The notes under the pieces are model-generated. The model saw only the letters and a program-made list of their open reading frames with translations, searched no databases and was not told the origin of the DNA. The position numbers were made by a program, and so were the translations under genes. This document shows positions 1-64,000 of a DNA stretch of 64,000 nucleotides, piece by piece. Numbering within the stretch: the stretch's first letter is position 1; every line of letters begins with the position of its first letter. This stretch comes from Paraburkholderia sp. IMGN_8 (GTDB lineage: Bacteria; Pseudomonadota; Gammaproteobacteria; Burkholderiales; Burkholderiaceae), in the NCBI RefSeq assembly GCF_038050405.1, contig NZ_CP150900.1, positions 4,092,001 through 4,156,000 of the forward strand, read 5' to 3'.

Positions 1-299
1 GGAATGCCACGATCCATTATGGCAACGAGGGCGGGTCAATCAAATTGCCAAAAAACGCCGCAAAATGCTCGAAACAGGACATTTCAGTTCCCTCTCGAAC
101 ATTTCGTGTTCGAAACAGGCGCGGGTGTCCGATCTGCGAAGGCTAAGATTAAATACACAAATTTGCAAGCTACCAAAAAAATACAACACAATTCGGCTAA
201 AGTAGTACGCTTGACATCGTCCAGTCACACATCCGTGTCAACGATGTTGTAGTTAAAACAAAGCCATGTGAACGCGCGTTCGCATCCAAGGAAAAATGC
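1..299. other. Intergenic region upstream of the DeoR/GlpR gene
   Basis: No convincing coding frame is seen. The stretch is less GC-rich than the genes and holds several short symmetries: a palindrome at 95-113, a direct repeat TCGAAACAGG at 69-78 and 110-119, and nested inverted repeats at 211-247 (TTGACA at 211-216 against TGTCAA at 236-241; ACATCGT at 214-220 against ACGATGT at 241-247). It is probably the control region of the downstream regulator and perhaps of a gene to the left of the window. Confidence 0.6.
95..113. promoter_or_regulatory. Candidate GlpR-type operator
   Basis: TCGAACA and TGTTCGA form a perfect 7-bp inverted repeat around a 5-base centre. It resembles the E. coli GlpR operator type, with TTCG/CGAA half-sites. 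A further half-site (TCGAAAC) lies at 69-75 and another directly follows at 110-116. It stands about 190 bp before a GlpR-like gene, so autoregulation, or control of a divergent glycerol gene outside the window, is the natural inference. Confidence 0.4.
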
Positions 300-1070
300 A
301 TGTGGCAGGAAGACCGTCATCAGAGAATTCGCGCGTTGCTGTCGACGCTTCAACGCGTGTCGACCGAACGCATCATGGCGGACCTCGGCGTGTCGCGCGA
401 AACAGTGCGGCGCGACCTGCTCGATCTGGAAGCACTCGGTGAGTTGCGGCGCGTGCACGGCGGCGCGATCAAACCTGCGAACGAAGCGCCGATCGCCGAG
501 CGTGCGCACATGCGCGTCAAATCGAAGACAGCGATCGCCAAGGCGGCCACCGGGTTGATTACCAGTGGCCAGACGCTTTTTATCGACGCAGGCACCACCA
601 CCGCGGCGCTAGCCGAGGAGCTGGCGAAACTGGCGAACCTGACGATCGTCACCAATTCGATCGACGTCGCACTGAAAATGCGCGGCGCCGTCGAGCAAAC
701 CGAAGCGGCCAACGAAGTCATCCTGCTGGGCGGTTCGATCAGCGATCGCGCGATGGCGACCACCGGCGCCACCACGGTGCTCGACATCCAGCGCTATCGT
801 GCGGACATGGCGCTGCTCTCGCCGGTAGGAATCGATCACCGGCACGGCGCGACCAACTACGATCACGGCGAAACCGAAGTGGCGCGCGCCATGGTCGCCA
901 ACGCGGACCGCGTCGTGATCCTCGCCGACTACAGCAAGATCGGCCAACGCAGCCGGATTTCGTACTGTCCGGTCGATCGCATAGATGTGCTGATCACCAA
1001 CAAAAGGGCGACCGAAGCCGCAGACTTCACATCGCTGAAGAGGAAGCTGGAAGAGATCGTTCTGGCTTAG
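300..1070 (+). CDS. DeoR/GlpR-family transcriptional repressor
   Basis: This 256-aa protein has the DeoR-family layout. A winged helix-turn-helix spans about residues 7-55 (VSRETVRRDLLDLE as recognition helix), followed by a DeoRC sugar-phosphate sensor domain with the DAGTTT phosphate-binding loop at 96-101. This family represses sugar or glycerol-phosphate genes until a phosphorylated effector binds. GlpR is the closest named type I recognise, but the true effector cannot be read from sequence. AAGGA at 288-292 supports the ATG start at 300. It is convergent with the Na/Pi cotransporter gene, 66 bp away. The GlpR-like palindrome upstream fits the assignment. Confidence 0.88.
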   Translation: MWQEDRHQRIRALLSTLQRVSTERIMADLGVSRETVRRDLLDLEALGELRRVHGGAIKPANEAPIAERAHMRVKSKTAIAKAATGLITSGQTLFIDAGTTTAALAEELAKLANLTIVTNSIDVALKMRGAVEQTEAANEVILLGGSISDRAMATTGATTVLDIQRYRADMALLSPVGIDHRHGATNYDHGETEVARAMVANADRVVILADYSKIGQRSRISYCPVDRIDVLITNKRATEAADFTSLKRKLEEIVLA

Positions 1071-1136
1071 TGCTTCGTGTAAGTTGCGTGTGGTTTGCTC
1101 ATAAACGGCGCTTGCGACCCATAGCCGGGTAGCCGC

Positions 1137-2804
1137 CTATTCCTTCACGTGCATCGTGTCGAGCACGCGTTTGCGCAAGCGCGTGTCGCGCAACGCGCCG
1201 GCTGCGTCGAGTACCGGATAGGCCGTCGCGCAGAACAGCGAATTGAGCCGCTTCATGTCGCTGATCAAATCCAGATGCAGCGCGCTGGTCTCGATGCTGC
1301 GCAAGCTTTGCCCCGCGAGCCGGTCCAGATGCTTGTATGAATACGCGCGCTCCAGATCGCGAAAACGTTCCTTCTCCGCCAGCAAGCGCTCCGCGCAACG
1401 CAGATCGTTGTTCAGAAACACGGATAGCCCGAGTTGCAGATTGGCGGCAAGACGCGTCTGCAAATCGTCCAGTTCGCCGAGCCCTTCCTCGGAGAACGAC
1501 AAACGATGCGCGATCTTCTTCTCCTCGATATCGCTCACGATCCGCTCGATGATGTCGCCCGCATGCTCCAGGTTGATCGTCAGCGAAATGATGTCGGTCC
1601 AGCGGCGGCTATCGGCCTCGTCGAGCTGCTCGCGGGAGATGAGAGTGAGATAGGCTTTGACCGCGGCGTAGAGTTCGTCCACGTCGTCGTCCATGCGGAC
1701 TGTTTCGCGCGCTGTGTCCAGATTGTTGTGATGGATCAGCTCCGCGACGTTGTTGAGCATGGCGCTCACGATGTCACCGATGCGCAGCACCTCGCGCGCG
1801 GCATGCGCGAGCGCGAGAGTCGGCGTGGAAAGTGCGGCGGCATCCAGATGCAGCGGCCGCAGTTCGCCGTTCGGCTGCGGCCGGTCCGGCAACATGCGCG
1901 TGCAAATGCGCGCCACCGGATCGATCAGCGACAGGCACGCACAGCAACGCAGCGTGTTGTAGATCAGGTGAAAGCCGACCACCGCTTCGCGCGGATTCGC
2001 GATCAGCACCGGCAGAGCGCGCGCGAGCAGCGGTGCGAACGGCAGGATCAGCAGCGCGCCGGCAAGCTTGAACGCAAGACTGCCCAACGCCAGACGCCGC
2101 GCCGGCGCGTTCTGCGCGACAGTACCGATCAGCGCCAGCAAACCGCTGCCGAGGTTCGCGCCGATCACAAGACACAACGCCACCTTCAACGAGATCACAC
2201 CGGACGACGCGAGCGTCGCCGTCAGCAATACCGCCGCGAGGCTCGAATAGGAGAGCATCGCGAATGCCACACCGACCAGCGCATCGAGCATCGTGTCGCC
2301 GGTCAGCGCGCCGAACATCACCCGCACGCCGGCGGCTTGCATCATTGGCTGGGCGGCTTCGACGATCAGATGCAGCGCCAGCAGGATCAAGCCAAGCCCG
2401 ATTAGCGTGCGGCCGACCTGACCGAGTCGGGTCTGCTTGCGCGATAGAAAGAGTGGCACACCGAACAGAATCAGGATCGGCGACAGCCATGACAGATCGA
2501 GTGTCAGCACCCGCGCCATCAAGGCGGTGCCGACGTCGGCGCCGAGCATGATCGCGAGGCCGCTGGTAAGCGGCAAGAGACCCTGCGCCGCAAACGACGT
2601 GACGATCACCGCGGTTGCATTGCTGCTCTGCACGAGGCTCGTTACGCCGACACCGGAGAGGAAGGCCCGCCAGCGGCTGCTGGTGCTGCGCCCGAGCATG
2701 CTGCGCAGGTCAGCGCCGAGTACCCGCAGGATGCCTGTGCGGACGATGTGCGACCCCCATACGAGCAGCGCCACACCGGCCAGAAGGTTAAGGAGAATCA
2801 GCAT
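1137..2804 (-). CDS. Na/Pi cotransporter family protein with PhoU-like domain
   Basis: This 555-aa inner-membrane protein has an N-terminal Na/Pi-cotransporter half (about residues 1-310) with many hydrophobic segments. The typical QSSNAT motif is at 59-64, and an inverted second repeat carries the related YSSLAAV sequence. After about residue 335 comes a soluble helical PhoU-like domain, as in the E. coli YjbB family. By family it should move phosphate with sodium, and YjbB-type proteins can export phosphate. It is divergent from the HAD phosphatase gene and convergent with the DeoR gene. Length and domain order are normal for the family. Confidence 0.87.
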   Translation of the reverse strand: MLILLNLLAGVALLVWGSHIVRTGILRVLGADLRSMLGRSTSSRWRAFLSGVGVTSLVQSSNATAVIVTSFAAQGLLPLTSGLAIMLGADVGTALMARVLTLDLSWLSPILILFGVPLFLSRKQTRLGQVGRTLIGLGLILLALHLIVEAAQPMMQAAGVRVMFGALTGDTMLDALVGVAFAMLSYSSLAAVLLTATLASSGVISLKVALCLVIGANLGSGLLALIGTVAQNAPARRLALGSLAFKLAGALLILPFAPLLARALPVLIANPREAVVGFHLIYNTLRCCACLSLIDPVARICTRMLPDRPQPNGELRPLHLDAAALSTPTLALAHAAREVLRIGDIVSAMLNNVAELIHHNNLDTARETVRMDDDVDELYAAVKAYLTLISREQLDEADSRRWTDIISLTINLEHAGDIIERIVSDIEEKKIAHRLSFSEEGLGELDDLQTRLAANLQLGLSVFLNNDLRCAERLLAEKERFRDLERAYSYKHLDRLAGQSLRSIETSALHLDLISDMKRLNSLFCATAYPVLDAAGALRDTRLRKRVLDTMHVKE

Positions 2805-3016
2805 AAGGCACTACGCATTCCGTTCCTGCTGCCATGACCCGAACCGCATGCCGCTCGAACCGGCACCCGGGGCGTATGACCGTAGTGTTGCATAATTTTG
2901 CCTTATTGTAATTTTGTGCTTTTAAATATACGCTCACACAAAGCTGTGGACTGCTGTGCGCCGACCGGGTCGTTAACGCAGCAGTCTGCTGGACAACCTG
3001 ATGCTGAGGAATCTCG

Positions 3017-3700
3017 ATGAGCCGCAACCTTGCGCTGTTCGACCTGGACCACACGCTGCTGCCGCTCGACAGCGATCAGGCGTGGGCGCACTTCATCGCT
3101 GGATTGGGCATAGAAGGCGCTACGCGGCATGCCGAGGAAATCGACGGCTACTACCAGCAATATGTGGCTGGCACGCTCGATATGGCCGCCTATCTGAACT
3201 ACACACTGGCGCCGCTCGCCCGCCATTCGCGCGAACAGCTCGACGCGTGGCATGCCCAGTTCATGCAGGATGTGATTACGCCGGCAATCCTGCCGGCAGC
3301 GCGCGAGCTGGTGCAACGTCATGTCGAAGCAGGCGACTTGTGCTGCATCGTCACCGCAACCAACGTGTTCATCACAACGCCGATCGGCAAGGCGCTCGGC
3401 TTCGAACATCTGCTCGGGATCGAACTCGGCACTGAAGGTGACGATCCTCTGGCGCGCTATACGGGGACCGCAGTCGGCGTACCCACTTTCCGCGAAGGCA
3501 AGATCACGCGCACCGAGAATTGGCTGGCCTCGCTCGGCCATCGCTTGCAGGATTTTCCGCAAAGTTACTTCTATAGCGATTCGATCAACGACATACCCTT
3601 GATGGAATGTGTCACGCATCCGGTCGCGACCAATCCCGACGCGCGCTTGCGCGCCATCGCCACGGAACGGGGCTGGCCGGTGATCGAACTGTTTGCCTAA
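3017..3700 (+). CDS. HAD-IB family hydrolase (phosphoserine phosphatase-like)
   Basis: This 227-aa cytoplasmic phosphatase has HAD motif I DLDHT at 9-13 (nucleophile Asp9, acid Asp11). Motif II is the TAT segment near residue 113 and motif IV is DSINDIPLM near 192. The helical cap between motifs I and II is the IB type, as in SerB-like and HisB-N-like enzymes. Burkholderia genomes carry this gene widely as a HAD-IB hydrolase; the substrate is unknown. It is divergent from the Na/Pi transporter, with an AT-rich shared promoter region at about 2885-2935. Confidence 0.85.
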   Translation: MSRNLALFDLDHTLLPLDSDQAWAHFIAGLGIEGATRHAEEIDGYYQQYVAGTLDMAAYLNYTLAPLARHSREQLDAWHAQFMQDVITPAILPAARELVQRHVEAGDLCCIVTATNVFITTPIGKALGFEHLLGIELGTEGDDPLARYTGTAVGVPTFREGKITRTENWLASLGHRLQDFPQSYFYSDSINDIPLMECVTHPVATNPDARLRAIATERGWPVIELFA

Positions 3701-3734
3701 GGTTTCCGTGGGCCGCGCTTAGTCCACGCTACGG

Positions 3735-4604
3735 TTAAACGCGCCCTTTCCACGGCACCAGCCGCCGCTCCAGCGCCCGCATGCCGAGATCGAACAGCCA
3801 CGCGATCAGTCCGATCAGCACGATGCCCATCACCACCACGTCGGTACGCAGAAAGCTCGATGCGTTGAGCACCATCTGACCGAGTCCCGCAGTGGCGGCG
3901 ACCATCTCGGCAGCAACCAAGGTGGTCCAGCCGAAGCCGATCGCGATACGCAGGCCGGTCAGAATCTCCGGCAACGCCGCCGGCAAGACCACGTAGCGCA
4001 CGATCTGCGCGAAGCGGCCACCGAGAGAATACGCCGCATGAATCTGCTCGATGGTCGCACTGCGCACACCGGCACGCGCGGCCATCGCGATCGGCGCGAA
4101 GCAGGCGAGATAGATCACGACGATCTTCGCCGTCTCGTCGATCCCGAACCAGATCACCACCAGCGGCAGATACGCGAGCGGCGGCAGCGGCCGGTAGAAT
4201 TCCAGCGGCGGATCGAGCAAGCCGCGCGCGACCCGGCTCACGCCCATCACGATACCGATCGGCACTGCGGTGAACGCAGCCAGTGCGAACGCGCCGAACA
4301 CGCGCAGTGCGCTCCATGCGAGGTGCTGGGAGAGCGGCAAGCCGCCTTGAATGCGTCCGTGCCACGCGTCCAGAAACGCGGCCCAAACGGCCTCCGGCGT
4401 CGGCAGGAACAACGGCGGCAGCCAGTGCAGATGCGTGGCAAGCCACCACAGCGCCGCGAACGTGGTCACGGAAACTGCGCTCAACGCCGCGGTTGGGCCT
4501 TCGCCCGGCAAGCGCCAGCCGCGTACCGGCCGCGCCCTTTTCCGTGGCGGCTCATCCGCCTGGGCCAGCGGCAGATTGCCTAATGATTCCCGCGAAGCTG
4601 TCAT
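3735..4604 (-). CDS. tauC: Taurine/sulfonate ABC transporter permease (TauC/SsuC type)
   Basis: This 289-aa inner-membrane protein matches the TauC/SsuC permeases: a basic N-terminus, about six hydrophobic helices, and the EAA-type cytoplasmic loop ([29 protein letters not shown]). The start at 4604 is chosen because its ATG overlaps the TGA stop of the ATPase gene by 4 bp (ATGA). An in-frame ATG at 4670 would overlap the ATPase much more. It should form the membrane channel for the ATPase and binding protein upstream. Specificity (taurine against other alkanesulfonates) is inferred from the whole cluster. Confidence 0.85.
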
Positions 4605-5407
4605 GACGCCACCTCTTCCTGATTCTGCTCGCTCCGGTCGTGCAGGCGTCGCACTAGCCGCTCCCGCCATTCGATGAAATCCGGCGACGACTTCACCGCG
4701 CGGGCATCGCGTGTCTCGAGAAAACGTTGCGCGAACGGCAGGTCGTAGCTGTCGGCGATGCGTCCTGGGCCTGGCGTCATCACGACGAGACGGGTCGCCA
4801 GAAACAGCGCCTCTTCGACGCTGTGCGTAATGAAAAACACCGTCTTACGCGTGCGCCCCCAGACGTCCAGCACGAGCTCCTGCATCGACTCGCGCGTCAT
4901 TGCGTCGAGTGCGCCCATCGGCTCATCCATCAACAGTACTTGTGGATCGCTCGCCAGCGCGCGTGCAATGCCGACGCGCTGCTGCATACCGCCGGACAGT
5001 GCGTAGACCCGCGAGCGAGCGTGCTGTTCGAGCCCGACAAGCGCCAGCATCCGCCGTGCAATGCGCTCGCGCTCCGCCTTCGGTACGCGCTGAAAGCGCA
5101 ATCCGAGTGCCACGTTGTCGAGCACATCGAGCCACGGCATCAACGCGTACTTCTGGAATACGACACCGCGATCCGCACCCGGCCCGCGCACCGGTTCGCC
5201 GTTCAGCCACACTTCGCCCCCGGTCGGCTGAATAAAGCCAGCGATGCAGTTCAGCAAGGTCGTCTTGCCGCATCCCGATGCACCCAGCGCGACGACGAAC
5301 TCGCCCGGTTCGATGCGCAGATCGACATCGGAGAGCGCGACGTTCGGCGCCGCACCGCGCGCACCTTCGTAGGCGACCTGCAATCGCCGGATCTCAAGAC
5401 CGCTCAT
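4601..5407 (-). CDS. tauB: Taurine/sulfonate ABC transporter ATP-binding protein
   Basis: This 268-aa ATPase has Walker A GASGCGKT at 42-49, signature LSGGMQQ at 137-143 and Walker B LLMDEP ending at 163, followed by the H-loop ([16 protein letters not shown]). The sequence [16 protein letters not shown] is typical of the nitrate/taurine/sulfonate (TauB/SsuB) branch. It lies 41 bp downstream of the binding-protein gene and overlaps the permease gene by 4 bp, so the three are one operon. No tauD dioxygenase or ssuD gene adjoins it in this window. Confidence 0.88.
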
Positions 5408-5448
5408 CGCCGAACCTCATGATGCTGGTGGAAGACCTTGCGAAGCGA

Positions 5449-6471
5449 TCAATGTGCTGCAGACTGCACGAACTGCGGATCGACACCGGTCGAGTAATCG
5501 GTCAGCACGTTCTGAATCGTGCCTTGCGTCTTCAGAAACGCAGCGGTGGCAGCCAGCGATTTCGCCGCGCCGGATTGCGCGCCGCCACCCAGCCATGCAT
5601 TCGAAGCCTGCTGCGCCGGCGTCGGGAACGCGTACAGCGCGAGGCTCGCCGGCACCTCCTGCGCGGTGGCGCCGGACTCCTTCGCAACGGCTTCGACCTG
5701 CGGCGAAGTCGCGGTCCATGCCGACGTGTGATCGCGGTAGCTCGCATCGGTCGCGGCCAGCACCTTCACGAAACGCGCGACGAACTCTGCGTTCTGACTA
5801 GCGAACTTACGGTCGACGACGAAGCCGTCGAAGGTCGCCTTGCCGGTTTGCTGTGCAACCTGCCCCGACGTGATCAGTACCTTGCCGTTCTTCTTCACCT
5901 TCGCCAGCACCGGGTCCCAGATGTAGGTCGCGTCGATGTCGCCGCGCTCCCACGCTGCCGCGACTTCAGGCGGGCGCAAGTTGACGATCTTCACGTCGGA
6001 CGGATTCACGCCGGCGCTCTGCAGCGCGACCAGTGTATGAAAGTGCGAGGTCGACACGAACGGCACGCCGATCTTCTTGCCCTTCAGACCTGCGACGCTC
6101 GTCACGTTGGAACCGTCGCGCGCGACCAGCGCTTCGGCGTCGTTGATGTTGTCGAGAATCCAGAACAGCGAAATATCGACGCCTTGCGACAGCCCTGCCG
6201 CGATCGGGCTCGACCCAGCCTCGCCGAGTTGCACCGAACCGGAGGCCAGGGCGCGGATCACGTCGGCGCCGCTGCCGAGCTTGCGATAGGTGACCTTATA
6301 GCCAGTGGCTTTCTCGACTTCGCCGGTGGCCTGCGCATAGCGCCAGGGCACGACCATGTCCTGATACGCGATCACGACTTCTTTGGTATCGGCATGTGCG
6401 GTGCCGGCAAACGGCGCGGACAGTGCGAGCAGCGCAGCGAATGCGGCGAGCGGACGGAGGAAGCGATTCAT
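5449..6471 (-). CDS. tauA: Taurine/sulfonate ABC transporter substrate-binding protein
   Basis: This 340-aa periplasmic protein has a clear Sec signal peptide (residues 1 to about 27, cleavage near THA-DTK). The mature part begins VVIAYQDMVVPWRYAQATG, as in TauA-type proteins. The conserved GSSPIAAGLSQGVDISLFW and TYIWDPVLAKVKKNGKVL segments fit the taurine-binding subfamily. It is the first gene of the operon, with a -10-like box 40 bp upstream. There is no lipobox, so it should be a free periplasmic protein. Confidence 0.87.
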   Translation of the reverse strand: MNRFLRPLAAFAALLALSAPFAGTAHADTKEVVIAYQDMVVPWRYAQATGEVEKATGYKVTYRKLGSGADVIRALASGSVQLGEAGSSPIAAGLSQGVDISLFWILDNINDAEALVARDGSNVTSVAGLKGKKIGVPFVSTSHFHTLVALQSAGVNPSDVKIVNLRPPEVAAAWERGDIDATYIWDPVLAKVKKNGKVLITSGQVAQQTGKATFDGFVVDRKFASQNAEFVARFVKVLAATDASYRDHTSAWTATSPQVEAVAKESGATAQEVPASLALYAFPTPAQQASNAWLGGGAQSGAAKSLAATAAFLKTQGTIQNVLTDYSTGVDPQFVQSAAH

Positions 6472-6511
6472 CGGGAAGCCCCTTTAGTGTGTGTTGTCTG
6501 GGAGGCTTTCG

Positions 6512-6517
6512 ACTATA
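6512..6517 (-). promoter_or_regulatory. Candidate -10 box of the tauABC promoter
   Basis: On the minus strand the bases read TATAGT, one mismatch from the sigma-70 -10 consensus, and would start transcription about 34 bases before tauA. No good -35 element is present 17 bp upstream. Instead, the octamer CGCTGTTC (plus-strand reading) occurs at 6533-6540, about where a -35 would be, and again at 6565-6572, exactly 32 bp away. That layout suggests an activator-dependent promoter. Confidence 0.4.
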
Positions 6518-6747
6518 GGGAGTTTGTGTGCGCGCTGTTCTAATTAATCCGCAATTGCTAATCACGCTGTTCGAGCATTGCTTTTCGGGTTGCGTTGGAT
6601 AGGTGCGACTGTTGCTGCGTGCAGCGGATTGGCTCTAGCGGATGATGGCGGATTGAGCTGCCTGAGCGCAAGCTGGCCGTTCGGCGGATTGACCGCGGTT
6701 CGGCGCGGACTGGATGATCTCTGGATTGTTCTTCAGTTCGCGTTCCT

Positions 6748-7191
6748 ATGATCGAATTTCTTCATCGCTTGGGCTGGTTGTTTTTCAATGTCGGCGTGCC
6801 TGTCTTTGCGCCAATTGCTTTGTTGCCTCTATTGGGCTTCTCGCGCTTCTATCGGCAGGCCTCGAGAGGCATCGCCATAAAAGCGATCCAAGACGGGCAA
6901 CTGCTGTGGGTCGTCATTTCGATGTGCGCGAGCGCGTGCTATGAGATTGGAGGTGCGCTCGGAGACGCATCGACAGACAACGCTCGATCTTTCATGCTGG
7001 CAGGACCGCTCTGGCATGTTCTGTTCATTGTGGTGGCTTGCCTGATCGTATCGTTCGGCGCCGCCGATTCCATACCGCACCCCGAATATCGTTACGTCGA
7101 CGCACCTGATCGAGGACTCATGTGGATTTCACTGTTCATGACGGCGATCATTGCGGCATTGTTTTCGATATCTCATTATTCGCTAACCTAA
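6748..7191 (+). CDS. Hypothetical small inner-membrane protein
   Basis: I do not recognise this 147-aa protein. It has four hydrophobic stretches: about residues 13-32 (FNVGVPVFAPIALLPLLGF), 50-68, 85-104 (PLWHVLFIVVACLIVSFGAA) and 124-141, so a four-helix membrane protein is likely. The region between helices 2 and 3 is short and polar. No good ribosome-binding site precedes the ATG at 6748; a short 5' sequence of about 200 bp separates it from the tau promoter. A 44-codon membrane ORF follows 56 bp downstream. Confidence 0.6.
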   Translation: MIEFLHRLGWLFFNVGVPVFAPIALLPLLGFSRFYRQASRGIAIKAIQDGQLLWVVISMCASACYEIGGALGDASTDNARSFMLAGPLWHVLFIVVACLIVSFGAADSIPHPEYRYVDAPDRGLMWISLFMTAIIAALFSISHYSLT

Positions 7192-7247
7192 CTAATCAAG
7201 AGCGACCAAGCTATACTCCTGACAAATAATCCACAGGGAGGACCGCA

Positions 7248-7382
7248 ATGCCCAATGTCATCGACTACATTATCGAGAACCGCGCGCTGCGCAATCGCAT
7301 TATCGATTTCATGTATCCCTTCGTCGGCATCGGAGGAATACTGGCCTCGATTTCCATGCTGCTTGCTCGCTACTACCGCTAG
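7248..7382 (+). CDS. Hypothetical 44-aa single-helix membrane protein
   Basis: A short ORF with a near-perfect ribosome-binding site, GGGAGGA at 7236-7242, five bases before the ATG. The protein starts MPNVIDYIIENRALRNRI, then a hydrophobic segment (about residues 20-40, with FVGIGGILASISMLLA), and ends RYYR. A -10-like TATACT lies at 7212-7217. A strong terminator follows at 7447-7473. The amphipathic N-terminal part plus one helix is common in small membrane regulators, but no function can be assigned. Confidence 0.6.
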   Translation: MPNVIDYIIENRALRNRIIDFMYPFVGIGGILASISMLLARYYR

Positions 7383-7446
7383 CGACTTCGAGTCAATTTC
7401 GTGGTGCAACTCCTGCGCCCCAACCCGGCACCTCGCCCTAAATAAA

Positions 7447-7473
7447 CAAAGCCCGCAACAAGTGCGGGCTTTG
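7447..7473. terminator. Bidirectional rho-independent terminator
   Basis: CAAAGCCCGCA at 7447-7457 and TGCGGGCTTTG at 7463-7473 form an 11-bp perfect stem with a 5-base loop. T-rich sequence follows on the plus side (CATTTTC) and on the minus side (TTTATT). It lies between the 44-aa ORF and the convergent lipA stop codon and can serve both. Confidence 0.85.
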
Positions 7474-7503
7474 CATTTTCAAACTACCAGCTAGCCAAAC
7501 CGT

Positions 7504-8517
7504 TCAGACCACCCCAGCTCCATGTGCCTGCAAATCAGCGTGGTAGCTCGAGCGAACCATCGCGCCAACGGCGGCATGCGTAAAGCCCATCTTGTACGCT
7601 TCTTCCTCGTACATCTTGAACGTATCCGGATGCACGTACGAGCGAACCGGCAGATGATGCTCCGACGGTTGCAGATATTGGCCGATCGTCAGCATATCCA
7701 CGTCGTGCTCGCGCAGATCGCGCATCACTTGCAAAATTTCTTCTTCGGTTTCACCAAGGCCGACCATCAAACCGGACTTCGTTGCAACGTTCGGATGAAG
7801 CGCCTTGAAGTCCTTCAGCAGCTTCAGCGAATGCGCGTAATCCGAACCCGGACGCGCCTCCTTGTACAGACGCGGCACCGTTTCGAGGTTGTGATTCATC
7901 ACATCGGGCGGTGCGGCGTTCAGAATGCCGATCGCGCGATCCAGACGGCCGCGGAAATCCGGCGTCAGAATTTCGATGCGCGTCTCCGGCGACAGCTCGC
8001 GCGTCTGACGGATACATTCCACGAAGTGAGCCGCGCCGCCGTCGCGCAGATCGTCACGGTCCACGCTCGTGATCACCACATACTTCAGCTTCAACGCTGC
8101 GATGGTGCGTGCGAGGTTGCCCGGTTCTTCCACATCGAGCGGATCGGGGCGGCCGTGGCCGACGTCGCAGAACGGACAGCGGCGCGTGCACTTGTCGCCC
8201 ATGATCATGAAGGTCGCGGTGCCCTTGCCGAAACATTCACCGATATTCGGGCAGCTCGCTTCTTCACACACCGTGTGCAGGTTGTGCTCGCGCAAAATCT
8301 GCTTGATCTCGTAGAAGCGCGAATTGCCGGTGGCCGCTTTGACGCGGATCCAGTCCGGTTTTTTCAGCTTTTCGATCGGGACGATCTTGATCGGAATACG
8401 GGCGGTTTTGGCTTGCGCCTTCTGCTTGGCAGTAGCGTCGTAAGCCGTGGCAGCGGCGGCAGCCGGCACGGCATCAGGAGCGGGAGAGGCTGCGAGGTTC
8501 GCGGTAACGTCAGTCAT
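7504..8517 (-). CDS. lipA: Lipoyl synthase
   Basis: This 337-aa radical-SAM enzyme inserts two sulfurs into protein-bound octanoyl groups to form lipoate. The auxiliary cluster cysteines are at 84, 89 and 95 ([12 protein letters not shown]), and the radical-SAM CxxxCxxC is at 110, 114 and 117 (CTRRCPFC). The first 40 residues are a low-complexity Ala-rich extension. The start at 8517 leaves 13 bp after lipB; an in-frame upstream ATG at 8610 would lie inside lipB. It is co-transcribed with lipB. Confidence 0.97.
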
Positions 8518-8530
8518 TCGTTCGGTCCAG

Positions 8531-9256
8531 TCAGGCGGTAAGAGCACCGGCCTGCGGTTGGGCGACGGCCGCGGGACTGCCGTCGAGGTTTGCGGTGAGG
8601 CATGCAGCAAAGGTTCGGGCCACTTCGTCCCAGCCGGCAGCGACGCCCAGCGTCGCCATATCGACTGTTTCGAGCCCCGCGTAGCCGCATGGATTGATGG
8701 CCAGAAACGGCCGCAGATCCATCTTCACATTCAGGCTCACGCCGTGATAGCTGCAGCCGTTGCGGATTTTCAGACCCAGCGCGGCGATCTTGGCGCCAGC
8801 GTGCAGCCCGGCGTCCGGCCCGGGCGCCACATAGATGCCAGGGGCGCCCGCCTTGCGTTCTCCGGCGAGATTATACGCCGCGAGGGTGTCGATCACGGCC
8901 TGCTCGATCCGCGTGACCATCTCGCGCACCATCAGCTTGCGGCGGCGCAGATCGAGCAGCAGATAGGCAACCACCTGCCCGGGCCCGTGATACGTGATCT
9001 GCCCGCCGCGATCGACTTTGACAAGCGGAATGCCGCTGTCGGCGGCCAGCAGATGCGCCGGGTCGCCGGCCTGGCCGAGCGTGAAGACGGGGGGGTGTTC
9101 GACCAGCCAGATTTCGTCGGGGGTGTCGGCGATGCGCTCGTCGGTGAACGCGCGCATCGCGTCGAAACTGGCTTCATAAGATTCGCTGCCCCGCCAGCGC
9201 AGCATGAGCGGCGCCGTGGCGAGCAGTGGAGACGGGGAAACCGGGGTGGCACACAT
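8531..9256 (-). CDS. lipB: Octanoyl-[acyl-carrier-protein]:protein octanoyltransferase
   Basis: This 241-aa enzyme moves octanoate from acyl carrier protein to lipoyl domains, supplying the substrate for Lip[13 protein letters not shown] at 83-94 is the family signature. Catalytic Lys156 (AKIAALGLK) and Cys168 (NGCSYHG) are present. It is the first gene of lipB-lipA, 13 bp before lipA. The start at 9256 gives a slightly long N-terminus; an internal start at residue 18 is less likely. Confidence 0.96.
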
Positions 9257-9339
9257 GATGGCGCCAGTTTACCGAAATCTGGCCATCCCCGCCGGAAGCG
9301 CTCACGGCGCCGTGCCCGCCGCCGTGGCGCCGCCTATGC

Positions 9340-9666
9340 TCAAACTGTGCGCCAGCTGCCGCGCATCCGCGCCGCCAGCCGTTCGCCGACCCGCGCGAAC
9401 CAGTTCAGCGCCCGCTCGTCGCAACGCGTCGGCACCGAAAACGCCACCCTCGCCTGCGTGTTGCCTTCGGCGCTCAGCCACAGGCGCTCGCCGCGCCGCA
9501 GCCGCAGCGTGTGGCCGGGCTGCAGCCAGTAGTCTTCGGTGTCGTCGCTGCGTGTCACCCATACGGCGCCGCCGTGCACGACCAGCCTGGTGCTGCGGGC
9601 CACTTTCATCGGAACAGTTTCGCCGGTGCGGATTTCAAACGCGATGCTAGAGGAAATTTCTCGCAT
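9340..9666 (-). CDS. DUF2917 domain-containing protein
   Basis: This 108-aa protein resembles the DUF2917 family, a short beta-rich, cupin-like fold common in Burkholderia. Around residues 10-65 runs a pattern of short strands (MKVARSTRLVVHGGAVWVTRSDDTEDYWLQPGHTLRLRRGERLWLSAEG in outline). No enzyme motif is visible. The ATG at 9666 is preferred over one at 9789, which would run across the divergent promoter. It is divergent from a LysR gene, and such pairs are often regulator and target. Confidence 0.72.
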   Translation of the reverse strand: MREISSSIAFEIRTGETVPMKVARSTRLVVHGGAVWVTRSDDTEDYWLQPGHTLRLRRGERLWLSAEGNTQARVAFSVPTRCDERALNWFARVGERLAARMRGSWRTV

Positions 9667-9706
9667 GATGCCCTCGCCAAAATTCGTTTCGTGGCTACAA
9701 TCGTAG

Positions 9707-9725
9707 GCGTACCAAGGGTTTACGC
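9707..9725. promoter_or_regulatory. Candidate LysR-type operator between divergent genes
   Basis: GCGTA at 9707-9711 and TACGC at 9721-9725 are inverted arms around nine bases, with a nested ACC/GGT, in the 98-bp gap between the DUF2917 and LysR starts. Size and place fit a LysR-type site, but the arms are short. Confidence 0.3.
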
Positions 9726-9764
9726 AAAACGATCTATTTTCACCTCTATGTGAGAAATATTGCG

Positions 9765-10733
9765 ATGGACCTCCGGCAATTGCCCCCACTGAACGCCATC
9801 AAGGCTTTCGAAGCCGCCGCCCGCCACGAGAGCTTCTCGCGCGCGGCCGACGAACTGTTCGTCACGCACGGCGCCGTCAGCCACCAGATCCGGGCGCTGG
9901 AAGCGGAGCTGGGCGTCACGCTGTTCGCCCGCGACGGCAAACGCGTGCGGCTCACCGAGACTGGCCGGCGCTATGCGACGCACGTCCGCGCCGCGCTGAT
10001 GGCGCTCGTCGACGCCACCCGCGAAATCCGCGCCGGCGACCGCGAGCGGCGCCTGGTCGTGTCGATGCTGTCGTCGTTCGCGGCGCGCTGGGTGACGCCG
10101 CGGATCGGCAGCTTTATCGAGGCGCATCCGCAGTGGGACCTCGAACTGCTGTCCACCAACGCACTGACGGACTTCGCGCGCGACGACGTCGACGTGGCGA
10201 TCCGCTTCGGCTTCGGCAAATATTCAGGGTTGCACGCGGAGTTACTGCTGGAGGAGATCTTCTTTCCGGCCTGCGCGCCGAATTTCAACGGCGGCAAGCT
10301 GCCGCAAACTCCCGCCGATCTGGCCAAAGTCCCGCTGCTGCGTTCCGACGACGAACTCTGGCGCCCCTGGTTCGACGCTGCCGGCCTCACCGACTGGCCG
10401 GAGCCGAAGCGCGGGGTGTTGTACCAGGATTCGTCGAATTTGCTGCAGGCTGCCATCGACGGCCAAGGGGTCGCGCTCACGCGCCGCTCGCTGGCGATGC
10501 ACGAGATCGCAGCGGGCCGCCTCGTGCGGCTATTCGATGTGGATGGACCGAGCCCGTGGCAGTACTACTTCATCTGCCCGCCGCAAATGCTCGAAACCGC
10601 GCGTGTCAAAGCATTCCGCGATTGGGTATTCGACGAAGTGGGACGGTTCAAACAGCTTTTCGACCGGGCTTGCGCGGCGGGACCCGCGGCAAGCTCCGAT
10701 CACGCGGCGGACGCATTGCGCGCCACGCCTTGA
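9765..10733 (+). CDS. LysR family transcriptional regulator (GcvA-like)
   Basis: This 322-aa regulator starts MDLRQLPPLNAIKAFEAAAR, the typical GcvA/AmpR-like opening. The winged helix-turn-helix covers about residues 8-65 (SFSRAADELFVTHGAVSHQIRALE). The substrate-binding effector domain follows (about 90-300), with RWVTPRIGSF and DVAIRFGFGKYSGL. A GTG at 9750 would add five residues; the ATG at 9765 matches family starts. It is divergent from DUF2917. The C-terminus after residue 295 is poorly conserved. Effector and targets are unknown. Confidence 0.88.
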   Translation: MDLRQLPPLNAIKAFEAAARHESFSRAADELFVTHGAVSHQIRALEAELGVTLFARDGKRVRLTETGRRYATHVRAALMALVDATREIRAGDRERRLVVSMLSSFAARWVTPRIGSFIEAHPQWDLELLSTNALTDFARDDVDVAIRFGFGKYSGLHAELLLEEIFFPACAPNFNGGKLPQTPADLAKVPLLRSDDELWRPWFDAAGLTDWPEPKRGVLYQDSSNLLQAAIDGQGVALTRRSLAMHEIAAGRLVRLFDVDGPSPWQYYFICPPQMLETARVKAFRDWVFDEVGRFKQLFDRACAAGPAASSDHAADALRATP

Positions 10734-10755
10734 GTGCAATCAAAATCGCCTGACG

Positions 10756-11025
10756 TCAAAGCACCACTTTCACCATCGGATGCCCGGTGAGGGCGCGATA
10801 GATGTCGTCGAGATGCGCGCGGCTCGTTGCACGCACCGTTACCGTCAAACCGGTGTAATTGCCGCCGCTGGACGGCCGCGTTTCGACCCGCGTGCCGTCG
10901 ACTTCGCTATCGAACTGCCGAACCACCGAGACAATCGTTTCGGCGAACTCGGGATGCGATTTGCCCATGACCTTGATCGGGAAATCGCAGGGAAACTCAA
11001 ACAGTGACTCGTTCTCGGGACTCAT
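10756..11025 (-). CDS. YbeD/DUF493 family protein
   Basis: This 89-aa protein belongs to the YbeD (DUF493) family: FPCDFPIKVMGKSHPEF near the start, then a ferredoxin-like alpha-beta fold resembling ACT-type regulatory domains (YTGLTVTVRATSRAHLDDIYRALTGHPMVKVVL at the end in outline). In E. coli ybeD lies between dacA and lipB. Here it overlaps the aminotransferase gene by 29 bp and sits downstream of a dac gene, so the old neighbourhood is partly kept. A regulatory role in lipoate metabolism has been suggested for the family but not settled. Confidence 0.88.
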   Translation of the reverse strand: MSPENESLFEFPCDFPIKVMGKSHPEFAETIVSVVRQFDSEVDGTRVETRPSSGGNYTGLTVTVRATSRAHLDDIYRALTGHPMVKVVL

Positions 11026-11953
11026 TCTCTACTCCTTGCTGCGCCTCTTGCGCTTCCTTCGCCTTGGCACGCTGATAGGCCGCGTATAGCGCCGCATACA
11101 CCGCGCCCGGCTTGCCGTCGCCAACCGGCTGACCATCGAGTTGCGTGACCGGCAGCACTTCCTTGGTGGCTGAGCTGGCCAGAATCTCGTCGGCCGCGCG
11201 CAGTTCGGCTTCGGCGATCTCGCGAGGCTCGAAGCGGATGCCGCATTCGCTCGTCAATTCCTCGATCAAGCCGTAGCGAATACCTTCGAGAATCTTGTGG
11301 CTGCGCGGCGGGGCGGACAACACGCCGTCCTTCACCATCCAGATATTCGACGACGAACCTTCAGTCAGCATGCCGTCACGAAACTGGATCGTTTCGAACG
11401 CGCCATTTTCAGCCGCGTACTGCGCCATCAGCACATTGCCGAGCAGCGACACCGATTTGATGTCGCAATTCAGCCAGCGACGGTCTTCGGCGCTCACGCA
11501 ACGCACGCCTTGCGCGCGCTGCGCGGCGTCCGGCAAGTTCAGCGGACTGACCATCACGAATACGGTCGGCTGGATGCCGGCCGGAAATGCATGACCGCGT
11601 TTCGCGACCCCGCGCGTCACCTGAACGTAAGCGATCGCGTCCTGATCCGCGCGCAAGCCGGCGTCAGCTTCATTGGCCGCGACCACGCGCTCGATCAGCG
11701 CACGCCAGCCGGCGTCGTCGAACGGATTGACGATACCGATCTTGTCGAGCGAACGCGCGAGACGCGCCAGATGCTGCGCGAAGCGAAACGGCGTGCGGCC
11801 GCCGGCGTGCGCATACAGCGGCGCGACTTCGTAAATGCCGTCGCCGAAGATAAATCCGCGGTCGAGAACCGGCACGCGTGCCTCGGCTACCGGCACCAGC
11901 TCGCCGTTCAGATAGACAATCGGGTCGAGCGGAACATCGGAAACAGCGGTCAT
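10997..11953 (-). CDS. D-amino acid aminotransferase (class IV PLP enzyme)
   Basis: This 318-aa fold-type IV PLP aminotransferase has the catalytic lysine at Lys166 in LNCDIKSVSLLGN. The start region VYLNGELVPVAEARVPVLDRGFIFGDGIYE and the segment TEGSSSNIWMVKDG (PLP phosphate and cofactor contacts) match D-alanine aminotransferases better than IlvE. It should interconvert D-alanine and D-glutamate with their keto acids. It starts 13 bp after the D-Ala carboxypeptidase gene, an arrangement that could recycle released D-alanine. Exact specificity is inferred. Confidence 0.85.
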   Translation of the reverse strand: MTAVSDVPLDPIVYLNGELVPVAEARVPVLDRGFIFGDGIYEVAPLYAHAGGRTPFRFAQHLARLARSLDKIGIVNPFDDAGWRALIERVVAANEADAGLRADQDAIAYVQVTRGVAKRGHAFPAGIQPTVFVMVSPLNLPDAAQRAQGVRCVSAEDRRWLNCDIKSVSLLGNVLMAQYAAENGAFETIQFRDGMLTEGSSSNIWMVKDGVLSAPPRSHKILEGIRYGLIEELTSECGIRFEPREIAEAELRAADEILASSATKEVLPVTQLDGQPVGDGKPGAVYAALYAAYQRAKAKEAQEAQQGVENESRERVTV

Positions 11954-11966
11954 CTGGGTCAGGCTC

Positions 11967-13196
11967 TTACTTCTTCTTGTTGAACATCAACATCAACGAA
12001 TCCCACACGCGGCCCACCACGCCGGCTTGCGGCACGGCTTGCAATGCGACCACCGGGAATTGCGCCAGCACCTTGCCGTCGGCGACCAGCTTCACGGTGC
12101 CGACCTGCTGACCGTTAGCGATCGGTGCGATCAGCGGATCGATCTGCTCGACCTGCGGCTTCACCTTGTCGCCCATGCCCTTCGGCACGGTGATGTACTG
12201 ATCGCCCTTCACGCCGATCTGCACGGTGTCCTGCGCGCCCTTGTAGACACGCGGCGTGCCGACTACCTGTGCCGCCTTGTACAGACGCACCGTGTCATAC
12301 GCGGTGTAGCCGTAGTTCAGCATCTTCAGGCTGTCCTGCACGCGGTCGTGTTCCTTGACCTCGCCCATCATCACCGAAACGAGACGGCGCGACGCGTCGT
12401 TCGCGCCCGGCAGCGGACGCCTGGCGCTCGCGATCAGGCAGTAACCGGCGGCTTGCGTGTGACCGGTCTTCAGACCGTCCACCGACGGATCGATCCACAG
12501 CAGACGATTGCGGTTCGGCTGCTTGATCTTGTTGTACGTGAATTCCTTGACCGAGAAGATGTTGTAGTAGTCGGGGAAATCACGAATCAGACGTGCCGAC
12601 AGGATCGCGAGGTCGCCCGCGGTCGTGTAGTGCTGCGGGTCGGGCATGCCGTTCACGTCGGCGAAATGCGTGTTCTTCATGCCCAGGCGCTGGGCTTCGG
12701 TGTTCATCATGTTGACGAACTGCGCCTCGCTGCCGCCGACCAGTTCGGCCAGCGCGATCGCCGCGTCGTTGCCCGACTGGACGATCATGCCGTAGACCAG
12801 ATCGTGCACGGTCACCGGCTTGTTCGCTTCGATGAACATGCGCGATTCGTCCGTGCGCACGCGGCGCACCCCTTCGCTCGGCATCACCGTCTGTTCCATC
12901 GTGATCTTCTTCGTCTGCAGTGCTTCGAAGACGAGATACGCGGTCATCAGCTTGGTCAGCGATGCCGGTTCGACGCGCTCGTCGGCATTGCCGGACGCGA
13001 GCACCTGATTGCTGGTCGCGTCGACGAGCACCCACGAACGCGCGTTCACCGCCGGCGACGGCACTTGCGCGAACGCCGTGCCGGCAACGAGCGTTGCCGG
13101 CAACACGATGCCGAGGGTCACAGCACGGCTAAGCGTATGGGGAACGAAGGAAGCAACTGTGGGGAATAACGTGCGGCCGGAGGTGGAAAAACGCAT
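11967..13196 (-). CDS. dacA: D-alanyl-D-alanine carboxypeptidase (PBP5/6 family)
   Basis: This 409-aa serine peptidase trims D-Ala from peptidoglycan pentapeptides. A signal peptide ends near residue 43 (GTAFAQ). The three active-site motifs are SLTK at 79-82, SGN at 141-143 and KTG at 243-245. A PBP5-type C-terminal beta domain follows, and the last residues (RVWDSLMLMFNKKK) form the amphipathic membrane anchor. Naming as dacA or dacC is a matter of convention. It leads the dac-aminotransferase-ybeD operon; a TATAAT box lies about 235 bp upstream. Confidence 0.94.
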   Translation of the reverse strand: MRFSTSGRTLFPTVASFVPHTLSRAVTLGIVLPATLVAGTAFAQVPSPAVNARSWVLVDATSNQVLASGNADERVEPASLTKLMTAYLVFEALQTKKITMEQTVMPSEGVRRVRTDESRMFIEANKPVTVHDLVYGMIVQSGNDAAIALAELVGGSEAQFVNMMNTEAQRLGMKNTHFADVNGMPDPQHYTTAGDLAILSARLIRDFPDYYNIFSVKEFTYNKIKQPNRNRLLWIDPSVDGLKTGHTQAAGYCLIASARRPLPGANDASRRLVSVMMGEVKEHDRVQDSLKMLNYGYTAYDTVRLYKAAQVVGTPRVYKGAQDTVQIGVKGDQYITVPKGMGDKVKPQVEQIDPLIAPIANGQQVGTVKLVADGKVLAQFPVVALQAVPQAGVVGRVWDSLMLMFNKKK

Positions 13197-13517
13197 AGGG
13201 TCGATTCGTGCAGAAAAATGCATCGCGCGCAGGGCGCGTAGTTTGGAAGAGCCGGTCGGCGAGCGTCTGGCCGTGTAAAACACGGCGCGGCGCCCGTTGG
13301 ACCTCCGGCCACGCGATCGGTTCGCGCAGCACGCCCGCATCCGGCACCGCTGCGCGCGCATGGTGCTACGCGTCGCGCGAACTGCCGGGTGAGCTGTGCT
13401 GCGCCCAAAAAAGAGCGCTCATTATACGCGCGCTATCCTGGTAACTTTGCCCAATGGGCGGCGATTAATTTCCGTTTGCGCGTACCTGTACCCCGGAAAA
13501 CACGCGCCGCGCACCAC
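13197..13517. other. Intergenic leader of the dac operon
   Basis: These 321 bp hold no credible gene. On the minus strand TATAAT occurs at 13431-13436, a perfect -10 box but without a good -35, which would give a GC-rich leader of about 230 nt before dacA. I see no known riboswitch in it. The upstream hydrolase gene stops at 13518, and no clear terminator lies between. Confidence 0.5.
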
Positions 13518-14162
13518 TCATCGCCACGCGTCGACGATGATCCGCTTCAGAATATGCAGCTTGCGATGCAGAAAATGCTCCGCTCCCGGAATCACGACAA
13601 CCGGCAACTCCTGTGGCCGCGCCCAGTCGTAGACCGATTGAATGGGAACCGTCTCATCGGTTTCGCCGTGAATTACAAGCGTGTTTTCCGGCACGGGCGC
13701 GACTTCCCAACGGCTCGCCGCGGTGCCGACGAACACCATCCGCTCGATCTCCTGACCTTCTTCGCGCAGCTTCGCAGCCACATGCGACAACACGAAGGTG
13801 CCGAACGAGAAGCCCGCGAGTACAAGGGGCAGATCGCCCTGCCCCGCTTCAGCGCGCATATGGTCGAGCACCGCGCGCAGATCGTCGCGCTCGCCAATGC
13901 CGTTGTCATGCTCGCCTTGCGTTTCGCCCACGCCGCGAAAATTCGAGCGATAGGTCACGTAGTTCAACTGCACAAGCGTGCGCGCCAGCGTTTGCGCGAC
14001 CTTGTTGTCCATCGTGCCGCCGAACAGCGGATGCGGGTGCGCAACCAGCGCGATCCCGCGCGGCGCGGCGCCGTTCTCGCGGGTTTCGTCGGGCAGGTCC
14101 AGCGCGACCTCGATTTTGCCGACCGGGCCGTCGATCAGATATTTCTTCGTATGTACGTTCAT
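13518..14162 (-). CDS. Alpha/beta hydrolase (YfhR/dienelactone-hydrolase-like)
   Basis: This 214-aa protein is a small serine alpha/beta hydrolase. ALVAHPHPLFGGTMDNKV and YRSNFRGVGETQGEHD are family landmarks, the nucleophile elbow is LAGFSFG (near residue 93), the acid lies in VIHGETDETVP and the histidine in IPGAEHFLHRK near the end. Similar proteins are common in proteobacteria and the natural substrate is unknown. It begins 8 bp after the ferredoxin stop codon, so the two are probably co-transcribed. No secretion signal is seen. Confidence 0.85.
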   Translation of the reverse strand: MNVHTKKYLIDGPVGKIEVALDLPDETRENGAAPRGIALVAHPHPLFGGTMDNKVAQTLARTLVQLNYVTYRSNFRGVGETQGEHDNGIGERDDLRAVLDHMRAEAGQGDLPLVLAGFSFGTFVLSHVAAKLREEGQEIERMVFVGTAASRWEVAPVPENTLVIHGETDETVPIQSVYDWARPQELPVVVIPGAEHFLHRKLHILKRIIVDAWR

Positions 14163-14170
14163 GGCGCGGC

Positions 14171-14494
14171 TTATTGATCGATCTTCAGACGCTCGACAAT
14201 CTTGCCGTTCGCAAGATGCGAATCGACGATTTCGTCGATGTCGCTCTCGTCGACATACGTGTACCAGACGCCTTCCGGATAAACGACGACTGTCGGACCG
14301 AGCTCGCAGCGATCCAGACAGCCTGCCTTGTTGATCCGCACCTGGCCGGGGCCGGCGAGGCCGAGTTGCTTTACTCGCTTTTTCGCATGCTCCTGCATCG
14401 CCTGCGCGTTGCAGTTCGCACAGCTCGGGCGCTCCGCGCCGGGTTCGCGCTGATTGAGGCAGAAGAAGACGTGGTACTTGTAGAAGGAGTCCAT
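14171..14494 (-). CDS. Thioredoxin-like [2Fe-2S] ferredoxin
   Basis: This 107-aa protein has the thioredoxin-fold ferredoxin pattern. Cysteines at 12, 25 and 28 (FFCLNQREPGAERPSCANC) and at 59 and 63 (GCLDRCELGP) supply the cluster ligands, with one spare. The segment TVVVYPEGVWYTYVDESDIDEIVDSH is typical of stand-alone Azotobacter-type 2Fe-2S proteins. It is the first gene of a two-gene operon with an alpha/beta hydrolase. The redox partner cannot be told. Confidence 0.88.
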   Translation of the reverse strand: MDSFYKYHVFFCLNQREPGAERPSCANCNAQAMQEHAKKRVKQLGLAGPGQVRINKAGCLDRCELGPTVVVYPEGVWYTYVDESDIDEIVDSHLANGKIVERLKIDQ

Positions 14495-14676
14495 GGTGTC
14501 CGGGGGCGAGGCTTTAAGAGTGGGGAACGGCGCTGGGCGCGCTGCGGCGCGCCTGTTGTGCGGTCGATTATAGCGAGCGGGGCTCGGGGTCGCTCATCGG
14601 CGGCCGCTCAGCGGCTCACCGGTTGAATGGCGCGTTCGGGGTATTGGTCACCTCGCCTCACCCACGGCGCATCGCA

Positions 14677-15837
14677 TCACTGCCTAAGGCTCAAGCGCCG
14701 CTTGAGCCACACACGCTCGACCAGAAACGCCAGCCACACCAGCGCCGCATACGGCCAGACCCACGCAAGCCATTGCGCAAGGCCATTGAAGTGCAGATAA
14801 CGCCCCTGCCGCCAGTCGGCCAGCACCACATCGAAATACGGATTCACCGGCAGCAGATTGACGAACACCAGCACGATCGTCAGCGCACAGGCCGCGAGCG
14901 CCGCGCGCGTGCGGCGCCGCAGCCGCAGTGCGAGCAGCGCCGCGGCCGTGCCGCATGCGAGACCCGCTAGCGCGCCGGGTGTCGCCCAGTTGAACGCGAG
15001 GCCCGATTGCGATTGCAGAAACGTCGCGCCAGCCTTGACGCACAAGGTCGTAACGACAAATGCGGTCAACAGGCGCACGCGCGGCGCGTGGCGGAGGATC
15101 GACAGCGACGCCAGCACGAGCGCGGCGAACAGATTGAGCGTCGTGATGACGGCTTCCCAGCCGTCGTCGGGTAGCCAGGCGGCGGCCATCATCGGCCACG
15201 CGCCGACGTGCCAGCCGGGCGGCGTCCATGCGCGCAACGCATCTTGAGTGGTCGAATCGAAGCTCAGCCACAGCGCGCGCGGCCAGTTGCCGAACCCGAA
15301 GAGGCGCGGTGCCGGGTACATCGTCGCGAACGGCCACAACGCGACGAGACACGCGAGCGCGGCGCTATCGCGCTCGAACCACAGCAGCCGCGCGCGGCGC
15401 AGCAAGCCGCGATCGAGCAACGCGCCGGTGGCCGGCGACACTATCGCCGCGCCGAGCAGCGCGCCGAGCGCATTGGCGGCCAGATCGAGGTTGGAGGCGA
15501 CGCGCGTCGGCAGATAGGTCTGGACGGCTTCCATCACGCCTGACAGCAAGCCGCCGAGCACAAACGCGAGCCCGACCGCCAACGTGCCGCGCCAGCGCGG
15601 ATAGAGCGCGAGCACCACCAGCGCGCCGAACGGCATGTAGCCGAGCACGTTGGTGACGACGTCGAACGCCGTCAGATACTGCGGCATGGGATCGAACAGA
15701 TAGTCGAACGGACCGAGGCCGAGCGAACGCCAGCCGGAAAACGGGTACCACGAACCGTAGACGATCAGCGCCGCGTACAGCCCCAGCGCCTGCCGGGCGA
15801 GCGCCGACGGACGGCGCGCCCAGGGTTTTATGCTCAT
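14677..15837 (-). CDS. VanZ-like family membrane protein
   Basis: This 386-aa protein has a VanZ-like domain in its first 120 residues (YGSWYPFSGWRSLG, FDVVTNVLGYMPFGALVVLAL, SNLDLAANALGALLGA). A further set of hydrophobic helices follows, for about ten in all. VanZ-like proteins are membrane proteins with unclear roles, some linked to glycopeptide or lipid phenotypes. The start at 15837 (MSIKPW) is preferred to a frame opening at 15996 inside the next gene. It lies 31 bp behind the lipoprotein gene of an Mla-like operon and may be its last gene. Confidence 0.8.
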   Translation of the reverse strand: MSIKPWARRPSALARQALGLYAALIVYGSWYPFSGWRSLGLGPFDYLFDPMPQYLTAFDVVTNVLGYMPFGALVVLALYPRWRGTLAVGLAFVLGGLLSGVMEAVQTYLPTRVASNLDLAANALGALLGAAIVSPATGALLDRGLLRRARLLWFERDSAALACLVALWPFATMYPAPRLFGFGNWPRALWLSFDSTTQDALRAWTPPGWHVGAWPMMAAAWLPDDGWEAVITTLNLFAALVLASLSILRHAPRVRLLTAFVVTTLCVKAGATFLQSQSGLAFNWATPGALAGLACGTAAALLALRLRRRTRAALAACALTIVLVFVNLLPVNPYFDVVLADWRQGRYLHFNGLAQWLAWVWPYAALVWLAFLVERVWLKRRLSLRQ

Positions 15838-15868
15838 GCAGCGCTCCGTCGCGTGCGCTGCAAGCCCG

Positions 15869-16501
15869 TCATTGCGCGGCGACCAGCGCCTGCACGCCGA
15901 GCCATGCGCTGATCTGCGCGACGAGGTCGTCGCTGGCGGTGGCGAGCGCCTGCGCGCCGCCGGCGGCGTCGGCCGAACTGGACGGCGCGCGCGCAATAAA
16001 TGTGCGCTGGCCGATCACCTTGCCGCTTTGGGTCAGCGTAGCGCGCGCGGTGACCGCGGCGTGACTTTCCGACTGGCTATCGAAGACCTGCTCGAACTCG
16101 CTCAAATCGACCTTCAGTACCGGCGCGCGCACGCCGTCCGCTCCCGTCAGCACGGTGCCGCGCGAACTGAGCGCGCTGCGCAGACGCTGAGTGAGCAACT
16201 GTGACGGCGCCATGGTCCAGTGACTATTCGCGTACGACGCCGTCTGCCGCGCATCGGCGTAGCTGAGCCGGTAGATCAGCTTGTCCGACTCGAGCGTGTC
16301 GGGCGCGCTCACATCGAGGACTTTTACCGGCGGCAGCGTGCCGGCCGAAACAGCCGGGTTCGGCGGCCCGAGGTCGTAGCGGATATCCGCGATCGCCGCG
16401 GGCGTGCCCGCGCAGCCCGCAGCCAGCACACCGAACGCGAGCAGCACCGCAAGCGCGGCGCGCGAGGAAAACAATCGGTGAATCGAGCGTGACATAACCA
16501 T
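15869..16501 (-). CDS. ABC-type transport auxiliary lipoprotein
   Basis: This 210-aa protein has a signal peptide ending in a lipobox, LAAGC at 26-30, so Cys30 should be lipidated. The mature domain (YDLGPPNP, LIYRLSYADARQTASYANSHW) matches the ABC_trans_aux/PqiC-type family that accompanies MCE transporters at the outer membrane. It lies 23 bp after the MCE gene and should be the periplasm-facing or outer-membrane partner of that system. Confidence 0.85.
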   Translation of the reverse strand: MVMSRSIHRLFSSRAALAVLLAFGVLAAGCAGTPAAIADIRYDLGPPNPAVSAGTLPPVKVLDVSAPDTLESDKLIYRLSYADARQTASYANSHWTMAPSQLLTQRLRSALSSRGTVLTGADGVRAPVLKVDLSEFEQVFDSQSESHAAVTARATLTQSGKVIGQRTFIARAPSSSADAAGGAQALATASDDLVAQISAWLGVQALVAAQ

Positions 16502-16524
16502 CTTCCTTCTTCAAAACCTTCAAT

Positions 16525-17499
16525 TCATTTGGCGGCGGGCACAGCGGCGCGGGCAGCGGGCCACGCAAAACCGGCTTCGCCTGGACCGGGCGCCGCCTGC
16601 GGAGCGCCGAACAGCACGCTGCGTGGGTTGGTGCTGAACGTCTCAGCCGCGCGGTCCACCGAACGCGCTGCGGAGCGCACGTCTTCGGCGAGAGAATTGA
16701 CGCGCGGCAGCGTGTCGTAACCGACGCGCGCCGACAACTCCTGTATCGAACTGTCCATCGACACCAGCGCGTCACCCGCTTGCTGCGCCGCCGCTCCGAC
16801 CTTGTTCAGATTGGTCTCGAACGGGCCGTCCGGGCGATTCAGACTGGTGATCAGCTGATTCGTCGACGCCAGCGTGCGATCCAGCTGGTTGATCGTGGCG
16901 GGCAGCTTGCCGGCCGCCGGCGCCATCTGCTGCGTCAGCGTGGCGACGCCGTCGGCGGCCTTCTGAATGCTGGCCGCAGTGCCTTGCAACTGGCTGACCA
17001 TTTCCGGCGACAACAGATTGTCGACGTCGTCGGTGACTTTTTCGAGTTTGCGTATCAGCACGTCGCCGCGTTGCTGCAACTGATCGAGCAAGCCCGGGTG
17101 CATCGGCAATTGCGCCACCTGCTTGGGCGACGACGACAGCGGCGACGGATCACGCCCGCTGTCGTCCAGCTGGATGAACGCAATACCCGTGACGCCCTGG
17201 AGGCCCAGGCTGCCGAAAGTCGAATGGGTAATCGGCGCGTGCTTGTCGACGAGGATGCGGATCAGGATCTGACCCGGATGCGCCGGATCGAATTTGATCG
17301 ACTGCACCTTGCCGACGTCGAGCCCGCGATAACGCACCGCGGCGTCCGTGTAGAGCCCGGTCACGTTGGTACGCGCAATCAGATCGTACGGCACCCGCAC
17401 CGAACGGTCGACGTTGAACAAAAAAGCCGCCAACCCTATGGCACCCAGCAAGATCACTGTGAAGAGCCCTGCCCAGAAGGCATATGATTTGTTTTCCAT
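16525..17499 (-). CDS. MlaD/MCE family lipid transport protein
   Basis: This 324-aa protein has a short cytoplasmic start, one membrane helix (about residues 8-30, AGLFTVILLGAIGLAAFLF) and an MCE domain at about 36-115 (TNVTGLYTDAAVRYRGLDVGKV). A long helical or coiled tail (residues 150-290) and a Pro/Ala-rich end follow. MCE proteins bind lipid and bridge the periplasm for ABC lipid transporters. The start at 17499, 16 bp after the ATPase gene, follows family starts (MENKSYAFW). Confidence 0.9.
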   Translation of the reverse strand: MENKSYAFWAGLFTVILLGAIGLAAFLFNVDRSVRVPYDLIARTNVTGLYTDAAVRYRGLDVGKVQSIKFDPAHPGQILIRILVDKHAPITHSTFGSLGLQGVTGIAFIQLDDSGRDPSPLSSSPKQVAQLPMHPGLLDQLQQRGDVLIRKLEKVTDDVDNLLSPEMVSQLQGTAASIQKAADGVATLTQQMAPAAGKLPATINQLDRTLASTNQLITSLNRPDGPFETNLNKVGAAAQQAGDALVSMDSSIQELSARVGYDTLPRVNSLAEDVRSAARSVDRAAETFSTNPRSVLFGAPQAAPGPGEAGFAWPAARAAVPAAK

Positions 17500-17515
17500 T
17501 CTCAGGTTCCCTGGT

Positions 17516-18394
17516 TCACAGCGGCAATTCGGACGATGCCGGTTCGAGCGCCGCGCGCGGCAGCTTCGCGCGGCGTTCCGGCGGCAGCGCCTGCAGCGCG
17601 CGACGCCCGCGCAGGCCGAGGAAATATTCGCGGATAAACGGATGATCGACGCCTGCCGCTTCTTCGACCGGCGCGGCGACCAGCACCTTGCGATCGGCCA
17701 GCACGGCCACACGGGTGGACAGCGCGACCATCGTGTCGAGATCGTGCGTGACCATCACCACCGTCAGTCCGAGCGCGCGATGCAGCGCGGCGATCAGTTC
17801 GACGAATTCATCGGACGCCTGCGGATCGAGACCGGCGGTCGGCTCGTCGAGGAACAGCAGTTCGGGTTCGAGCGCGATCGCGCGCGCAATGCCCACCCGC
17901 TTGATCATCCCGCCCGACAGCGCCGACGGCATCTTCGACGCGTGCTTGCACGGCAGGCCGACCATCTCGAGCTTGAGCATCACGATGTCGCGCAGCAGGT
18001 CTTCGGGCACCTTGCCGAGCTCGCGCAACGGCTGCGCGATGTTGTCGAACACCGATAGTGACGAGAACAGCGCGCCGCGCTGAAACAGCATGCCGGAGCG
18101 GCTGCGCATCAGGAGCGCGGTTTCGGGAGAAATCGTCGCGAGGTCTTCGCCGAACAGTTTGATCGTGCCGGACGACGGTTTTTCGAGCCCGAGAATCTGC
18201 CGCACCAGTGTGGTCTTGCCCGAGCCCGATCCGCCGACAATCGACACGATCTCGCCGCGCCGCACGTCGAAGTTCAGATGCTGGTGCACGATGTTGCGGC
18301 CGTAGCGCTTGGTGATGTCGATGACCTCGATCACCGGCTCGGCGATCTCGGGCATCGGTTGGCCGCGCACGGCCTGGGTGAGTGGCGCGATCAT
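17516..18394 (-). CDS. MlaF-type ABC transporter ATP-binding protein
   Basis: This 292-aa ATPase has Walker A GGSGSGKTT, signature LSGGMIKR (the MlaF-type GGMxKR form) and Walker B LLFLDEPTAGLDP. It energises lipid movement by the MlaE-like permease. Its ATG at 18394 overlaps the permease TGA by 4 bp, which fixes the start even though the reading frame is open much further upstream through the permease gene. The roughly 35-residue C-terminal tail is rich in Arg, Pro and Ala. Confidence 0.92.
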   Translation of the reverse strand: MIAPLTQAVRGQPMPEIAEPVIEVIDITKRYGRNIVHQHLNFDVRRGEIVSIVGGSGSGKTTLVRQILGLEKPSSGTIKLFGEDLATISPETALLMRSRSGMLFQRGALFSSLSVFDNIAQPLRELGKVPEDLLRDIVMLKLEMVGLPCKHASKMPSALSGGMIKRVGIARAIALEPELLFLDEPTAGLDPQASDEFVELIAALHRALGLTVVMVTHDLDTMVALSTRVAVLADRKVLVAAPVEEAAGVDHPFIREYFLGLRGRRALQALPPERRAKLPRAALEPASSELPL

Positions 18395-19560
18395 CCGAGC
18401 CCCACGTTCTGGAAGAGGATCGCGAACACCGCGTCCGCGAGAATCACGATGGTGATCGAAGTCACCACCGAGGTCGTCGTGCCTTCGCCGAGACTCTGCG
18501 AATTGGCTTTGATGCGAAAACCGAAGTGACAGCCGACGATCGCGATCAGCATGCCGAACGCGACGCCCTTGCCGAGGCCGATCCACAAGTTCGCGACCGG
18601 CACCACGCTCGGCAATGCGCGCGCGAAGTAGTTCATGTCGATGCCTAGCACGATCTTCGCCGCGAGCGCGCCGCCGGTCAACGCGATGATGTTGGTCCAC
18701 ATCACGAGGAGCGGCATCGCCACGCCGAGCGCGACCACCCGCGGCAAGATCAGTCGCAGCCCGTGCGGGATGCCCATCACGCGCATCGCGTCGAGTTCTT
18801 CGGTGACACGCATCACGCCGATCTGCGCGGTGATCGCCGAGCCCGAGCGGCCCGCCACCAGAATCGCCGACAACACCGGCCCTAGTTCGCGAATCACCGA
18901 CAAGCCAAGAATGTTGACGATGTACTGGTTCGCGCCAAAAAGCCGCAGTTGCTGTGCGGACAGATAGCTGAGCACGATGCCGATCAGGAACGCGACCAGC
19001 GCGGTGATCGGCAGTGCCTTGCTGCCGGCGTTGTAAACGTTCGCGGAAATTTCGGTCCACGGCGTGATCTTCGGATTGCGCAGGATCGCCAACAGATCCA
19101 GCACGACGCGCCCAAACATCGCGACGCCGCCGTACAGATGCTCGAAGAAGGAGAAGATCCCCAGACCGAGCCGCGTGAACGGATCGAACTTGACCACCGG
19201 CTCGGCCTTTTCGCGCGCGGTGTCGAGCAGGGCGATGCGTTCGAAGATGTCGCGTTGCGTATCGGTGAGCGTAGTGTCGGCGGGCATCTTGTGGCCCCAC
19301 ACGCGCCACAGCGCCTGGCCGCCGACGTGGTCCATCCGGTCGACGCGCGACAGGTCCCACTGGCGGATGCCTTCGGCGCCGATCAGCGAGCGCAACTGCG
19401 GAATCACGTGGCCGGTGGAGCGGTCGCGCGCGAGCGCAAGCGCCGTCCACTGGCCCGAGAGCCGGACGATCTTGCCTTGGCTGCCTGCCGCGACTTCAAG
19501 GCCGGGCGGAGTGTCGTAGTTCAAGGATCGCTGGAATCTGGTTATCGGATTAAGGGCCAT
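18391..19560 (-). CDS. MlaE-family ABC transporter permease with N-terminal STAS-like domain
   Basis: This 389-aa protein begins with a soluble domain of about 120 residues (GKIVRLSGQWTALALARD, IRQWDLSRVDRMDHVGGQALWRVWG) that reads like an STAS/MlaB domain. A permease of the MlaE family follows, with ALVAFLIGIVLSYLSAQQL, ELGPVLSAILVAGRSGSAITAQIG and VTEELDAMRVMGI. So the separate MlaB subunit of E. coli is fused to the permease here. It is the first gene of the operon, and the start at 19560 (MALNPITRFQRS) lies 63 bp from the divergent birA gene. Confidence 0.9.
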   Translation of the reverse strand: MALNPITRFQRSLNYDTPPGLEVAAGSQGKIVRLSGQWTALALARDRSTGHVIPQLRSLIGAEGIRQWDLSRVDRMDHVGGQALWRVWGHKMPADTTLTDTQRDIFERIALLDTAREKAEPVVKFDPFTRLGLGIFSFFEHLYGGVAMFGRVVLDLLAILRNPKITPWTEISANVYNAGSKALPITALVAFLIGIVLSYLSAQQLRLFGANQYIVNILGLSVIRELGPVLSAILVAGRSGSAITAQIGVMRVTEELDAMRVMGIPHGLRLILPRVVALGVAMPLLVMWTNIIALTGGALAAKIVLGIDMNYFARALPSVVPVANLWIGLGKGVAFGMLIAIVGCHFGFRIKANSQSLGEGTTTSVVTSITIVILADAVFAILFQNVGLG

Positions 19561-19623
19561 TGTAGCGAAGGCGCGGACGATGGATCGTGCTCTTGGGCCC
19601 GCCGTGTTCGCTATCGCTACAAT

Positions 19624-20535
19624 ATGAACATGAACGCCTCCAAGACCCCACCCCAAGCCGCTGCAACACATGACTGGCGCATCGACCGTGAGCGCGCCGT
19701 CGCGTTGTTCGGCCCGCATGCGCACGACTGGCCGATCGAAATCGTCGAGGAAACCGGCTCGACCAACGCCGACCTCATGACGCGCGTCAAAGCGCTGCCG
19801 CGCAAAGCCGGCGCGCTGCCGCGGCCGATCGTGCGGGTCGCGTATCTGCAAACCGCCGGCCGCGGCCGCCGTGGCCGGCCCTGGTACGCCGAGCCGGGCA
19901 ATGCGCTGCTGTTTTCAGTGGCGTGCGTGCTGCTGCGTCCGCTGGAAGGACTGGCGGGCTTGAGCCTTGCCGTTGGCGTGGCGCTGGTCGACGGGCTGCG
20001 CTCGCTGCCGGTAGCGGGCCCCGGCCAGATCGCGCTGAAGTGGCCCAACGACGTGCTGCTCGAAGGCGACAAGCTGGCCGGCATCCTGATCGAAACCGCG
20101 TGGAGCACCGACGAAGCGAGCGCGGTGGTGATCGGTATCGGCACCAACGTGAAAGGCGCTGATGAACTCGCCGCCAAGGTCGGCGCGCTGAACGCGGATG
20201 TGCCGCCCCAGGCGCGCGGCACGGTGCCGACCGCGCTGCAACGCGCGCTGCCTAACGCGAACCTCACCGACACGCTGGCCGCGGAACTGAACGCGCTCGA
20301 ACCGGCGTTGCAGCGCTTCGGCGCCGAAGGCTTCGCACCGTTCCAGCCGCGCTGGAACGCGGTGCATGCTTACGCGGGCCGCGAAGTGGTGCTGCTCGAG
20401 CAGGGCGAAGAACTTGCGCGCGGTGTGGCGGCTGGCGTCGACGAACGCGGTCAGTTGCTGCTCGACACGGCTTCGGGCCGTCAGACCATCGCGACCGGCG
20501 ACGTCTCGCTGCGTCTGGCCGACGGTGCTGCATGA
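19624..20535 (+). CDS. birA: Biotin-[acetyl-CoA-carboxylase] ligase, without DNA-binding domain
   Basis: This 303-aa enzyme attaches biotin to carboxylase carrier domains. GRGRRGRPW at 79-87 is the biotinyl-AMP loop and KWPNDV at 139-144 the second signature; ETGSTN at 43-48 starts the catalytic core. Only about 40 residues come before the core, so the winged-helix repressor domain of E. coli BirA is missing and this enzyme should not control bio genes. Its TGA overlaps the coaX ATG (ATGA). Confidence 0.93.
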
Positions 20536-21347
20536 CGAGCGGCGCGCCTTATCTGTTGATCGACGCCGGCAATAGCCGCATCAAATGGGCGCTGGTGCAG
20601 CAGGACGGCACGCAGAGCGCGACCGGCGCCCTCGCGCATGGCGGCGCGGATCAACCCGACTGGTCGAATTTGCCGACGCCAGGCGGCGCATGGTTATCGA
20701 ACGTCGCAGGCGAGACGGTGGCAGCGCGGATCGGCGCGTTGCTGGACGCTCATTGGCCGCAGCTGCCGCTTACAACGATCCGCGCGTGCGCGCAGCAATG
20801 CGGCGTGACCAATAGCTACACGACGCCACATGCGCTCGGCAGCGACCGCTGGGCCGGCCTGATTGGCGCGCATGCGGCATTTCCGGGCGAGCATCTGTTG
20901 ATTGCGACTTTCGGCACGGCGACCACGCTGGAAGCGTTGCGTGCGGACGGCTGCTTTGTCGGCGGATTGATTGCACCGGGCTGGACGCTGATGATGCGTT
21001 CATTGGGCGAGCACACTGCGCAACTGCCGACGCTCGACGCCAACGCCGCGCGCGGCCTGCTCAACGATGGCGACGCGCCTGCCGGCGAGCGCCGCGGCCC
21101 GTTCTTCGAGACTGACACCCCGCGTTCGTTGTCTGCGGGCTGCACGTTGGCGCAAGCGGGATTGATCGAGCGGATGTGGCGCGACTTGCAGGACGAGTGG
21201 CGCGTGCCGGTGCGGCTGGTGGTTAGCGGAGGCGCGGCTGACGAAGTGGCAGGTGCGCTGAAAGTACCGCATACTCGCCACGATTCGCTGGTGCTATCTG
21301 GGCTTGCTCTGATTGCTGCCGAGAGCACGACGGTGCGGGACACCTGA
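20532..21347 (+). CDS. coaX: Type III pantothenate kinase
   Basis: This 271-aa ASKHA-fold kinase makes 4'-phosphopantothenate, the first step to coenzyme A. The opening [14 protein letters not shown] carries the P-loop-like phosphate motif, [11 protein letters not shown] is the conserved pantothenate-site segment, and [12 protein letters not shown] is the second phosphate motif. Its start overlaps the birA stop by 4 bp, the usual birA-coaX coupling in betaproteobacteria. Confidence 0.95.
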
Positions 21348-21401
21348 ACTGCGGCCAGAGAAATAAATGGCGGCTCAACTTCTGGACGGGGAATATTAAC
21401 G

Positions 21402-21641
21402 ATGCTGCGCTGGCTGATAGCCATATTGTTTCTTGCCAACATGCTCGCATTCGTCGCGATGCGCGGCGTATTCGGCCCGACGCCTACAGCCGGCGGACGC
21501 GAGCCGAACCACCTGAACCGCCAGATTCATCCGGAGTGGTTGAAGATAAAGCCCGTGACAGCAGCCGAAGCCGCCGACCAGGCGATCGTGGGCGGCCCGG
21601 CGCCCACGGCGCCGATTGCGGCGTCGGCGTTGCCGCAGTAA
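21402..21641 (+). CDS. Conserved small membrane-anchored protein
   Basis: This 79-aa protein has one N-terminal hydrophobic helix (about residues 3-22, RWLIAILFLANMLAFVAMRG) and a Pro/Ala-rich polar tail (NHLNRQIHPEWLKIKPV). I do not recognise a named family. It follows coaX by 54 bp on the same strand, and GGGGAA lies shortly before its ATG, so it likely belongs to the birA-coaX transcript. It could be a remnant of a larger secreted protein: it stops soon after the helix. Confidence 0.6.
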   Translation: MLRWLIAILFLANMLAFVAMRGVFGPTPTAGGREPNHLNRQIHPEWLKIKPVTAAEAADQAIVGGPAPTAPIAASALPQ

Positions 21642-22088
21642 AGAACAGACACGGAGAAGCACTCACCAGGCGACGTGAGAAGCACCGCCCGCCGCGCGAG
21701 CGGCCGGAAGCAACGTCAGCGACGCGCAGCGAAAGAGCAGCCAAGAAAGACACGCCACATACGGTGTTGGAAGTACCGCTGCGGCGCGCGCAGCGCCGCC
21801 GGAAGAATGACTGCCTTGTCACCAGCGCGGAGTGCGCGAGAACACTGATTCCAGATGCACCACAACCGTGACTGCGCGAGGGACCCGCTTAGCATTAGCG
21901 GTGTAAAGCCGCTTTCTTTTGCCTACTTTTCTTTGCGGCAGGCGCCCCGAAGGAAGTCCACTTGGTGGACAAAGAAAAGTAGGTGCCGCCCCGCACAGGG
22001 GCAACACTAATAAACCAATAACAATTCAAGAAAAGGCCAACACCGCAGACAAACAACCAATGCGGCCGCCAAAGGCAAAAACCAAACC
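21642..22088. other. Convergent intergenic region occupied by a structured repeat
   Basis: No gene is supported here. Most of the gap between the birA-coaX operon and the convergent hldC gene is copy A of the structured repeat; the first 125 bp show nothing further. Confidence 0.7.
21768..22081 (+). repeat. Structured dispersed repeat, copy A
   Basis: About 314 bp share long stretches with 54187-54478 (inverted) and 54628-54912. The common order is a GGCGCGCGCAGCGCC hairpin, the ATGACTGCCTTGTCAC stretch, CTGATTCCAGATGC, then ACCCGCTTAGCATTAGCGGTGT and AGCCGCTTTC. A long hairpin follows (CCTACTTTTCTTTG at 21922-21935 against CAAAGAAAAGTAGG at 21969-21982), then a GCCCC/GGGGC hairpin, CTAATAAACCAATA and AAGGCCAACACCGC. 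Copy A has a larger loop in the main hairpin than the other copies. It codes for nothing. Confidence 0.8.
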
Positions 22089-22571
22089 TCACTCTTTTGC
22101 CCGAACCTTCTTCAAAAGCGCGGTAGTCGACCGCTCATGCTCGAAGGGAATAGCCAAAGCCTTCCCACCCCATCCCCGAACAATCGCCGACTCCGGCAAA
22201 GCATCCATATCGTAATCACCGCCCTTAACGAGCACATCCGGCCGCAGCGCCGAAATCAACTCAACGGGCGTCTGCTCACCAAAGCAAACCACATAATCGA
22301 CGCTCTCGAGGGCAGCGAGCAAGGCCATCCGATCAGCCTCATTATTGATAGGCCGATCATCTCCTTTCCCGAGCATGCGAACAGAAGCATCGCTGTTCAC
22401 GCCAACGATGAGACAAGCGCCGAGAGCCTTAGCATCAGCGAGATAAGTCACATGTCCGCGATGCAGAATATCGAACACACCGTTGGTAAAAACAACCGGC
22501 GCCGGCATAGAAGTACGAAGCCCAACAAGCGCATCGCGCGTAAAAATTTTGCGTTCGAAAGTAGCAGCCAT
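22089..22571 (-). CDS. hldC: D-glycero-beta-D-manno-heptose 1-phosphate adenylyltransferase
   Basis: This 160-aa nucleotidyltransferase has FTNGVFDILHRGHVTYL, holding the HxGH motif of the cytidylyltransferase superfamily, and ends with VKGGDYDMDALPE and a FEHERSTTALLKKVR signature. It matches the RfaE domain II (HldC) enzymes that make ADP-heptose for lipopolysaccharide inner core; the kinase domain is a separate protein in this group. The start at 22571 is chosen by family length. Expression is from its own promoter, since a terminator lies upstream at 22634-22665. Confidence 0.93.
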   Translation of the reverse strand: MAATFERKIFTRDALVGLRTSMPAPVVFTNGVFDILHRGHVTYLADAKALGACLIVGVNSDASVRMLGKGDDRPINNEADRMALLAALESVDYVVCFGEQTPVELISALRPDVLVKGGDYDMDALPESAIVRGWGGKALAIPFEHERSTTALLKKVRAKE

Positions 22572-22633
22572 GACGGAGTCAGAAAGAAAAAAAGAAGTGT
22601 CGCCACGATACACGCCGAACGGCATGAAGCAAA

Positions 22634-22665
22634 ACAGCCCAGCAAGCTCACGCCTGCCGGGCCGT
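22634..22665 (-). terminator. Rho-independent terminator of the ferritin-like gene
   Basis: Read on the minus strand, ACGGCCCGGCA pairs with TGCTGGGCTGT (two G-U pairs) and is followed by TTTTGCTTC. It lies 55 bp after the ferritin-like gene and before hldC. Confidence 0.7.
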
Positions 22666-22719
22666 TCTTAAAACCAACAAACCAGCCCGCGGCGTAAACG
22701 CCAACGAACCGGAATACCG

Positions 22720-23592
22720 TCAAGCCGGCTGTTCAGCCGACTTCTGATCAGCCTGCAACCTCGCGACCACTTCCTTGCGATAGCGATTCAATTCCTGCGC
22801 CGTATTGAACGTGCGCTCGAACAGAATCGACAGATTGTGCAGAATCCGTTCGACCACCTTCTTTTCCCAGCCGTCGTCGAAACGGATCTGCTCGTCGAGC
22901 CAGCGTTCCAGCCATTCCGGATCCGGCAGACGCGATTGAATCGTGTCGCGCGGGAACAGCGCCTGATTCACGTGCAGGTTGGTCGGGTGCAGCGGCTTTT
23001 CAGTGCGGCGCGCCGATGCCATCAAGACGCCGATCTTCGCGAACGCAGCACGCGCGATGTCGCCGGTTTGCGTCATCGCTTTCTTCATGTAGCGCAGATA
23101 GGCGCCGCCATGCCGCGCTTCGTCGCGCGAAATGGTTTCGTAGATGGCCTTGATGACGGGCTCGGTATGCCATTCGGCTGCGCGGCGATACCAGTGATTC
23201 AGGCGGATTTCGCCGCAGAAGTGCAGCATCAGCGTTTCGAGCGGCGGCGCCGGATCGAATTCGAAGCGCACGGCGTGCAGTTCTTCTTCGGTCGGGCACA
23301 TTTCCGGCTTGAAACGGCGCAGATACTCCATCAGCACCAGCGAGTGCTTCTGTTCTTCGAAGAACCACACGCTCATGAATGCGGAGAAATCGCTGTCGTG
23401 ATGATTGTCACGCAGGAACATTTCCGTGGCGGGCAACGCCGACCATTCGGTGATCGCATTCATCTTGATCGTCGCGGCCTGCTCGTCGGTCAATAGCGAT
23501 GCATCGAACTTGTCCCAGGGAATGTCTTTCTCCATGTCCCATCGAACGGATTCGAGCGATTTATAAAGTTCCGGATAAAGCATGGTGTTCAT
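22720..23592 (-). CDS. Ferritin-like di-iron protein (acyl-ACP desaturase/AurF-like fold)
   Basis: This 290-aa, mainly helical protein has two ExxH motifs: Glu80-His83 in FFEEQKH and Glu158-His161 in SRDEARH. Glu49 and Glu128 are plausible further ligands. That is the di-iron carboxylate pattern of the ferritin-like superfamily, and the length resembles acyl-ACP desaturase or oxygenase-like members. The substrate is not known. The start at 23592 has GGGGTGGGA just upstream. It is monocistronic, with a terminator downstream and a 550-bp upstream region. Confidence 0.8.
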   Translation of the reverse strand: MNTMLYPELYKSLESVRWDMEKDIPWDKFDASLLTDEQAATIKMNAITEWSALPATEMFLRDNHHDSDFSAFMSVWFFEEQKHSLVLMEYLRRFKPEMCPTEEELHAVRFEFDPAPPLETLMLHFCGEIRLNHWYRRAAEWHTEPVIKAIYETISRDEARHGGAYLRYMKKAMTQTGDIARAAFAKIGVLMASARRTEKPLHPTNLHVNQALFPRDTIQSRLPDPEWLERWLDEQIRFDDGWEKKVVERILHNLSILFERTFNTAQELNRYRKEVVARLQADQKSAEQPA

Positions 23593-24146
23593 AGTCCCAC
23601 CCCTGTTCTGCGCATACTGTCTGTGTCTGTTACTACTTACGTGTAGCACTTTTGCTTACGACGAACGAAACGCACCGTTTGTCGGCCAAGCATTCAATTT
23701 TACGCGGTAATCGGCCGCCTAGATGCACCTGGCAGCAAAGAAGTCCTGGGCGTTTGCACAGCGGCGACAACCATAGGTTTTGCGCTGCGCGGCCAACCGT
23801 GGGTGAGGGATACCCTGTGCCTGAGGTCGAGCCAGTTCGCGATGAAAACCGCACCGTCCAGCCCTACGCCGGTTGTGCCGGCTGCGAATGGAGCAAGGGC
23901 GGCTGGATTGGTTGTTTTTCAGCGCACGCCCAAAAGCCAAATAAAGCTTACACAATGATAGCACGCTGACTTTACGGAACCCGCGCGGTTAGCGCCGCAA
24001 TCCCAGTGCCAGATTGACCGGCCTCAATAAAACCGGCAATTAAGCGAGTGTGACCGGCGATCATGGTCAAAATCGTGACAGGCGGCGAATTCACGTTCGT
24101 TTGCGCCGCCTGTGTATGGCTCTCGTGCCGGCCCGTTTCATTCCTG
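23593..24146. other. Intergenic region upstream of the ferritin-like gene
   Basis: These 554 bp hold no convincing gene: open frames are short and lack matching codon bias. Next to the gene start lies a CTGTCTGTGTCTGTTAC stretch of alternating pyrimidines. The far end holds the likely phaM terminator at 24078-24113. The promoter of the ferritin-like gene should be here, but I cannot place it. Confidence 0.5.
24078..24113 (-). terminator. Probable terminator of the phaM-like gene
   Basis: ACAGGCGGCG at 24078-24087 and CGCCGCCTGT at 24104-24113 form a perfect 10-bp stem with a 16-base loop, 34 bp past the gene's stop on the minus strand. The T-tract that follows (CACGATTTTG) is short. Confidence 0.55.
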
Positions 24147-24932
24147 CTAAATGGACTTTTTTGTCGCTCGCGGGCTGGCAGTCGAACTGCTTGCGCGCCT
24201 GGCGGACGACGGCGCCCGTTTCGCCGCGGGACGTTTTGCCGCAGCTTCGGCCTCGCCACCCGCTTTCGCCGACGCCGTTTGCTCGTTCGCTTCCGCTTCT
24301 TCCCGCGACGCCGCCGCGGTCCCGCTCGCCGCGCCCGCGCTTGCGGCGCCCGGTTGGGTCATCGCGAACTGGGCAATCTGGTTGAATTGCGATTGCAGCA
24401 GATCCCACCAGGCGGAGGTGTCGAAGGGCGGCGTTGCGGCGGTATCGGCAGTGTCGGTGCCGGATTCGGCGCTTTCCGACGAACCGGCGCTCGCTGCACC
24501 CGATGCGTTCGACGACTCCGAATCCGGCCAGCCTGTCGCCGGCGATGGACCCGGCGCAGCCGCCGCCGAAGCCGGCTGCGACATCGACGACTGAGCAAAT
24601 GCGCCGAACGCACGCAGGGTAGCGAGCGTCGCGCGCTGCACTTCGAGCGCCTGAATGGCGGACTGCAGCATGCTCAGATTCAGCTTGAGCCATTGCTCGA
24701 CCGCACGCATATCGGTGATGCGCTTGTCGAGTTCTTCGACGTTGGTGAGCGGCGCCATCATGTCGGACATCATCGACAGCGATGGCCCGAGGCCGCCGGC
24801 AGGCTGCGCGCCGGAGAAGGCCGAGCCGAACGGCGAAAGACGCATCATGCCCCACATGTGCTCGAGCATTTCAGCGGGCGGAAAACCGGGAAAGCCGGGA
24901 AAGGGTGGCGTGGAGCCAGGTGTATCGGTCAT
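24147..24932 (-). CDS. phaM: PhaM-type polyhydroxyalkanoate granule regulatory protein
   Basis: This 261-aa protein has a short phenylalanine/proline-rich start, then a conserved helical part (residues 20-115) with LSMMSDMMAPLTNVEELDKRI and VEQWLKLNLSMLQSAIQALEVQ. A long Ala/Ser/Gly linker follows, then a histone-like basic tail (AAKRPAAKRAPSSARR). This matches PhaM of Ralstonia/Cupriavidus, which binds PHB synthase, granules and DNA. The start at 24932 gives the family length. The PHA synthase genes are not in this window. Confidence 0.85.
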   Translation of the reverse strand: MTDTPGSTPPFPGFPGFPPAEMLEHMWGMMRLSPFGSAFSGAQPAGGLGPSLSMMSDMMAPLTNVEELDKRITDMRAVEQWLKLNLSMLQSAIQALEVQRATLATLRAFGAFAQSSMSQPASAAAAPGPSPATGWPDSESSNASGAASAGSSESAESGTDTADTAATPPFDTSAWWDLLQSQFNQIAQFAMTQPGAASAGAASGTAAASREEAEANEQTASAKAGGEAEAAAKRPAAKRAPSSARRASSSTASPRATKKSI

Positions 24933-25146
24933 GCTTGTCGCCTCGCTGCAGAAAGGGAAGGAAGTAGCGCCATCCCGCGCTCGTCTGATTCGATCATATA
25001 CCGCGCTTTGCGCTGCGCCCGCGCTTCGTTTAGGCCGTTGTCTGGCCGGTTTTGGTCTGTTGTCCAGCCTGTTGTTCGGCCCGTTCCACGCAGTACCTCG
25101 CGTGCTGACTGGCCTGGCCTCGTGCGATACGAGCCGACACCCGGCA

Positions 25147-26043
25147 TCAGGAGTGCTCACCGCCCGATGTGCCGCCGCGCGGCGCCTGTGGCGAATGCCC
25201 GCTCCACGGATCCGCGCCACCGAAATCCGGCGCGCGCCGCTCACGCAGCGAGCTCACACCTTCACGCACATCCGGCCCGGCAAAGCCCATGAATTCCAAC
25301 GCCAGCGACGTATCGAACGCCGGCCCTGCCGAGCGCAGCCAGTTGTTCAACGCGTACTTGGTCCAGCGAATCGCCGTTTGCGAACCACTGGCCAGTTTTT
25401 GCGCGACTTCGAATGCCTTCGGCCGCAGATCGTTTTCATCGACGGCCAGCGACACCAGCCCGATTCGCTCCGCCTCTGCGCCGCTCACCGGCTCGCACAG
25501 CAGCAGGTAATACTTCGCCTTCGCCATGCCGCACAACAGGGGCCAGACGATTGCTGCGTGATCGCCGGCGGCAACGCCCAACCGCGTATGGCCGTCGATG
25601 ATGCGCGCCGTCCTGGTCGCGATCGAGATATCGGCGAGCAGGCCGGCCACGAGCCCGGCGCCAACCGCCGGTCCGTGCATCGCCGAGACGATCGGCTTGC
25701 TGCAATTGATCACGTTGTAGACCAGATCCCGCGCCTCGCGCCAGACCCGCGCGCGCACCTCGAAATCGGTCGCCATGTCTTCGACCAGTTGCAGGTCCCC
25801 ACCCGCTGAAAAGCCTTTGCCCTCGCCGCGAATGATCGCGACGCGCGTGTTGGGGTCCCGATCGATGTCGCGCCAGATTTCGGCGAGTTCGAAGTGCATT
25901 CGCGCGTCGGCCGTCGCGAGCCCGCTCTTGTTCGCGCCCTCGCCGCTCATCACGATCTCCAGCACGCCGTGCGGATGGCGGTGCAATTGGAGCGACCGGT
26001 AGTGCGCATAAAAAGGATCGTTGCTGTGTGGTGCTTGAGACAT
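25147..26043 (-). CDS. Enoyl-CoA hydratase/isomerase family protein
   Basis: This 298-aa crotonase-fold protein has the first oxyanion segment [19 protein letters not shown] (GGD) and the second [23 protein letters not shown]. The usual catalytic glutamates of ECH are not clearly matched, so the reaction is uncertain; [19 protein letters not shown] suggests another use of the fold. The start at 26043 (MSQAPHSND) is chosen by length. It is close (58 bp) after the orphan LivK-like gene on the same strand. Confidence 0.82.
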
Positions 26044-26101
26044 GGTGAGCAATCCGTCTATCGGTATGTCTGTTAAAAAGCCGCGCTCGTAAAGCGCAAC
26101 A

Positions 26102-27322
26102 TCAGCGCGGCTGATAAACCCACTTGGCATTCAGGATCTCGACCATGACGCGCGCCCGCTGATCGAGCCCGAGGTGATCGGTTGCGCTCATGTTGACCAC
26201 GCCGTTGGTGTTCGCGAGCGCGCGCGTGGCTTCGAGCGCATCGCGCAGCGCGCGGCGAAATTCCGGCGTGCCGGGCGCGGCCTGTGTCAGGGCGATCGGC
26301 ACCGCGTTGCCGAGCAGCATGCCCGCGTCCCACGTATACGAGCCGAACGCCGACACGCTGCCCGCCCCGCGCAGTGCCTCGAAGCGCGCGATGTAATCGA
26401 GCGCGAGACGCTTGGCCGGATGGTCCGTCGGCAATTGCGCGGCGACCAGCACCGGACTGGCGGGCAGGAAAGTGCCGTTGCAATCGGCGCCGCACACGCG
26501 CAGGAAGTCGTTATTGCCGACGCCGTGATTGTGATAAATCAGTCCTTTGAAGCCGCGCTCCCTGAGCGTCTTCGGCGGCAACGCGGCGGGCGTGCCGGCC
26601 GCGCCCACCACCACTGCATCGGGTTTGGCCGCGAGGATCTTGAGGACCTGACCGGTGACGCTCGGATCGGTGCGATTGAAACGCTCGCTCGCCACCACGT
26701 TGACGTGGTGCAGTTGCGCGAATTTCGCGACCTCGGTGTAGAACGTCTCGCCGAGCGCGTCGGCCTGGCCGATAAATGCGATCGTTTTAACGCCGCGCGC
26801 GCTGGCATGTTCGGCAATCGCCGACGCCATCATCGCGTCGGTTTGCGGGGTCTTGAATACCCAGTGGCGTTTCGCATCGACCGGGTCGATGATTTTCGCC
26901 GACGACGCCAGTGAGATCATCGGCGTTTCGCCGTCAGCGACCACGTCGATCATCGCGAGCGAATTCGGCGTGATCGACGAACCAATGATCACGTCGACGT
27001 GATCTTCGGAAATCAGCTTCTTGGTGTCCTGCACGGCCTGTGTGGTGTCGGACGCATCGTCGAGCACGATGTATTCGACTTTCTGACCGCCGAGCTGTTT
27101 GGGCAGCAGCGTGGCCGTGTCGCGCGCGGGAATACCGAGCGAAGCGGCCGGCCCGGTCAGCGACAGCACAAGGCCGATCTTCACCTGCGCAAGTACGATG
27201 CCCGGCAACGCCGCGCCCAGCACGGCAGCAAGGCGGGCGAGCCGATGCTGCAGTTTCGTTGCACGCAAGCTCGATGCGCGAGCACGCCGGGTCGCCGGCT
27301 CAGTCGACTCAAATCGCGGCAT
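26102..27322 (-). CDS. Orphan branched-chain amino acid-type ABC substrate-binding protein
   Basis: This 406-aa periplasmic protein has a basic N-terminus and a hydrophobic core ending at about residue 48 ([10 protein letters not shown]), then the Leu/Ile/Val-binding fold starting [37 protein letters not shown] and [19 protein letters not shown] are typical of the peripla_BP_6 family, whose members often bind aromatic or other carboxylates. No permease or ATPase genes are next to it. The neighbouring enoyl-CoA hydratase and FAH genes suggest an aromatic or acyl compound. Confidence 0.82.
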
Positions 27323-27561
27323 GCTGCCTTCTCCCGTTGGTTTTTCGTTTTGACGCCCAGCAGACGTACTGCCGATGCGCTGCTTATCTGCTGCTCCGCG
27401 GCTGTCCTGCAATGGACCGGCGGCCGGCTACCCCCGGGCCGCCACCGCGCCAGTCAGTGTAGCGGCGCGCTCTTGCGGCGGCATCGGGCGAAACCCTTTC
27501 GTGTGCGGAGAACCTTGCGCGGATGGCGCCCCGACACCGCATTCCGCACAAATCCGGTGCG

Positions 27562-28545
27562 TCAATCCAGCGGTGCGATGCCCTGGTCGATCGCACCGAA
27601 AATCGACTTGCCCGCTTCGTCGAACATCTCGATCTTCACCGTATCGCCGTATTTCATGAACTCGGTCTGCGGCGCGCCGTGCTCGATGGTTTCGAGGCAG
27701 CGCTTCTCGGCGATGCAGCAATAGCCGCGCTTCGCGTCCTTGTTCGACACCGTGCCCGACCCGACGATCGCGCCGGCGCGCAGATTGCGCGTTTTCGCCG
27801 CGTGCGAGATCAACTGGCCGAAGTGGAACACCATGTCGGTGCCGGCGTCCGGCTGGCCGACCTTCTTGCCGTTCCAGTGGACGATCATCGGCCGGTGCAC
27901 GCGGCCTTCGCGCCAGTGTTCGCCGAGTTCGTCGGGTGTCACGGCGACCGGCGCGAACGAGCTCGCCGGCTTGCTCTGGAAAAAGCCAAAACCCTTCGCG
28001 AGTTCGGCAGGGATCAGATTGCGCAGCGAGACGTCGTTGACCAGCGTGATCAGGCGCACGCCTTTGAGCGCCTGATCGGGCGTGGCGCCCATCGGCACGT
28101 CGGCGGTGATCACCGCGACTTCCGCTTCGAAGTCGATGCCGAATTCTTCCGATGCGCACAGCACGTCGTCTTTCGGGCCGATGAAGTCGTCGCTGCCGCC
28201 CTGGTACATCAGCGGATCGGTCCAGAATTCCGGCGGCATGTCCGCGCCGCGTGCGCGCCGCACCAGTTCGACGTGGTTCACGTACGACGAACCGTCGGCC
28301 CACTGGAATGCGCGCGGCAGCGGCGCCATGCATTCCTTCGCGTCGAACGGGAAGGTGTTGCGGGCGCGCCCCTGATTGAGCGAGTCGTACAGGTCCTGCA
28401 GTTGCGGCGCATAGAAGGCCCAGTCGTCGAGCGCGCGCTGCAGCGTGGGCGCGATCGCGTCGGCAATCGCCGCGGTGTGCAGGTCGCGGGACACGACGAT
28501 CAGTTGGCCGTCGCGCGTGCCGTCCTTCAGCGTGGCAAGTTTCAT
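27562..28545 (-). CDS. Fumarylacetoacetate hydrolase family protein
   Basis: This 327-aa enzyme has the FAH C-terminal fold: FGIDFEAEVAVITADVPMG holds acidic metal ligands, LITLVNDVSLRNLIPAELAKGFGFFQSKP follows, and GSGTVSNKDAKRGYCCIAEKR is near the end. Members cleave C-C bonds in fumarylacetoacetate or related keto acids with Mg or Ca. In Burkholderia this form is usually annotated as a fumarylacetoacetase-type hydrolase in aromatic degradation. It is divergent from an IclR regulator, its likely controller. Confidence 0.88.
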   Translation of the reverse strand: MKLATLKDGTRDGQLIVVSRDLHTAAIADAIAPTLQRALDDWAFYAPQLQDLYDSLNQGRARNTFPFDAKECMAPLPRAFQWADGSSYVNHVELVRRARGADMPPEFWTDPLMYQGGSDDFIGPKDDVLCASEEFGIDFEAEVAVITADVPMGATPDQALKGVRLITLVNDVSLRNLIPAELAKGFGFFQSKPASSFAPVAVTPDELGEHWREGRVHRPMIVHWNGKKVGQPDAGTDMVFHFGQLISHAAKTRNLRAGAIVGSGTVSNKDAKRGYCCIAEKRCLETIEHGAPQTEFMKYGDTVKIEMFDEAGKSIFGAIDQGIAPLD

Positions 28546-28700
28546 AGGGGAATGAGCCGTGTTAGTGACGATAGAGGGAATCTATTCTACGATGGTGAAT
28601 CGCCGCGGCCCAAGCGCCGCTGCCCGGCCGCCGCCGCGGCGGCCCTGCTGTCCTGCTCGTTTTCCGACTGTCTTTTGAACGCGCTCCGTGCGCCCTGCTC

Positions 28701-29600
28701 ATGCATCCAATTGCCCGCCCCGGCGCGATCCATACCGACGCCGCCCCAGCTGAACCGCTCGACCACGCGGAATCCGCGGATTCCGCCGACGACGAAACCG
28801 TCGAGGCCGGCGAGGAAAAGCTGCGCTCTGGCATTCAGTCGATCGAAGTCGGTTTCAGGCTGCTCGACGTGCTGACCCACGAACCGCGCGCGATGATGCT
28901 ACGCGATCTGGCGCAGCGCGCCGGCATGAGTCCGGCCAAGGCGCATCGCTATCTGGTGAGTTTTCTGCGCCTGGGCGTGGTCGCGCAGGATCCGCTTTCT
29001 GGCCGCTACGAACTGGGCGGTTTCGCATTGCAATTGGGACTCGCGCGGCTCGCGCGTGTCGACGGCGTGAAGCTGGCGCGCATTGCGCTTGCCGAACTGC
29101 GCGACCGGCTCGATCTGACGGTAGGCATCGCGGTGTGGGGCAATCAGGGGCCGACGATGGTTCACTGGATGGAATCGAGCCACCCGGCCAAGGCGTCGCT
29201 CAAGCTCGGCGACGTGATGCCGCTGCTCAGTTCCGCCACCGGCCTGCTGTTTGCCGCCTATCTGCCGCCCAGCAAGACCGCTGCGATGCTGGAGCGCGAG
29301 CTGGCCGATTCGCGCCGCTCGGCGCACACCAGCGGACCACGCACGCGGGAAGAAGTCGAACGGGTATTGGCTGACGTGCGGCAACACGGAGCGGCACGCG
29401 TCGAAGGCATGTTGCTGCCGACTATCCACGCATTCTGCATGCCGGTGTTCGACTCGACCGGCGATCTCGCGCTCGGCCTGATCGCGCTCGGCCATGAAGG
29501 TGCGTTCGATATCAGTTGGGGCGGCGAGATCGATACGGCGATGCGCGAGTGTGCGCAAAAGCTGTCGTACGAGCTGGGGTATAGTGCGGCGCCGCGCTGA
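28701..29600 (+). CDS. IclR family transcriptional regulator
   Basis: This 299-aa regulator has an N-terminal low-complexity stretch (about residues 1-45), a winged helix-turn-helix at about 50-105 (MLRDLAQRAGMSPAKAHRYLVSFLRLG), and the IclR effector domain to the end (PTMVHWMESSHPAKASLKLGDVMPLLSSATGLLF). It probably controls the divergent FAH gene, 155 bp away. No good ribosome site precedes the ATG, so the true start could differ. Its leader holds a very GC-rich hairpin at 28626-28644. Confidence 0.87.
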   Translation: MHPIARPGAIHTDAAPAEPLDHAESADSADDETVEAGEEKLRSGIQSIEVGFRLLDVLTHEPRAMMLRDLAQRAGMSPAKAHRYLVSFLRLGVVAQDPLSGRYELGGFALQLGLARLARVDGVKLARIALAELRDRLDLTVGIAVWGNQGPTMVHWMESSHPAKASLKLGDVMPLLSSATGLLFAAYLPPSKTAAMLERELADSRRSAHTSGPRTREEVERVLADVRQHGAARVEGMLLPTIHAFCMPVFDSTGDLALGLIALGHEGAFDISWGGEIDTAMRECAQKLSYELGYSAAPR

Positions 29601-29641
29601 GCCACTGCGGTCACCTCCCACCTGCCAAAACTCACTCGCCG

Positions 29642-30910
29642 ATGTCCTCACCGTCCATCACACGCCGCTCCGATCGCACGCAGCCTGTCGCCGCGCGCCG
29701 CGGTGTGCGCACGTGGCGCTGGATTGCGGTACTGGTCGTGGTAGCCGTCCTGCACTGGATCGCCGCGCAGTGGGTCGAGCACAACAGCGCGATGCTGAAT
29801 GCATCGGACAAGGAGCATATTCCCGTGCAGGTCGCGCTACTGACGCCCGAGCGCATCGAGCGCAAACCTGTCGGCGCCGCGCCGCAACCGCAGCCGGTAG
29901 CACCAGCGCATAAGGCCGCCGCCAGCAAGCCGCGCGAACATGTACTGACCGCTACGCAGCCCGGAACAGAAGCGCACGCTTCCCCTAAGGCTGCGTCGGA
30001 GGCTGCAGCGAGCGCATCGGCCGCGGCAAGTAGCGCCAATGCAAGCGCAGCCGGCACGGCCAGCGCGCCCGCCGCCGCCAATGCGCCCCAAGCTTCACCC
30101 GGCGTGAAATTCTCCGTCCCGCCTTCGGGCGAACTGCAATACGACACGTTTTACAACGGCGTGCGCAACCAGCCAGGCACGATCCACTGGACCAGCAACG
30201 CCCAGAGCTATGAAATGGTCGTATCTGTGCCGCTACCGTTCATTGGCACGTTTGTCTATTCGAGCCGCGGCCGCATTGACGCATTCGGCCTCGCCCCCGA
30301 GCAATATGTCGAGAAGCGCGGCCGCCGGCCCGAAGACGTGTCGATCTTCAATCGCGCCGCCAAACAGGTCGCGTTCACGCGCACCCCGGCGACGCTGCCG
30401 CTGCCCGACGGCGCGCAAGACCGCTTCAGCATGGTGATGCAGCTCGCCAGCCTGGTGCGCGGCGATCCCGGCGCGTATCAGCCTGGCGTGACGCGGCAGT
30501 TCTTCGTCGTCGATAGCGACAGCGGTGAGAACTGGCCGGTCGAGACCATCGGCGAGGAGACCATCCGCACCGCGCAGGGCTACCTCGATACGCGCCATTT
30601 CAAACGGCTGCCCCGCCACGACGGCGATCGGCGCCGCATCGACGTGTGGCTCGCGCCGTCGCTCGGCTGGTTGCCTGCGCGAATCATGCAGACCGAACCG
30701 AACGGCACGCAATTCGAACTGGTGTGGCGCGGCAAGCTCGACGCTACGAGCGTCGGCGGCTCAGCCGGCAACACGGACAACAGCAGCAACGGTTCGCCTG
30801 ACAATTCGGCAAACCCCACGCCATCTTCTGCACCGGCGGATACGCCCGAAGCCCCGCCTACTTCGCCGATCAATTCGACCGATCCCAGCAACCCGCCCGA
30901 AAAGCCCTGA
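29642..30910 (+). CDS. DUF3108 domain-containing protein
   Basis: This 422-aa protein has one N-terminal membrane helix (about residues 24-45, WRWIAVLVVVAVLHWIAAQW), then an Ala/Ser/Pro-rich linker of about 90 residues. The DUF3108 domain covers about 160-355 (PPSGELQYDTFYNGVRNQPG, FVYSSRGRIDAFGLAPEQYVEKRGRRPEDV, RRRIDVWLAPSLGWLPARIMQTEPNGTQFELVWRG in outline). A Ser/Pro/Asn tail ends it. The topology suggests a periplasmic domain tethered to the inner membrane. Function is unknown. Confidence 0.85.
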   Translation: MSSPSITRRSDRTQPVAARRGVRTWRWIAVLVVVAVLHWIAAQWVEHNSAMLNASDKEHIPVQVALLTPERIERKPVGAAPQPQPVAPAHKAAASKPREHVLTATQPGTEAHASPKAASEAAASASAAASSANASAAGTASAPAAANAPQASPGVKFSVPPSGELQYDTFYNGVRNQPGTIHWTSNAQSYEMVVSVPLPFIGTFVYSSRGRIDAFGLAPEQYVEKRGRRPEDVSIFNRAAKQVAFTRTPATLPLPDGAQDRFSMVMQLASLVRGDPGAYQPGVTRQFFVVDSDSGENWPVETIGEETIRTAQGYLDTRHFKRLPRHDGDRRRIDVWLAPSLGWLPARIMQTEPNGTQFELVWRGKLDATSVGGSAGNTDNSSNGSPDNSANPTPSSAPADTPEAPPTSPINSTDPSNPPEKP

Positions 30911-30911
30911 A

Positions 30912-31223
30912 TGCCTGCAGGGTCCTGAAACGGTCGAGCACATTCGCGACGTGCTCACGCATACGTTGTCAGAAGGCGACGCTCTCGCGTGCGAAGCCCT
31001 GCGCGATTTCGATGTACGCAGTAAGCTGGGGGCGTTGCATCTTCCCACCCTCGCGGTGGCGGGCCGCCACGACACGGGCACGCCACCGGCTGCTATGCGG
31101 GCAATAGCAGACGCCATCGAGGGCGCACAGTTCGAACGGCTTGAAGCCGCTCATCTTGCGCCGATCGAGCAATCTCACCGTTTTGCCGCACTGCTTGAAA
31201 CGTTTCTTGAAAGGCCGGTCTAA
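30912..31223 (+). pseudogene. Remnant of a 3-oxoadipate enol-lactonase-like (PcaD) alpha/beta hydrolase
   Basis: Right behind the DUF3108 stop codon, one frame stays open and encodes about 104 residues that read as the C-terminal third of a PcaD-like hydrolase: ACEALRDFDVRSKLGALHLPTL, then AVAGRHDTGTPPAAMRAIADAI (acid residue), then RLEAAHLAPIEQSHRFAALLETFLE with the catalytic histidine. The N-terminal part with the nucleophile elbow is missing and no start codon fits. It is best read as a gene remnant left by a deletion. Confidence 0.65.
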
Positions 31224-31341
31224 CCGGTAGGTTCGGAACTTTTGCAAGCATCAATCCGGACCCACCCCTTGAATTCCACACCATACGCTCCACCTATGGC
31301 GCAGGAATGGCCAGGAGCCAACGGAAATAAGGAGTGTCGCC

Positions 31342-31599
31342 ATGCAAATGATCTACAACAGCCCCAACTATTGTGTCGTCGAGTTTCCGCCGCAGGAAGG
31401 TCCGCTGGCCATGAAGTCCGGTGGCTACGAGATCGTCGACAAGAACATGCAGCGCGAAATCTACATTGACGGTGCAATGGCGGCGCGCTTTCGCGAGCAC
31501 GTGCAAAAACTGATCGAAGAGGAGCCGTCGCTGGACGAAGTAGACGAATTCCTCGGCCAGTTCGACAGTCTGATGCATCAACCGGTGATTCTTCACTAA
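31342..31599 (+). CDS. DUF3567 family protein
   Basis: This 85-aa protein matches the small DUF3567 family found mainly in Burkholderiales: MQMIYNSPNYCVVEFPP at the start, GGYEIVDKNMQREIYIDG in the middle and an acidic helix (EEEPSLDEVDEFLGQFDSLM) at the end. AAGGAG lies upstream of the ATG. It is a single-gene unit with a strong terminator at 31691-31725. Function is unknown. Confidence 0.85.
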   Translation: MQMIYNSPNYCVVEFPPQEGPLAMKSGGYEIVDKNMQREIYIDGAMAARFREHVQKLIEEEPSLDEVDEFLGQFDSLMHQPVILH

Positions 31600-31903
31600 C
31601 CTCAAGGTTTGGCGTAACGATTTGGCGACATACATCGACCGCGCCGTCAGGCCTACCCGGCGGCCTTAACAAGACGGTCAGCTTCGATAGAACGGCCCAG
31701 CAGGCTTTTGCCTCGCTGGGCCGTTTTCTTTCTTCGTATTGTTTCGTTTCCCTGTGTGTTCGGGCATGTTCATGCGTTCTGGTTGCCAGGCAGCCGAACC
31801 CGCCGCACCCAGTGCGGTTGCGCCGCCCGCGCCCGGCGGAACCGCGCCGTAGCGGCTACAATGACAGGTTTCCCGAAAAAGCCGGCGCAAGCCCACGTCC
31901 GCC
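31600..31903. other. Intergenic region with terminator, upstream of split metH
   Basis: Apart from the terminator at 31691-31725 these 304 bp show no gene. I looked for a cobalamin riboswitch before metH and saw no B12-box-like sequence that I could support. Confidence 0.5.
31691..31725 (+). terminator. Rho-independent terminator after the DUF3567 gene
   Basis: AACGGCCCAGC at 31691-31701 pairs with GCTGGGCCGTT at 31715-31725 (11 bp, extended inward by AGG/CCT), followed by TTTCTTTCTT. Confidence 0.9.
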
Positions 31904-32974
31904 ATGAACCAGCCTGCTCAAACCGCCTCGCCAGTCCGTCCTGACGCCGCCTATACGCGCGGCACGGCGCTGCCCGCGCTGCTCAAGTCGCGCATCCTGA
32001 TCCTGGACGGCGCGATGGGCACGATGATCCAGCGCTACAAGCTCGACGAAGCCCGCTACCGCGGCGAACGCTTCAAGGATTACGGCCGCGACATCAAGGG
32101 CAACAACGAGTTGCTGTCGATCACGCAGCCGCAGATCATCAGCGAGATCCACGAGCAATATCTCGCGGCGGGCGCGGACATCATCGAGACCAATACCTTC
32201 GGCGCCACCACGGTCGCGCAGGCCGACTACGGGATGGAAGACCTCGCGATCGAGATGAACCTCGAATCGGCGAAGCTGGCGCGCGCCGCCTGCGACAAGT
32301 ATTCGACGCCGGACAAGCCACGCTTTGTCGCCGGCGCGATCGGACCGACGCCGAAAACAGCGAGCATTTCTCCTGATGTGAACGATCCCGGCGCGCGCAA
32401 CGTGACTTTCGACGAACTGCGCGCGGCGTACTACGAACAGGCGAAAGCGCTGCTCGACGGCGGCGCCGATCTGTTTCTCGTCGAAACGATCTTCGACACG
32501 CTCAATGCGAAGGCCGCGCTGTTCGCGCTGGATGAACTCTTCGAAGACACCGGCGAACGTCTGCCGATCATGATCTCGGGCACCGTCACCGACGCATCGG
32601 GCCGCATTCTGTCGGGGCAGACTGTCGAAGCGTTCTGGAATTCGCTGCGTCACGCCAAGCCGCTCACATTCGGCCTGAACTGCGCGTTGGGCGCGGCGTT
32701 GATGCGTCCGTACATCGCCGAACTGGCGAAGCTATGCGACACCTACGTGTCGTGCTACCCGAACGCCGGTTTGCCGAATCCGATGAGCGACACAGGCTTC
32801 GACGAATTGCCGGCTGATACGTCGGGATTGCTGAAGGAGTTCGCACAGGCAGGTCTCGTGAATATCGCCGGCGGCTGCTGCGGCACGACGCCGGAGCATA
32901 TTGCGGCGATTGCCAAGGCGCTGGCCGAAGTCAAGCCACGCCCATGGCCGACCCAGTATCGCGACGCCGCCTGA
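31904..32974 (+). CDS. metH: Methionine synthase, homocysteine-binding subunit (split MetH N-part)
   Basis: This 356-aa protein equals the first domain of cobalamin-dependent MetH. After a short tail comes [12 protein letters not shown], and the zinc cysteines are Cys260 (GLNCALGA) and Cys325/Cys326 (GGCCGTT). It should bind and activate homocysteine. The remaining domains are on the next gene, 85 bp downstream, so the enzyme must work as two chains. Split MetH is the usual form in Burkholderia. The N-terminal 20 residues are not part of the fold. Confidence 0.93.
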
Positions 32975-33059
32975 GTCCGGCGGCTCTACCCTGACTCGCC
33001 GCTCGTCCGCTACCGAAACAGACGCACCTAATCGCACGCAATCGAACCGCACACACGCC

Positions 33060-35777
<2,718 letters not shown>

Positions 35778-35934
35778 GCCTTGCGTGGCGGGAAGCCCAC
35801 TATATCGGGCGTGAAAGGCTGAATATTTGCGGCAGTGTAATTTTCGGCTTTGTAGACTGAAATAGCTTTACCCCGCCAGACGCGGCCAAAACGCGTCGGC
35901 TTATCCAATTGCAATCGTCAACGGAGAAAATCGT

Positions 35935-36144
35935 ATGAAGAAGCTGACGCTGTTATTGACGGCTGTTTCGCTTGCCGCAGGCGCTTCTGTGGCGCTGGCT
36001 CAACCCGCCGCTCCGAACGGCTCCAGCGCGGTCAGTTCGTACTCGCCGCCCACGGAGAAGCACGTCAAGAAGCCCAAGAAGCAGAAAATGAAGAAGGGTG
36101 CGTCAGCGCCGATGGCTGCACCTGCGGACGCCGCCAGCCAGTAA
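35935..36144 (+). CDS. Small secreted Lys/Pro-rich protein
   Basis: This 69-aa protein has a clear signal peptide (MKKLTLLLTAVSLAAGASVALAQ in outline, cleavage near residue 22) and a mature part of 47 residues rich in Lys, Pro and Ala (KHVKKPKKQKMKKGAS). I know no domain for it. AACGGAGAA precedes the ATG closely. A good terminator follows at 36189-36215. Such short basic exported proteins are common in Burkholderia, and function is unknown. Confidence 0.7.
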   Translation: MKKLTLLLTAVSLAAGASVALAQPAAPNGSSAVSSYSPPTEKHVKKPKKQKMKKGASAPMAAPADAASQ

Positions 36145-36188
36145 TCAGCACAGCTCGGACAGGCCGCCAGTTCAGACCTGTGAAAGAC

Positions 36189-36215
36189 AAAGAGCCCGCA
36201 CGAAGCGGGCTCTTT
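36189..36215. terminator. Rho-independent terminator
   Basis: AAAGAGCCCGC and GCGGGCTCTTT form an 11-bp stem with a 5-base loop, followed by TTATT. It lies between the secreted protein gene and the convergent DUF1840 gene. Confidence 0.88.
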
Positions 36216-36297
36216 TTATTGGCACATAATTTATCGGCACATAAGGCTCTGTGGCACGAGGCGTGCCGCACGCCGCGACCGGCGGGCAGACTCGGAC

Positions 36298-36624
36298 TCA
36301 AAGGCCCCAGACAATATCCGCGTTTTCCTTCTGTGCCGCGCGCAGCATGTCCAGGAACGGATACGCGCGCTGCGCGAGTCCCGGCGGAATCTCATGATGC
36401 TCATGGCCTTCTTCGCCTTCGTGAAAATGACCGTCGTGCTCGGCGCGCTCCTGTTTGTCCGTACTGATGGCCGATTCGAGTTTCGTGATCGCGGTACCCA
36501 GTTCGTCGTGGGTAATGACGCCACGCTCACCCAGGCGCTTGCCGACGATGCCGACGAGGTACTGCGCGAGATTCTCCAGCATCACCACGTCCGGAGCAGC
36601 GCGACATTTGAAAGTAATCAGCAT
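36298..36624 (-). CDS. DUF1840 domain-containing protein
   Basis: This 108-aa protein is of the DUF1840 family, seen in betaproteobacteria. MLITFKCRAAPDVVMLENLAQ opens it, followed by a helical part (GKRLGERGVITHDEL), a His/Glu-rich loop (EHDGHFHEGEEGHEHHE) that may bind metal, and a C-terminal helix (RAYPFLDMLRAAQKENADIVWGL). The start at 36624 agrees with the family. Function is unknown. Confidence 0.85.
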   Translation of the reverse strand: MLITFKCRAAPDVVMLENLAQYLVGIVGKRLGERGVITHDELGTAITKLESAISTDKQERAEHDGHFHEGEEGHEHHEIPPGLAQRAYPFLDMLRAAQKENADIVWGL

Positions 36625-37054
36625 GACTGTTCCCTTTTTCGTTATGTTGGATCGACACGCGAGCGGCCGTACGGCCACCGCCGGCGCGCGTTTCGTTGAC
36701 TCGCCGATCAGGCACGGCCGCCACGGCCCTTAGCGGGCATCTCATTGAACATATTAGCACCTGCTAAAATCCGTCTGGACGGAAAAGCGCGCCGCCCCAC
36801 GCCGCGCGCGGCTTGGCGGAAGTGGCATGGCCGGGTCTGCTGGCAGCGGTCTGCCTGCAGCCGCCGCATGTCGCCGCGCACCGCGCCAGCCGTGCCGCAG
36901 GCAATGAGCCTGATACCGCGCCCGACCGGCGTGCCCGACGTATCTTGGCGGGCGCGTCGCCGCTTTCCACGCTTCTGACGAATCGGCTGCGCCTGCCGCG
37001 GCGGCCGGCGCCTCTTCCGCATCACCGGATTGCCTCACTGGACTCGCAACAAGC
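36625..37054. other. Intergenic region upstream of argS
   Basis: These 430 bp carry no credible gene although both strands have open frames. A short dyad TTAGC-ACCT-GCTAA lies at 36754-36767 and includes TAAAAT, a possible -10 for argS. The remaining 280 bp are GC-rich without visible repeats. A degenerate gene cannot be excluded. Confidence 0.45.
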
Positions 37055-38845
37055 ATGCTGCCTGCACATAAACATACCCTCGAAACACTGCTCGCCGACA
37101 CGGTGAAGCAAGTTGCGCAAGCGTCCCAAGGCGCGAGCGAAGCCACGTTCGTTGCGCCCGCGATCACGCTGGAGCGCCCCAAAGTCGCCGCGCACGGCGA
37201 CGTCGCCTGCAACGTGGCGATGCAACTCGCGAAGCCGCTGCGCGCCAACCCGCGCCAGCTGGCCCAACAGATCGTCGACGCGCTGCTCGCGCAGCCGCAA
37301 GCCAAGGGGCTCGTGGAAGCCGCCGAAGTGGCCGGTCCCGGCTTCATCAACCTGCGCCTCGCAGCCGCTGCCAAGCAGGCGGTGATCGCCGCAGTGTTCG
37401 CCGAAAACAATGCGTTCGGCCGTTCGCAGCGCGATGCCGGCAAGCATGTGCTGATCGAATTCGTGTCGGCCAACCCGACCGGCCCGCTGCACGTCGGCCA
37501 TGGCCGTCAGGCGGCGCTCGGCGATGCGCTTTCGAACGTGCTGGCCTCGCAAGGCTATGACGTGCACCGCGAGTTCTATTACAACGACGCCGGCGTGCAG
37601 ATCAACACGCTCGCCGTGTCGACCCAGGCGCGCGCCCGCGGCCTCGCTCCCGGCGACGCCGGCTGGCCGGCATCGGCGTACAACGGCGAGTACATCGCCG
37701 AGATCGCGCAAGACTATCTGAACGGCGTCACCGTTGCCGCGAGCGACGGCGAGCCCGTTACGGGCGCTCGCGACATCGAAGACCTCGACGCGATCCGCCG
37801 CTTCGCGGTCGCGTACCTGCGCCGCGAGCAGGACATGGACTTGCAGGCATTCGGCGTGAAGTTCGACCAGTACTATCTGGAGTCTTCGCTGTACAAGGAA
37901 GGCCGCGTCGAGAAGACGGTCGAGGCGCTGATCGCCGCCGGCAAGACCTATGAACAGGAAGGCGCGCTGTGGCTGCGCACCACCGACGACGGCGACGACA
38001 AAGACCGCGTGATGCGCAAGACCGACGGCACCTACACGTACTTCGTGCCGGACGTCGCCTATCACGTCGCCAAGTGGGAACGCGGCTTCACCAAGGTCAT
38101 CAATATCCAGGGCTCGGACCACCACGGCACGATCGCGCGGGTGCGCGCCGGCCTGCAAGGCCTCGGCATCGGCATTCCGAAGGGCTATCCGGACTACATC
38201 CTGCACAAGATGGTCACGGTGATGCGCAACGGCGAAGAAGTGAAGATCTCGAAGCGCGCCGGCAGCTATGTGACGGTGCGCGACCTGATCGAATGGTCGG
38301 GCGGCGCGACGCCGGGCTCGGAAGCCGCCGTCGATCTGATCGACGAAGAGACCATTCGCCGCGGCCGCGACGCCGTGCGCTTCTTCCTGATCTCGCGCAA
38401 GGCCGACACCGAATTCGTGTTCGACATCGACCTCGCGCTGAAGCAGAACGACGAAAATCCGGTGCATTACGTGCAGTATGCGCATGCGCGGATCTGCTCG
38501 GTCATCGCCGAGTGCAAGGCGCGCTACAACACCGACGAGAGCACGCTGGCCGGGGTGGACGTGTCGCCGCTCACCAGCGAACGCGCCATGGCCTTGCTGA
38601 ACAAGCTCGCCGAGTTCCCGGACATGCTGCAGCATGCCGCCGACGAACTCGCGCCGCACGCGGTCGCGTTCTACTTGCGCGATCTCGCCGGGGAATTCCA
38701 CTCGTTCTACAATGACAAAGCCGAGCGCGTGCTGGTCGACGATGCAGCCGAGCGCAATGCACGCGTCGCACTGCTTGCGGCCACGCGCCAGGTGCTGGCC
38801 AACGGTCTTGCAACGATCGGCGTCTCCGCTCCCGTCAAGATGTAA
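37055..38845 (+). CDS. argS: Arginyl-tRNA synthetase
   Basis: This 596-aa class I synthetase has the HIGH-type motif HVGHG (about residues 146-150) after ANPTGPL, and the KMSKS-type motif KISKR (about 396-400). It charges tRNA-Arg. An N-terminal Arg-specific domain (about 1-110) and the DALR anticodon domain at the end ([17 protein letters not shown]) are both present. It is followed by the SPOR, dsbA, SDR and BtuF-like genes on the same strand. Confidence 0.97.
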
Positions 38846-38877
38846 GTCCTCCGGCGCGTACCGACACGATTCGCACG

Positions 38878-38902
38878 CGGCCGTCGTTATAATCGACGGC
38901 CG
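38878..38902 (+). promoter_or_regulatory. Palindrome around a TATAAT box before the SPOR gene
   Basis: CGGCCGTCG at 38878-38886 and CGACGGCCG at 38894-38902 are perfect 9-bp inverted arms enclosing TTATAAT, whose TATAAT is a perfect -10 box. No T-run follows, so a terminator for argS is less likely than an operator or promoter. Confidence 0.4.
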
Positions 38903-38934
38903 TTCCAGGATTCTCTTTGCAGGTGATTTATACG

Positions 38935-39729
38935 ATGGCAAAACCACGCCGCACAACAAAGCAATCGAAACAAACCGGGGGCACTTTTCTCGGCATCGTG
39001 CTGGGCCTGATCGTCGGCCTGGCGATCGCGGTAGTGGTGGCGCTGTATATCACCCGTGCGCCCACGCCGTTCGTCTCGAAGGTAGCGCCGCCCGCGGCAT
39101 CCGATGCCGGCGCAAGCCAGCCGCAATACGATCCGAACCGTCCGCTGCAAGGCAAGACGCCGGGCCAGCCGGTGCCGCAAGCCGCGCAGCCGGCGCCGCC
39201 GAACACCGCGCCGGGCCAGACCACCTCGCAGACGCAGTCGGGCATGCTGGAAGAACCGCAGATCGTCGAGGTGCCGCCGTCGAACGGTAGCGCAAACGGC
39301 AATGCGAACGGCACCGCGGTCGCGCCGAAGCCCGCGCAGGAAAACGGCACCAACGCGCCGGCGAAGAAGGCGCAAGCCACCAGCGCGCCTCCCGCCACCG
39401 CGGCCACCTCGGCGCCGAAGAGCACCTCGTCGACGGCGGCTGCCAACGCCAAACCGGGTTCGAATGCGACGCCCGCGCCTGGCGATGCCAATACCGGCTA
39501 CTTCCTGCAAGTGGGCGCGTACAAGACAGCGGCCGATGCCGAGCAGCAGCGCGCGCGCCTCGCCTTCCAGGGCTTCGAATCGAAGGTCACGCAGCGCGAT
39601 GCGGGCGGCGTCACATACTTCCGCGTGCGCATCGGGCCGTTCTCGAAGTTCGAAGACATGAATTCGAGCCGCCAGCGCCTGTCTGACGCGGGTGTGGACA
39701 CCGCCGTGATCCGCTTTACGAAACAATAA
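38935..39729 (+). CDS. SPOR domain-containing protein (FtsN-like)
   Basis: This 264-aa protein has a basic cytoplasmic start, one membrane helix (about residues 18-39, FLGIVLGLIVGLAIAVVVALYI) and a long Pro/Ala/Thr-rich linker. A SPOR domain fills the last 80 residues (YFLQVGAYKTAADAEQQRARL, FRVRIGPFSKFEDMNSSRQRL). SPOR domains bind denuded septal peptidoglycan. The layout is that of FtsN, and this gene next to argS is the FtsN-like one in many betaproteobacteria. The start at 38935 is MAKPRRTTKQ. Confidence 0.9.
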   Translation: MAKPRRTTKQSKQTGGTFLGIVLGLIVGLAIAVVVALYITRAPTPFVSKVAPPAASDAGASQPQYDPNRPLQGKTPGQPVPQAAQPAPPNTAPGQTTSQTQSGMLEEPQIVEVPPSNGSANGNANGTAVAPKPAQENGTNAPAKKAQATSAPPATAATSAPKSTSSTAAANAKPGSNATPAPGDANTGYFLQVGAYKTAADAEQQRARLAFQGFESKVTQRDAGGVTYFRVRIGPFSKFEDMNSSRQRLSDAGVDTAVIRFTKQ

Positions 39730-39889
39730 TCGAACCGTGATTAGCTGTACCGCGCTGCCGCCGAACTATCGGCGCGCGGCGCGAGTCACAAGCAAAACAG
39801 ACGACTGATACATCTAACGCCGAATTTGAAAGCAGTGGCGGGCATTTGCGTGGCGCCATCGCTTTACCGCCTACCTGGGTCAAACAAAC

Positions 39890-40528
39890 ATGAAAAAACT
39901 GCTGAGCATTCTGTTCCTCTCGCTGGGCCTCGTCGCCGCCACGGCATCCGCATCGCCAACCGCTCCGGTGTCCGGCAAAGACTTCACCGTGCTGTCGGCG
40001 CCGCAGACCACCGACGCGCCGGCCGGCAAGATCGAAGTCACCGAATTCTTTTGGTACGGCTGCCCGCACTGCAACGAGTTCGACCCGTACCTGGAAGCAT
40101 GGGTCAAGAAGCAGGGTCCGGACGTCGTGTTCAAGCGCGTGCCGGTCGCTTTCCGCGACGACTTCATTCCGCACTCGAAGCTGTACCACGCTGTCGACGC
40201 ACTCGGCCTCGCGCAACAGCTCACGCCGAAGATCTTCAACGAAATCCACGTCAACAAGAACTACCTGCTGACGCCGGAAGATCAGGCCAAATTCCTCGCG
40301 AAGAACGGCGTCGATTCGAAGAAGTTCATGGACGCGTATAACTCGTTCTCGACGCAAAGCGCGCTGCAAAAAGACAAGAAGCTGATGGAAGACTACAAGA
40401 TCGACGGCGTACCGACCTTGGCTGTGCAAGGTAAGTATGAAACCGGTCCGGCCGCGACCAACAGCCTGCCGGGCACGATCCAGGTGCTCGACTACCTGGT
40501 GCAGCAAGTCCGCTCCAAGAAGATGTAA
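39890..40528 (+). CDS. dsbA: Thiol:disulfide interchange protein DsbA
   Basis: This 212-aa periplasmic oxidase has a signal peptide (about residues 1-22, ending SAS-P) and a thioredoxin fold with CPHC at 58-61 (FFWYGCPHC). The cis-proline segment GVPTLAVQG is present. It makes disulfide bonds in exported proteins and is normally re-oxidised by DsbB, which is not here. It follows the SPOR gene by 160 bp. Confidence 0.95.
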   Translation: MKKLLSILFLSLGLVAATASASPTAPVSGKDFTVLSAPQTTDAPAGKIEVTEFFWYGCPHCNEFDPYLEAWVKKQGPDVVFKRVPVAFRDDFIPHSKLYHAVDALGLAQQLTPKIFNEIHVNKNYLLTPEDQAKFLAKNGVDSKKFMDAYNSFSTQSALQKDKKLMEDYKIDGVPTLAVQGKYETGPAATNSLPGTIQVLDYLVQQVRSKKM

Positions 40529-40544
40529 CGTCAAAGGCGCCGGA

Positions 40545-41318
40545 ATGAGTTCCCCTCTGAAGGTTTTCATTACCGGCGCATCGAGTGGCATCGGCCTCGC
40601 GCTCGCCGCCGAATATGCGCGGCGCGGCGCGATTCTCGGCCTCATTGCCCGTCGCGGCGACGCGCTCGCCGCCTTCAAGCAGTCTCATCCCCAGAACACC
40701 GTCTCCATCTATTCCGTCGACGTCCGCGACGCCGAGGCGCTCGCCGAAGCGGCTGAGCAGTTCATCGCGCAGCACGGTTTGCCGGACATCGTGATCGCCA
40801 ATGCCGGCATCAGCCGCGGCGCCGTCACCGGCCACGGCGACCTGCGCACCTTCCGCGAAGTGATGGACATCAATTACTTCGGCATGGTTGCCACCTTCGA
40901 GCCGTTCGCCGCTGCGATGGTCGCGGCGAAGAAAGGCACGCTGGTCGGTATCGCCAGCGTGGCCGGCGTGCGCGGCTTGCCGGGGTCCGGCGCGTACAGC
41001 GCGTCGAAGTCGGCGGCGCTCAAGTATCTCGAGGCGTTGCGTGTCGAAATGCGGCCGTTGGGCGTCGGCGTGGTCACCATCGCGCCCGGCTACATCCGCA
41101 CGCCGATGACCGAGCATAACCCGTACGCAATGCCGTTTCTGATGGATGCCGACCGCTTCGCGGTCAAGGTCGCGCAGGCGATCGAACGGCAAACCGCCTT
41201 CGCTGTGTTCCCGTGGCAGATGCGCATCGGGGCCATGCTGCTGCACGTACTGCCGCGCTGGCTCTACGACCGCGTCTTTGAACGCGCGCCGCGCAAGCCC
41301 CGCGCCGTCACCGAGTAA
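40545..41318 (+). CDS. SDR family oxidoreductase
   Basis: This 257-aa enzyme is a classical short-chain dehydrogenase. TGASSGIG near residue 10 is the NAD(P)-binding loop, NAGIS follows near 88, and the catalytic Ser-Tyr-Lys is in IASVAG and SGAYSASK. The start at 40545 lies 16 bp after the dsbA stop codon. The C-terminal extension (MRIGAMLLHVLPRWLYDRVFERAPRKP) is hydrophobic, as in lipid-acting SDRs of this subgroup. The substrate is unknown. Confidence 0.9.
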   Translation: MSSPLKVFITGASSGIGLALAAEYARRGAILGLIARRGDALAAFKQSHPQNTVSIYSVDVRDAEALAEAAEQFIAQHGLPDIVIANAGISRGAVTGHGDLRTFREVMDINYFGMVATFEPFAAAMVAAKKGTLVGIASVAGVRGLPGSGAYSASKSAALKYLEALRVEMRPLGVGVVTIAPGYIRTPMTEHNPYAMPFLMDADRFAVKVAQAIERQTAFAVFPWQMRIGAMLLHVLPRWLYDRVFERAPRKPRAVTE

Positions 41319-41321
41319 TTC

Positions 41322-42140
41322 ATGCAGCCGCGTGCGGTCGATGCAGCCGGCGTCGAGCACGAATTGGCCAGTGCCGACGCGCGCATCGTCTCGCTGGTGC
41401 CGAGCATCACCGAATTGCTGTTCGCGCTGGGGCTCGACAGGCAGATTGTCGGACGCACCGGCTTTTGCGTGCATCCGCACGACAAGGTGCGGCAGGTGCG
41501 CAAAGTCGGCGGCACCAAGGCCGTGAATATCGACGCGATTCGCGCGTTGCGTCCCACCCATCTGATCGTCAATATCGACGAAAACGAGCGCGATACCGTC
41601 GATGAGTTGCGCGCGTTCGTGCCGCATATCGTCGTCACCCATCCGCAGACGCCGCAAGACAATCTCTCGCTGTACACGCTGCTCGGCGCGATCTTCGACC
41701 GCGGGCAGGAAGCCCAGCGCTTGAGCGCGGCGCTCGAAGCGCGCCTGCGCGAAGCCGCGGCGCATGCGTTCCCCGCTCAGAACGTGCTGTATCTGATCTG
41801 GCGCGAACCATGGATGACGGTCGCGCGCGACACCTACATCGCCGCGATGCTGCGGCTCGTGAACTGGCGGACACTGCCTGACGTGCACGGCGGAACGGCA
41901 GGCGCCGCGCGCTACCCCACACTCGACTTCGACCGCGCGCCGTGGCTTGCAGAAGTCGACCGCATACTGCTTTCCAGCGAGCCGTATCGCTTCACGCAGG
42001 CCCATTGCGACACGCTGAAACGCGATCCGCGGCTGGCCGGCAAGCGCATCGAGTTGATCGATGGGGAACAGGTGTCGTGGTACGGCGTGCGCGCGATCGA
42101 AGGCATCGGCTATCTGCTGCGCCGCGCCGCTGCGGTATAA
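41322..42140 (+). CDS. BtuF-like cobalamin-binding protein
   Basis: This 272-aa protein has the helical-backbone metal-receptor fold of BtuF: RIVSLVPSITELLFALGL, VGRTGFCVHP, KVGGTKAVNIDAIRALRPTHLIV and a C-terminal helix. There is no signal peptide, so it would be cytosolic unless the true start is upstream, and no btuC or btuD genes adjoin it. It starts three bases after the SDR stop. A role in vitamin B12 handling is inferred from fold only; no link to the split metH is visible beyond vitamin use. Confidence 0.8.
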   Translation: MQPRAVDAAGVEHELASADARIVSLVPSITELLFALGLDRQIVGRTGFCVHPHDKVRQVRKVGGTKAVNIDAIRALRPTHLIVNIDENERDTVDELRAFVPHIVVTHPQTPQDNLSLYTLLGAIFDRGQEAQRLSAALEARLREAAAHAFPAQNVLYLIWREPWMTVARDTYIAAMLRLVNWRTLPDVHGGTAGAARYPTLDFDRAPWLAEVDRILLSSEPYRFTQAHCDTLKRDPRLAGKRIELIDGEQVSWYGVRAIEGIGYLLRRAAAV

Positions 42141-42431
42141 GGTGCGGCATTGAGGGCGCGCACGGAGCGGCGGCATGGCACGGCCGCGCTGAGGACCCGC
42201 ACCCTAAGTCCATATGGATATGCGGATTAAGTTGTTGTCGCCGCAACCACCCTTCGATAAGCTTTCGCGAAGGCCGAGGCGCGCGGGGATTGACTGGTAT
42301 TGCAGCACCCAAACCATGCGCCGGCGCCGGAAACGTATCACAATAAAGACGACAGCTGCCCGTCGCCCGTCACCGGAACATAACCACACAACCAGACGCA
42401 CTGCCTGACTGCGCTCGTTATGGGAGATCCT

Positions 42432-44018
42432 ATGCGCTTCAAACTGCTCGCAGCCGCCGTACTGTTCACGGCGCCCGCGCTCGTGCTCGCCAAACCGCTG
42501 ACCGTCTGTACCGAGTCGAGCCCCGACGGCTTCGATGTCGTGCAGTTCAACTCGCTGGTGACGACCAATGCGTCGGCCGACGTGATCTTCAATTCATTGG
42601 TCTCGTACGACGAGGCCGCGAAGAAAGTGGTGCCGGCGCTCGCCGACAAATGGGACGTGAGCGCCGACGGTCTCACCTACACGTTCCACCTGCGCCCGAA
42701 CGTGCAGTTCCAGACCACCGACTACTTCAAGCCCACCCGCGCACTGAACGCCGACGACGTCGTCTTCACGTTCGACCGCATGCTCAATGACAGCAATCCG
42801 TGGCACAAGGTGGCGGGCGCGAGCGGCTTCCCGCATGCGCAATCGATGGGTTTACCGAAGCTGATCAAGGCGATCAGCAAGGTCGACGACAACACCGTCA
42901 AATTCGAACTGAACGCGCCGGATGCAACCTTTGTGTCGATCCTGACGATGGGTTTCGCGTCGATCTATTCCGCCGAATACACCGACCAGTTGCTCAAGGC
43001 CGGCAAGCAGGCCGACCTGAACGCGAAGCCGGTCGGCACCGGTCCTTTCGAGCTGAAAAGCTATACGAAAGACGCCGTGATCCGCTACGACGTGAGTCCA
43101 ACCTACTGGGGCCCGAAGCCGAAGATCGACCGCCTGATCTACGCGATCACGCCGGACGCCACCGTGCGCGCGCAAAAGGTAAAGGCGGGCGAATGCCAGA
43201 TCGCGCTGTCGCCGAAACCGCAGGATCTCGCCGAAGCGAAGGGCGACAAATCGCTCGCCATCGTGCAGACGCCCGCCTTCATGACCGCGTTCGTCGCGCT
43301 GAATACGCAGAAGAAGCCGCTTGACAACCAGAAGGTCCGTGCCGCGCTGAACATGGCGTTCGACCGCACGACGTACCTGAAGGCGATCTTCGACAACACC
43401 GCGACGCCGGCCGTCAATCCGTATCCGCCGAACACGTGGAGCTACGACAAGGGCGTGAAGGCGTGGCCGTACGATCCCGCGAAGGCGAAGAAACTGCTCG
43501 CGGACGCGGGCTATCCGAACGGCTTCGAAACGACGATCTGGGTGCGTCCGAACGGCAGCGTGCTGAATCCGAATCCGAAGGCCGGCGCCGAACTGCTGCA
43601 AGCCGACTTCGCGAAGATCGGCGTGAAGGCCGACGTGAAGGTGATCGAATGGGGCGAGCTGATCAAGCAGGCAAAGCTTGGCCAGCATGACACGCTGTTC
43701 ATGGGCTGGGCCGGCGACAACGGCGATCCGGATAACTACCTGTCGCCGCTCTTCAGCTGCAACGCGGTGAAGTCGGGCATTAACTTCGCGCGCTTCTGCG
43801 ATCAGGATCTGGACAAGCTGATCGCCGACGGCAAGGCCACGCCGGATCAAGCCAAACGCGCGAAGGCGTATGAACAGGCGCAGCAGATCATTCACGATCA
43901 GGCGCTGTGGATTCCGCTGGGCTATCCGACCGCCGCGGCGATCACGCGTACGAGCGTAAGCGGTTATCACGTGAGTCCGTTTGGACGGCAAAGCTTTGCT
44001 ACGGTGGCGGTGCAGTAA
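42432..44018 (+). CDS. Orphan dipeptide/oligopeptide ABC substrate-binding protein (DppA-like)
   Basis: This 528-aa periplasmic protein has a signal peptide (about residues 1-19, ending LAKP). The mature fold begins LTVCTESSPDGFDVVQFNS, and family landmarks include DVVFTFDRML and PVGTGPFELKSY. It fits the DppA family (di-, tri- or heme-peptides). GGGAG lies 8 bases before the ATG at 42432. No dpp permease or ATPase genes are near, so it must share one encoded elsewhere or work alone. Confidence 0.87.
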   Translation: MRFKLLAAAVLFTAPALVLAKPLTVCTESSPDGFDVVQFNSLVTTNASADVIFNSLVSYDEAAKKVVPALADKWDVSADGLTYTFHLRPNVQFQTTDYFKPTRALNADDVVFTFDRMLNDSNPWHKVAGASGFPHAQSMGLPKLIKAISKVDDNTVKFELNAPDATFVSILTMGFASIYSAEYTDQLLKAGKQADLNAKPVGTGPFELKSYTKDAVIRYDVSPTYWGPKPKIDRLIYAITPDATVRAQKVKAGECQIALSPKPQDLAEAKGDKSLAIVQTPAFMTAFVALNTQKKPLDNQKVRAALNMAFDRTTYLKAIFDNTATPAVNPYPPNTWSYDKGVKAWPYDPAKAKKLLADAGYPNGFETTIWVRPNGSVLNPNPKAGAELLQADFAKIGVKADVKVIEWGELIKQAKLGQHDTLFMGWAGDNGDPDNYLSPLFSCNAVKSGINFARFCDQDLDKLIADGKATPDQAKRAKAYEQAQQIIHDQALWIPLGYPTAAAITRTSVSGYHVSPFGRQSFATVAVQ

Positions 44019-44036
44019 AGCGCCAGCCACACCACA

Positions 44037-44072
44037 AAAAAAGCCCGGTTGCGAAAGCACCGGGCTTTTTTT
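44037..44072. terminator. Bidirectional rho-independent terminator
   Basis: AAAAAAGCCCGG and CCGGGCTTTTTT form a long stem with a GAAA tetraloop at 44053-44056. It separates the dppA-like gene from the convergent MBL-fold gene. Confidence 0.9.
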
Positions 44073-44090
44073 ATCTACTGACGAACGTGA

Positions 44091-45161
44091 TCACGCCGAA
44101 AACCGGATCACACCATCCGCATCATGCGTGCGCTTCAATTCACCCGCGAGCCACAGCAGATGCAAGTGAGCCAACGCCTCGCCCATCGCAAACGTCATCT
44201 GGTGAATATCGAGTTGGCGCTTGAACATCAGCGGCACGATGTCCGCCGCGCTCTGCGGCTTCTGCGCACACGCCTCGCGCACTTCGGCCAGACGCGCGTC
44301 GTGATGCTCGCGCAATTGCGTGATGCGCGTACGCACGCCGCGAAACGGCTTGCCGTGCGACGGCAGCACGAGCGTGTCCTCGGGCATCGTTTCATAGCGG
44401 TCGAGCGATTCGAGGTACAGCGCGAGCGGCGAGCCTTCCGGTTCCATGTCGAACACCGACACGTTGGTCGAAATGCGCGGCAGCACCATGTCGCCGGAAA
44501 TCAGCACGCCCGTCTCTTCGCAGTACAGCGCGCAGTGTTCCGGCGCATGGCCATAACCGGTCACCACATGCCACGTTTTACCGCCGATCCTCACCGCATC
44601 CGCTTCGCGCAGCCGCCGATACTGGCTGGGAATCGCCGGCACGAGGCTCGCGTAGTAGCTCTTGCGATTGCGCAGCTTTTCGAGCGACGCCTCATCGTTC
44701 ACGCCATGCCGCGCGAAGTGGCGCGCCGCGCCCTCGCCGCCCGCATTGGAGCCGTCGCCGGCCGCCATCACGCGGGCCTGCATGTATTCGCCAAGCGTCA
44801 TCCACAGCCGCACGTCCCAGCGCTTCTTGTCGCCGCCTGCGCAGATCCAGTGCGCGAGGCCGATGTGATCCGGATGACAATGCGTGACGATCACGCGCAA
44901 CACCGGCAGGCCGTCGAGCACCGAGTCGAACACTTTCTCCCAGTTCTCCTTGATCGCGTCCGACGCAATGCCGCAGTCGACCACGGTCCAGCCTTGCTGA
45001 CCGTCGATTTCATCGCGTAGCAGCCAGAGGTTGATGTGGTCGAGCGCGAACGGCAACGGCATACGCAGCCAGAACACCCCTGGCGCGACTTCCATCGCGT
45101 GGCCCGCTTCGGGCAAGGTGTCTTTGAACGGATAGTCGAGTTGATGTTCGAGGGCATTCAT
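44091..45161 (-). CDS. Metallo-beta-lactamase-fold hydrolase
   Basis: This 356-aa protein has the MBL-fold metal motif THCHPDHIG near residue 107 (HxHxDH), a later histidine in YGHAPEHCALYCEE, and the aspartate in LISGDMVLPR. A helical C-terminal region follows. Comparable proteins next to MerR genes are common in Burkholderiales. The start at 45161 (MNALEHQLDYP) is preferred to an earlier frame opening. It is divergent from the MerR gene with a likely shared operator, and probably acts on a thioester or lactone. Confidence 0.85.
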   Translation of the reverse strand: MNALEHQLDYPFKDTLPEAGHAMEVAPGVFWLRMPLPFALDHINLWLLRDEIDGQQGWTVVDCGIASDAIKENWEKVFDSVLDGLPVLRVIVTHCHPDHIGLAHWICAGGDKKRWDVRLWMTLGEYMQARVMAAGDGSNAGGEGAARHFARHGVNDEASLEKLRNRKSYYASLVPAIPSQYRRLREADAVRIGGKTWHVVTGYGHAPEHCALYCEETGVLISGDMVLPRISTNVSVFDMEPEGSPLALYLESLDRYETMPEDTLVLPSHGKPFRGVRTRITQLREHHDARLAEVREACAQKPQSAADIVPLMFKRQLDIHQMTFAMGEALAHLHLLWLAGELKRTHDADGVIRFSA

Positions 45162-45263
45162 TGTGGGTGTCTTCCTCCGTCGGCTGCCTGGCATGGCGAG
45201 GTATGCGATACCGGGCGGCGTGGTTGCGGCATGCTCGTGCCGTGGTTGCGTTTCGATCAAGTT

Positions 45264-45281
45264 GACGATAACGTAAACGTC
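45264..45281. promoter_or_regulatory. Candidate MerR (LiuR-like) operator
   Basis: An imperfect 18-bp palindrome, GACG at 45264-45267 and CGTC at 45278-45281 with ACGT at the centre, lies between the divergent MBL and MerR genes. LiuR-type MerR regulators of leucine degradation use ACGT-containing palindromes. Spacing to both starts (103 and 48 bp) is plausible. Confidence 0.4.
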
Positions 45282-45328
45282 GATTCTATCGTTCAATCCG
45301 ATTTTCTGCCCGGCCACGGGATGCCCCG

Positions 45329-45733
45329 ATGAATACGCAATACACGATCACCGACCTCGCGCGGGAATTCGACGTGACGCCGCGCGCGATCCGCTTCTAT
45401 GAAGATCAGGGTTTACTCTCACCGAGCCGCGAGGGATCGAGCGGCTTGCGGCGCGTCTATTCGGGCCGCGACAGAACCCGCCTGAAGCTGACGTTGCGCG
45501 GCAAACGGCTCGGTTTCACGCTGTCGGAAATCCGCGATCTGCTGGATGTTTACGAATCGCCGACCGACACCGTGCCGCAATTGCACGCGTTCCTCGCAAC
45601 GGTGGCCCGGCATCGCGAGATACTCGAACGTCAGCTTGAAGACCTGAACGCGACGCTCGAAGACCTCGCGCAATACGAAGCACAAGCGCGCGCACTACTC
45701 GAAAACGGCGCACGCCAGGCCAAGCCTGCATGA
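45329..45733 (+). CDS. MerR family regulator (LiuR-like)
   Basis: This 134-aa protein has a MerR winged helix (TITDLAREFDVTPRAIRFYEDQGLLSPSREGSSGLRRVYSGRDR in outline), a coiled-coil region (LATVARHREILERQLEDLNATLEDL) and no metal-binding cysteines. It resembles LiuR, the regulator of branched-chain acyl-CoA degradation in proteobacteria. No cognate ligand can be read. It is divergent from the MBL-fold gene; its position upstream of aceK and an acyl-CoA cluster suggests these are targets. Confidence 0.82.
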   Translation: MNTQYTITDLAREFDVTPRAIRFYEDQGLLSPSREGSSGLRRVYSGRDRTRLKLTLRGKRLGFTLSEIRDLLDVYESPTDTVPQLHAFLATVARHREILERQLEDLNATLEDLAQYEAQARALLENGARQAKPA

Positions 45734-45945
45734 GCAGGCATAAGCCAAATATTTTTTGCCGAAAGTTAAGCCGGTTAAGGCATGCCAAACTGCAGCATTG
45801 AGCGGAGATAGTCTGAAAGTCGGCGAACGCCGGACAACGCGCGGGATGCGCGACGGCGCGAGCCGAGCGGCGCGATGCGTCGCAGGCCCACCCGGGCGAT
45901 ACAATCCCGGGTGTCTTCACGACATGGGACGAATGCACGGTCGAC

Positions 45946-47793
45946 ATGAATCACTTCCCCAAACTGCTGTCGTCGCAGATCGGCTTTGACGTTGCGCAGA
46001 CGATGCTCGAAGGCTTCGATCGGCACTACCGGATCTTCCGCGACGCCGCGATCCATGCCAAGACACTCTTTGAAGCCGCCGACTGGCACGGCCTGCAAAA
46101 GCTGGCGCGCGAGCGCATCACCTCGTATGACGAACGCGTCGAGGAGTGCGTCGAACGGCTCGAAGACGAATACGATGCGGAAAACATCGACAACGAAATC
46201 TGGCAGCAGATCAAGCTGCACTACATCGGCCTCCTGACCACGCACCGGCAACCCGAGTGCGCGGAGACGTTTTTCAATTCGGTGTGCTGCAAGATTCTGC
46301 ACCGCTCGTATTTCAACAACGACTTCATTTTCGTGCGCCCGGCGATCTCGACCGAATACCTCGAGAACGACGAGCCGGCCGCGAAGCCGACCTATCGCGC
46401 CTATTACCCCGGCAAGGACGGTCTTGCCGCGACGCTCGAGCGCATCGTCACGAACTTCCAGCTGGAGCCGCCGTTCGAAGACCTGACGCGCGACGTCGGT
46501 TGCGTGATGCAGGCGATCCACGACGCGTTCGGCGCCTTCGACGAAGCGCCCAACTTCCAGATTCATGTGCTGTCGTCGCTGTTCTATCGGAACAAGTCGG
46601 CGTATATCGTCGGACGGATCATCAACGGCGACTTGCTGCTGCCGTTCGCGGTGCCGCTGCGTCACGTGAAGCCGGGCTTGCTTGCACTCGATACGGTACT
46701 GCTCAAGTGCGACCAGTTGCTGATCATCTTCAGCTTCTCGCATTCGTACTTCCTCGTGGATATGGAAGTGCCGTCCGCGTACGTCGAGTTTCTCGGCACG
46801 ATCATGCAGGGCAAACCGAAGGCGGAAATCTACACGTCGGTCGGCTTGCAGAAACAGGGCAAGAATCTGTTCTATCGCGATCTGCTGCACCATCTGTCGC
46901 ATTCGAGCGATCAGTTCATCATCGCGCCCGGCATCAAGGGGCTCGTGATGCTGGTGTTCACGCTGCCGTCCTTTCCGTACGTGTTCAAGCTGATCAAAGA
47001 CAGCTTCCCGCCGCCGAAGGAAACCACCCGCGCGCAGATCAAGGAAAAGTATCAGCTCGTCAAACGACACGACCGCCTGGGCCGCATGGCCGACACGCTC
47101 GAATATTCGAGCGTCGCGTTGCCGGTCTCGCGCCTCGATGAGGCGCTGGTGCGCGAACTCGAAAAGGAAGTGCCCTCGCTGATCGAATACGACGGCGGCA
47201 ATCTGGTGATTCGCCATTTGTATATCGAACGCCGGATGGTGCCGCTCAATCTGTTTCTGCAAAACGGCACCGAGGAAGACATCGATCACGGCATCAAGGA
47301 ATACGGCAACGCGGTGAAGGAACTGATGCAGGCGAACATCTTTCCCGGCGACATGCTGTACAAGAACTTCGGCGTGACGCGTCACGGGCGCGTCGTGTTC
47401 TACGACTACGATGAAATCGAATATCTGACCGACTGCAACGTGCGCGCGGTGCCGGCGCCACGTAACGAGGAAGACGAAATGTCGGGCGAGCCGTGGTACT
47501 CGATCGGCCCGCACGACATCTTCCCGGAAACGTACGGCACGTTTTTGCTCGGCGACCCACGCGTGCGCCATTCCTTCATGCGGCATCACGCGGACTTTTT
47601 CGATCCTGCGTTGTGGCAACGGCACAAGGATCATCTACTGAAAGGCGAACTGCCCGACTTTTTCCCGTACGAAAGCAGCGTGCGCTTTTGCATCCGCTAT
47701 CCGGAACGCTTCGCCGATGCGGTTACCGCACTATCGGTTACGTCGGATACCCCGGGTACGCAAGCAGATCGGCGCACCGTGCGCGTGGCGTGA
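45946..47793 (+). CDS. aceK: Isocitrate dehydrogenase kinase/phosphatase
   Basis: This 615-aa bifunctional enzyme phosphorylates and reactivates isocitrate dehydrogenase, steering carbon into the glyoxylate shunt. The kinase signature is [26 protein letters not shown] near residues 325-352, with [12 protein letters not shown] and [18 protein letters not shown] later. It is the full family length. In E. coli aceK is in aceBAK; here it stands alone, beside acyl-CoA degrading genes, which fits growth on acetyl-CoA sources. The start at 45946 lacks a strong ribosome site. Confidence 0.95.
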
Positions 47794-47887
47794 ACATCAC
47801 GCGCCGCGAGCATCTTTGAATGCATCGTCCGAACCTTATGTAACGACACCGACCGGTCAATCGGTCGAGCAACGGCCCAGACGCACC

Positions 47888-48664
47888 ATGAATACAAACG
47901 CTTCTCCCCTTCCCAATCCGCTCGCGCATCTGTTCGACAACAACGACGCGTGGGTGGCCCGCAAGCTGTCCGAAGACCCGGAGTACTTTTCGCGTCTCGC
48001 GCACCAGCAGACGCCCGAATACCTGTGGATCGGCTGCTCCGATTCGCGCGTGCCGGCCAATCAGATCATCGGCCTGCCGCCGGGCGAAGTGTTCGTGCAC
48101 AGAAACATCGCCAACGTGGTGGTGCATACGGATCTGAACTGCCTGTCGGTGATCCAGTTCGCCGTCGACCTGCTGAAGGTCAAGCACATCATGGTGGTCG
48201 GCCACTACGGCTGCTCCGGCGTGGGCGCGGCGCTGCACGGCCGTCGCGTGGGTCTGGCCGACAACTGGCTGCATCACGTGCAGGACGTGCGCACCAAGCA
48301 TGCCGCGCTGCTCGAAGAATGGCCGCTCGGCGAAGCGCGCCATCGGCGTCTGGTCGAGCTGAACACGATCGAGCAGGTGGTCAACGTGTGCCGCACCACC
48401 ATCGTCAACGACGCATGGGCGCGCGGCCAGGAGCTAACCGTGCACGGTTGGGTGTATGGCGTGCACGACGGCAAGGTACGCAATCTCGGCATGACGATCG
48501 GCGAACCGGGTGCGCTCGATCCGACCTATCAGAATTGCGTCGCGGCAGTGTCGGCAAGCGGCGCGCACAAAGCGGACAACGACGTGGTCGCGGCCGACGC
48601 GGCCCAGCTCGGCGATGTGCCGGCGATCGTCGAAGGTGTGATCAAGGAGTTTAGAAATGAGTGA
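47888..48664 (+). CDS. Beta-class carbonic anhydrase
   Basis: This 258-aa enzyme has the beta-CA zinc residues Cys50, Asp52 and Arg54 (WIGCSDSR) and His106 with Cys109 (VGHYGCSG). It interconverts CO2 and bicarbonate. The start at 47888 (MNTNASPLPN) is used because the open frame is unrelated upstream. It overlaps the thiolase gene by 8 bp, so bicarbonate supply may be tied to acyl-CoA carboxylation in this cluster. Confidence 0.93.
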   Translation: MNTNASPLPNPLAHLFDNNDAWVARKLSEDPEYFSRLAHQQTPEYLWIGCSDSRVPANQIIGLPPGEVFVHRNIANVVVHTDLNCLSVIQFAVDLLKVKHIMVVGHYGCSGVGAALHGRRVGLADNWLHHVQDVRTKHAALLEEWPLGEARHRRLVELNTIEQVVNVCRTTIVNDAWARGQELTVHGWVYGVHDGKVRNLGMTIGEPGALDPTYQNCVAAVSASGAHKADNDVVAADAAQLGDVPAIVEGVIKEFRNE

Positions 48665-49865
48665 GATAAACATGAGCGAGACAAAGTCCGATCCGATCGT
48701 GATAGTTTCCGCAGCGCGCACGCCGATGGCTGCATTTCAAGGCGATTTCGCTTCGCTGACGGCGCCGCAGTTGGGTGCGGTCGCGATCGAAGCCGCGGTG
48801 CAACGCGCGGGCCTGAAGCCCGAGCAGATCGACGAAGTAGTGATGGGCTGCGTGCTGCCCGCCGGTCTCGGCCAGGCACCCGCGCGTCAGGCCGCATTGG
48901 GCGCCGGCTTGCCGTTGGGCACCGGCAGCACCACCGTCAACAAGATGTGTGGTTCCGGCATGCGCGCGGCGATGTTCGCGCACGACATGCTGGCCGCGGG
49001 TTCGGTCGACGTGATCGTCGCCGGCGGCATGGAGAGCATGACGAACGCGCCGTACCTGCTGCCGAAAGCGCGCGGCGGCATGCGCATGGGCCACGGCCAG
49101 GTGATCGACCACATGTTCTACGACGGCCTCGAAGATGCGTACGAGAAAGGCCGCTTGATGGGCACCTTCGCTGAAGAATGCGCGGCATCGTTCGATTTCA
49201 CGCGTGAAGCGCAGGACGCGTTCGCCGTCGAGTCATTGAATCGTGCGAAGCGCGCGAACGAAGACGGCTCGTTCGCGTGGGAAATCGCACCGGTGAAAAT
49301 CGAAAGCCGCAAAGGCGAAGTCACCATCGATCACGACGAGCAACCGTTCAAAGCGAATCTCGAGAAGATTCCCACGCTCAAGCCCGCGTTCAGCAAAACC
49401 GGCACAGTGACGGCGGCGAATTCGTCGTCGATTTCGGACGGCGCCGCGGCGCTCGTGATGATGCGCGAATCGACGGCGAAACGTCTGGGCGTCGAGCCGA
49501 TCGCGCGCGTGGTCGGCCATTCGACCTTCGCGCAGGAGCCGGCGAAGTTCACCACTGCGCCGGTCGGCGCGATCCGCAAGCTGTTCGAGAAGAACGGCTG
49601 GCGCGCGGACGAAGTCGATCTGTACGAGGTCAACGAAGCGTTCGCGGTGGTGACGATGGCCGCGATGAAAGAACACCATTTACCGCACGACAAGGTCAAC
49701 GTGAACGGCGGCGCATGTGCGCTCGGCCATCCGATCGGCGCATCGGGCGCGCGGATTCTCGTCACGCTGATCGGCGCGCTGAAAAAGCGCGGCGGCAAGC
49801 GCGGCGTCGCCACGCTGTGCATCGGCGGTGGCGAAGCGACCGCAATGGGTATCGAACTGGTTTGA
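48657..49865 (+). CDS. Acetyl-CoA C-acetyltransferase (thiolase)
   Basis: This 402-aa thiolase has the nucleophile Cys98 (NKMCGSGM), the catalytic histidine in ACALGHPIGASG and the second cysteine in CIGGGEATAM. It reversibly condenses two acetyl-CoA or cleaves acetoacetyl-CoA. AAGGAG lies 8 bases before the ATG at 48657; an in-frame ATG at 48672 is the alternative. In this cluster a degradative role is more likely than PHB synthesis. Confidence 0.93.
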   Translation: MSEINMSETKSDPIVIVSAARTPMAAFQGDFASLTAPQLGAVAIEAAVQRAGLKPEQIDEVVMGCVLPAGLGQAPARQAALGAGLPLGTGSTTVNKMCGSGMRAAMFAHDMLAAGSVDVIVAGGMESMTNAPYLLPKARGGMRMGHGQVIDHMFYDGLEDAYEKGRLMGTFAEECAASFDFTREAQDAFAVESLNRAKRANEDGSFAWEIAPVKIESRKGEVTIDHDEQPFKANLEKIPTLKPAFSKTGTVTAANSSSISDGAAALVMMRESTAKRLGVEPIARVVGHSTFAQEPAKFTTAPVGAIRKLFEKNGWRADEVDLYEVNEAFAVVTMAAMKEHHLPHDKVNVNGGACALGHPIGASGARILVTLIGALKKRGGKRGVATLCIGGGEATAMGIELV

Positions 49866-49902
49866 CGCGTTGCCGGACACGATGAAGGCTTGAGGTGATT
49901 CG

Positions 49903-50580
49903 ATGAAGACAGTGTTGATCGTCGGTGCGTCGCGCGGCATCGGCCGGGAATTTGTGCGGCAGTACAAGAAGAGTGGCTGGCGCGTGCTGGCCACCGCGCG
50001 CGATGGCGCCGCGCTCGACGCGCTAGCCGAGCTCGGCGCGGAAACCTTCCCGGTCGACGTTACCGCACCTGAAGAGATCGCCGCACTCGGCTGGAAGCTC
50101 GACGGCGAGCGGCTCGACGCGGCGGTGCTGGTCTCGGGCGTGTACGGCCCGCGCACTGAAGGCGTCGAGACGATCACCGCCGAGGACTTCGATCACGTGA
50201 TGAGTACCAACGTGCGCGGTCCGATGCAATTGATGCCGATCCTCTTGCCGCTCGTCGAAGAGGCCGGCGGCGTGCTCGCGGTGGTCTCGAGCAAGATGGG
50301 CAGCATCAGCGATGCAAGCGCCACGAGCGGCTGGCTGTATCGCGCGAGCAAGGCGGCGCTGAACGACGCGCTGAAGATCGCGTCGCTGGAAGCGAAGCGC
50401 GCAACCTGTATCTCACTGCATCCAGGTTGGGTACGTACCGACATGGGCGGCGCGCAGGCCGCAATCGATCCGGCGCGCAGCGTGACCGGCATGCGTGAAG
50501 TGCTCGCGCAGGCTGCCGCTGCGCACGAATCGTTCAACGGCCGCTTCTACCAATACGACGGCACACTACTCGACTGGTGA
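49903..50580 (+). CDS. SDR family oxidoreductase
   Basis: This 225-aa SDR has the cofactor motif GASRGIG at about 7-13 and catalytic Ser-Tyr-Lys in VVSSKMG and LYRASKAAL. The usual NAG sequence is replaced by VSGVYG (about 78-83), a deviation seen in some short members. TGAGGTGA precedes the ATG. It sits between the thiolase and acyl-CoA dehydrogenase genes with small gaps, so it may handle a 3-hydroxyacyl-CoA of the same pathway, but that is inference. Confidence 0.88.
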   Translation: MKTVLIVGASRGIGREFVRQYKKSGWRVLATARDGAALDALAELGAETFPVDVTAPEEIAALGWKLDGERLDAAVLVSGVYGPRTEGVETITAEDFDHVMSTNVRGPMQLMPILLPLVEEAGGVLAVVSSKMGSISDASATSGWLYRASKAALNDALKIASLEAKRATCISLHPGWVRTDMGGAQAAIDPARSVTGMREVLAQAAAAHESFNGRFYQYDGTLLDW

Positions 50581-50592
50581 GGAGACAAAACG

Positions 50593-51723
50593 ATGGTGCT
50601 TGATCAGGACCACCTGATGGTCCGCGACGCGGTACGCACTTTCGTGCGCGACGCGGTGACGCCGCACGCGGCGCTGTGGGACCGCGAGCGCACCTTCCCG
50701 AAGGACGTGCATCGCCAGCTCGCCGAACTGGGCGCGTACGGCGTGCTGGTGCCCGAGGCGTACGGCGGTGCCGGCATGGACGCGCTGGCGCTCGCGTTGA
50801 TCCTCGAAGAAATCGCCGCGGGCGACGGAGGCACGTCGACGGCGATCTCCGTCAACAACTGTCCGGTGTGCAGCATCCTGCTGACCTACGGCAACGAGGC
50901 GCAGAAGCGCGACTGGCTCACGCCGCTCGCACGCGGCGAGATGCTCGGCGCGTTTTGTCTGACCGAACCGCAAGCGGGTTCGGACGCGTCCGCGCTGCGC
51001 ACCACGGCCACCCGCGACGGCGACGCATACGTGCTGAACGGCGTCAAACAGTTCATCACGAGCGGCAAGAACGGCAACGTCGCGATCGTGATGGCGGTGA
51101 CCGACAAGGCGGCGGGCAAACGTGGCATCAGCGCGTTTATCGTGCCGACCGATACCAAGGGTTACGTCGTCGCGCGCGTCGAAGAAAAGCTCGGCCAGCA
51201 TTCGTCGGACACCGCGCAAATCATCTTCGAAGATTGCCGTGTGCCGGCGGCGAACCTGATCGGCGCGGAAGGCGAAGGCTATCGGATTGCGCTGTCGGGG
51301 CTCGAAGGCGGGCGCATCGGCATCGCCGCGCAAAGCGTCGGTATGGCGCGCGCCGCGTTCGAAGCGGCGTTGAGCTATGCGAAGGAACGCGAAAGCTTCG
51401 GCCAGCCGCTGTTTTCGCACCAGGCCGTGCAGTTCCGTCTCGCCGATATGGCAACACAACTCGAAGCGGCGCGCCAGTTGATCTGGCACGCGGCTTCCCT
51501 GAAAGACGCCGGTCTGCCGTGTTTGACCGAAGCCGCCATGGCCAAACTGTTCGCGTCGGAAGCAGCCGAGCGTATCTGTTCGGCGGCGCTGCAGATTCAC
51601 GGCGGCTATGGCTATCTGAGCGATTTCCCTGTGGAACGTATTTACCGCGATGTGCGCGTGTGCCAGATCTACGAAGGCACCAGCGACATCCAGAAAATCC
51701 TGATCGCACGCGGTCTTGACTGA
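50593..51723 (+). CDS. Acyl-CoA dehydrogenase
   Basis: This 376-aa flavoenzyme has AFCLTEPQAGSDASALRTTA (FAD and substrate contacts), GIAAQSVGMARAAFEAAL and QIHGGYGYLSDFPVERIYRDVRVCQIYEGTSDIQ near the end in outline. The catalytic base is probably the glutamate of YEGT in the last 15 residues. It forms 2-enoyl-CoA with electron transfer to ETF. GAGGAGA precedes the ATG, 13 bp after the SDR stop. Chain preference (short or branched) is not determinable from sequence. Confidence 0.92.
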   Translation: MVLDQDHLMVRDAVRTFVRDAVTPHAALWDRERTFPKDVHRQLAELGAYGVLVPEAYGGAGMDALALALILEEIAAGDGGTSTAISVNNCPVCSILLTYGNEAQKRDWLTPLARGEMLGAFCLTEPQAGSDASALRTTATRDGDAYVLNGVKQFITSGKNGNVAIVMAVTDKAAGKRGISAFIVPTDTKGYVVARVEEKLGQHSSDTAQIIFEDCRVPAANLIGAEGEGYRIALSGLEGGRIGIAAQSVGMARAAFEAALSYAKERESFGQPLFSHQAVQFRLADMATQLEAARQLIWHAASLKDAGLPCLTEAAMAKLFASEAAERICSAALQIHGGYGYLSDFPVERIYRDVRVCQIYEGTSDIQKILIARGLD

Positions 51724-51730
51724 ACGTCTG

Positions 51731-52180
51731 ATGAATAAGCCATTGTTGTCGGTACAACGACCTTCCGACTGTCCCTGCGGCGGCGCTGTGCCCGATCAGC
51801 GCAGCACGCCTAAGGCGCCCCGCTTCGCAGAATGCTGTGGCCGGTACATCGACGGCGGCGAAGCGGCGCCGCGCGCGCTCGAACTGATGCGCTCGCGTTA
51901 CAGCGCCTATGTAGTGGGCGCCACGGATTACCTGCGCGCGACCTGGGCGCCGCACACCTGCCCGGCCGACCTCGACACCGACCCTGCCGCGCCCGACGCG
52001 CCGCGTTGGCTCGGACTCCAGATCAAGGCGTTCGCCGAAAGCGATGCTGAGCACGCCACAGTGGAATTTGTCGCACGCTATAAGGTGGGTGGCCGCGCGC
52101 ATCGGCTGCACGAGCTGAGCCGCTTTGTACGAGGCGAAGACGGACGCTGGCGTTATGTCGATGGCGACGTCAGCGAATAG
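51731..52180 (+). CDS. YchJ family (SEC-C-like) protein
   Basis: This 149-aa protein has cysteines in SDCPCGG and FAECCGRYIDGG near the start and a wing of the YchJ type (RYSAYVVGATDYLRATWAP, EFVARYKVGGRAHRLHELSRFVRG in outline). YchJ proteins are small metal-binding proteins of unknown role, with an SEC-C-like N-terminus. The start at 51731 is 7 bp behind the acyl-CoA dehydrogenase stop, with an alternative at 51716. It probably is the last gene of the cluster. Confidence 0.85.
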   Translation: MNKPLLSVQRPSDCPCGGAVPDQRSTPKAPRFAECCGRYIDGGEAAPRALELMRSRYSAYVVGATDYLRATWAPHTCPADLDTDPAAPDAPRWLGLQIKAFAESDAEHATVEFVARYKVGGRAHRLHELSRFVRGEDGRWRYVDGDVSE

Positions 52181-52801
52181 CACAATCCTTTCTGCGCCTT
52201 ACAGCGCAACATGAAGACCAGCGCGACGGACGTCCTGAAGTACATTACGGTGGACTGAATAGCGACGTCACATATGGCCCTCAAACTAAGGCCCTTTTTC
52301 ATGTTGGCTCTACGCGACAGCGCGTTCATGTGCCGAGTGGCGCAGCGATTCCTTCGTGGAGCCAATCACCGGCGGAGCGCCGGTTCCGCGGCCCCATCCC
52401 CCCCGCTTCCCACACGGCAATTATTTCGTCGCGGGTTCTCCTTTATTGCACAAAACAAAATTGTCGTGCCAGGATGAGGCCGTAGGTTTGTGACGCCACG
52501 TTGCGAGGGCCGGCCAATATCGGTTCCGCAACATGCGCAGGCGCCCTGCCGATAACCCGGTGTCCCGGTTCGGCGGCGGTTCCAGGCAGCATGATGTGGC
52601 GCTCATCATCGGCGCGTGGGGTCGCGTCGGCCGTTTGGGTTCATCCCGTGCGATCTCGATTAGCGTGCGTGCGCTTGGCGCACTCCGTACGCGAGTGTGT
52701 TTTTGTCTGTCGAAAATGTCGACGAAAGGTAAATGTCGGCAATGGCTTTCGACAGACAGACACCACGGTGTTCAGGGCAGATTTTTGATGCAGGTGCGTT
52801 A
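52181..52801. other. Intergenic region before the secreted hydrolase gene
   Basis: These 621 bp carry no gene I can support. A hairpin ACCGGCG-GAG-CGCCGGT lies at 52368-52384. A larger inverted repeat (GTCTGTCGAAA at 52705-52715, TTTCGACAGAC at 52747-52757) brackets 31 bases just ahead of the hydrolase gene. GGTGTTCAG occurs at 52768-52776 and again at 52804-52812, over the start codon. Confidence 0.5.
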
Positions 52802-54085
52802 ATGGTGTTCAGCAAGGTTCTGACGAAGTGTGCGGTGATCTGTGCGACGGCGACGTGCGCTGTCGCACTCGCGCATGCCGACCCGCTCGCCGACACCCAG
52901 GCGGGACCGCTGACCCGCGCTCACGTACCGCGTATTGCTCTGGACGACGACATCTATCTGCCGAGCGCCAGCCTCAACGAACAGATTGTGCGAGTACCGG
53001 TCAACGCTGCCGGCTCGATCACGCTCGAAACGACGATCTACAAACCGGACGGCGCAGGCCCGTTCCCGATGATCGTCTTCAACCACGGGAAGATTCCTGG
53101 CGACCCGCGCACGCAGGAACGCAGCGACCCGCGGCCGTTCGCGCGTGAATTCGTGCGGCGCGGCTACGTGGTGGTGGCGCCGAACCGCCAGGGCTTCGGC
53201 CATTCGGACGGCGCCTATCAGCAGGATGGCTGCGACGTCGAGCGCAACGGCATCAGCCAGGCCGGTGACGTGGCCGCGACGATCGACTACATGTCGAAGC
53301 AGCCGTACGTGGATGCGACACACATCGTGGTGGCCGGAACCTCGCACGGCGGGCTGGCGACGATGGCTTACGGCACCGAGGCTGCACCGGGCGTTCGGGC
53401 ATTGATCAATTTCTCCGGCGGTTTGCGGCAGGACGCGTGCACCGACTGGCAGGGCAACTTGACGCGCGCCTTCGGCGCATATGGTGAGAAGACCAGGGTG
53501 CCGTCGCTGTGGTTGTACGGCGAAAACGATTCGATCTGGACGCAGTCTTTGGTGGCCGGCATGTATGCCGCTTTTGCCGAGCATGGTGCGAGCGCCAGGA
53601 TGGTGGATTTCGGCAACTACAAGAATGACGCGCATCGGCTGGTTGGCGATCGCGATGGCGTGCAGGTTTGGTGGCCTGCTGTCGAGGCCTTCCTGGCGCG
53701 GGCGGGGATGCCTACCGGCGTGCAATATCGCGTGTCTGATCCTTCTTTGCCGAAGGCTAGCGGGTTTGCTGCTGTCGATGCGGTCGATGCCGTGCCGTTT
53801 GTCGATGAAGCTGGACGTAATGGGTATCGGAATTTCCTGCATCAGTATCCTAGCCGGGCTTTTGCGGTTTCGGATTCGGGGGCCTGGTCCTGGGCCGAGG
53901 GCGGCGATGATCCTATGACGGTGGCAATTGCTAATTGCCAGAAGCAGAGTTCGGCGCCTTGCAGGTTATATGCGGTGAATAACTCCGTTGTGTGGGGGGC
54001 TCAGTCTTCGCAGACGGCTAGTGGTGGTGATGGGTCTTCTTCTGGTGCTGCCGAGGGGCGTAGGGCTCTTGCTAGCCGGGAGTAG
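52802..54085 (+). CDS. Secreted alpha/beta hydrolase (dienelactone-hydrolase-like) with C-terminal extension
   Basis: This 427-aa protein has a signal peptide (about residues 1-27, ending AHA-DP). A serine-hydrolase domain follows: NHGKIPGDPR, the nucleophile elbow VAGTSHGGLATMAYG, the acid in LYGENDSIW and a histidine in KNDAHRLVGD. After about residue 300 a further domain begins (GYRNFLHQYPSRAFAVSDSGAWSWAEGG, with paired cysteines NCQKQSSAPCRLYAV). Codon use turns AT-richer in this last third. The substrate is unknown. An AGGTG ribosome site precedes the ATG at 52802. Confidence 0.82.
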   Translation: MVFSKVLTKCAVICATATCAVALAHADPLADTQAGPLTRAHVPRIALDDDIYLPSASLNEQIVRVPVNAAGSITLETTIYKPDGAGPFPMIVFNHGKIPGDPRTQERSDPRPFAREFVRRGYVVVAPNRQGFGHSDGAYQQDGCDVERNGISQAGDVAATIDYMSKQPYVDATHIVVAGTSHGGLATMAYGTEAAPGVRALINFSGGLRQDACTDWQGNLTRAFGAYGEKTRVPSLWLYGENDSIWTQSLVAGMYAAFAEHGASARMVDFGNYKNDAHRLVGDRDGVQVWWPAVEAFLARAGMPTGVQYRVSDPSLPKASGFAAVDAVDAVPFVDEAGRNGYRNFLHQYPSRAFAVSDSGAWSWAEGGDDPMTVAIANCQKQSSAPCRLYAVNNSVVWGAQSSQTASGGDGSSSGAAEGRRALASRE

Positions 54086-54099
54086 GGGTTTTTTAGTGC

Positions 54100-54180
54100 C
54101 TGCTCGGCGGTATTTGTCTGTGTGCCTGCGGGGTTGGCCTTTCCTTGATTTCTTAGTGGTCTATTAGCTTCGCCCCTGTG
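54100..54180 (-). repeat. Tail fragment of the structured repeat
   Basis: On the minus strand this reads CACAGGGGCGAAGCTAATAG, then ACCACTAAGAAATCAAGGAA and AGGCCAACCCCGCAGGC, matching the 3' part of the repeat that ends the neighbouring full copy. It lies in tandem with that copy. Confidence 0.7.
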
Positions 54181-54186
54181 CTGTTT

Positions 54187-54478
54187 GCCTGCTCGGCGCT
54201 TTGGGTTGTACGCCTGCGGCGTTGGCCTTTCCTTGATTTCTTATTGGTTTATTAGCGTCGCCCCTGTGCGGGGCAGGCACTTACTTTCTTTGCCGCCGCA
54301 AAGAAAGTAAGCAAAGAAAGCGGCTCACACCGCTAATGCTAAGCGGGTTCCTCGCGCAGTCACGGTAGTGGAGCATCTGGAATCTGCGCTCTCGCACACT
54401 CCGCCCTGGTGACAAAGCAGTCATTCTTCCGGCGGCGCTGCGCGCGCCGACGCGGTACTTCTCAAAACCGCCAGGCAC
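54187..54478 (-). repeat. Structured dispersed repeat, copy B (inverted)
   Basis: On the minus strand this has the same order as copies A and C. The main hairpin is CTTACTTTCTTTGC against GCAAAGAAAGTAAG with a GGCG loop, at about 54280-54312. The CCGTGACTGCGCGAGG stretch is shared with copy A but replaced in copy C. Confidence 0.8.
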
Positions 54479-54627
54479 CGCTGGCGTCTTGTTGCCGCAT
54501 CTTCCCCGCATGCAACTCCCCTGCGCCGAGGCGCAGCCGACGATCCCCACCCCACCCAAAAAACGCTACTGCTTTCCGCGCACCCCGTCCCCGCGTGTGG
54601 TGCTGTGGCCCAAACCCGACTAATGGT

Positions 54628-54912
54628 TTTCGGAAGCACACTTCGGCGCGCGCAGCGCCGCCGGAAGTATGACTGCCTTGTCACTAGGGCGGAGTGTGCG
54701 AGAGCACTGATTCCAGATGCTCCACTGCCTCCTCCAAGCCAGGGGACCCGCTTAAGAATTAGCGGTGTGAAGCCGCTTTCTTTGCTTACTTTCTTTGCGG
54801 CGGCAAAGAAAGTAAGTGCCTGCCCCGCACAGGGGCGACGCTAATAAACCAATATCAAATCAAGGAAAGGCCACCGCCGTAAGCGAACAACCAAAGCGCC
54901 GCGCAGGCAAAA
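54628..54912 (+). repeat. Structured dispersed repeat, copy C
   Basis: Same order as copy A. The main hairpin is CTTACTTTCTTTGC against GCAAAGAAAGTAAG with a GGCG loop at about 54785-54816. The GCCCC-GCACA-GGGGC hairpin is at about 54822-54836, and the tail CTAATAAACCAATA and AAGGAAAGGCCACCGCC follow. It forms a large inverted repeat with copy B around a 150-bp centre. Confidence 0.8.
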
Positions 54913-55004
54913 ACCCCCAATCCCCGCCTACAACAACCCATTACTTTGCCGTCGCTAACTGCACCGATCAGCAATCTTCACAAACAAACTGAAACCAGCT
55001 GCAT

Positions 55005-55047
55005 CGAACAGCCCCGAACCCCAAGCGCCGCAGGCAAAACCCCCATC
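55005..55047 (+). repeat. Second tail fragment of the structured repeat
   Basis: CGAACAGCCCCGAACCCC, then AAGCGCCGCAGGCAAAAC and CCCCATCC, resemble the end of copy C (CGAACAACCAAAGCGCCGCG, CAGGCAAAAACCCCCAATCC). Confidence 0.5.
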
Positions 55048-55170
55048 CAACCCCTAATGCAGAACAATAAATAAAGCGCTAATCTCGACCCCGCGAAACC
55101 GCCAGGGCCGCGCCCAGCGCAAACAAACCTGCAAAGAAAAGCCAGCCCGCAGCGGCAAAAAAGCACCCTC

Positions 55171-55184
55171 GGAGTACCCCTTTG
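55171..55184 (+). promoter_or_regulatory. Ribosome-binding site and TTG start of bioA
   Basis: GGAG at 55171-55174 stands seven bases before a TTG at 55182, the only reasonable start. The next in-frame ATG is 26 codons into the conserved protein. Confidence 0.6.
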
Positions 55185-56537
55185 GAAAAAAAGTCAGCAG
55201 CAACACCTGAAGACTGGATCACCCGCAGCCTGCGTGCCGTCTGGCACCCCTGCACCCAGATGAAGCACCACGAGCGCCTGCCGCTGATCCCGGTAGCGCG
55301 CGGTCAAGGCGCGTGGCTCTACGACCGTGCCAACCGTCGTTATCTGGACGCGATCAGTTCCTGGTGGGTCAACCTGTTCGGTCACGCCAACCCGCGCATC
55401 AATGCGGCATTGAAAGACCAGCTCGACACGCTCGAGCACGCGATGCTCGCCGGCTGCACGCACGAGCCCGCGATCGAACTCGCCGAACGCCTCGGTGCGC
55501 TCACCCACAACACGCTCGGCCACGCGTTCTTCGCGTCCGACGGCGCATCCGCCGTCGAAATCGCGCTGAAGATGAGCTTCCACTCGTGGCGCAATCGCGG
55601 CTTCGCCGACAAGCAGGAATTCGTCTGCATCGCCAACAGCTATCACGGCGAAACCATCGGCGCGCTCGGCGTCACCGATGTCGCGCTCTTCAAAGACGCC
55701 TACGATCCGCTGATCCGCAACGCGCATGTCGTTGCATCGCCCGATGCGCGCCTCGCGCAACCAGGCGAAACCGCAGCCGATGTCGCGCGCCGTGCGCTCG
55801 ATCACGTTCGCGCGCTGTTCGAAGCCCGCGCCACCAAAATCTCCGCGCTGATCGTCGAGCCGCTCGTGCAGTGCGCCGCCGGCATGGCGATGCACGACAC
55901 GTCGTATATCGCCGGATTGCGCGCGCTGTGCGACCAGTACGGCGTGCATCTGATCGCCGATGAAATCGCTGTCGGTTGCGGACGTACCGGCACTTTCTTC
56001 GCTTGCGAACAGGCCGGTATCTGGCCGGATTTCCTGTGTCTTTCGAAGGGCATCAGCGGCGGCTATCTGCCGTTGTCGATCGTGTTGTCGCGCGATGAAA
56101 TCTTCAACGCGTTCTATCACGACGATACCGCGCGCGGCTTCCTGCACTCACACTCGTACACCGGCAATCCGCTCGCGTGCCGTGCGGCGCTCGCCACGCT
56201 CGATCTGTTCGCGAGCGACAACGTACTCGCCGTCAACGCGCAGAAGTCCGCGAAGCTGAAGGCCGCGCTCGCGCCGCTCTCAGAACATAAGCACGTGCGC
56301 AATCTGCGCCAGTGCGGCACGATCTTCGCGTTCGATGCAGTGATCGACGACCCTCAGCATGCCAAAACATTCTCGCGCCGTTTTTTCGAAAACGCGTTGC
56401 GGCGCGAACTGCTGCTGCGCCCGATTTCGACCACGGTGTATCTGATGCCCCCCTACATCCTCGACGACGAAGAACTCGCGCTGCTCGCCTCGCGCACCCG
56501 CGAAACCTTCGAAGCGACGCTCGCGGAGACCCGCTAA
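55182..56537 (+). CDS. bioA: Adenosylmethionine-8-amino-7-oxononanoate aminotransferase
   Basis: This 451-aa PLP enzyme makes diaminopelargonate from KAPA, using AdoMet as amino donor. [17 protein letters not shown] is the N-terminal family landmark, [19 protein letters not shown] is typical of BioA, and [20 protein letters not shown] is the PLP aspartate region. The catalytic lysine is in [15 protein letters not shown]. It starts with TTG at 55182. Its TAA overlaps the bioF ATG by one base. First gene of bioAFDB. Confidence 0.95.
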
Positions 56538-57721
56538 TGCAATTGCTCGACACACTCGCCCAAGGGCTCAAGGAAATCGACGAACGCGGCCTGCGCCGTC
56601 GTCGTCGCACCGCCGATACGCCGTGCGCCGCGCATATGACCGTCGATGGCCGCGAGATCATCGGCTTCGCCAGTAACGACTACCTCGGTCTCGCCGCGCA
56701 TCCGCTATTGATTGCCGCGATCGCCGAAGGCGCGCAGCGCTACGGCGCGGGCAGCGGCGGCTCGCATCTGCTCGGTGGCCACTCGCGCTCGCACGCTCAA
56801 CTCGAAGATGATCTCGCTGAATTCACCGGCGGCTTTGTCGATACGCCCCGCGCGCTCTACTTCAGCACCGGCTACATGGCGAATCTCGCGACACTCACCG
56901 CGCTCGCGGGCCGCGGCACGACGCTCTTCTCCGATGCGCTGAATCACGCATCCCTGATCGACGGCGCGCGCCTGTCGCGCGCGGACGTGCAGATCTATCC
57001 GCACTGCGATACGGAAGCGTTGAGCGCGATGCTCGACGCGTCGAACGCCGACGTCAAAGTCATCGTCTCCGATACCGTGTTCAGCATGGACGGTGATATC
57101 GCGCCCCTGGCGCGTTTGCTCGAACTCGCGGAACAGCATGGCGCCTGGCTGATCGTCGACGATGCGCATGGCTTCGGCGTACTCGGTCCGCAAGGTCGTG
57201 GCGCGGTTGCGGAAGCCGCATTGCGCTCGCCAAATCTGATTTCGATCGGCACGCTCGGCAAGGCCGCGGGTGTGTCGGGCGCGTTCGTCGTCGCGCATGA
57301 GACCGTGATCGAATGGCTCGTGCAGCGCGCGCGTCCGTACATTTTCACAACCGCGTCGGTGCCCGCTGCGGCGCACGCGGTGTCGGCGAGTCTGCGCATC
57401 ATCGCTGGCGAAGAAGGCGATGCGCGGCGCGCGCATTTGCAGCAACTGATCGCACGCACGCGCGCGATGCTGAAGGCGACGCCGTGGTTGCCGGTCGACT
57501 CGCATACCGCCGTGCAACCACTGATCATCGGTGGGAACGACGCGACGCTGGATATCGCGGCCACGCTCGATCGTGCCGGTCTTTGGGTACCGGCGATCCG
57601 CCCGCCGACCGTGCCCGCTGGGACCTCGCGTTTGCGCATTTCATTGTCCGCCGCGCATTCGCACGCGGATCTGGACCGGCTTGAAGCAGGCTTGCAACAG
57701 CTCAGGGTGAAAGCTGCATGA
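56537..57721 (+). CDS. bioF: 8-amino-7-oxononanoate synthase
   Basis: This 394-aa PLP enzyme condenses pimeloyl-ACP or -CoA with alanine. [14 protein letters not shown] and [19 protein letters not shown] match Bio[19 protein letters not shown] is the PLP aspartate region, and the catalytic lysine is in [14 protein letters not shown]. The start at 56537 overlaps the bioA stop (TAATG); the open frame extends upstream only by chance. Confidence 0.95.
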
Positions 57722-58437
57722 GCGCCCCGTTATCCCTCTTCGTCACCGGCACCGATACGGAAATCGGCAAGACCTTCGTGTCCACTGCGCTGCTATGCGG
57801 CTTCGTTCGCGAAGGCCTGCAAGCTGCCGCCATGAAGCCGATTGCCGCCGGCGCATTCGAATCGAATGGCGTGCTGCACAACGAAGACGCGGACCAACTC
57901 GATGCCGCATCGAACGTCTTGCTGCCGCCCGAGATACGCACGCCGTATCTGCTGAAAGAGCCGGCCGCGCCGCACATCGCCGCCGCGCTGGAAAACGTCA
58001 CGTTCGATATCGCGCACATCGTCGATTGCCATGCGCGGGCTTTGAAACGCGCAGACATCGTGGTGGTGGAAGGCGTGGGCGGCTTTCGCGTGCCGCTTAC
58101 GGCAACGCAAGACACCGCCGATCTCGCCGTCGCGTTGAAGCTGCCGGTCGTGCTGGTGGTCGGCATGCGGCTCGGCTGCATCAGCCATGCGTTGCTCACC
58201 GCCGAAGCGATCGCCGCACGCGGGCTGACGCTCGCCGGCTGGGTCGCGAACCGCGTCGATCCGGACATGACGTTCCCTGACGAAAACATCGCTTCGATCC
58301 GTGAGCACCTCGCGCGTGAACACGATGCACCGTTGCTCGGTATCGTGCCGCATTTGAGCCCGGCTTTGCCGGAACGCGCGGCGGATCAACTCGACATCAA
58401 CCGACTCCTGCAGACGCTGCGTCACGCGCAGCGCTGA
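57718..58437 (+). CDS. bioD: Dethiobiotin synthetase
   Basis: This 239-aa ATPase closes the ureido ring. [15 protein letters not shown] is its P-loop, [10 protein letters not shown] carries the catalytic lysine, and [13 protein letters not shown] is the next motif. Its ATG overlaps the bioF stop by 4 bp (ATGA). Confidence 0.96.
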
Positions 58438-58472
58438 TAAACCCATCACATCCATCCATGAGGATTGACGAC

Positions 58473-59552
58473 ATGACGCAACTGAACCTCGCTCCGACGC
58501 CAGCCGACACGGCCACTGCCAGCAACAACGCCGCTGCAGGCGCAAAATCGGTCGCACGCTGGCGCGTCGCCGACATCGTCGCGCTGTACGAACTGCCGTT
58601 CAACGACCTGATGTTCCGCGCGCAGCAAACGCATCGCGAGCACTTCGACGCCAATACCGTGCAACTGTCGACGCTGCTGTCGATCAAGACCGGCGGCTGC
58701 GAAGAGGATTGCGCGTACTGTCCGCAGTCGGTGCATCACGATACCGGTCTGCAAGCCGACAAGCTGATGCCGGTCGATGAAGTGCTGGCCGCCGCGCGCG
58801 TCGCCAAAGAAAACGGCGCGACGCGTTTCTGCATGGGCGCCGCATGGCGCAATCCGAAAGACCGTCACCTCGAACCGATCAAGGACATGATCCGCGGCGT
58901 GAAGGCGATGGGCCTCGAAACCTGCGTGACGCTCGGCATGCTCGAAACCCACCAGGCACAAGGTCTGCGCGAAGCGGGCCTCGACTACTACAATCACAAT
59001 CTCGACACGTCGCCGGAGTTCTACGGTCAGATCATTTCGACGCGTACGTACCAGGACCGTCTCGACACGCTCGAACGCGTGCGCGATGCGGGCATCAACG
59101 TGTGCTGCGGCGGCATCGTCGGACTCGGCGAATCGCGCCGCGAACGCGCCGGTCTGATTGCGCAACTCGCTAACATGGATCCGTATCCCGAATCGGTGCC
59201 GATCAACAATCTGGTGCAAGTAGAAGGCACGCCGCTGACCGGCACCGAAGCGATCGATCCGTTCGAGTTCGTGCGCACGATCGCGATTGCACGCATCACG
59301 ATGCCGCGCGCGATGGTGCGTCTGTCGGCGGGCCGCGAGCAGATGAACGAAGCGTTGCAGGCCATGTGTTTCCTCGCCGGCGCGAATTCGATTTTCTACG
59401 GCGATCAATTGCTGACCACCAGCAATCCGCAAGCGGAAGCGGACCGCAAGCTGCTCGAACGCCTCGGCATTCGCGCTGAAGCGGCGCAGCAGATGCCGCT
59501 GGATCAGAGCGGCTGCGAGCATGGCTGCGATAAACATGCTGCGGCGAACTAA
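58473..59552 (+). CDS. bioB: Biotin synthase
   Basis: This 359-aa radical-SAM enzyme inserts sulfur into dethiobiotin. The radical-SAM motif is CEEDCAYC (Cys-x3-Cys-x2-Cys), followed by [15 protein letters not shown] and [10 protein letters not shown]. The later FYGDQLLTT segment and the Cys-rich tail ([12 protein letters not shown]) are seen in other BioB. GAGG at 58460-58463 supports the ATG at 58473; an in-frame ATG at 58458 would add five residues. It is followed by a strong terminator. Confidence 0.96.
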
Positions 59553-59572
59553 GCCCAACAACCGCGTGCAAT

Positions 59573-59606
59573 AAAAAGGCCGCCTCTTGAACGAGGCGGC
59601 CTTTTT
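59573..59606. terminator. Bidirectional rho-independent terminator
   Basis: AAAAAGGCCGCCTC and GAGGCGGCCTTTTT form a perfect 14-bp stem with a 6-base loop between bioB and the convergent sulfate-binding protein gene. Confidence 0.93.
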
Positions 59607-59625
59607 ACATGATCAAGCCAAAGAT

Positions 59626-60651
59626 TTACTTCTTGTCCACGATGATCTGATCGAACGTCCCGCCATCGGAGAAATGCGTCTGCTGCGCTTTCTGCCAGCT
59701 GCCGAACATCTCTTCGACGGTGAAGGTCTTGATCGGCTTGAATTCAGCCGCATGCCTGGCCAGCACGTTCTTGTCGCGCGGACGCAGATGGTGCTGCGCG
59801 ATGATTTCCTGCGCGGCCGGCGACCACAGATAGTCGAGATACGCCTGGGCTTCCTTGCGCGTACCGCGCTTGTCGACCACCTTATCGACGATCGACACGG
59901 GCGGCGCAGCCAGCAAGCTGACCGACGGATACACCGCTTCGAAATTGCCCGCCCCCACGCCGCTATCGATCAGCGACACTTCGTTCTCGAACGTCACCAG
60001 CACGTCACCGATACCGCGTTGCGTGAACGTGGTCGTCGCGCCGCGACCGCCCGTGTCGAGCACCGGCACGTTCCTGAAGATCGCCTTTTCGAAGTCGAGC
60101 GCCTGGGCATCGGTACCGCCGTGCTGCTTGCGATAACCCCACGCCGCGAGGTACGTGTAGCGGCCGTTACCTGAGGTCTTCGGATTGGCGATCACCACTT
60201 GCACGCCGGGCCTGGCGAGATCGTCCCAGTCCTTGATGTGCTTCGGGTTGCCCTTGCGCACGAGGAACACCATCGTCGTAGTGTATGGAGCGCTGTCGTC
60301 CGGCAGACGCGCGTGCCAGTTGGCGGGCACCAGTTGGCCCTTTTCCGCGAGCAGGTCGATGTCGTTCGGCTGGTTCATCGTCACGACGTCAGCCTGCAGC
60401 CCTTGCAGCACCGACAGCGCCTGCGCGCTCGATGCGCCATGCGACTGACGGATCGACACCGTCTCGCCGCTCTTCTGCTTGTACGCCGTGATAAAGCCGG
60501 CGTTGATGTCCTTGTATAACTCGCGCGTCACGTCGTATGACACGTTGAGCAGCGATGTGTCCGCGTACGCGGTCGAAACGCCGCCGAGCGCGAGCGTCAT
60601 TGCCGTCATGCCGGCTGCCAGCCAGCGCGATATCCCCGTCTTGCCTGCCAT
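59626..60651 (-). CDS. sbp: Sulfate/thiosulfate ABC transporter substrate-binding protein
   Basis: This 341-aa periplasmic protein has a signal peptide (about residues 1-31, ending AYA-D) and the Sbp/CysP fold: LLNVSYDVTRELYKDINAGF, VSIRQSHGASSAQALSVLQGL, PKTSGNGRYTYLAAWGYRK and GIGDVLVTFENE. It binds sulfate or thiosulfate for CysTWA-type permeases, which are not next to it. Sulfur supply would serve cysteine and biotin synthesis (bioB is beside it), though the genes are convergent. Confidence 0.92.
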   Translation of the reverse strand: MAGKTGISRWLAAGMTAMTLALGGVSTAYADTSLLNVSYDVTRELYKDINAGFITAYKQKSGETVSIRQSHGASSAQALSVLQGLQADVVTMNQPNDIDLLAEKGQLVPANWHARLPDDSAPYTTTMVFLVRKGNPKHIKDWDDLARPGVQVVIANPKTSGNGRYTYLAAWGYRKQHGGTDAQALDFEKAIFRNVPVLDTGGRGATTTFTQRGIGDVLVTFENEVSLIDSGVGAGNFEAVYPSVSLLAAPPVSIVDKVVDKRGTRKEAQAYLDYLWSPAAQEIIAQHHLRPRDKNVLARHAAEFKPIKTFTVEEMFGSWQKAQQTHFSDGGTFDQIIVDKK

Positions 60652-60787
60652 CCTGCCCCCGCCTATCGATAACGAAACCTGTGGCCGCACGAAGGTGCAG
60701 CGTGAAGCGGGATTCTAACGGATCGCTTACTTGTTCACCGGCTCGTCCATGCACCCGGCTATCGATGCTCAAACGCCAAACGAAAAC

Positions 60788-61390
60788 TCAAACGAACGCG
60801 TGTTGCGCGGCCTCGAACGCCTCCTCGCGAAAGCGCAGCGGCGCCGCGCAATGCACCAGCGTGTCGACGAAATATTTCGCGCGAGGCCACGGGCCGAATC
60901 CCGCCGCGGTGTTGATATGCCCCGCGTCGCCGAGATTGACGAAGGCGCTGCCGAAACGCTGCGCGAGATCGCGCGAACCCGCCAGCGACATCCACGGGTC
61001 GGTCGCACTGCCGATCAGAATCGACGGCACGCCTAAGCGCCGCGCGTCGAACGGACCGGCGAACGCGAATTTCTCCGGGCTCGCCGGCGCGACGAACAGC
61101 ACGCCGACCACATCGGCAACATACGACGCCTGTTGCAACGCGTGCGCGGTCGCGAGGCAACCGAAGCTATGCGCGGCCAGCACAAACGGCCCGCGCTCGC
61201 GTGCCAGCAAGTCGCGCAGCGACCGCGCCCACACAGCGACGTCCGGCGCGTCCCAGTCTGTCTGTTCGACGCGCAGCGAGCGCGCGAATTGGCGTTCGAG
61301 CCATGTTTGCCAGTGCGCGCCTTCGCTGCCGTGCAAGCCTGGAACCGTGACGAGCCGTGGCGGCCATGTCGATTTGGTGCATGAAAGCAT
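60788..61390 (-). CDS. RBBP9/YdeN family alpha/beta hydrolase
   Basis: This 200-aa serine hydrolase has VTVPGLHGSEGAHWQTWLE (typical RBBP9/YdeN start), the nucleophile in LAAHSFGCLAT, the acid in SATDPWMS and the histidine in LGDAGHINTAAGFGPWP. Such proteins are small esterases of unknown substrate. It is divergent from the ghrA transcript. The end of the sulfate-binding gene lies upstream on the same strand. Confidence 0.87.
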   Translation of the reverse strand: MLSCTKSTWPPRLVTVPGLHGSEGAHWQTWLERQFARSLRVEQTDWDAPDVAVWARSLRDLLARERGPFVLAAHSFGCLATAHALQQASYVADVVGVLFVAPASPEKFAFAGPFDARRLGVPSILIGSATDPWMSLAGSRDLAQRFGSAFVNLGDAGHINTAAGFGPWPRAKYFVDTLVHCAAPLRFREEAFEAAQHAFV

Positions 61391-61619
61391 GTCTGTCCCT
61401 CGCTGCCGGAATCGGGGAAGTTATTGTCCCGCCGGGCGCCGCGAGGGCGAACCAAGTTTTTGTGCTTTGTTTATCGGACAAAATGGGCCGGTGGATACCT
61501 ACGCCCTGCCCGCGCCCGACCCAGCCACGCGCGTGCTTCAAACCGCACGTCCGTACGCAAACGCGCGCGATTCGCGTCGAAAAAGTAGAATGAAGCCTAT
61601 CTATAAAAGGAGAGGCCCC
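61391..61619. promoter_or_regulatory. Divergent promoter region of the RBBP9-like and ghrA genes
   Basis: TTTGT at 61466-61470 and ACAAA at 61478-61482 form a TTGT-N7-ACAA-type palindrome, a shape used by GntR and related regulators. A TAGAAT (-10-like) box lies at 61586-61591, 29 bp before the leader ORF. No good -35 is seen. Confidence 0.35.
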
Positions 61620-61721
61620 ATGTCGCAAGCGTCGTCTGCCAGGCTATCTGCGTTGCAGCCGTTGCGCGTGGCCTTTTCCGTCACCGGACTCGACAACGCG
61701 CACACCTTCCGGACCGTATGA
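61620..61721 (+). CDS. 33-codon leader ORF coupled to ghrA
   Basis: A short ORF (MSQASSARLSALQPLRVAFS then VTGLDNAHTFRTV) with a strong ribosome site, AAAGGAGAGG, 5 bases before its ATG. Its TGA overlaps the ghrA ATG by 4 bp (ATGA), whereas ghrA itself has no good ribosome site. That is the layout of translational coupling or of a regulatory leader peptide. I know no homologue; a protein role is not excluded. Confidence 0.55.
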   Translation: MSQASSARLSALQPLRVAFSVTGLDNAHTFRTV

Positions 61722-62659
61722 AAATCCTCTTCTACATGCCGCATGCGGACGCCGCCTCGTGGCTGCACGATTTTGCCCGAGCGCTGCCCAATGCCGAACT
61801 GCGCGAATGGCAAGCGGGCGACACCGCCCCGGCCGATTTCGCGGTCGTGTGGCGGCCGCCGCGCGACATGCTCGCCGGCCGCGACGATCTGCGCGCGATC
61901 TTCAACCTCGGCGCGGGTGTCGATGCGATTCTCGCGCTCGAGCGTGAGCATCCCGGCACGCTGCCACGCAACGCGAAGCTGGTGCGGCTCGAGGACACCG
62001 GCATGGCACCGCAAATGGCCGAGTACGTGACGCATGCGGTGCTGCGTTATATGCGCCGCTTCGACGAATACCAGACGCTGCAAACCGGACGCCGCTGGCA
62101 AGAGCTCGACGCGCATCCGCGCGAGAGCTTCACGGTCGGCGTGCTCGGGCTCGGCGTGCTCGGTGCGCATGTTGCGCAGACGGTCGCGGCGTTCGGCATG
62201 CCGGTGCGCGGTTATAGCCGCAGCACGCGCCAGATCGACGGCGTCACGACCTTCGCCGGCGAAGCGCAGTTCGAAGCGTTTCTCGACGGCGTGAAAGTGC
62301 TGGTGAATCTGCTGCCGCATACACCGGATACGGGCGACGTGCTGAACGCGCGCACTTTTTCGAAGCTCGCGCGCGGCGCGTATTTGATCAACGTCGCACG
62401 CGGCGGGCATCTGGTCGAGCAGGATCTGCTCGAAGCGCTTGCGAGCGGCCAGCTCGCCGCCGCGACGCTCGACGTGTTCCGCGACGAACCGTTGCCGCCC
62501 GATCATCTGTTCTGGCGCGAACCGCGCATTACGATCACGCCGCATATCTCTGCGGTCACCTTGCGCGAAGAGAGCGTCGTGCAGGTCGCGCAGAAAATTA
62601 CCGCGCTACTGCGCGGCGAAACGATCGGCGGCGTGGTGGATATCAATCGCGGATACTGA
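61718..62659 (+). CDS. ghrA: Glyoxylate/hydroxypyruvate reductase A
   Basis: This 313-aa D-isomer 2-hydroxyacid dehydrogenase has VGVLGLGVLGAHVAQ as NAD(P) loop (GxGxxG), catalytic Arg in NVARGGHLVEQDLL and His in ITPHISAVT. The segment LFYMPHADAASWLHDFARALP matches GhrA starts. It reduces glyoxylate and hydroxypyruvate. Its start overlaps the leader ORF by 4 bp. It is followed by the HMG-CoA lyase gene, 68 bp downstream. Confidence 0.92.
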   Translation: MKILFYMPHADAASWLHDFARALPNAELREWQAGDTAPADFAVVWRPPRDMLAGRDDLRAIFNLGAGVDAILALEREHPGTLPRNAKLVRLEDTGMAPQMAEYVTHAVLRYMRRFDEYQTLQTGRRWQELDAHPRESFTVGVLGLGVLGAHVAQTVAAFGMPVRGYSRSTRQIDGVTTFAGEAQFEAFLDGVKVLVNLLPHTPDTGDVLNARTFSKLARGAYLINVARGGHLVEQDLLEALASGQLAAATLDVFRDEPLPPDHLFWREPRITITPHISAVTLREESVVQVAQKITALLRGETIGGVVDINRGY

Positions 62660-62727
62660 GCACTGAGTGAACACATCGGAACATCAATGAAGGAGCGCCG
62701 CCACGCGCGGTAACACGGAGACACATC

Positions 62728-63654
62728 ATGGCCTTGCCCCAACAAGTCAAAATCGTCGAAGTCGGTCCGCGTGACGGACTGCAGAACGAGAAAGAATTCG
62801 TTGCCACCGCGATCAAGATCGACTTGATCAATCGCCTGTCGGCAGCGGGTTTTCGTAACGTCGAAGCGGCGTCGTTCGTGTCGCCGAAATGGGTGCCGCA
62901 AATGGCCGACGGCGCCGACGTGATGGCCAGCATCGAGCGCCGCCCGGGCACGATCTACTCGGTGCTGACGCCGAACCTGCGCGGCTTCGAAGGCGCGCTC
63001 GCCGCGCGGGCCGACGAGATCGTGATTTTCGGTGCGGCCAGCGAGGCGTTCTCGCAGAAGAACATCAATTGCAGCATCGCGGAAAGCATCGACCGTTTCG
63101 CGCCGGTCGCGCAGGCGGCGAAAGAGCACGGCTTGCGGATTCGCGGCAGCGTGTCGTGTTCGCTTGGTTGCCCGTATCAGGGCGAGGTGCCGGTGGCGTC
63201 GGTGGTCGATGTGGTCGAGCGTTTTGCGGCACTCGGCTGCGACGAGATCGATATTGCCGATACGATCGGCGTCGGCACGCCGAAGCGCACGCGCGAAGTG
63301 TTCGAAGCGGTCACCAAGGTGTTTCCGCGCGAACGTCTGTCGGGCCACTTCCACGACACCTATGGCCAGGCGCTCGCGAATATCTACGCGGCGCTGCAGG
63401 AAGGTATCGAGATTTATCACGCGTCGGTGGCGGGGCTCGGCGGCTGTCCGTATGCGAAGGGCGCGACCGGCAACGTCGCGACCGAGGACGTGCTGTATCT
63501 GATGAACGGCCTCGGCATCGAGACCGGCATCGATCTCGCTCAAGTCGTCGCGATCGGCGATTTCATTTCGACGTCGATTGGCCGGCCCAATGTGTCGCGC
63601 GCCGGCAAAGCGCTGCTTGCCAAAGCGCGCAGCGAACAAGCCAACTGTGTTTGA
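62728..63654 (+). CDS. Hydroxymethylglutaryl-CoA lyase
   Basis: This 308-aa enzyme cleaves HMG-CoA to acetoacetate and acetyl-CoA, the last step of leucine degradation. EVGPRDGLQNE holds metal and substrate contacts, LSGHFHDTYGQALAN holds metal-binding histidines, and the lid cysteine is in GLGGCPYAKGATGN. It is separated by 10 kb from the LiuR-like regulator, so co-regulation is possible but not shown. A YbaK-type gene follows by 28 bp. Confidence 0.94.
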   Translation: MALPQQVKIVEVGPRDGLQNEKEFVATAIKIDLINRLSAAGFRNVEAASFVSPKWVPQMADGADVMASIERRPGTIYSVLTPNLRGFEGALAARADEIVIFGAASEAFSQKNINCSIAESIDRFAPVAQAAKEHGLRIRGSVSCSLGCPYQGEVPVASVVDVVERFAALGCDEIDIADTIGVGTPKRTREVFEAVTKVFPRERLSGHFHDTYGQALANIYAALQEGIEIYHASVAGLGGCPYAKGATGNVATEDVLYLMNGLGIETGIDLAQVVAIGDFISTSIGRPNVSRAGKALLAKARSEQANCV

Positions 63655-63682
63655 CTTCTGCACTCAGGAAGGAAATAGAACG

Positions 63683-64000
63683 ATGACGGACCACGCTTCT
63701 CTCGAATCCGACGATCTCGCAGCGCTGCCCGATTCGGCACGCCGCGTCGCGCTGTTGTTGCGCGAACGCGGTCACGCGGGCCGGATCGTGATGCTGCCGG
63801 AAACCGGCAAGACTTCCGCCGAGGCTGCCGCCGGCCTCGGCTGCTCGGTCGCGCAGATCGCCAAGTCGATTCTGTTTCGCCGCCGTGAAGACGACGCGCC
63901 GGTGCTGGTGGTCGCGAGCGGCGCGAACCGCGTCGATGAAAAGAAGGTCGCCGCGCAGGTCGGCGAGATCGGTCGGGCGGATGCAAAGTTCGTCCGCGAA
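63683..64000 (+). CDS. YbaK/EbsC-family aminoacyl-tRNA deacylase, truncated by window end
   Basis: The 106 residues visible (MTDHASLESDDLAALPDSAR then RVALLLRERGHAGRIVMLP, and KTSAEAAAGLGCSVAQIAKS further on) match the YbaK/ProX fold, with the substrate-binding lysine in AKSILF. The family deacylates mischarged tRNA (for example Cys-tRNA-Pro). GGAAGGAAA lies upstream of the ATG. The gene runs off the right edge. Confidence 0.88.
   Translation, partial: MTDHASLESDDLAALPDSARRVALLLRERGHAGRIVMLPETGKTSAEAAAGLGCSVAQIAKSILFRRREDDAPVLVVASGANRVDEKKVAAQVGEIGRADAKFVRE

Follow-up and report, generated by a model that had tools for sequence, protein, structure and literature searches.

What kind of sequence is a repeat of about 290 bp that occurs three times within 64 kb of a Paraburkholderia genome, forms stem-loops, and keeps no open frame? 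The window, by which we mean the whole 64,000-nt stretch analyzed, covers C1:4092001-4156000 of the 9.11-Mb, two-contig genome of Paraburkholderia sp. IMGN_8 (the own genome, G000), and a first-pass annotation made from its letters had offered a non-coding mobile element, a structured RNA, and a chromosome-organizing site as possible answers. The three copies are present at the positions that it gave (Table 1) and align pairwise with E-values of 4e-61 to 4e-100, the identity over the matched part being 89% between copies B and C and 80% between copies A and B. Its remark that no open frame is kept between copies was borne out in 74 copies from the own genome: not one of six frames, counted from the start of the repeat, is open in all 74, the shortest of the longest stop-free runs being 21-29 codons per frame and the medians 30-66, and a coding function was rejected.

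Table 1. Coordinates of repeat copies, motifs, and family matches within the window
Feature	Position	Strand	Detail
Degenerate inner stub before copy A	21648-21767	+	short spacer-like stretches
Copy A	21762-22081 (aligned part 21762-22058)	+	solo arm, stem variant II (CTACTTTTCTTTGC), extra hairpin in stem loop
Three-hairpin motif of copy A	21896-22015	+	covariance model R1, 89.4 bits, model positions 1-90
RF02421 Bp1_684 match in copy A	21973-22078	+	41.0 bits, cutoff 44
Second copy of outermost unit beyond arm B	54097-54181	-	87% identity over 85 bp
Copy B	54184-54470 (inner end 54449 or 54470 by search)	-	left arm of B/C element
RF02421 match in arm B	54193-54290	-	37.5 bits, cutoff 44
Three-hairpin motif of arm B	54247-54335	-	R1, 103.4 bits, E 1.2e-26
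Spacer between arms B and C	54451-54627		directional core ~54524-54595
Copy C	54625-54912	+	right arm of B/C element
Three-hairpin motif of arm C	54760-54849	+	R1, 105.7 bits, E 2.9e-27
P1 (AGCGG)	54761-54765	+	alternative partner of P2, forming hairpin 1
P2 (GCCGC)	54772-54776	+	complementary to P1 and to loop segment P3
Hairpin 2, main stem	54784-54819	+	G-U pairs at base
P3 (GCGGC)	54797-54801	+	pairs with P2 from the loop side in a proposed pseudoknot; overlap with the closing pairs of hairpin 2
RF02421 match in arm C	54806-54902	+	35.8 bits, cutoff 44
Hairpin 3 (GCCCC-GCACA-GGGGC)	54822-54836	+	folding prediction

The repeat is one arm of a divergent pair

The 290-bp repeat exists, but the unit that the first-pass annotation took it for is larger: the repeat is one arm of a non-coding unit of ~0.7-1.0 kb, in which an alpha arm and a beta arm stand in divergent orientation on either side of a core, and copies B and C are the two arms of a single such element. 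Divergent pairs are found at 30 of 33 distinct loci of the own genome, the three unpaired ones being L004, L017, and L020; these 33 loci comprise the best matches and the first places of the stem pattern, a subset of the copies. The paired arms lie 0.18-0.43 kb apart around a directional core of ~140 bp, through which the spacers of different elements match each other (E 6e-8 to 4e-4 for the core piece of the B/C spacer against the cores of other elements). The two core directions are roughly balanced in the own genome (17 versus 15 places, perhaps with some overlap). Two variants of the main stem, I and II, can occur together in one pair, as at C1:2125115 with 2125617, and the outermost unit of the arm, judged by eye, is ~57 bp long, ends in GGCAAAA or longer, and is present in one or more copies. 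In the spacer of L007 (G000:C2:1908 kb) there are several tandem copies of a ~39-bp unit (GTAACGCCGAACACCGAAACTGG...), and similar stretches occur in other spacers, for example that of L009.

Pairing extends to relatives. Among at least 120 stretches, 80 named loci are listed, all from Paraburkholderia, Caballeronia, and "Burkholderia" records retrieved with a genus-typical search pattern, and in these 93 of 132 arms have a divergent mate. Twenty-five of the 39 mate-less arms are near the end of their locus, and among the neighbors none is convergent and two are tandem.

The count of further copies, which the first-pass annotation had suggested as a check, gave 131 places with the strict main stem (three mismatches or fewer) and 251 outer-hairpin blocks in the 9.1-Mb own genome, numbers well in excess of chance, with 0 for the reversed-pattern control in both cases. 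Stem variant II adds 37 places, exact or with one mismatch, copy A not being among them because of its longer loop. A whole-arm query matched in 31 of 59 genomes, made up of 29 of the 35 labeled as own or same genus and 2 of the 24 others. Plasmid records with matches numbered 27 (nine Paraburkholderia, nine Caballeronia, seven Burkholderia, one Chitinibacter, and one Variovorax), a longer query matched in 15 plasmid records, and phage records gave no match at E 1e-5. Five of the plasmid regions were inspected; they are without gene annotation and give no information on placement between genes.

Truncation has left copy A as a solo arm preceded by a degenerate inner stub. Sequence matching the spacers of complete elements occurs at 21676-21711 and again at 21762-21790, with E ~1e-4 to 3e-4, and no partner arm was found near the copy. 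Stub and copy together make up ~445 bp that are absent from the relative G061, in which only ~10 bp remain between the aligned blocks. Copy A is probably what is left of a decayed element that has lost one arm. A short inserted hairpin (GTCCAC-TTG-GTGGAC) occupies the loop of its main stem at 21940-21970, the stem itself remaining intact.

Predicted fold and spread across Pseudomonadota

Three hairpins are predicted in each arm, within a motif of ~90 nt. The stem-loops noted in the first-pass annotation are real in that the stem segment folds better than its shuffles, with z-scores of -4.35 on the plus and -4.13 on the minus strand of copy C and -2.75 and -3.61 in copy A; both strands beat the shuffles, so that energies alone do not pick the strand. 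The inner 120 bp of arm C fold no better than shuffles (z -0.57 and -1.05). When 23 arms of the genus were aligned, the three-hairpin structure paired in 97.0% of cells, as against 44-60% when it was slid along the alignment. Taken alone, this genus alignment has changes on both sides at 2 pairs, a number reached by 315 of 500 shuffles, and fewer further pair types than shuffles (4 versus 5.9); its cells with both-side changes number 12 versus 4.3, and these and the covariation score exceed all shuffles.

A broader alignment, A3, is more informative and comprises 41 sequences from many families; some of its rows are two arms of one element, and the distant rows were found with R1, a covariance model built from the genus alone. 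Without a given structure, RNAalifold predicted 14 pairs on A3, 10 of which change on both sides, one pair being GC in 21 rows and CG in 17. The complementarity of P2, which directly precedes the main stem, with the segment P3 in the loop of that stem is likewise kept across relatives while both sides change: the pair reads GCCGC/GCGGC in the own genome, GCGGC/GCCGC in G022, TCGTC/GACGA in L341, and, by eye, CGTGC/GCACG in L338 and L340. In 37 distinct windows the matched P2/P3 run averaged 4.32, compared with 3.66 (sd 0.12) in permutations that take no account of relatedness among the windows, and none of 2000 permutations was as high. Nine of the 48 rows of alignment A2 were excluded from this comparison as opposite-strand or partial matches. 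In some of its rows the stem was set too short and the P2 window is off (e.g., L326, L328, and L340), and a few have short runs (the plus-strand row of L340, and L076). As an alternative, P2 can pair with the upstream P1, and the hairpin so formed has a T-rich tract behind it on the outward strand. Wobble pairs favor the outward strand, in 30 versus 6 cells of A3 and, at main-stem pairs 5-12, in 21 versus 5, cells that are not independent events; this bias suggests that it is the outward strand that folds, either as RNA or as single-stranded DNA.

Covariance models, which had been suggested for this repeat, found the motif in a part of the genomes of both the order and the phylum. Among 300 genomes of the order, 39 match R1 (25 of 134 genera), and among 299 of the phylum, 52 match R2, a model built from A3 (29 of 154 genera); 26 of these 52 genomes belong to one family, f76, outside the class. 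A divergent partner was found at 12 of 28 re-searched loci from other genera of the order (weakest E 0.04, model calibration being short and E-values accordingly rough). In the phylum, partners were divergent at 10 of 28 loci and convergent at 1, pairing being rarer outside the order, and none was found at the four f76 loci L369 and L373-L375. For family membership we propose a full-length match to R1 or R2 together with a divergent mate; arms B and C have both, whereas copy A matches R1 but has no divergent mate. The paired architecture, a structure with compensatory changes, and a spread over many families are established by computation.

The first-pass annotation had recognized no described family in the repeat, which is correct only in part. 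The window has no match to Rfam at the gathering threshold, but the outer 100 bp of the arm match RF02421 (Bp1_684, the Burkholderia sRNA Bp1_Cand684_SIPHT): all three window copies score below its 44-bit gathering cutoff and L321, a relative of the same family, scores above it, at 59.2 bits. RF02421 covers hairpin 3 and the outer tail in the same direction as the arm. It is modeled as a single sRNA of 113 positions, beginning within the 3' strand of the main stem, and it lacks the remainder of this stem as well as P2, the inner part, and the paired arrangement. According to PMC3521395, its founding member was among the candidates validated by RT-PCR in a Burkholderia, matches to it occurred in other phyla, and a trans-acting role was guessed since the flanking genes had nothing in common; a dispersed repeat would explain this last point well. 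Of 30 loci from other orders that were centered on a second Rfam family, RF01731 (TwoAYGGAY), some of them sharing a genome, 16 have it immediately inside the motif, both on one strand (E up to 0.1 was allowed, the weakest of the 16 being 0.016), and the remaining 14 gave no motif on that side. In the own genome RF01731 has no match at E 1e-4. Matches to RF01731 in G578, G566, G673, G640, and G619 include divergent pairs with gaps of ~190-330 bp. Rfam lists TwoAYGGAY as a separate RNA, a single-RNA view without divergent pairs; PMC2864571 describes it as "probably" an RNA and probably not cis-regulatory, and PMC4333381 proposes that it binds CsrA. Two further hits, to MIR898 and MIR8622 in L354 and L364, are far below cutoff and were taken as chance.

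In the open-access literature searched, including PMC4035088, PMC11701678, and PMC2267715, we found no description of the paired element. The element is real and widespread, and as a unit it is not described in that literature.

Placement, mobility, and likeness among copies

The convergent gap reported for the repeat is correct for copy A, which lies between a 79-aa ORF at 21402-21641 (+) and an ORF at 22089-22625 (-), but not for the B/C element, which lies between co-directional ORFs at 52733-54085 (+) and 55182-56537 (+), one hydrolase-like and the other aminotransferase-like. Among 32 pairs for which a gene caller trained on this genome called both neighbors, 15 fall in convergent gaps; the background figure is 52 of 276 gaps, a count that includes a few element gaps of the same stretch. 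Of the gene ends facing a pair, 46 of 66 are 3' ends, versus 283 of 552 in the background. Seventeen of these 46 are within 13 nt of the pair; distances of 0-2 nt to 5' ends are probably artifacts of open-ended ORFs. In the listed named relatives, in which 11 of 46 pairs have too little flank or no gene call, 10 of 35 pairs are in convergent gaps (29 of 150 in the background) and 3' ends make up 42 of the 70 facing ends; for distant pairs, with a crude gene caller, the corresponding figures are 4 of 20 and 17 of 40. A preference for convergent gaps is thus well supported in the own genome and unproven beyond it. For the chromosome-organizing site offered by the first-pass annotation this leaves no direct support, the enrichment being clear only in the own genome and weak or absent elsewhere.

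Comparison with G061 over ~200 kb of synteny, in blocks 83-92% identical, shows insertion differences between species. The own genome has five element loci there, the last, 4196692, just past the final aligned block; the B/C element and 4186581 are shared (the latter split in G061), and two of the five, copy A and 4175773, are empty in G061. At the second of these, short outer-end-like sequences remain around other DNA in G061, and a deletion instead of an empty site is possible. At neither of these sites did the comparison with this relative, of 83-92% block identity, reveal a target-site duplication. The gene to the right of the B/C element is present in all 58 genus genomes searched; among 30 loci with this gap, the own one included, one or more arms lie close to the gene in 17 and are missing from the other 13, one of which is represented by no more than ~200 bp on the upstream side. 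Occupation of the site in many species argues for long retention or re-occupation and not only for mobility. The orientation of the core as proof of vertical descent was tried and set aside: at B/C it is the same in the own genome and six other genomes (one by a short match), whereas at 4186581 it is opposite in the own genome and G061. Recombination between the inverted arms could have flipped it.

What lies between arms also varies. Four pairs in G022 flank 1.1-2.7 kb of other sequence and a fifth has an ordinary spacer. In one of the four, at L057:1265-3991, an LPMO_10 gene between the two arms looks interrupted by a Mutator-type transposase gene, and at L053:2263-3497 (G000:C1:1276-1278 kb) an insertion sequence with HTH_38 and rve domains lies inside one element arm.

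Arms mostly resemble others of their own genome more than their counterparts elsewhere. Mean identity is 91.1% among the 74 arms of the own genome and 79.8% (sd 2.7) between arms of the own genome and G061, where the same-locus comparisons give 85.4% for B, 80.9% for C, and 76.0% for the right arm of 4186581, one of three being clearly above the mean. Leaving G061 out, same-locus arms (five genomes for B and seven for C) are within 2.4 points of the mean cross pair, above or below it. In a tree built from 49 selected arms (18 of the own genome's 74, the rest from five other genomes) the arms group by genome, with 9 label changes (the minimum being 5) versus 27.9 in shuffles; only 10 of its 46 inner branches have good support. 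The two arms of one element are about as alike as any two arms of the genome, 0.925 versus 0.911 in the own genome and 0.866 versus 0.889 in G061. This genome-wise likeness reflects either mutual conversion of copies or re-occupation of sites.

Alpha and beta arms form separate classes in G061, with identities of 0.918 and 0.935 within and 0.858 between classes (3 + 3 arms), and in G019, with 0.921 and 0.921 within and 0.876 between (4 + 4 arms); they are not distinguishable in the own genome (0.914, 0.907, and 0.911; 31 + 31 arms). One G019 arm, L063_1506m, falls outside the tree class predicted by its core orientation. Computation establishes that insertions differ between species, that arms cluster by genome, and that alpha and beta arms can be told apart in two genomes.

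Nature of the element and rival explanations

In kind, the element is an interspersed mosaic repeat whose end structure and breadth are unusual. MITEs are non-coding, have inverted ends, and are marked by many copies and empty sites, and the element is like them in each of these, its arms, as inverted copies, forming the terminal inverted repeats by which MITEs are recognized. It is unlike a MITE in that its ends are folded motifs and its interior varies and can hold genes. No target-site duplication was seen at the two sites empty in G061, and no parent transposon was found at the five between-arm loci looked at. Its modular make-up recalls the mosaic intergenic repeats NIME and BOX, of which NIMEs are recombination targets; we know of no divergent pairing and no phylum-wide common structure in either.

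No transposase linked to the element was found. The own genome yielded a single gene matching PF01797 (Y1-type), at a distance from any arm; its protein reads MPGAVQLLV where a histidine pair is expected, the usual HUH histidines not being seen. PF01797 has matches in 96 of 97 genus genomes, mostly one weak match each. The region of G000:C1:365736 holds a weakly matching Y1_Tnp gene (L070:1459-2166) with open frames of 237-417 aa, which occurs about once per genome. The Y1_Tnp gene of the own genome looks like a domesticated transposase, and a RAYT as mobilizer was rejected for this genome, the lone PF01797 gene having no arm in its locus.

Against this background we lean toward reading the 290-bp repeat as an arm of a non-autonomous, non-coding mobile element of ~0.7-1.0 kb that evolves in concert and resides between genes. 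Copy number, empty sites, other sequence between the arms, and covariation across families fit the first-pass proposal of a non-coding mobile element or structured RNA. The arms could instead be a functional pair of outward-transcribed RNAs, sRNAs or 3' regulatory RNAs and perhaps a protein sponge, with the repeat spreading because its RNA is of use. We consider this unlikely: the wobble bias toward the outward strand, the same direction and RT-PCR validation of the RF02421 founding member (PMC3521395), and the inner RF01731 module of other orders with its proposed CsrA binding (PMC4333381) all suit it, while sigma-70-like promoters, the one type searched, number 0 across the B/C element against 0.2 expected, the own genome has the outer motif and no detected RF01731, and ~130 copies of one stem per genome would be unusual for a regulatory RNA gene. 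A bidirectional 3'-end element, in which the arms act like REP/BIME as terminators or RNA-stabilizing ends of the flanking genes, strikes us as unlikely. It would account for the own-genome bias toward 3' ends and convergent gaps, for 7 terminator-like sites in 53900-55250 versus 2.1 expected, for the P1-P2 hairpin with its T-rich tract, and for the canonical terminator seen by eye at that place in the element-less relatives L088, L089, and L096; but the enrichment weakens in the listed named relatives and is absent in distant pairs, avoidance of promoters would yield an equal bias, and the core and the alpha/beta ends are left unexplained.

An old immobile intergenic repeat, its copies kept similar by gene conversion alone, would be at home with a gap occupied in many species, a B/C core orientation common to seven genomes, and arms that cluster by genome; the two empty loci of the stretch syntenic with G061, the other sequence between arms in G022, the patchy presence in 25 of the order's 134 genera, and the opposite core at 4186581 make it improbable. 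Least of all do we favor a REP/REPIN-type element moved by a RAYT transposase, which we hold to be very improbable. The likeness to REP, BIME, and REPIN with RAYT, as treated in PMC2817692, lies in inverted pairs of a palindromic hairpin unit and a high copy number, and the GTAG that precedes hairpin 3 in variant II, the variant of copy A, resembles the GTAG heads given there. Yet in place of a GTRG tetranucleotide before the palindrome variant I has GTAA, and distant sequences are variable at this position and do not keep GTAG; a REP is much smaller than the unit, which measures ~90 nt and has three hairpins as well as P2/P3 complementarity, most paired units are 0.1-0.6 kb apart, no linked RAYT was found for the arms, and the arm model has no match in 31 loci with PF01797 genes.

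Returning to the mobile element, we regard it as probably a mobile parasite with a putative helper enzyme. A trans-acting enzyme would recognize the folded outward strand, as single-stranded DNA or RNA, at both ends; copies would multiply and overwrite each other by transposition and gene conversion; and they may last mainly behind genes since they cause little harm in that position. More tentatively, the arms may be the ends of an undescribed class of mobile elements found across Pseudomonadota, in which a folded, pseudoknotted strand is read by the putative helper and of which Bp1_684 and TwoAYGGAY are pieces. If this is true, the repeat, which numbers ~250 arm blocks in a single genome, is a member of a family present in dozens of genera, and two separately annotated Rfam families are parts of one composite element, which would change how these RNAs are annotated and tested. 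The testable question would then be which enzyme recognizes the folded ends and whether DNA or RNA is the folding strand, and the concerted evolution of the scattered copies would be a natural way to measure gene conversion within a bacterial genome.
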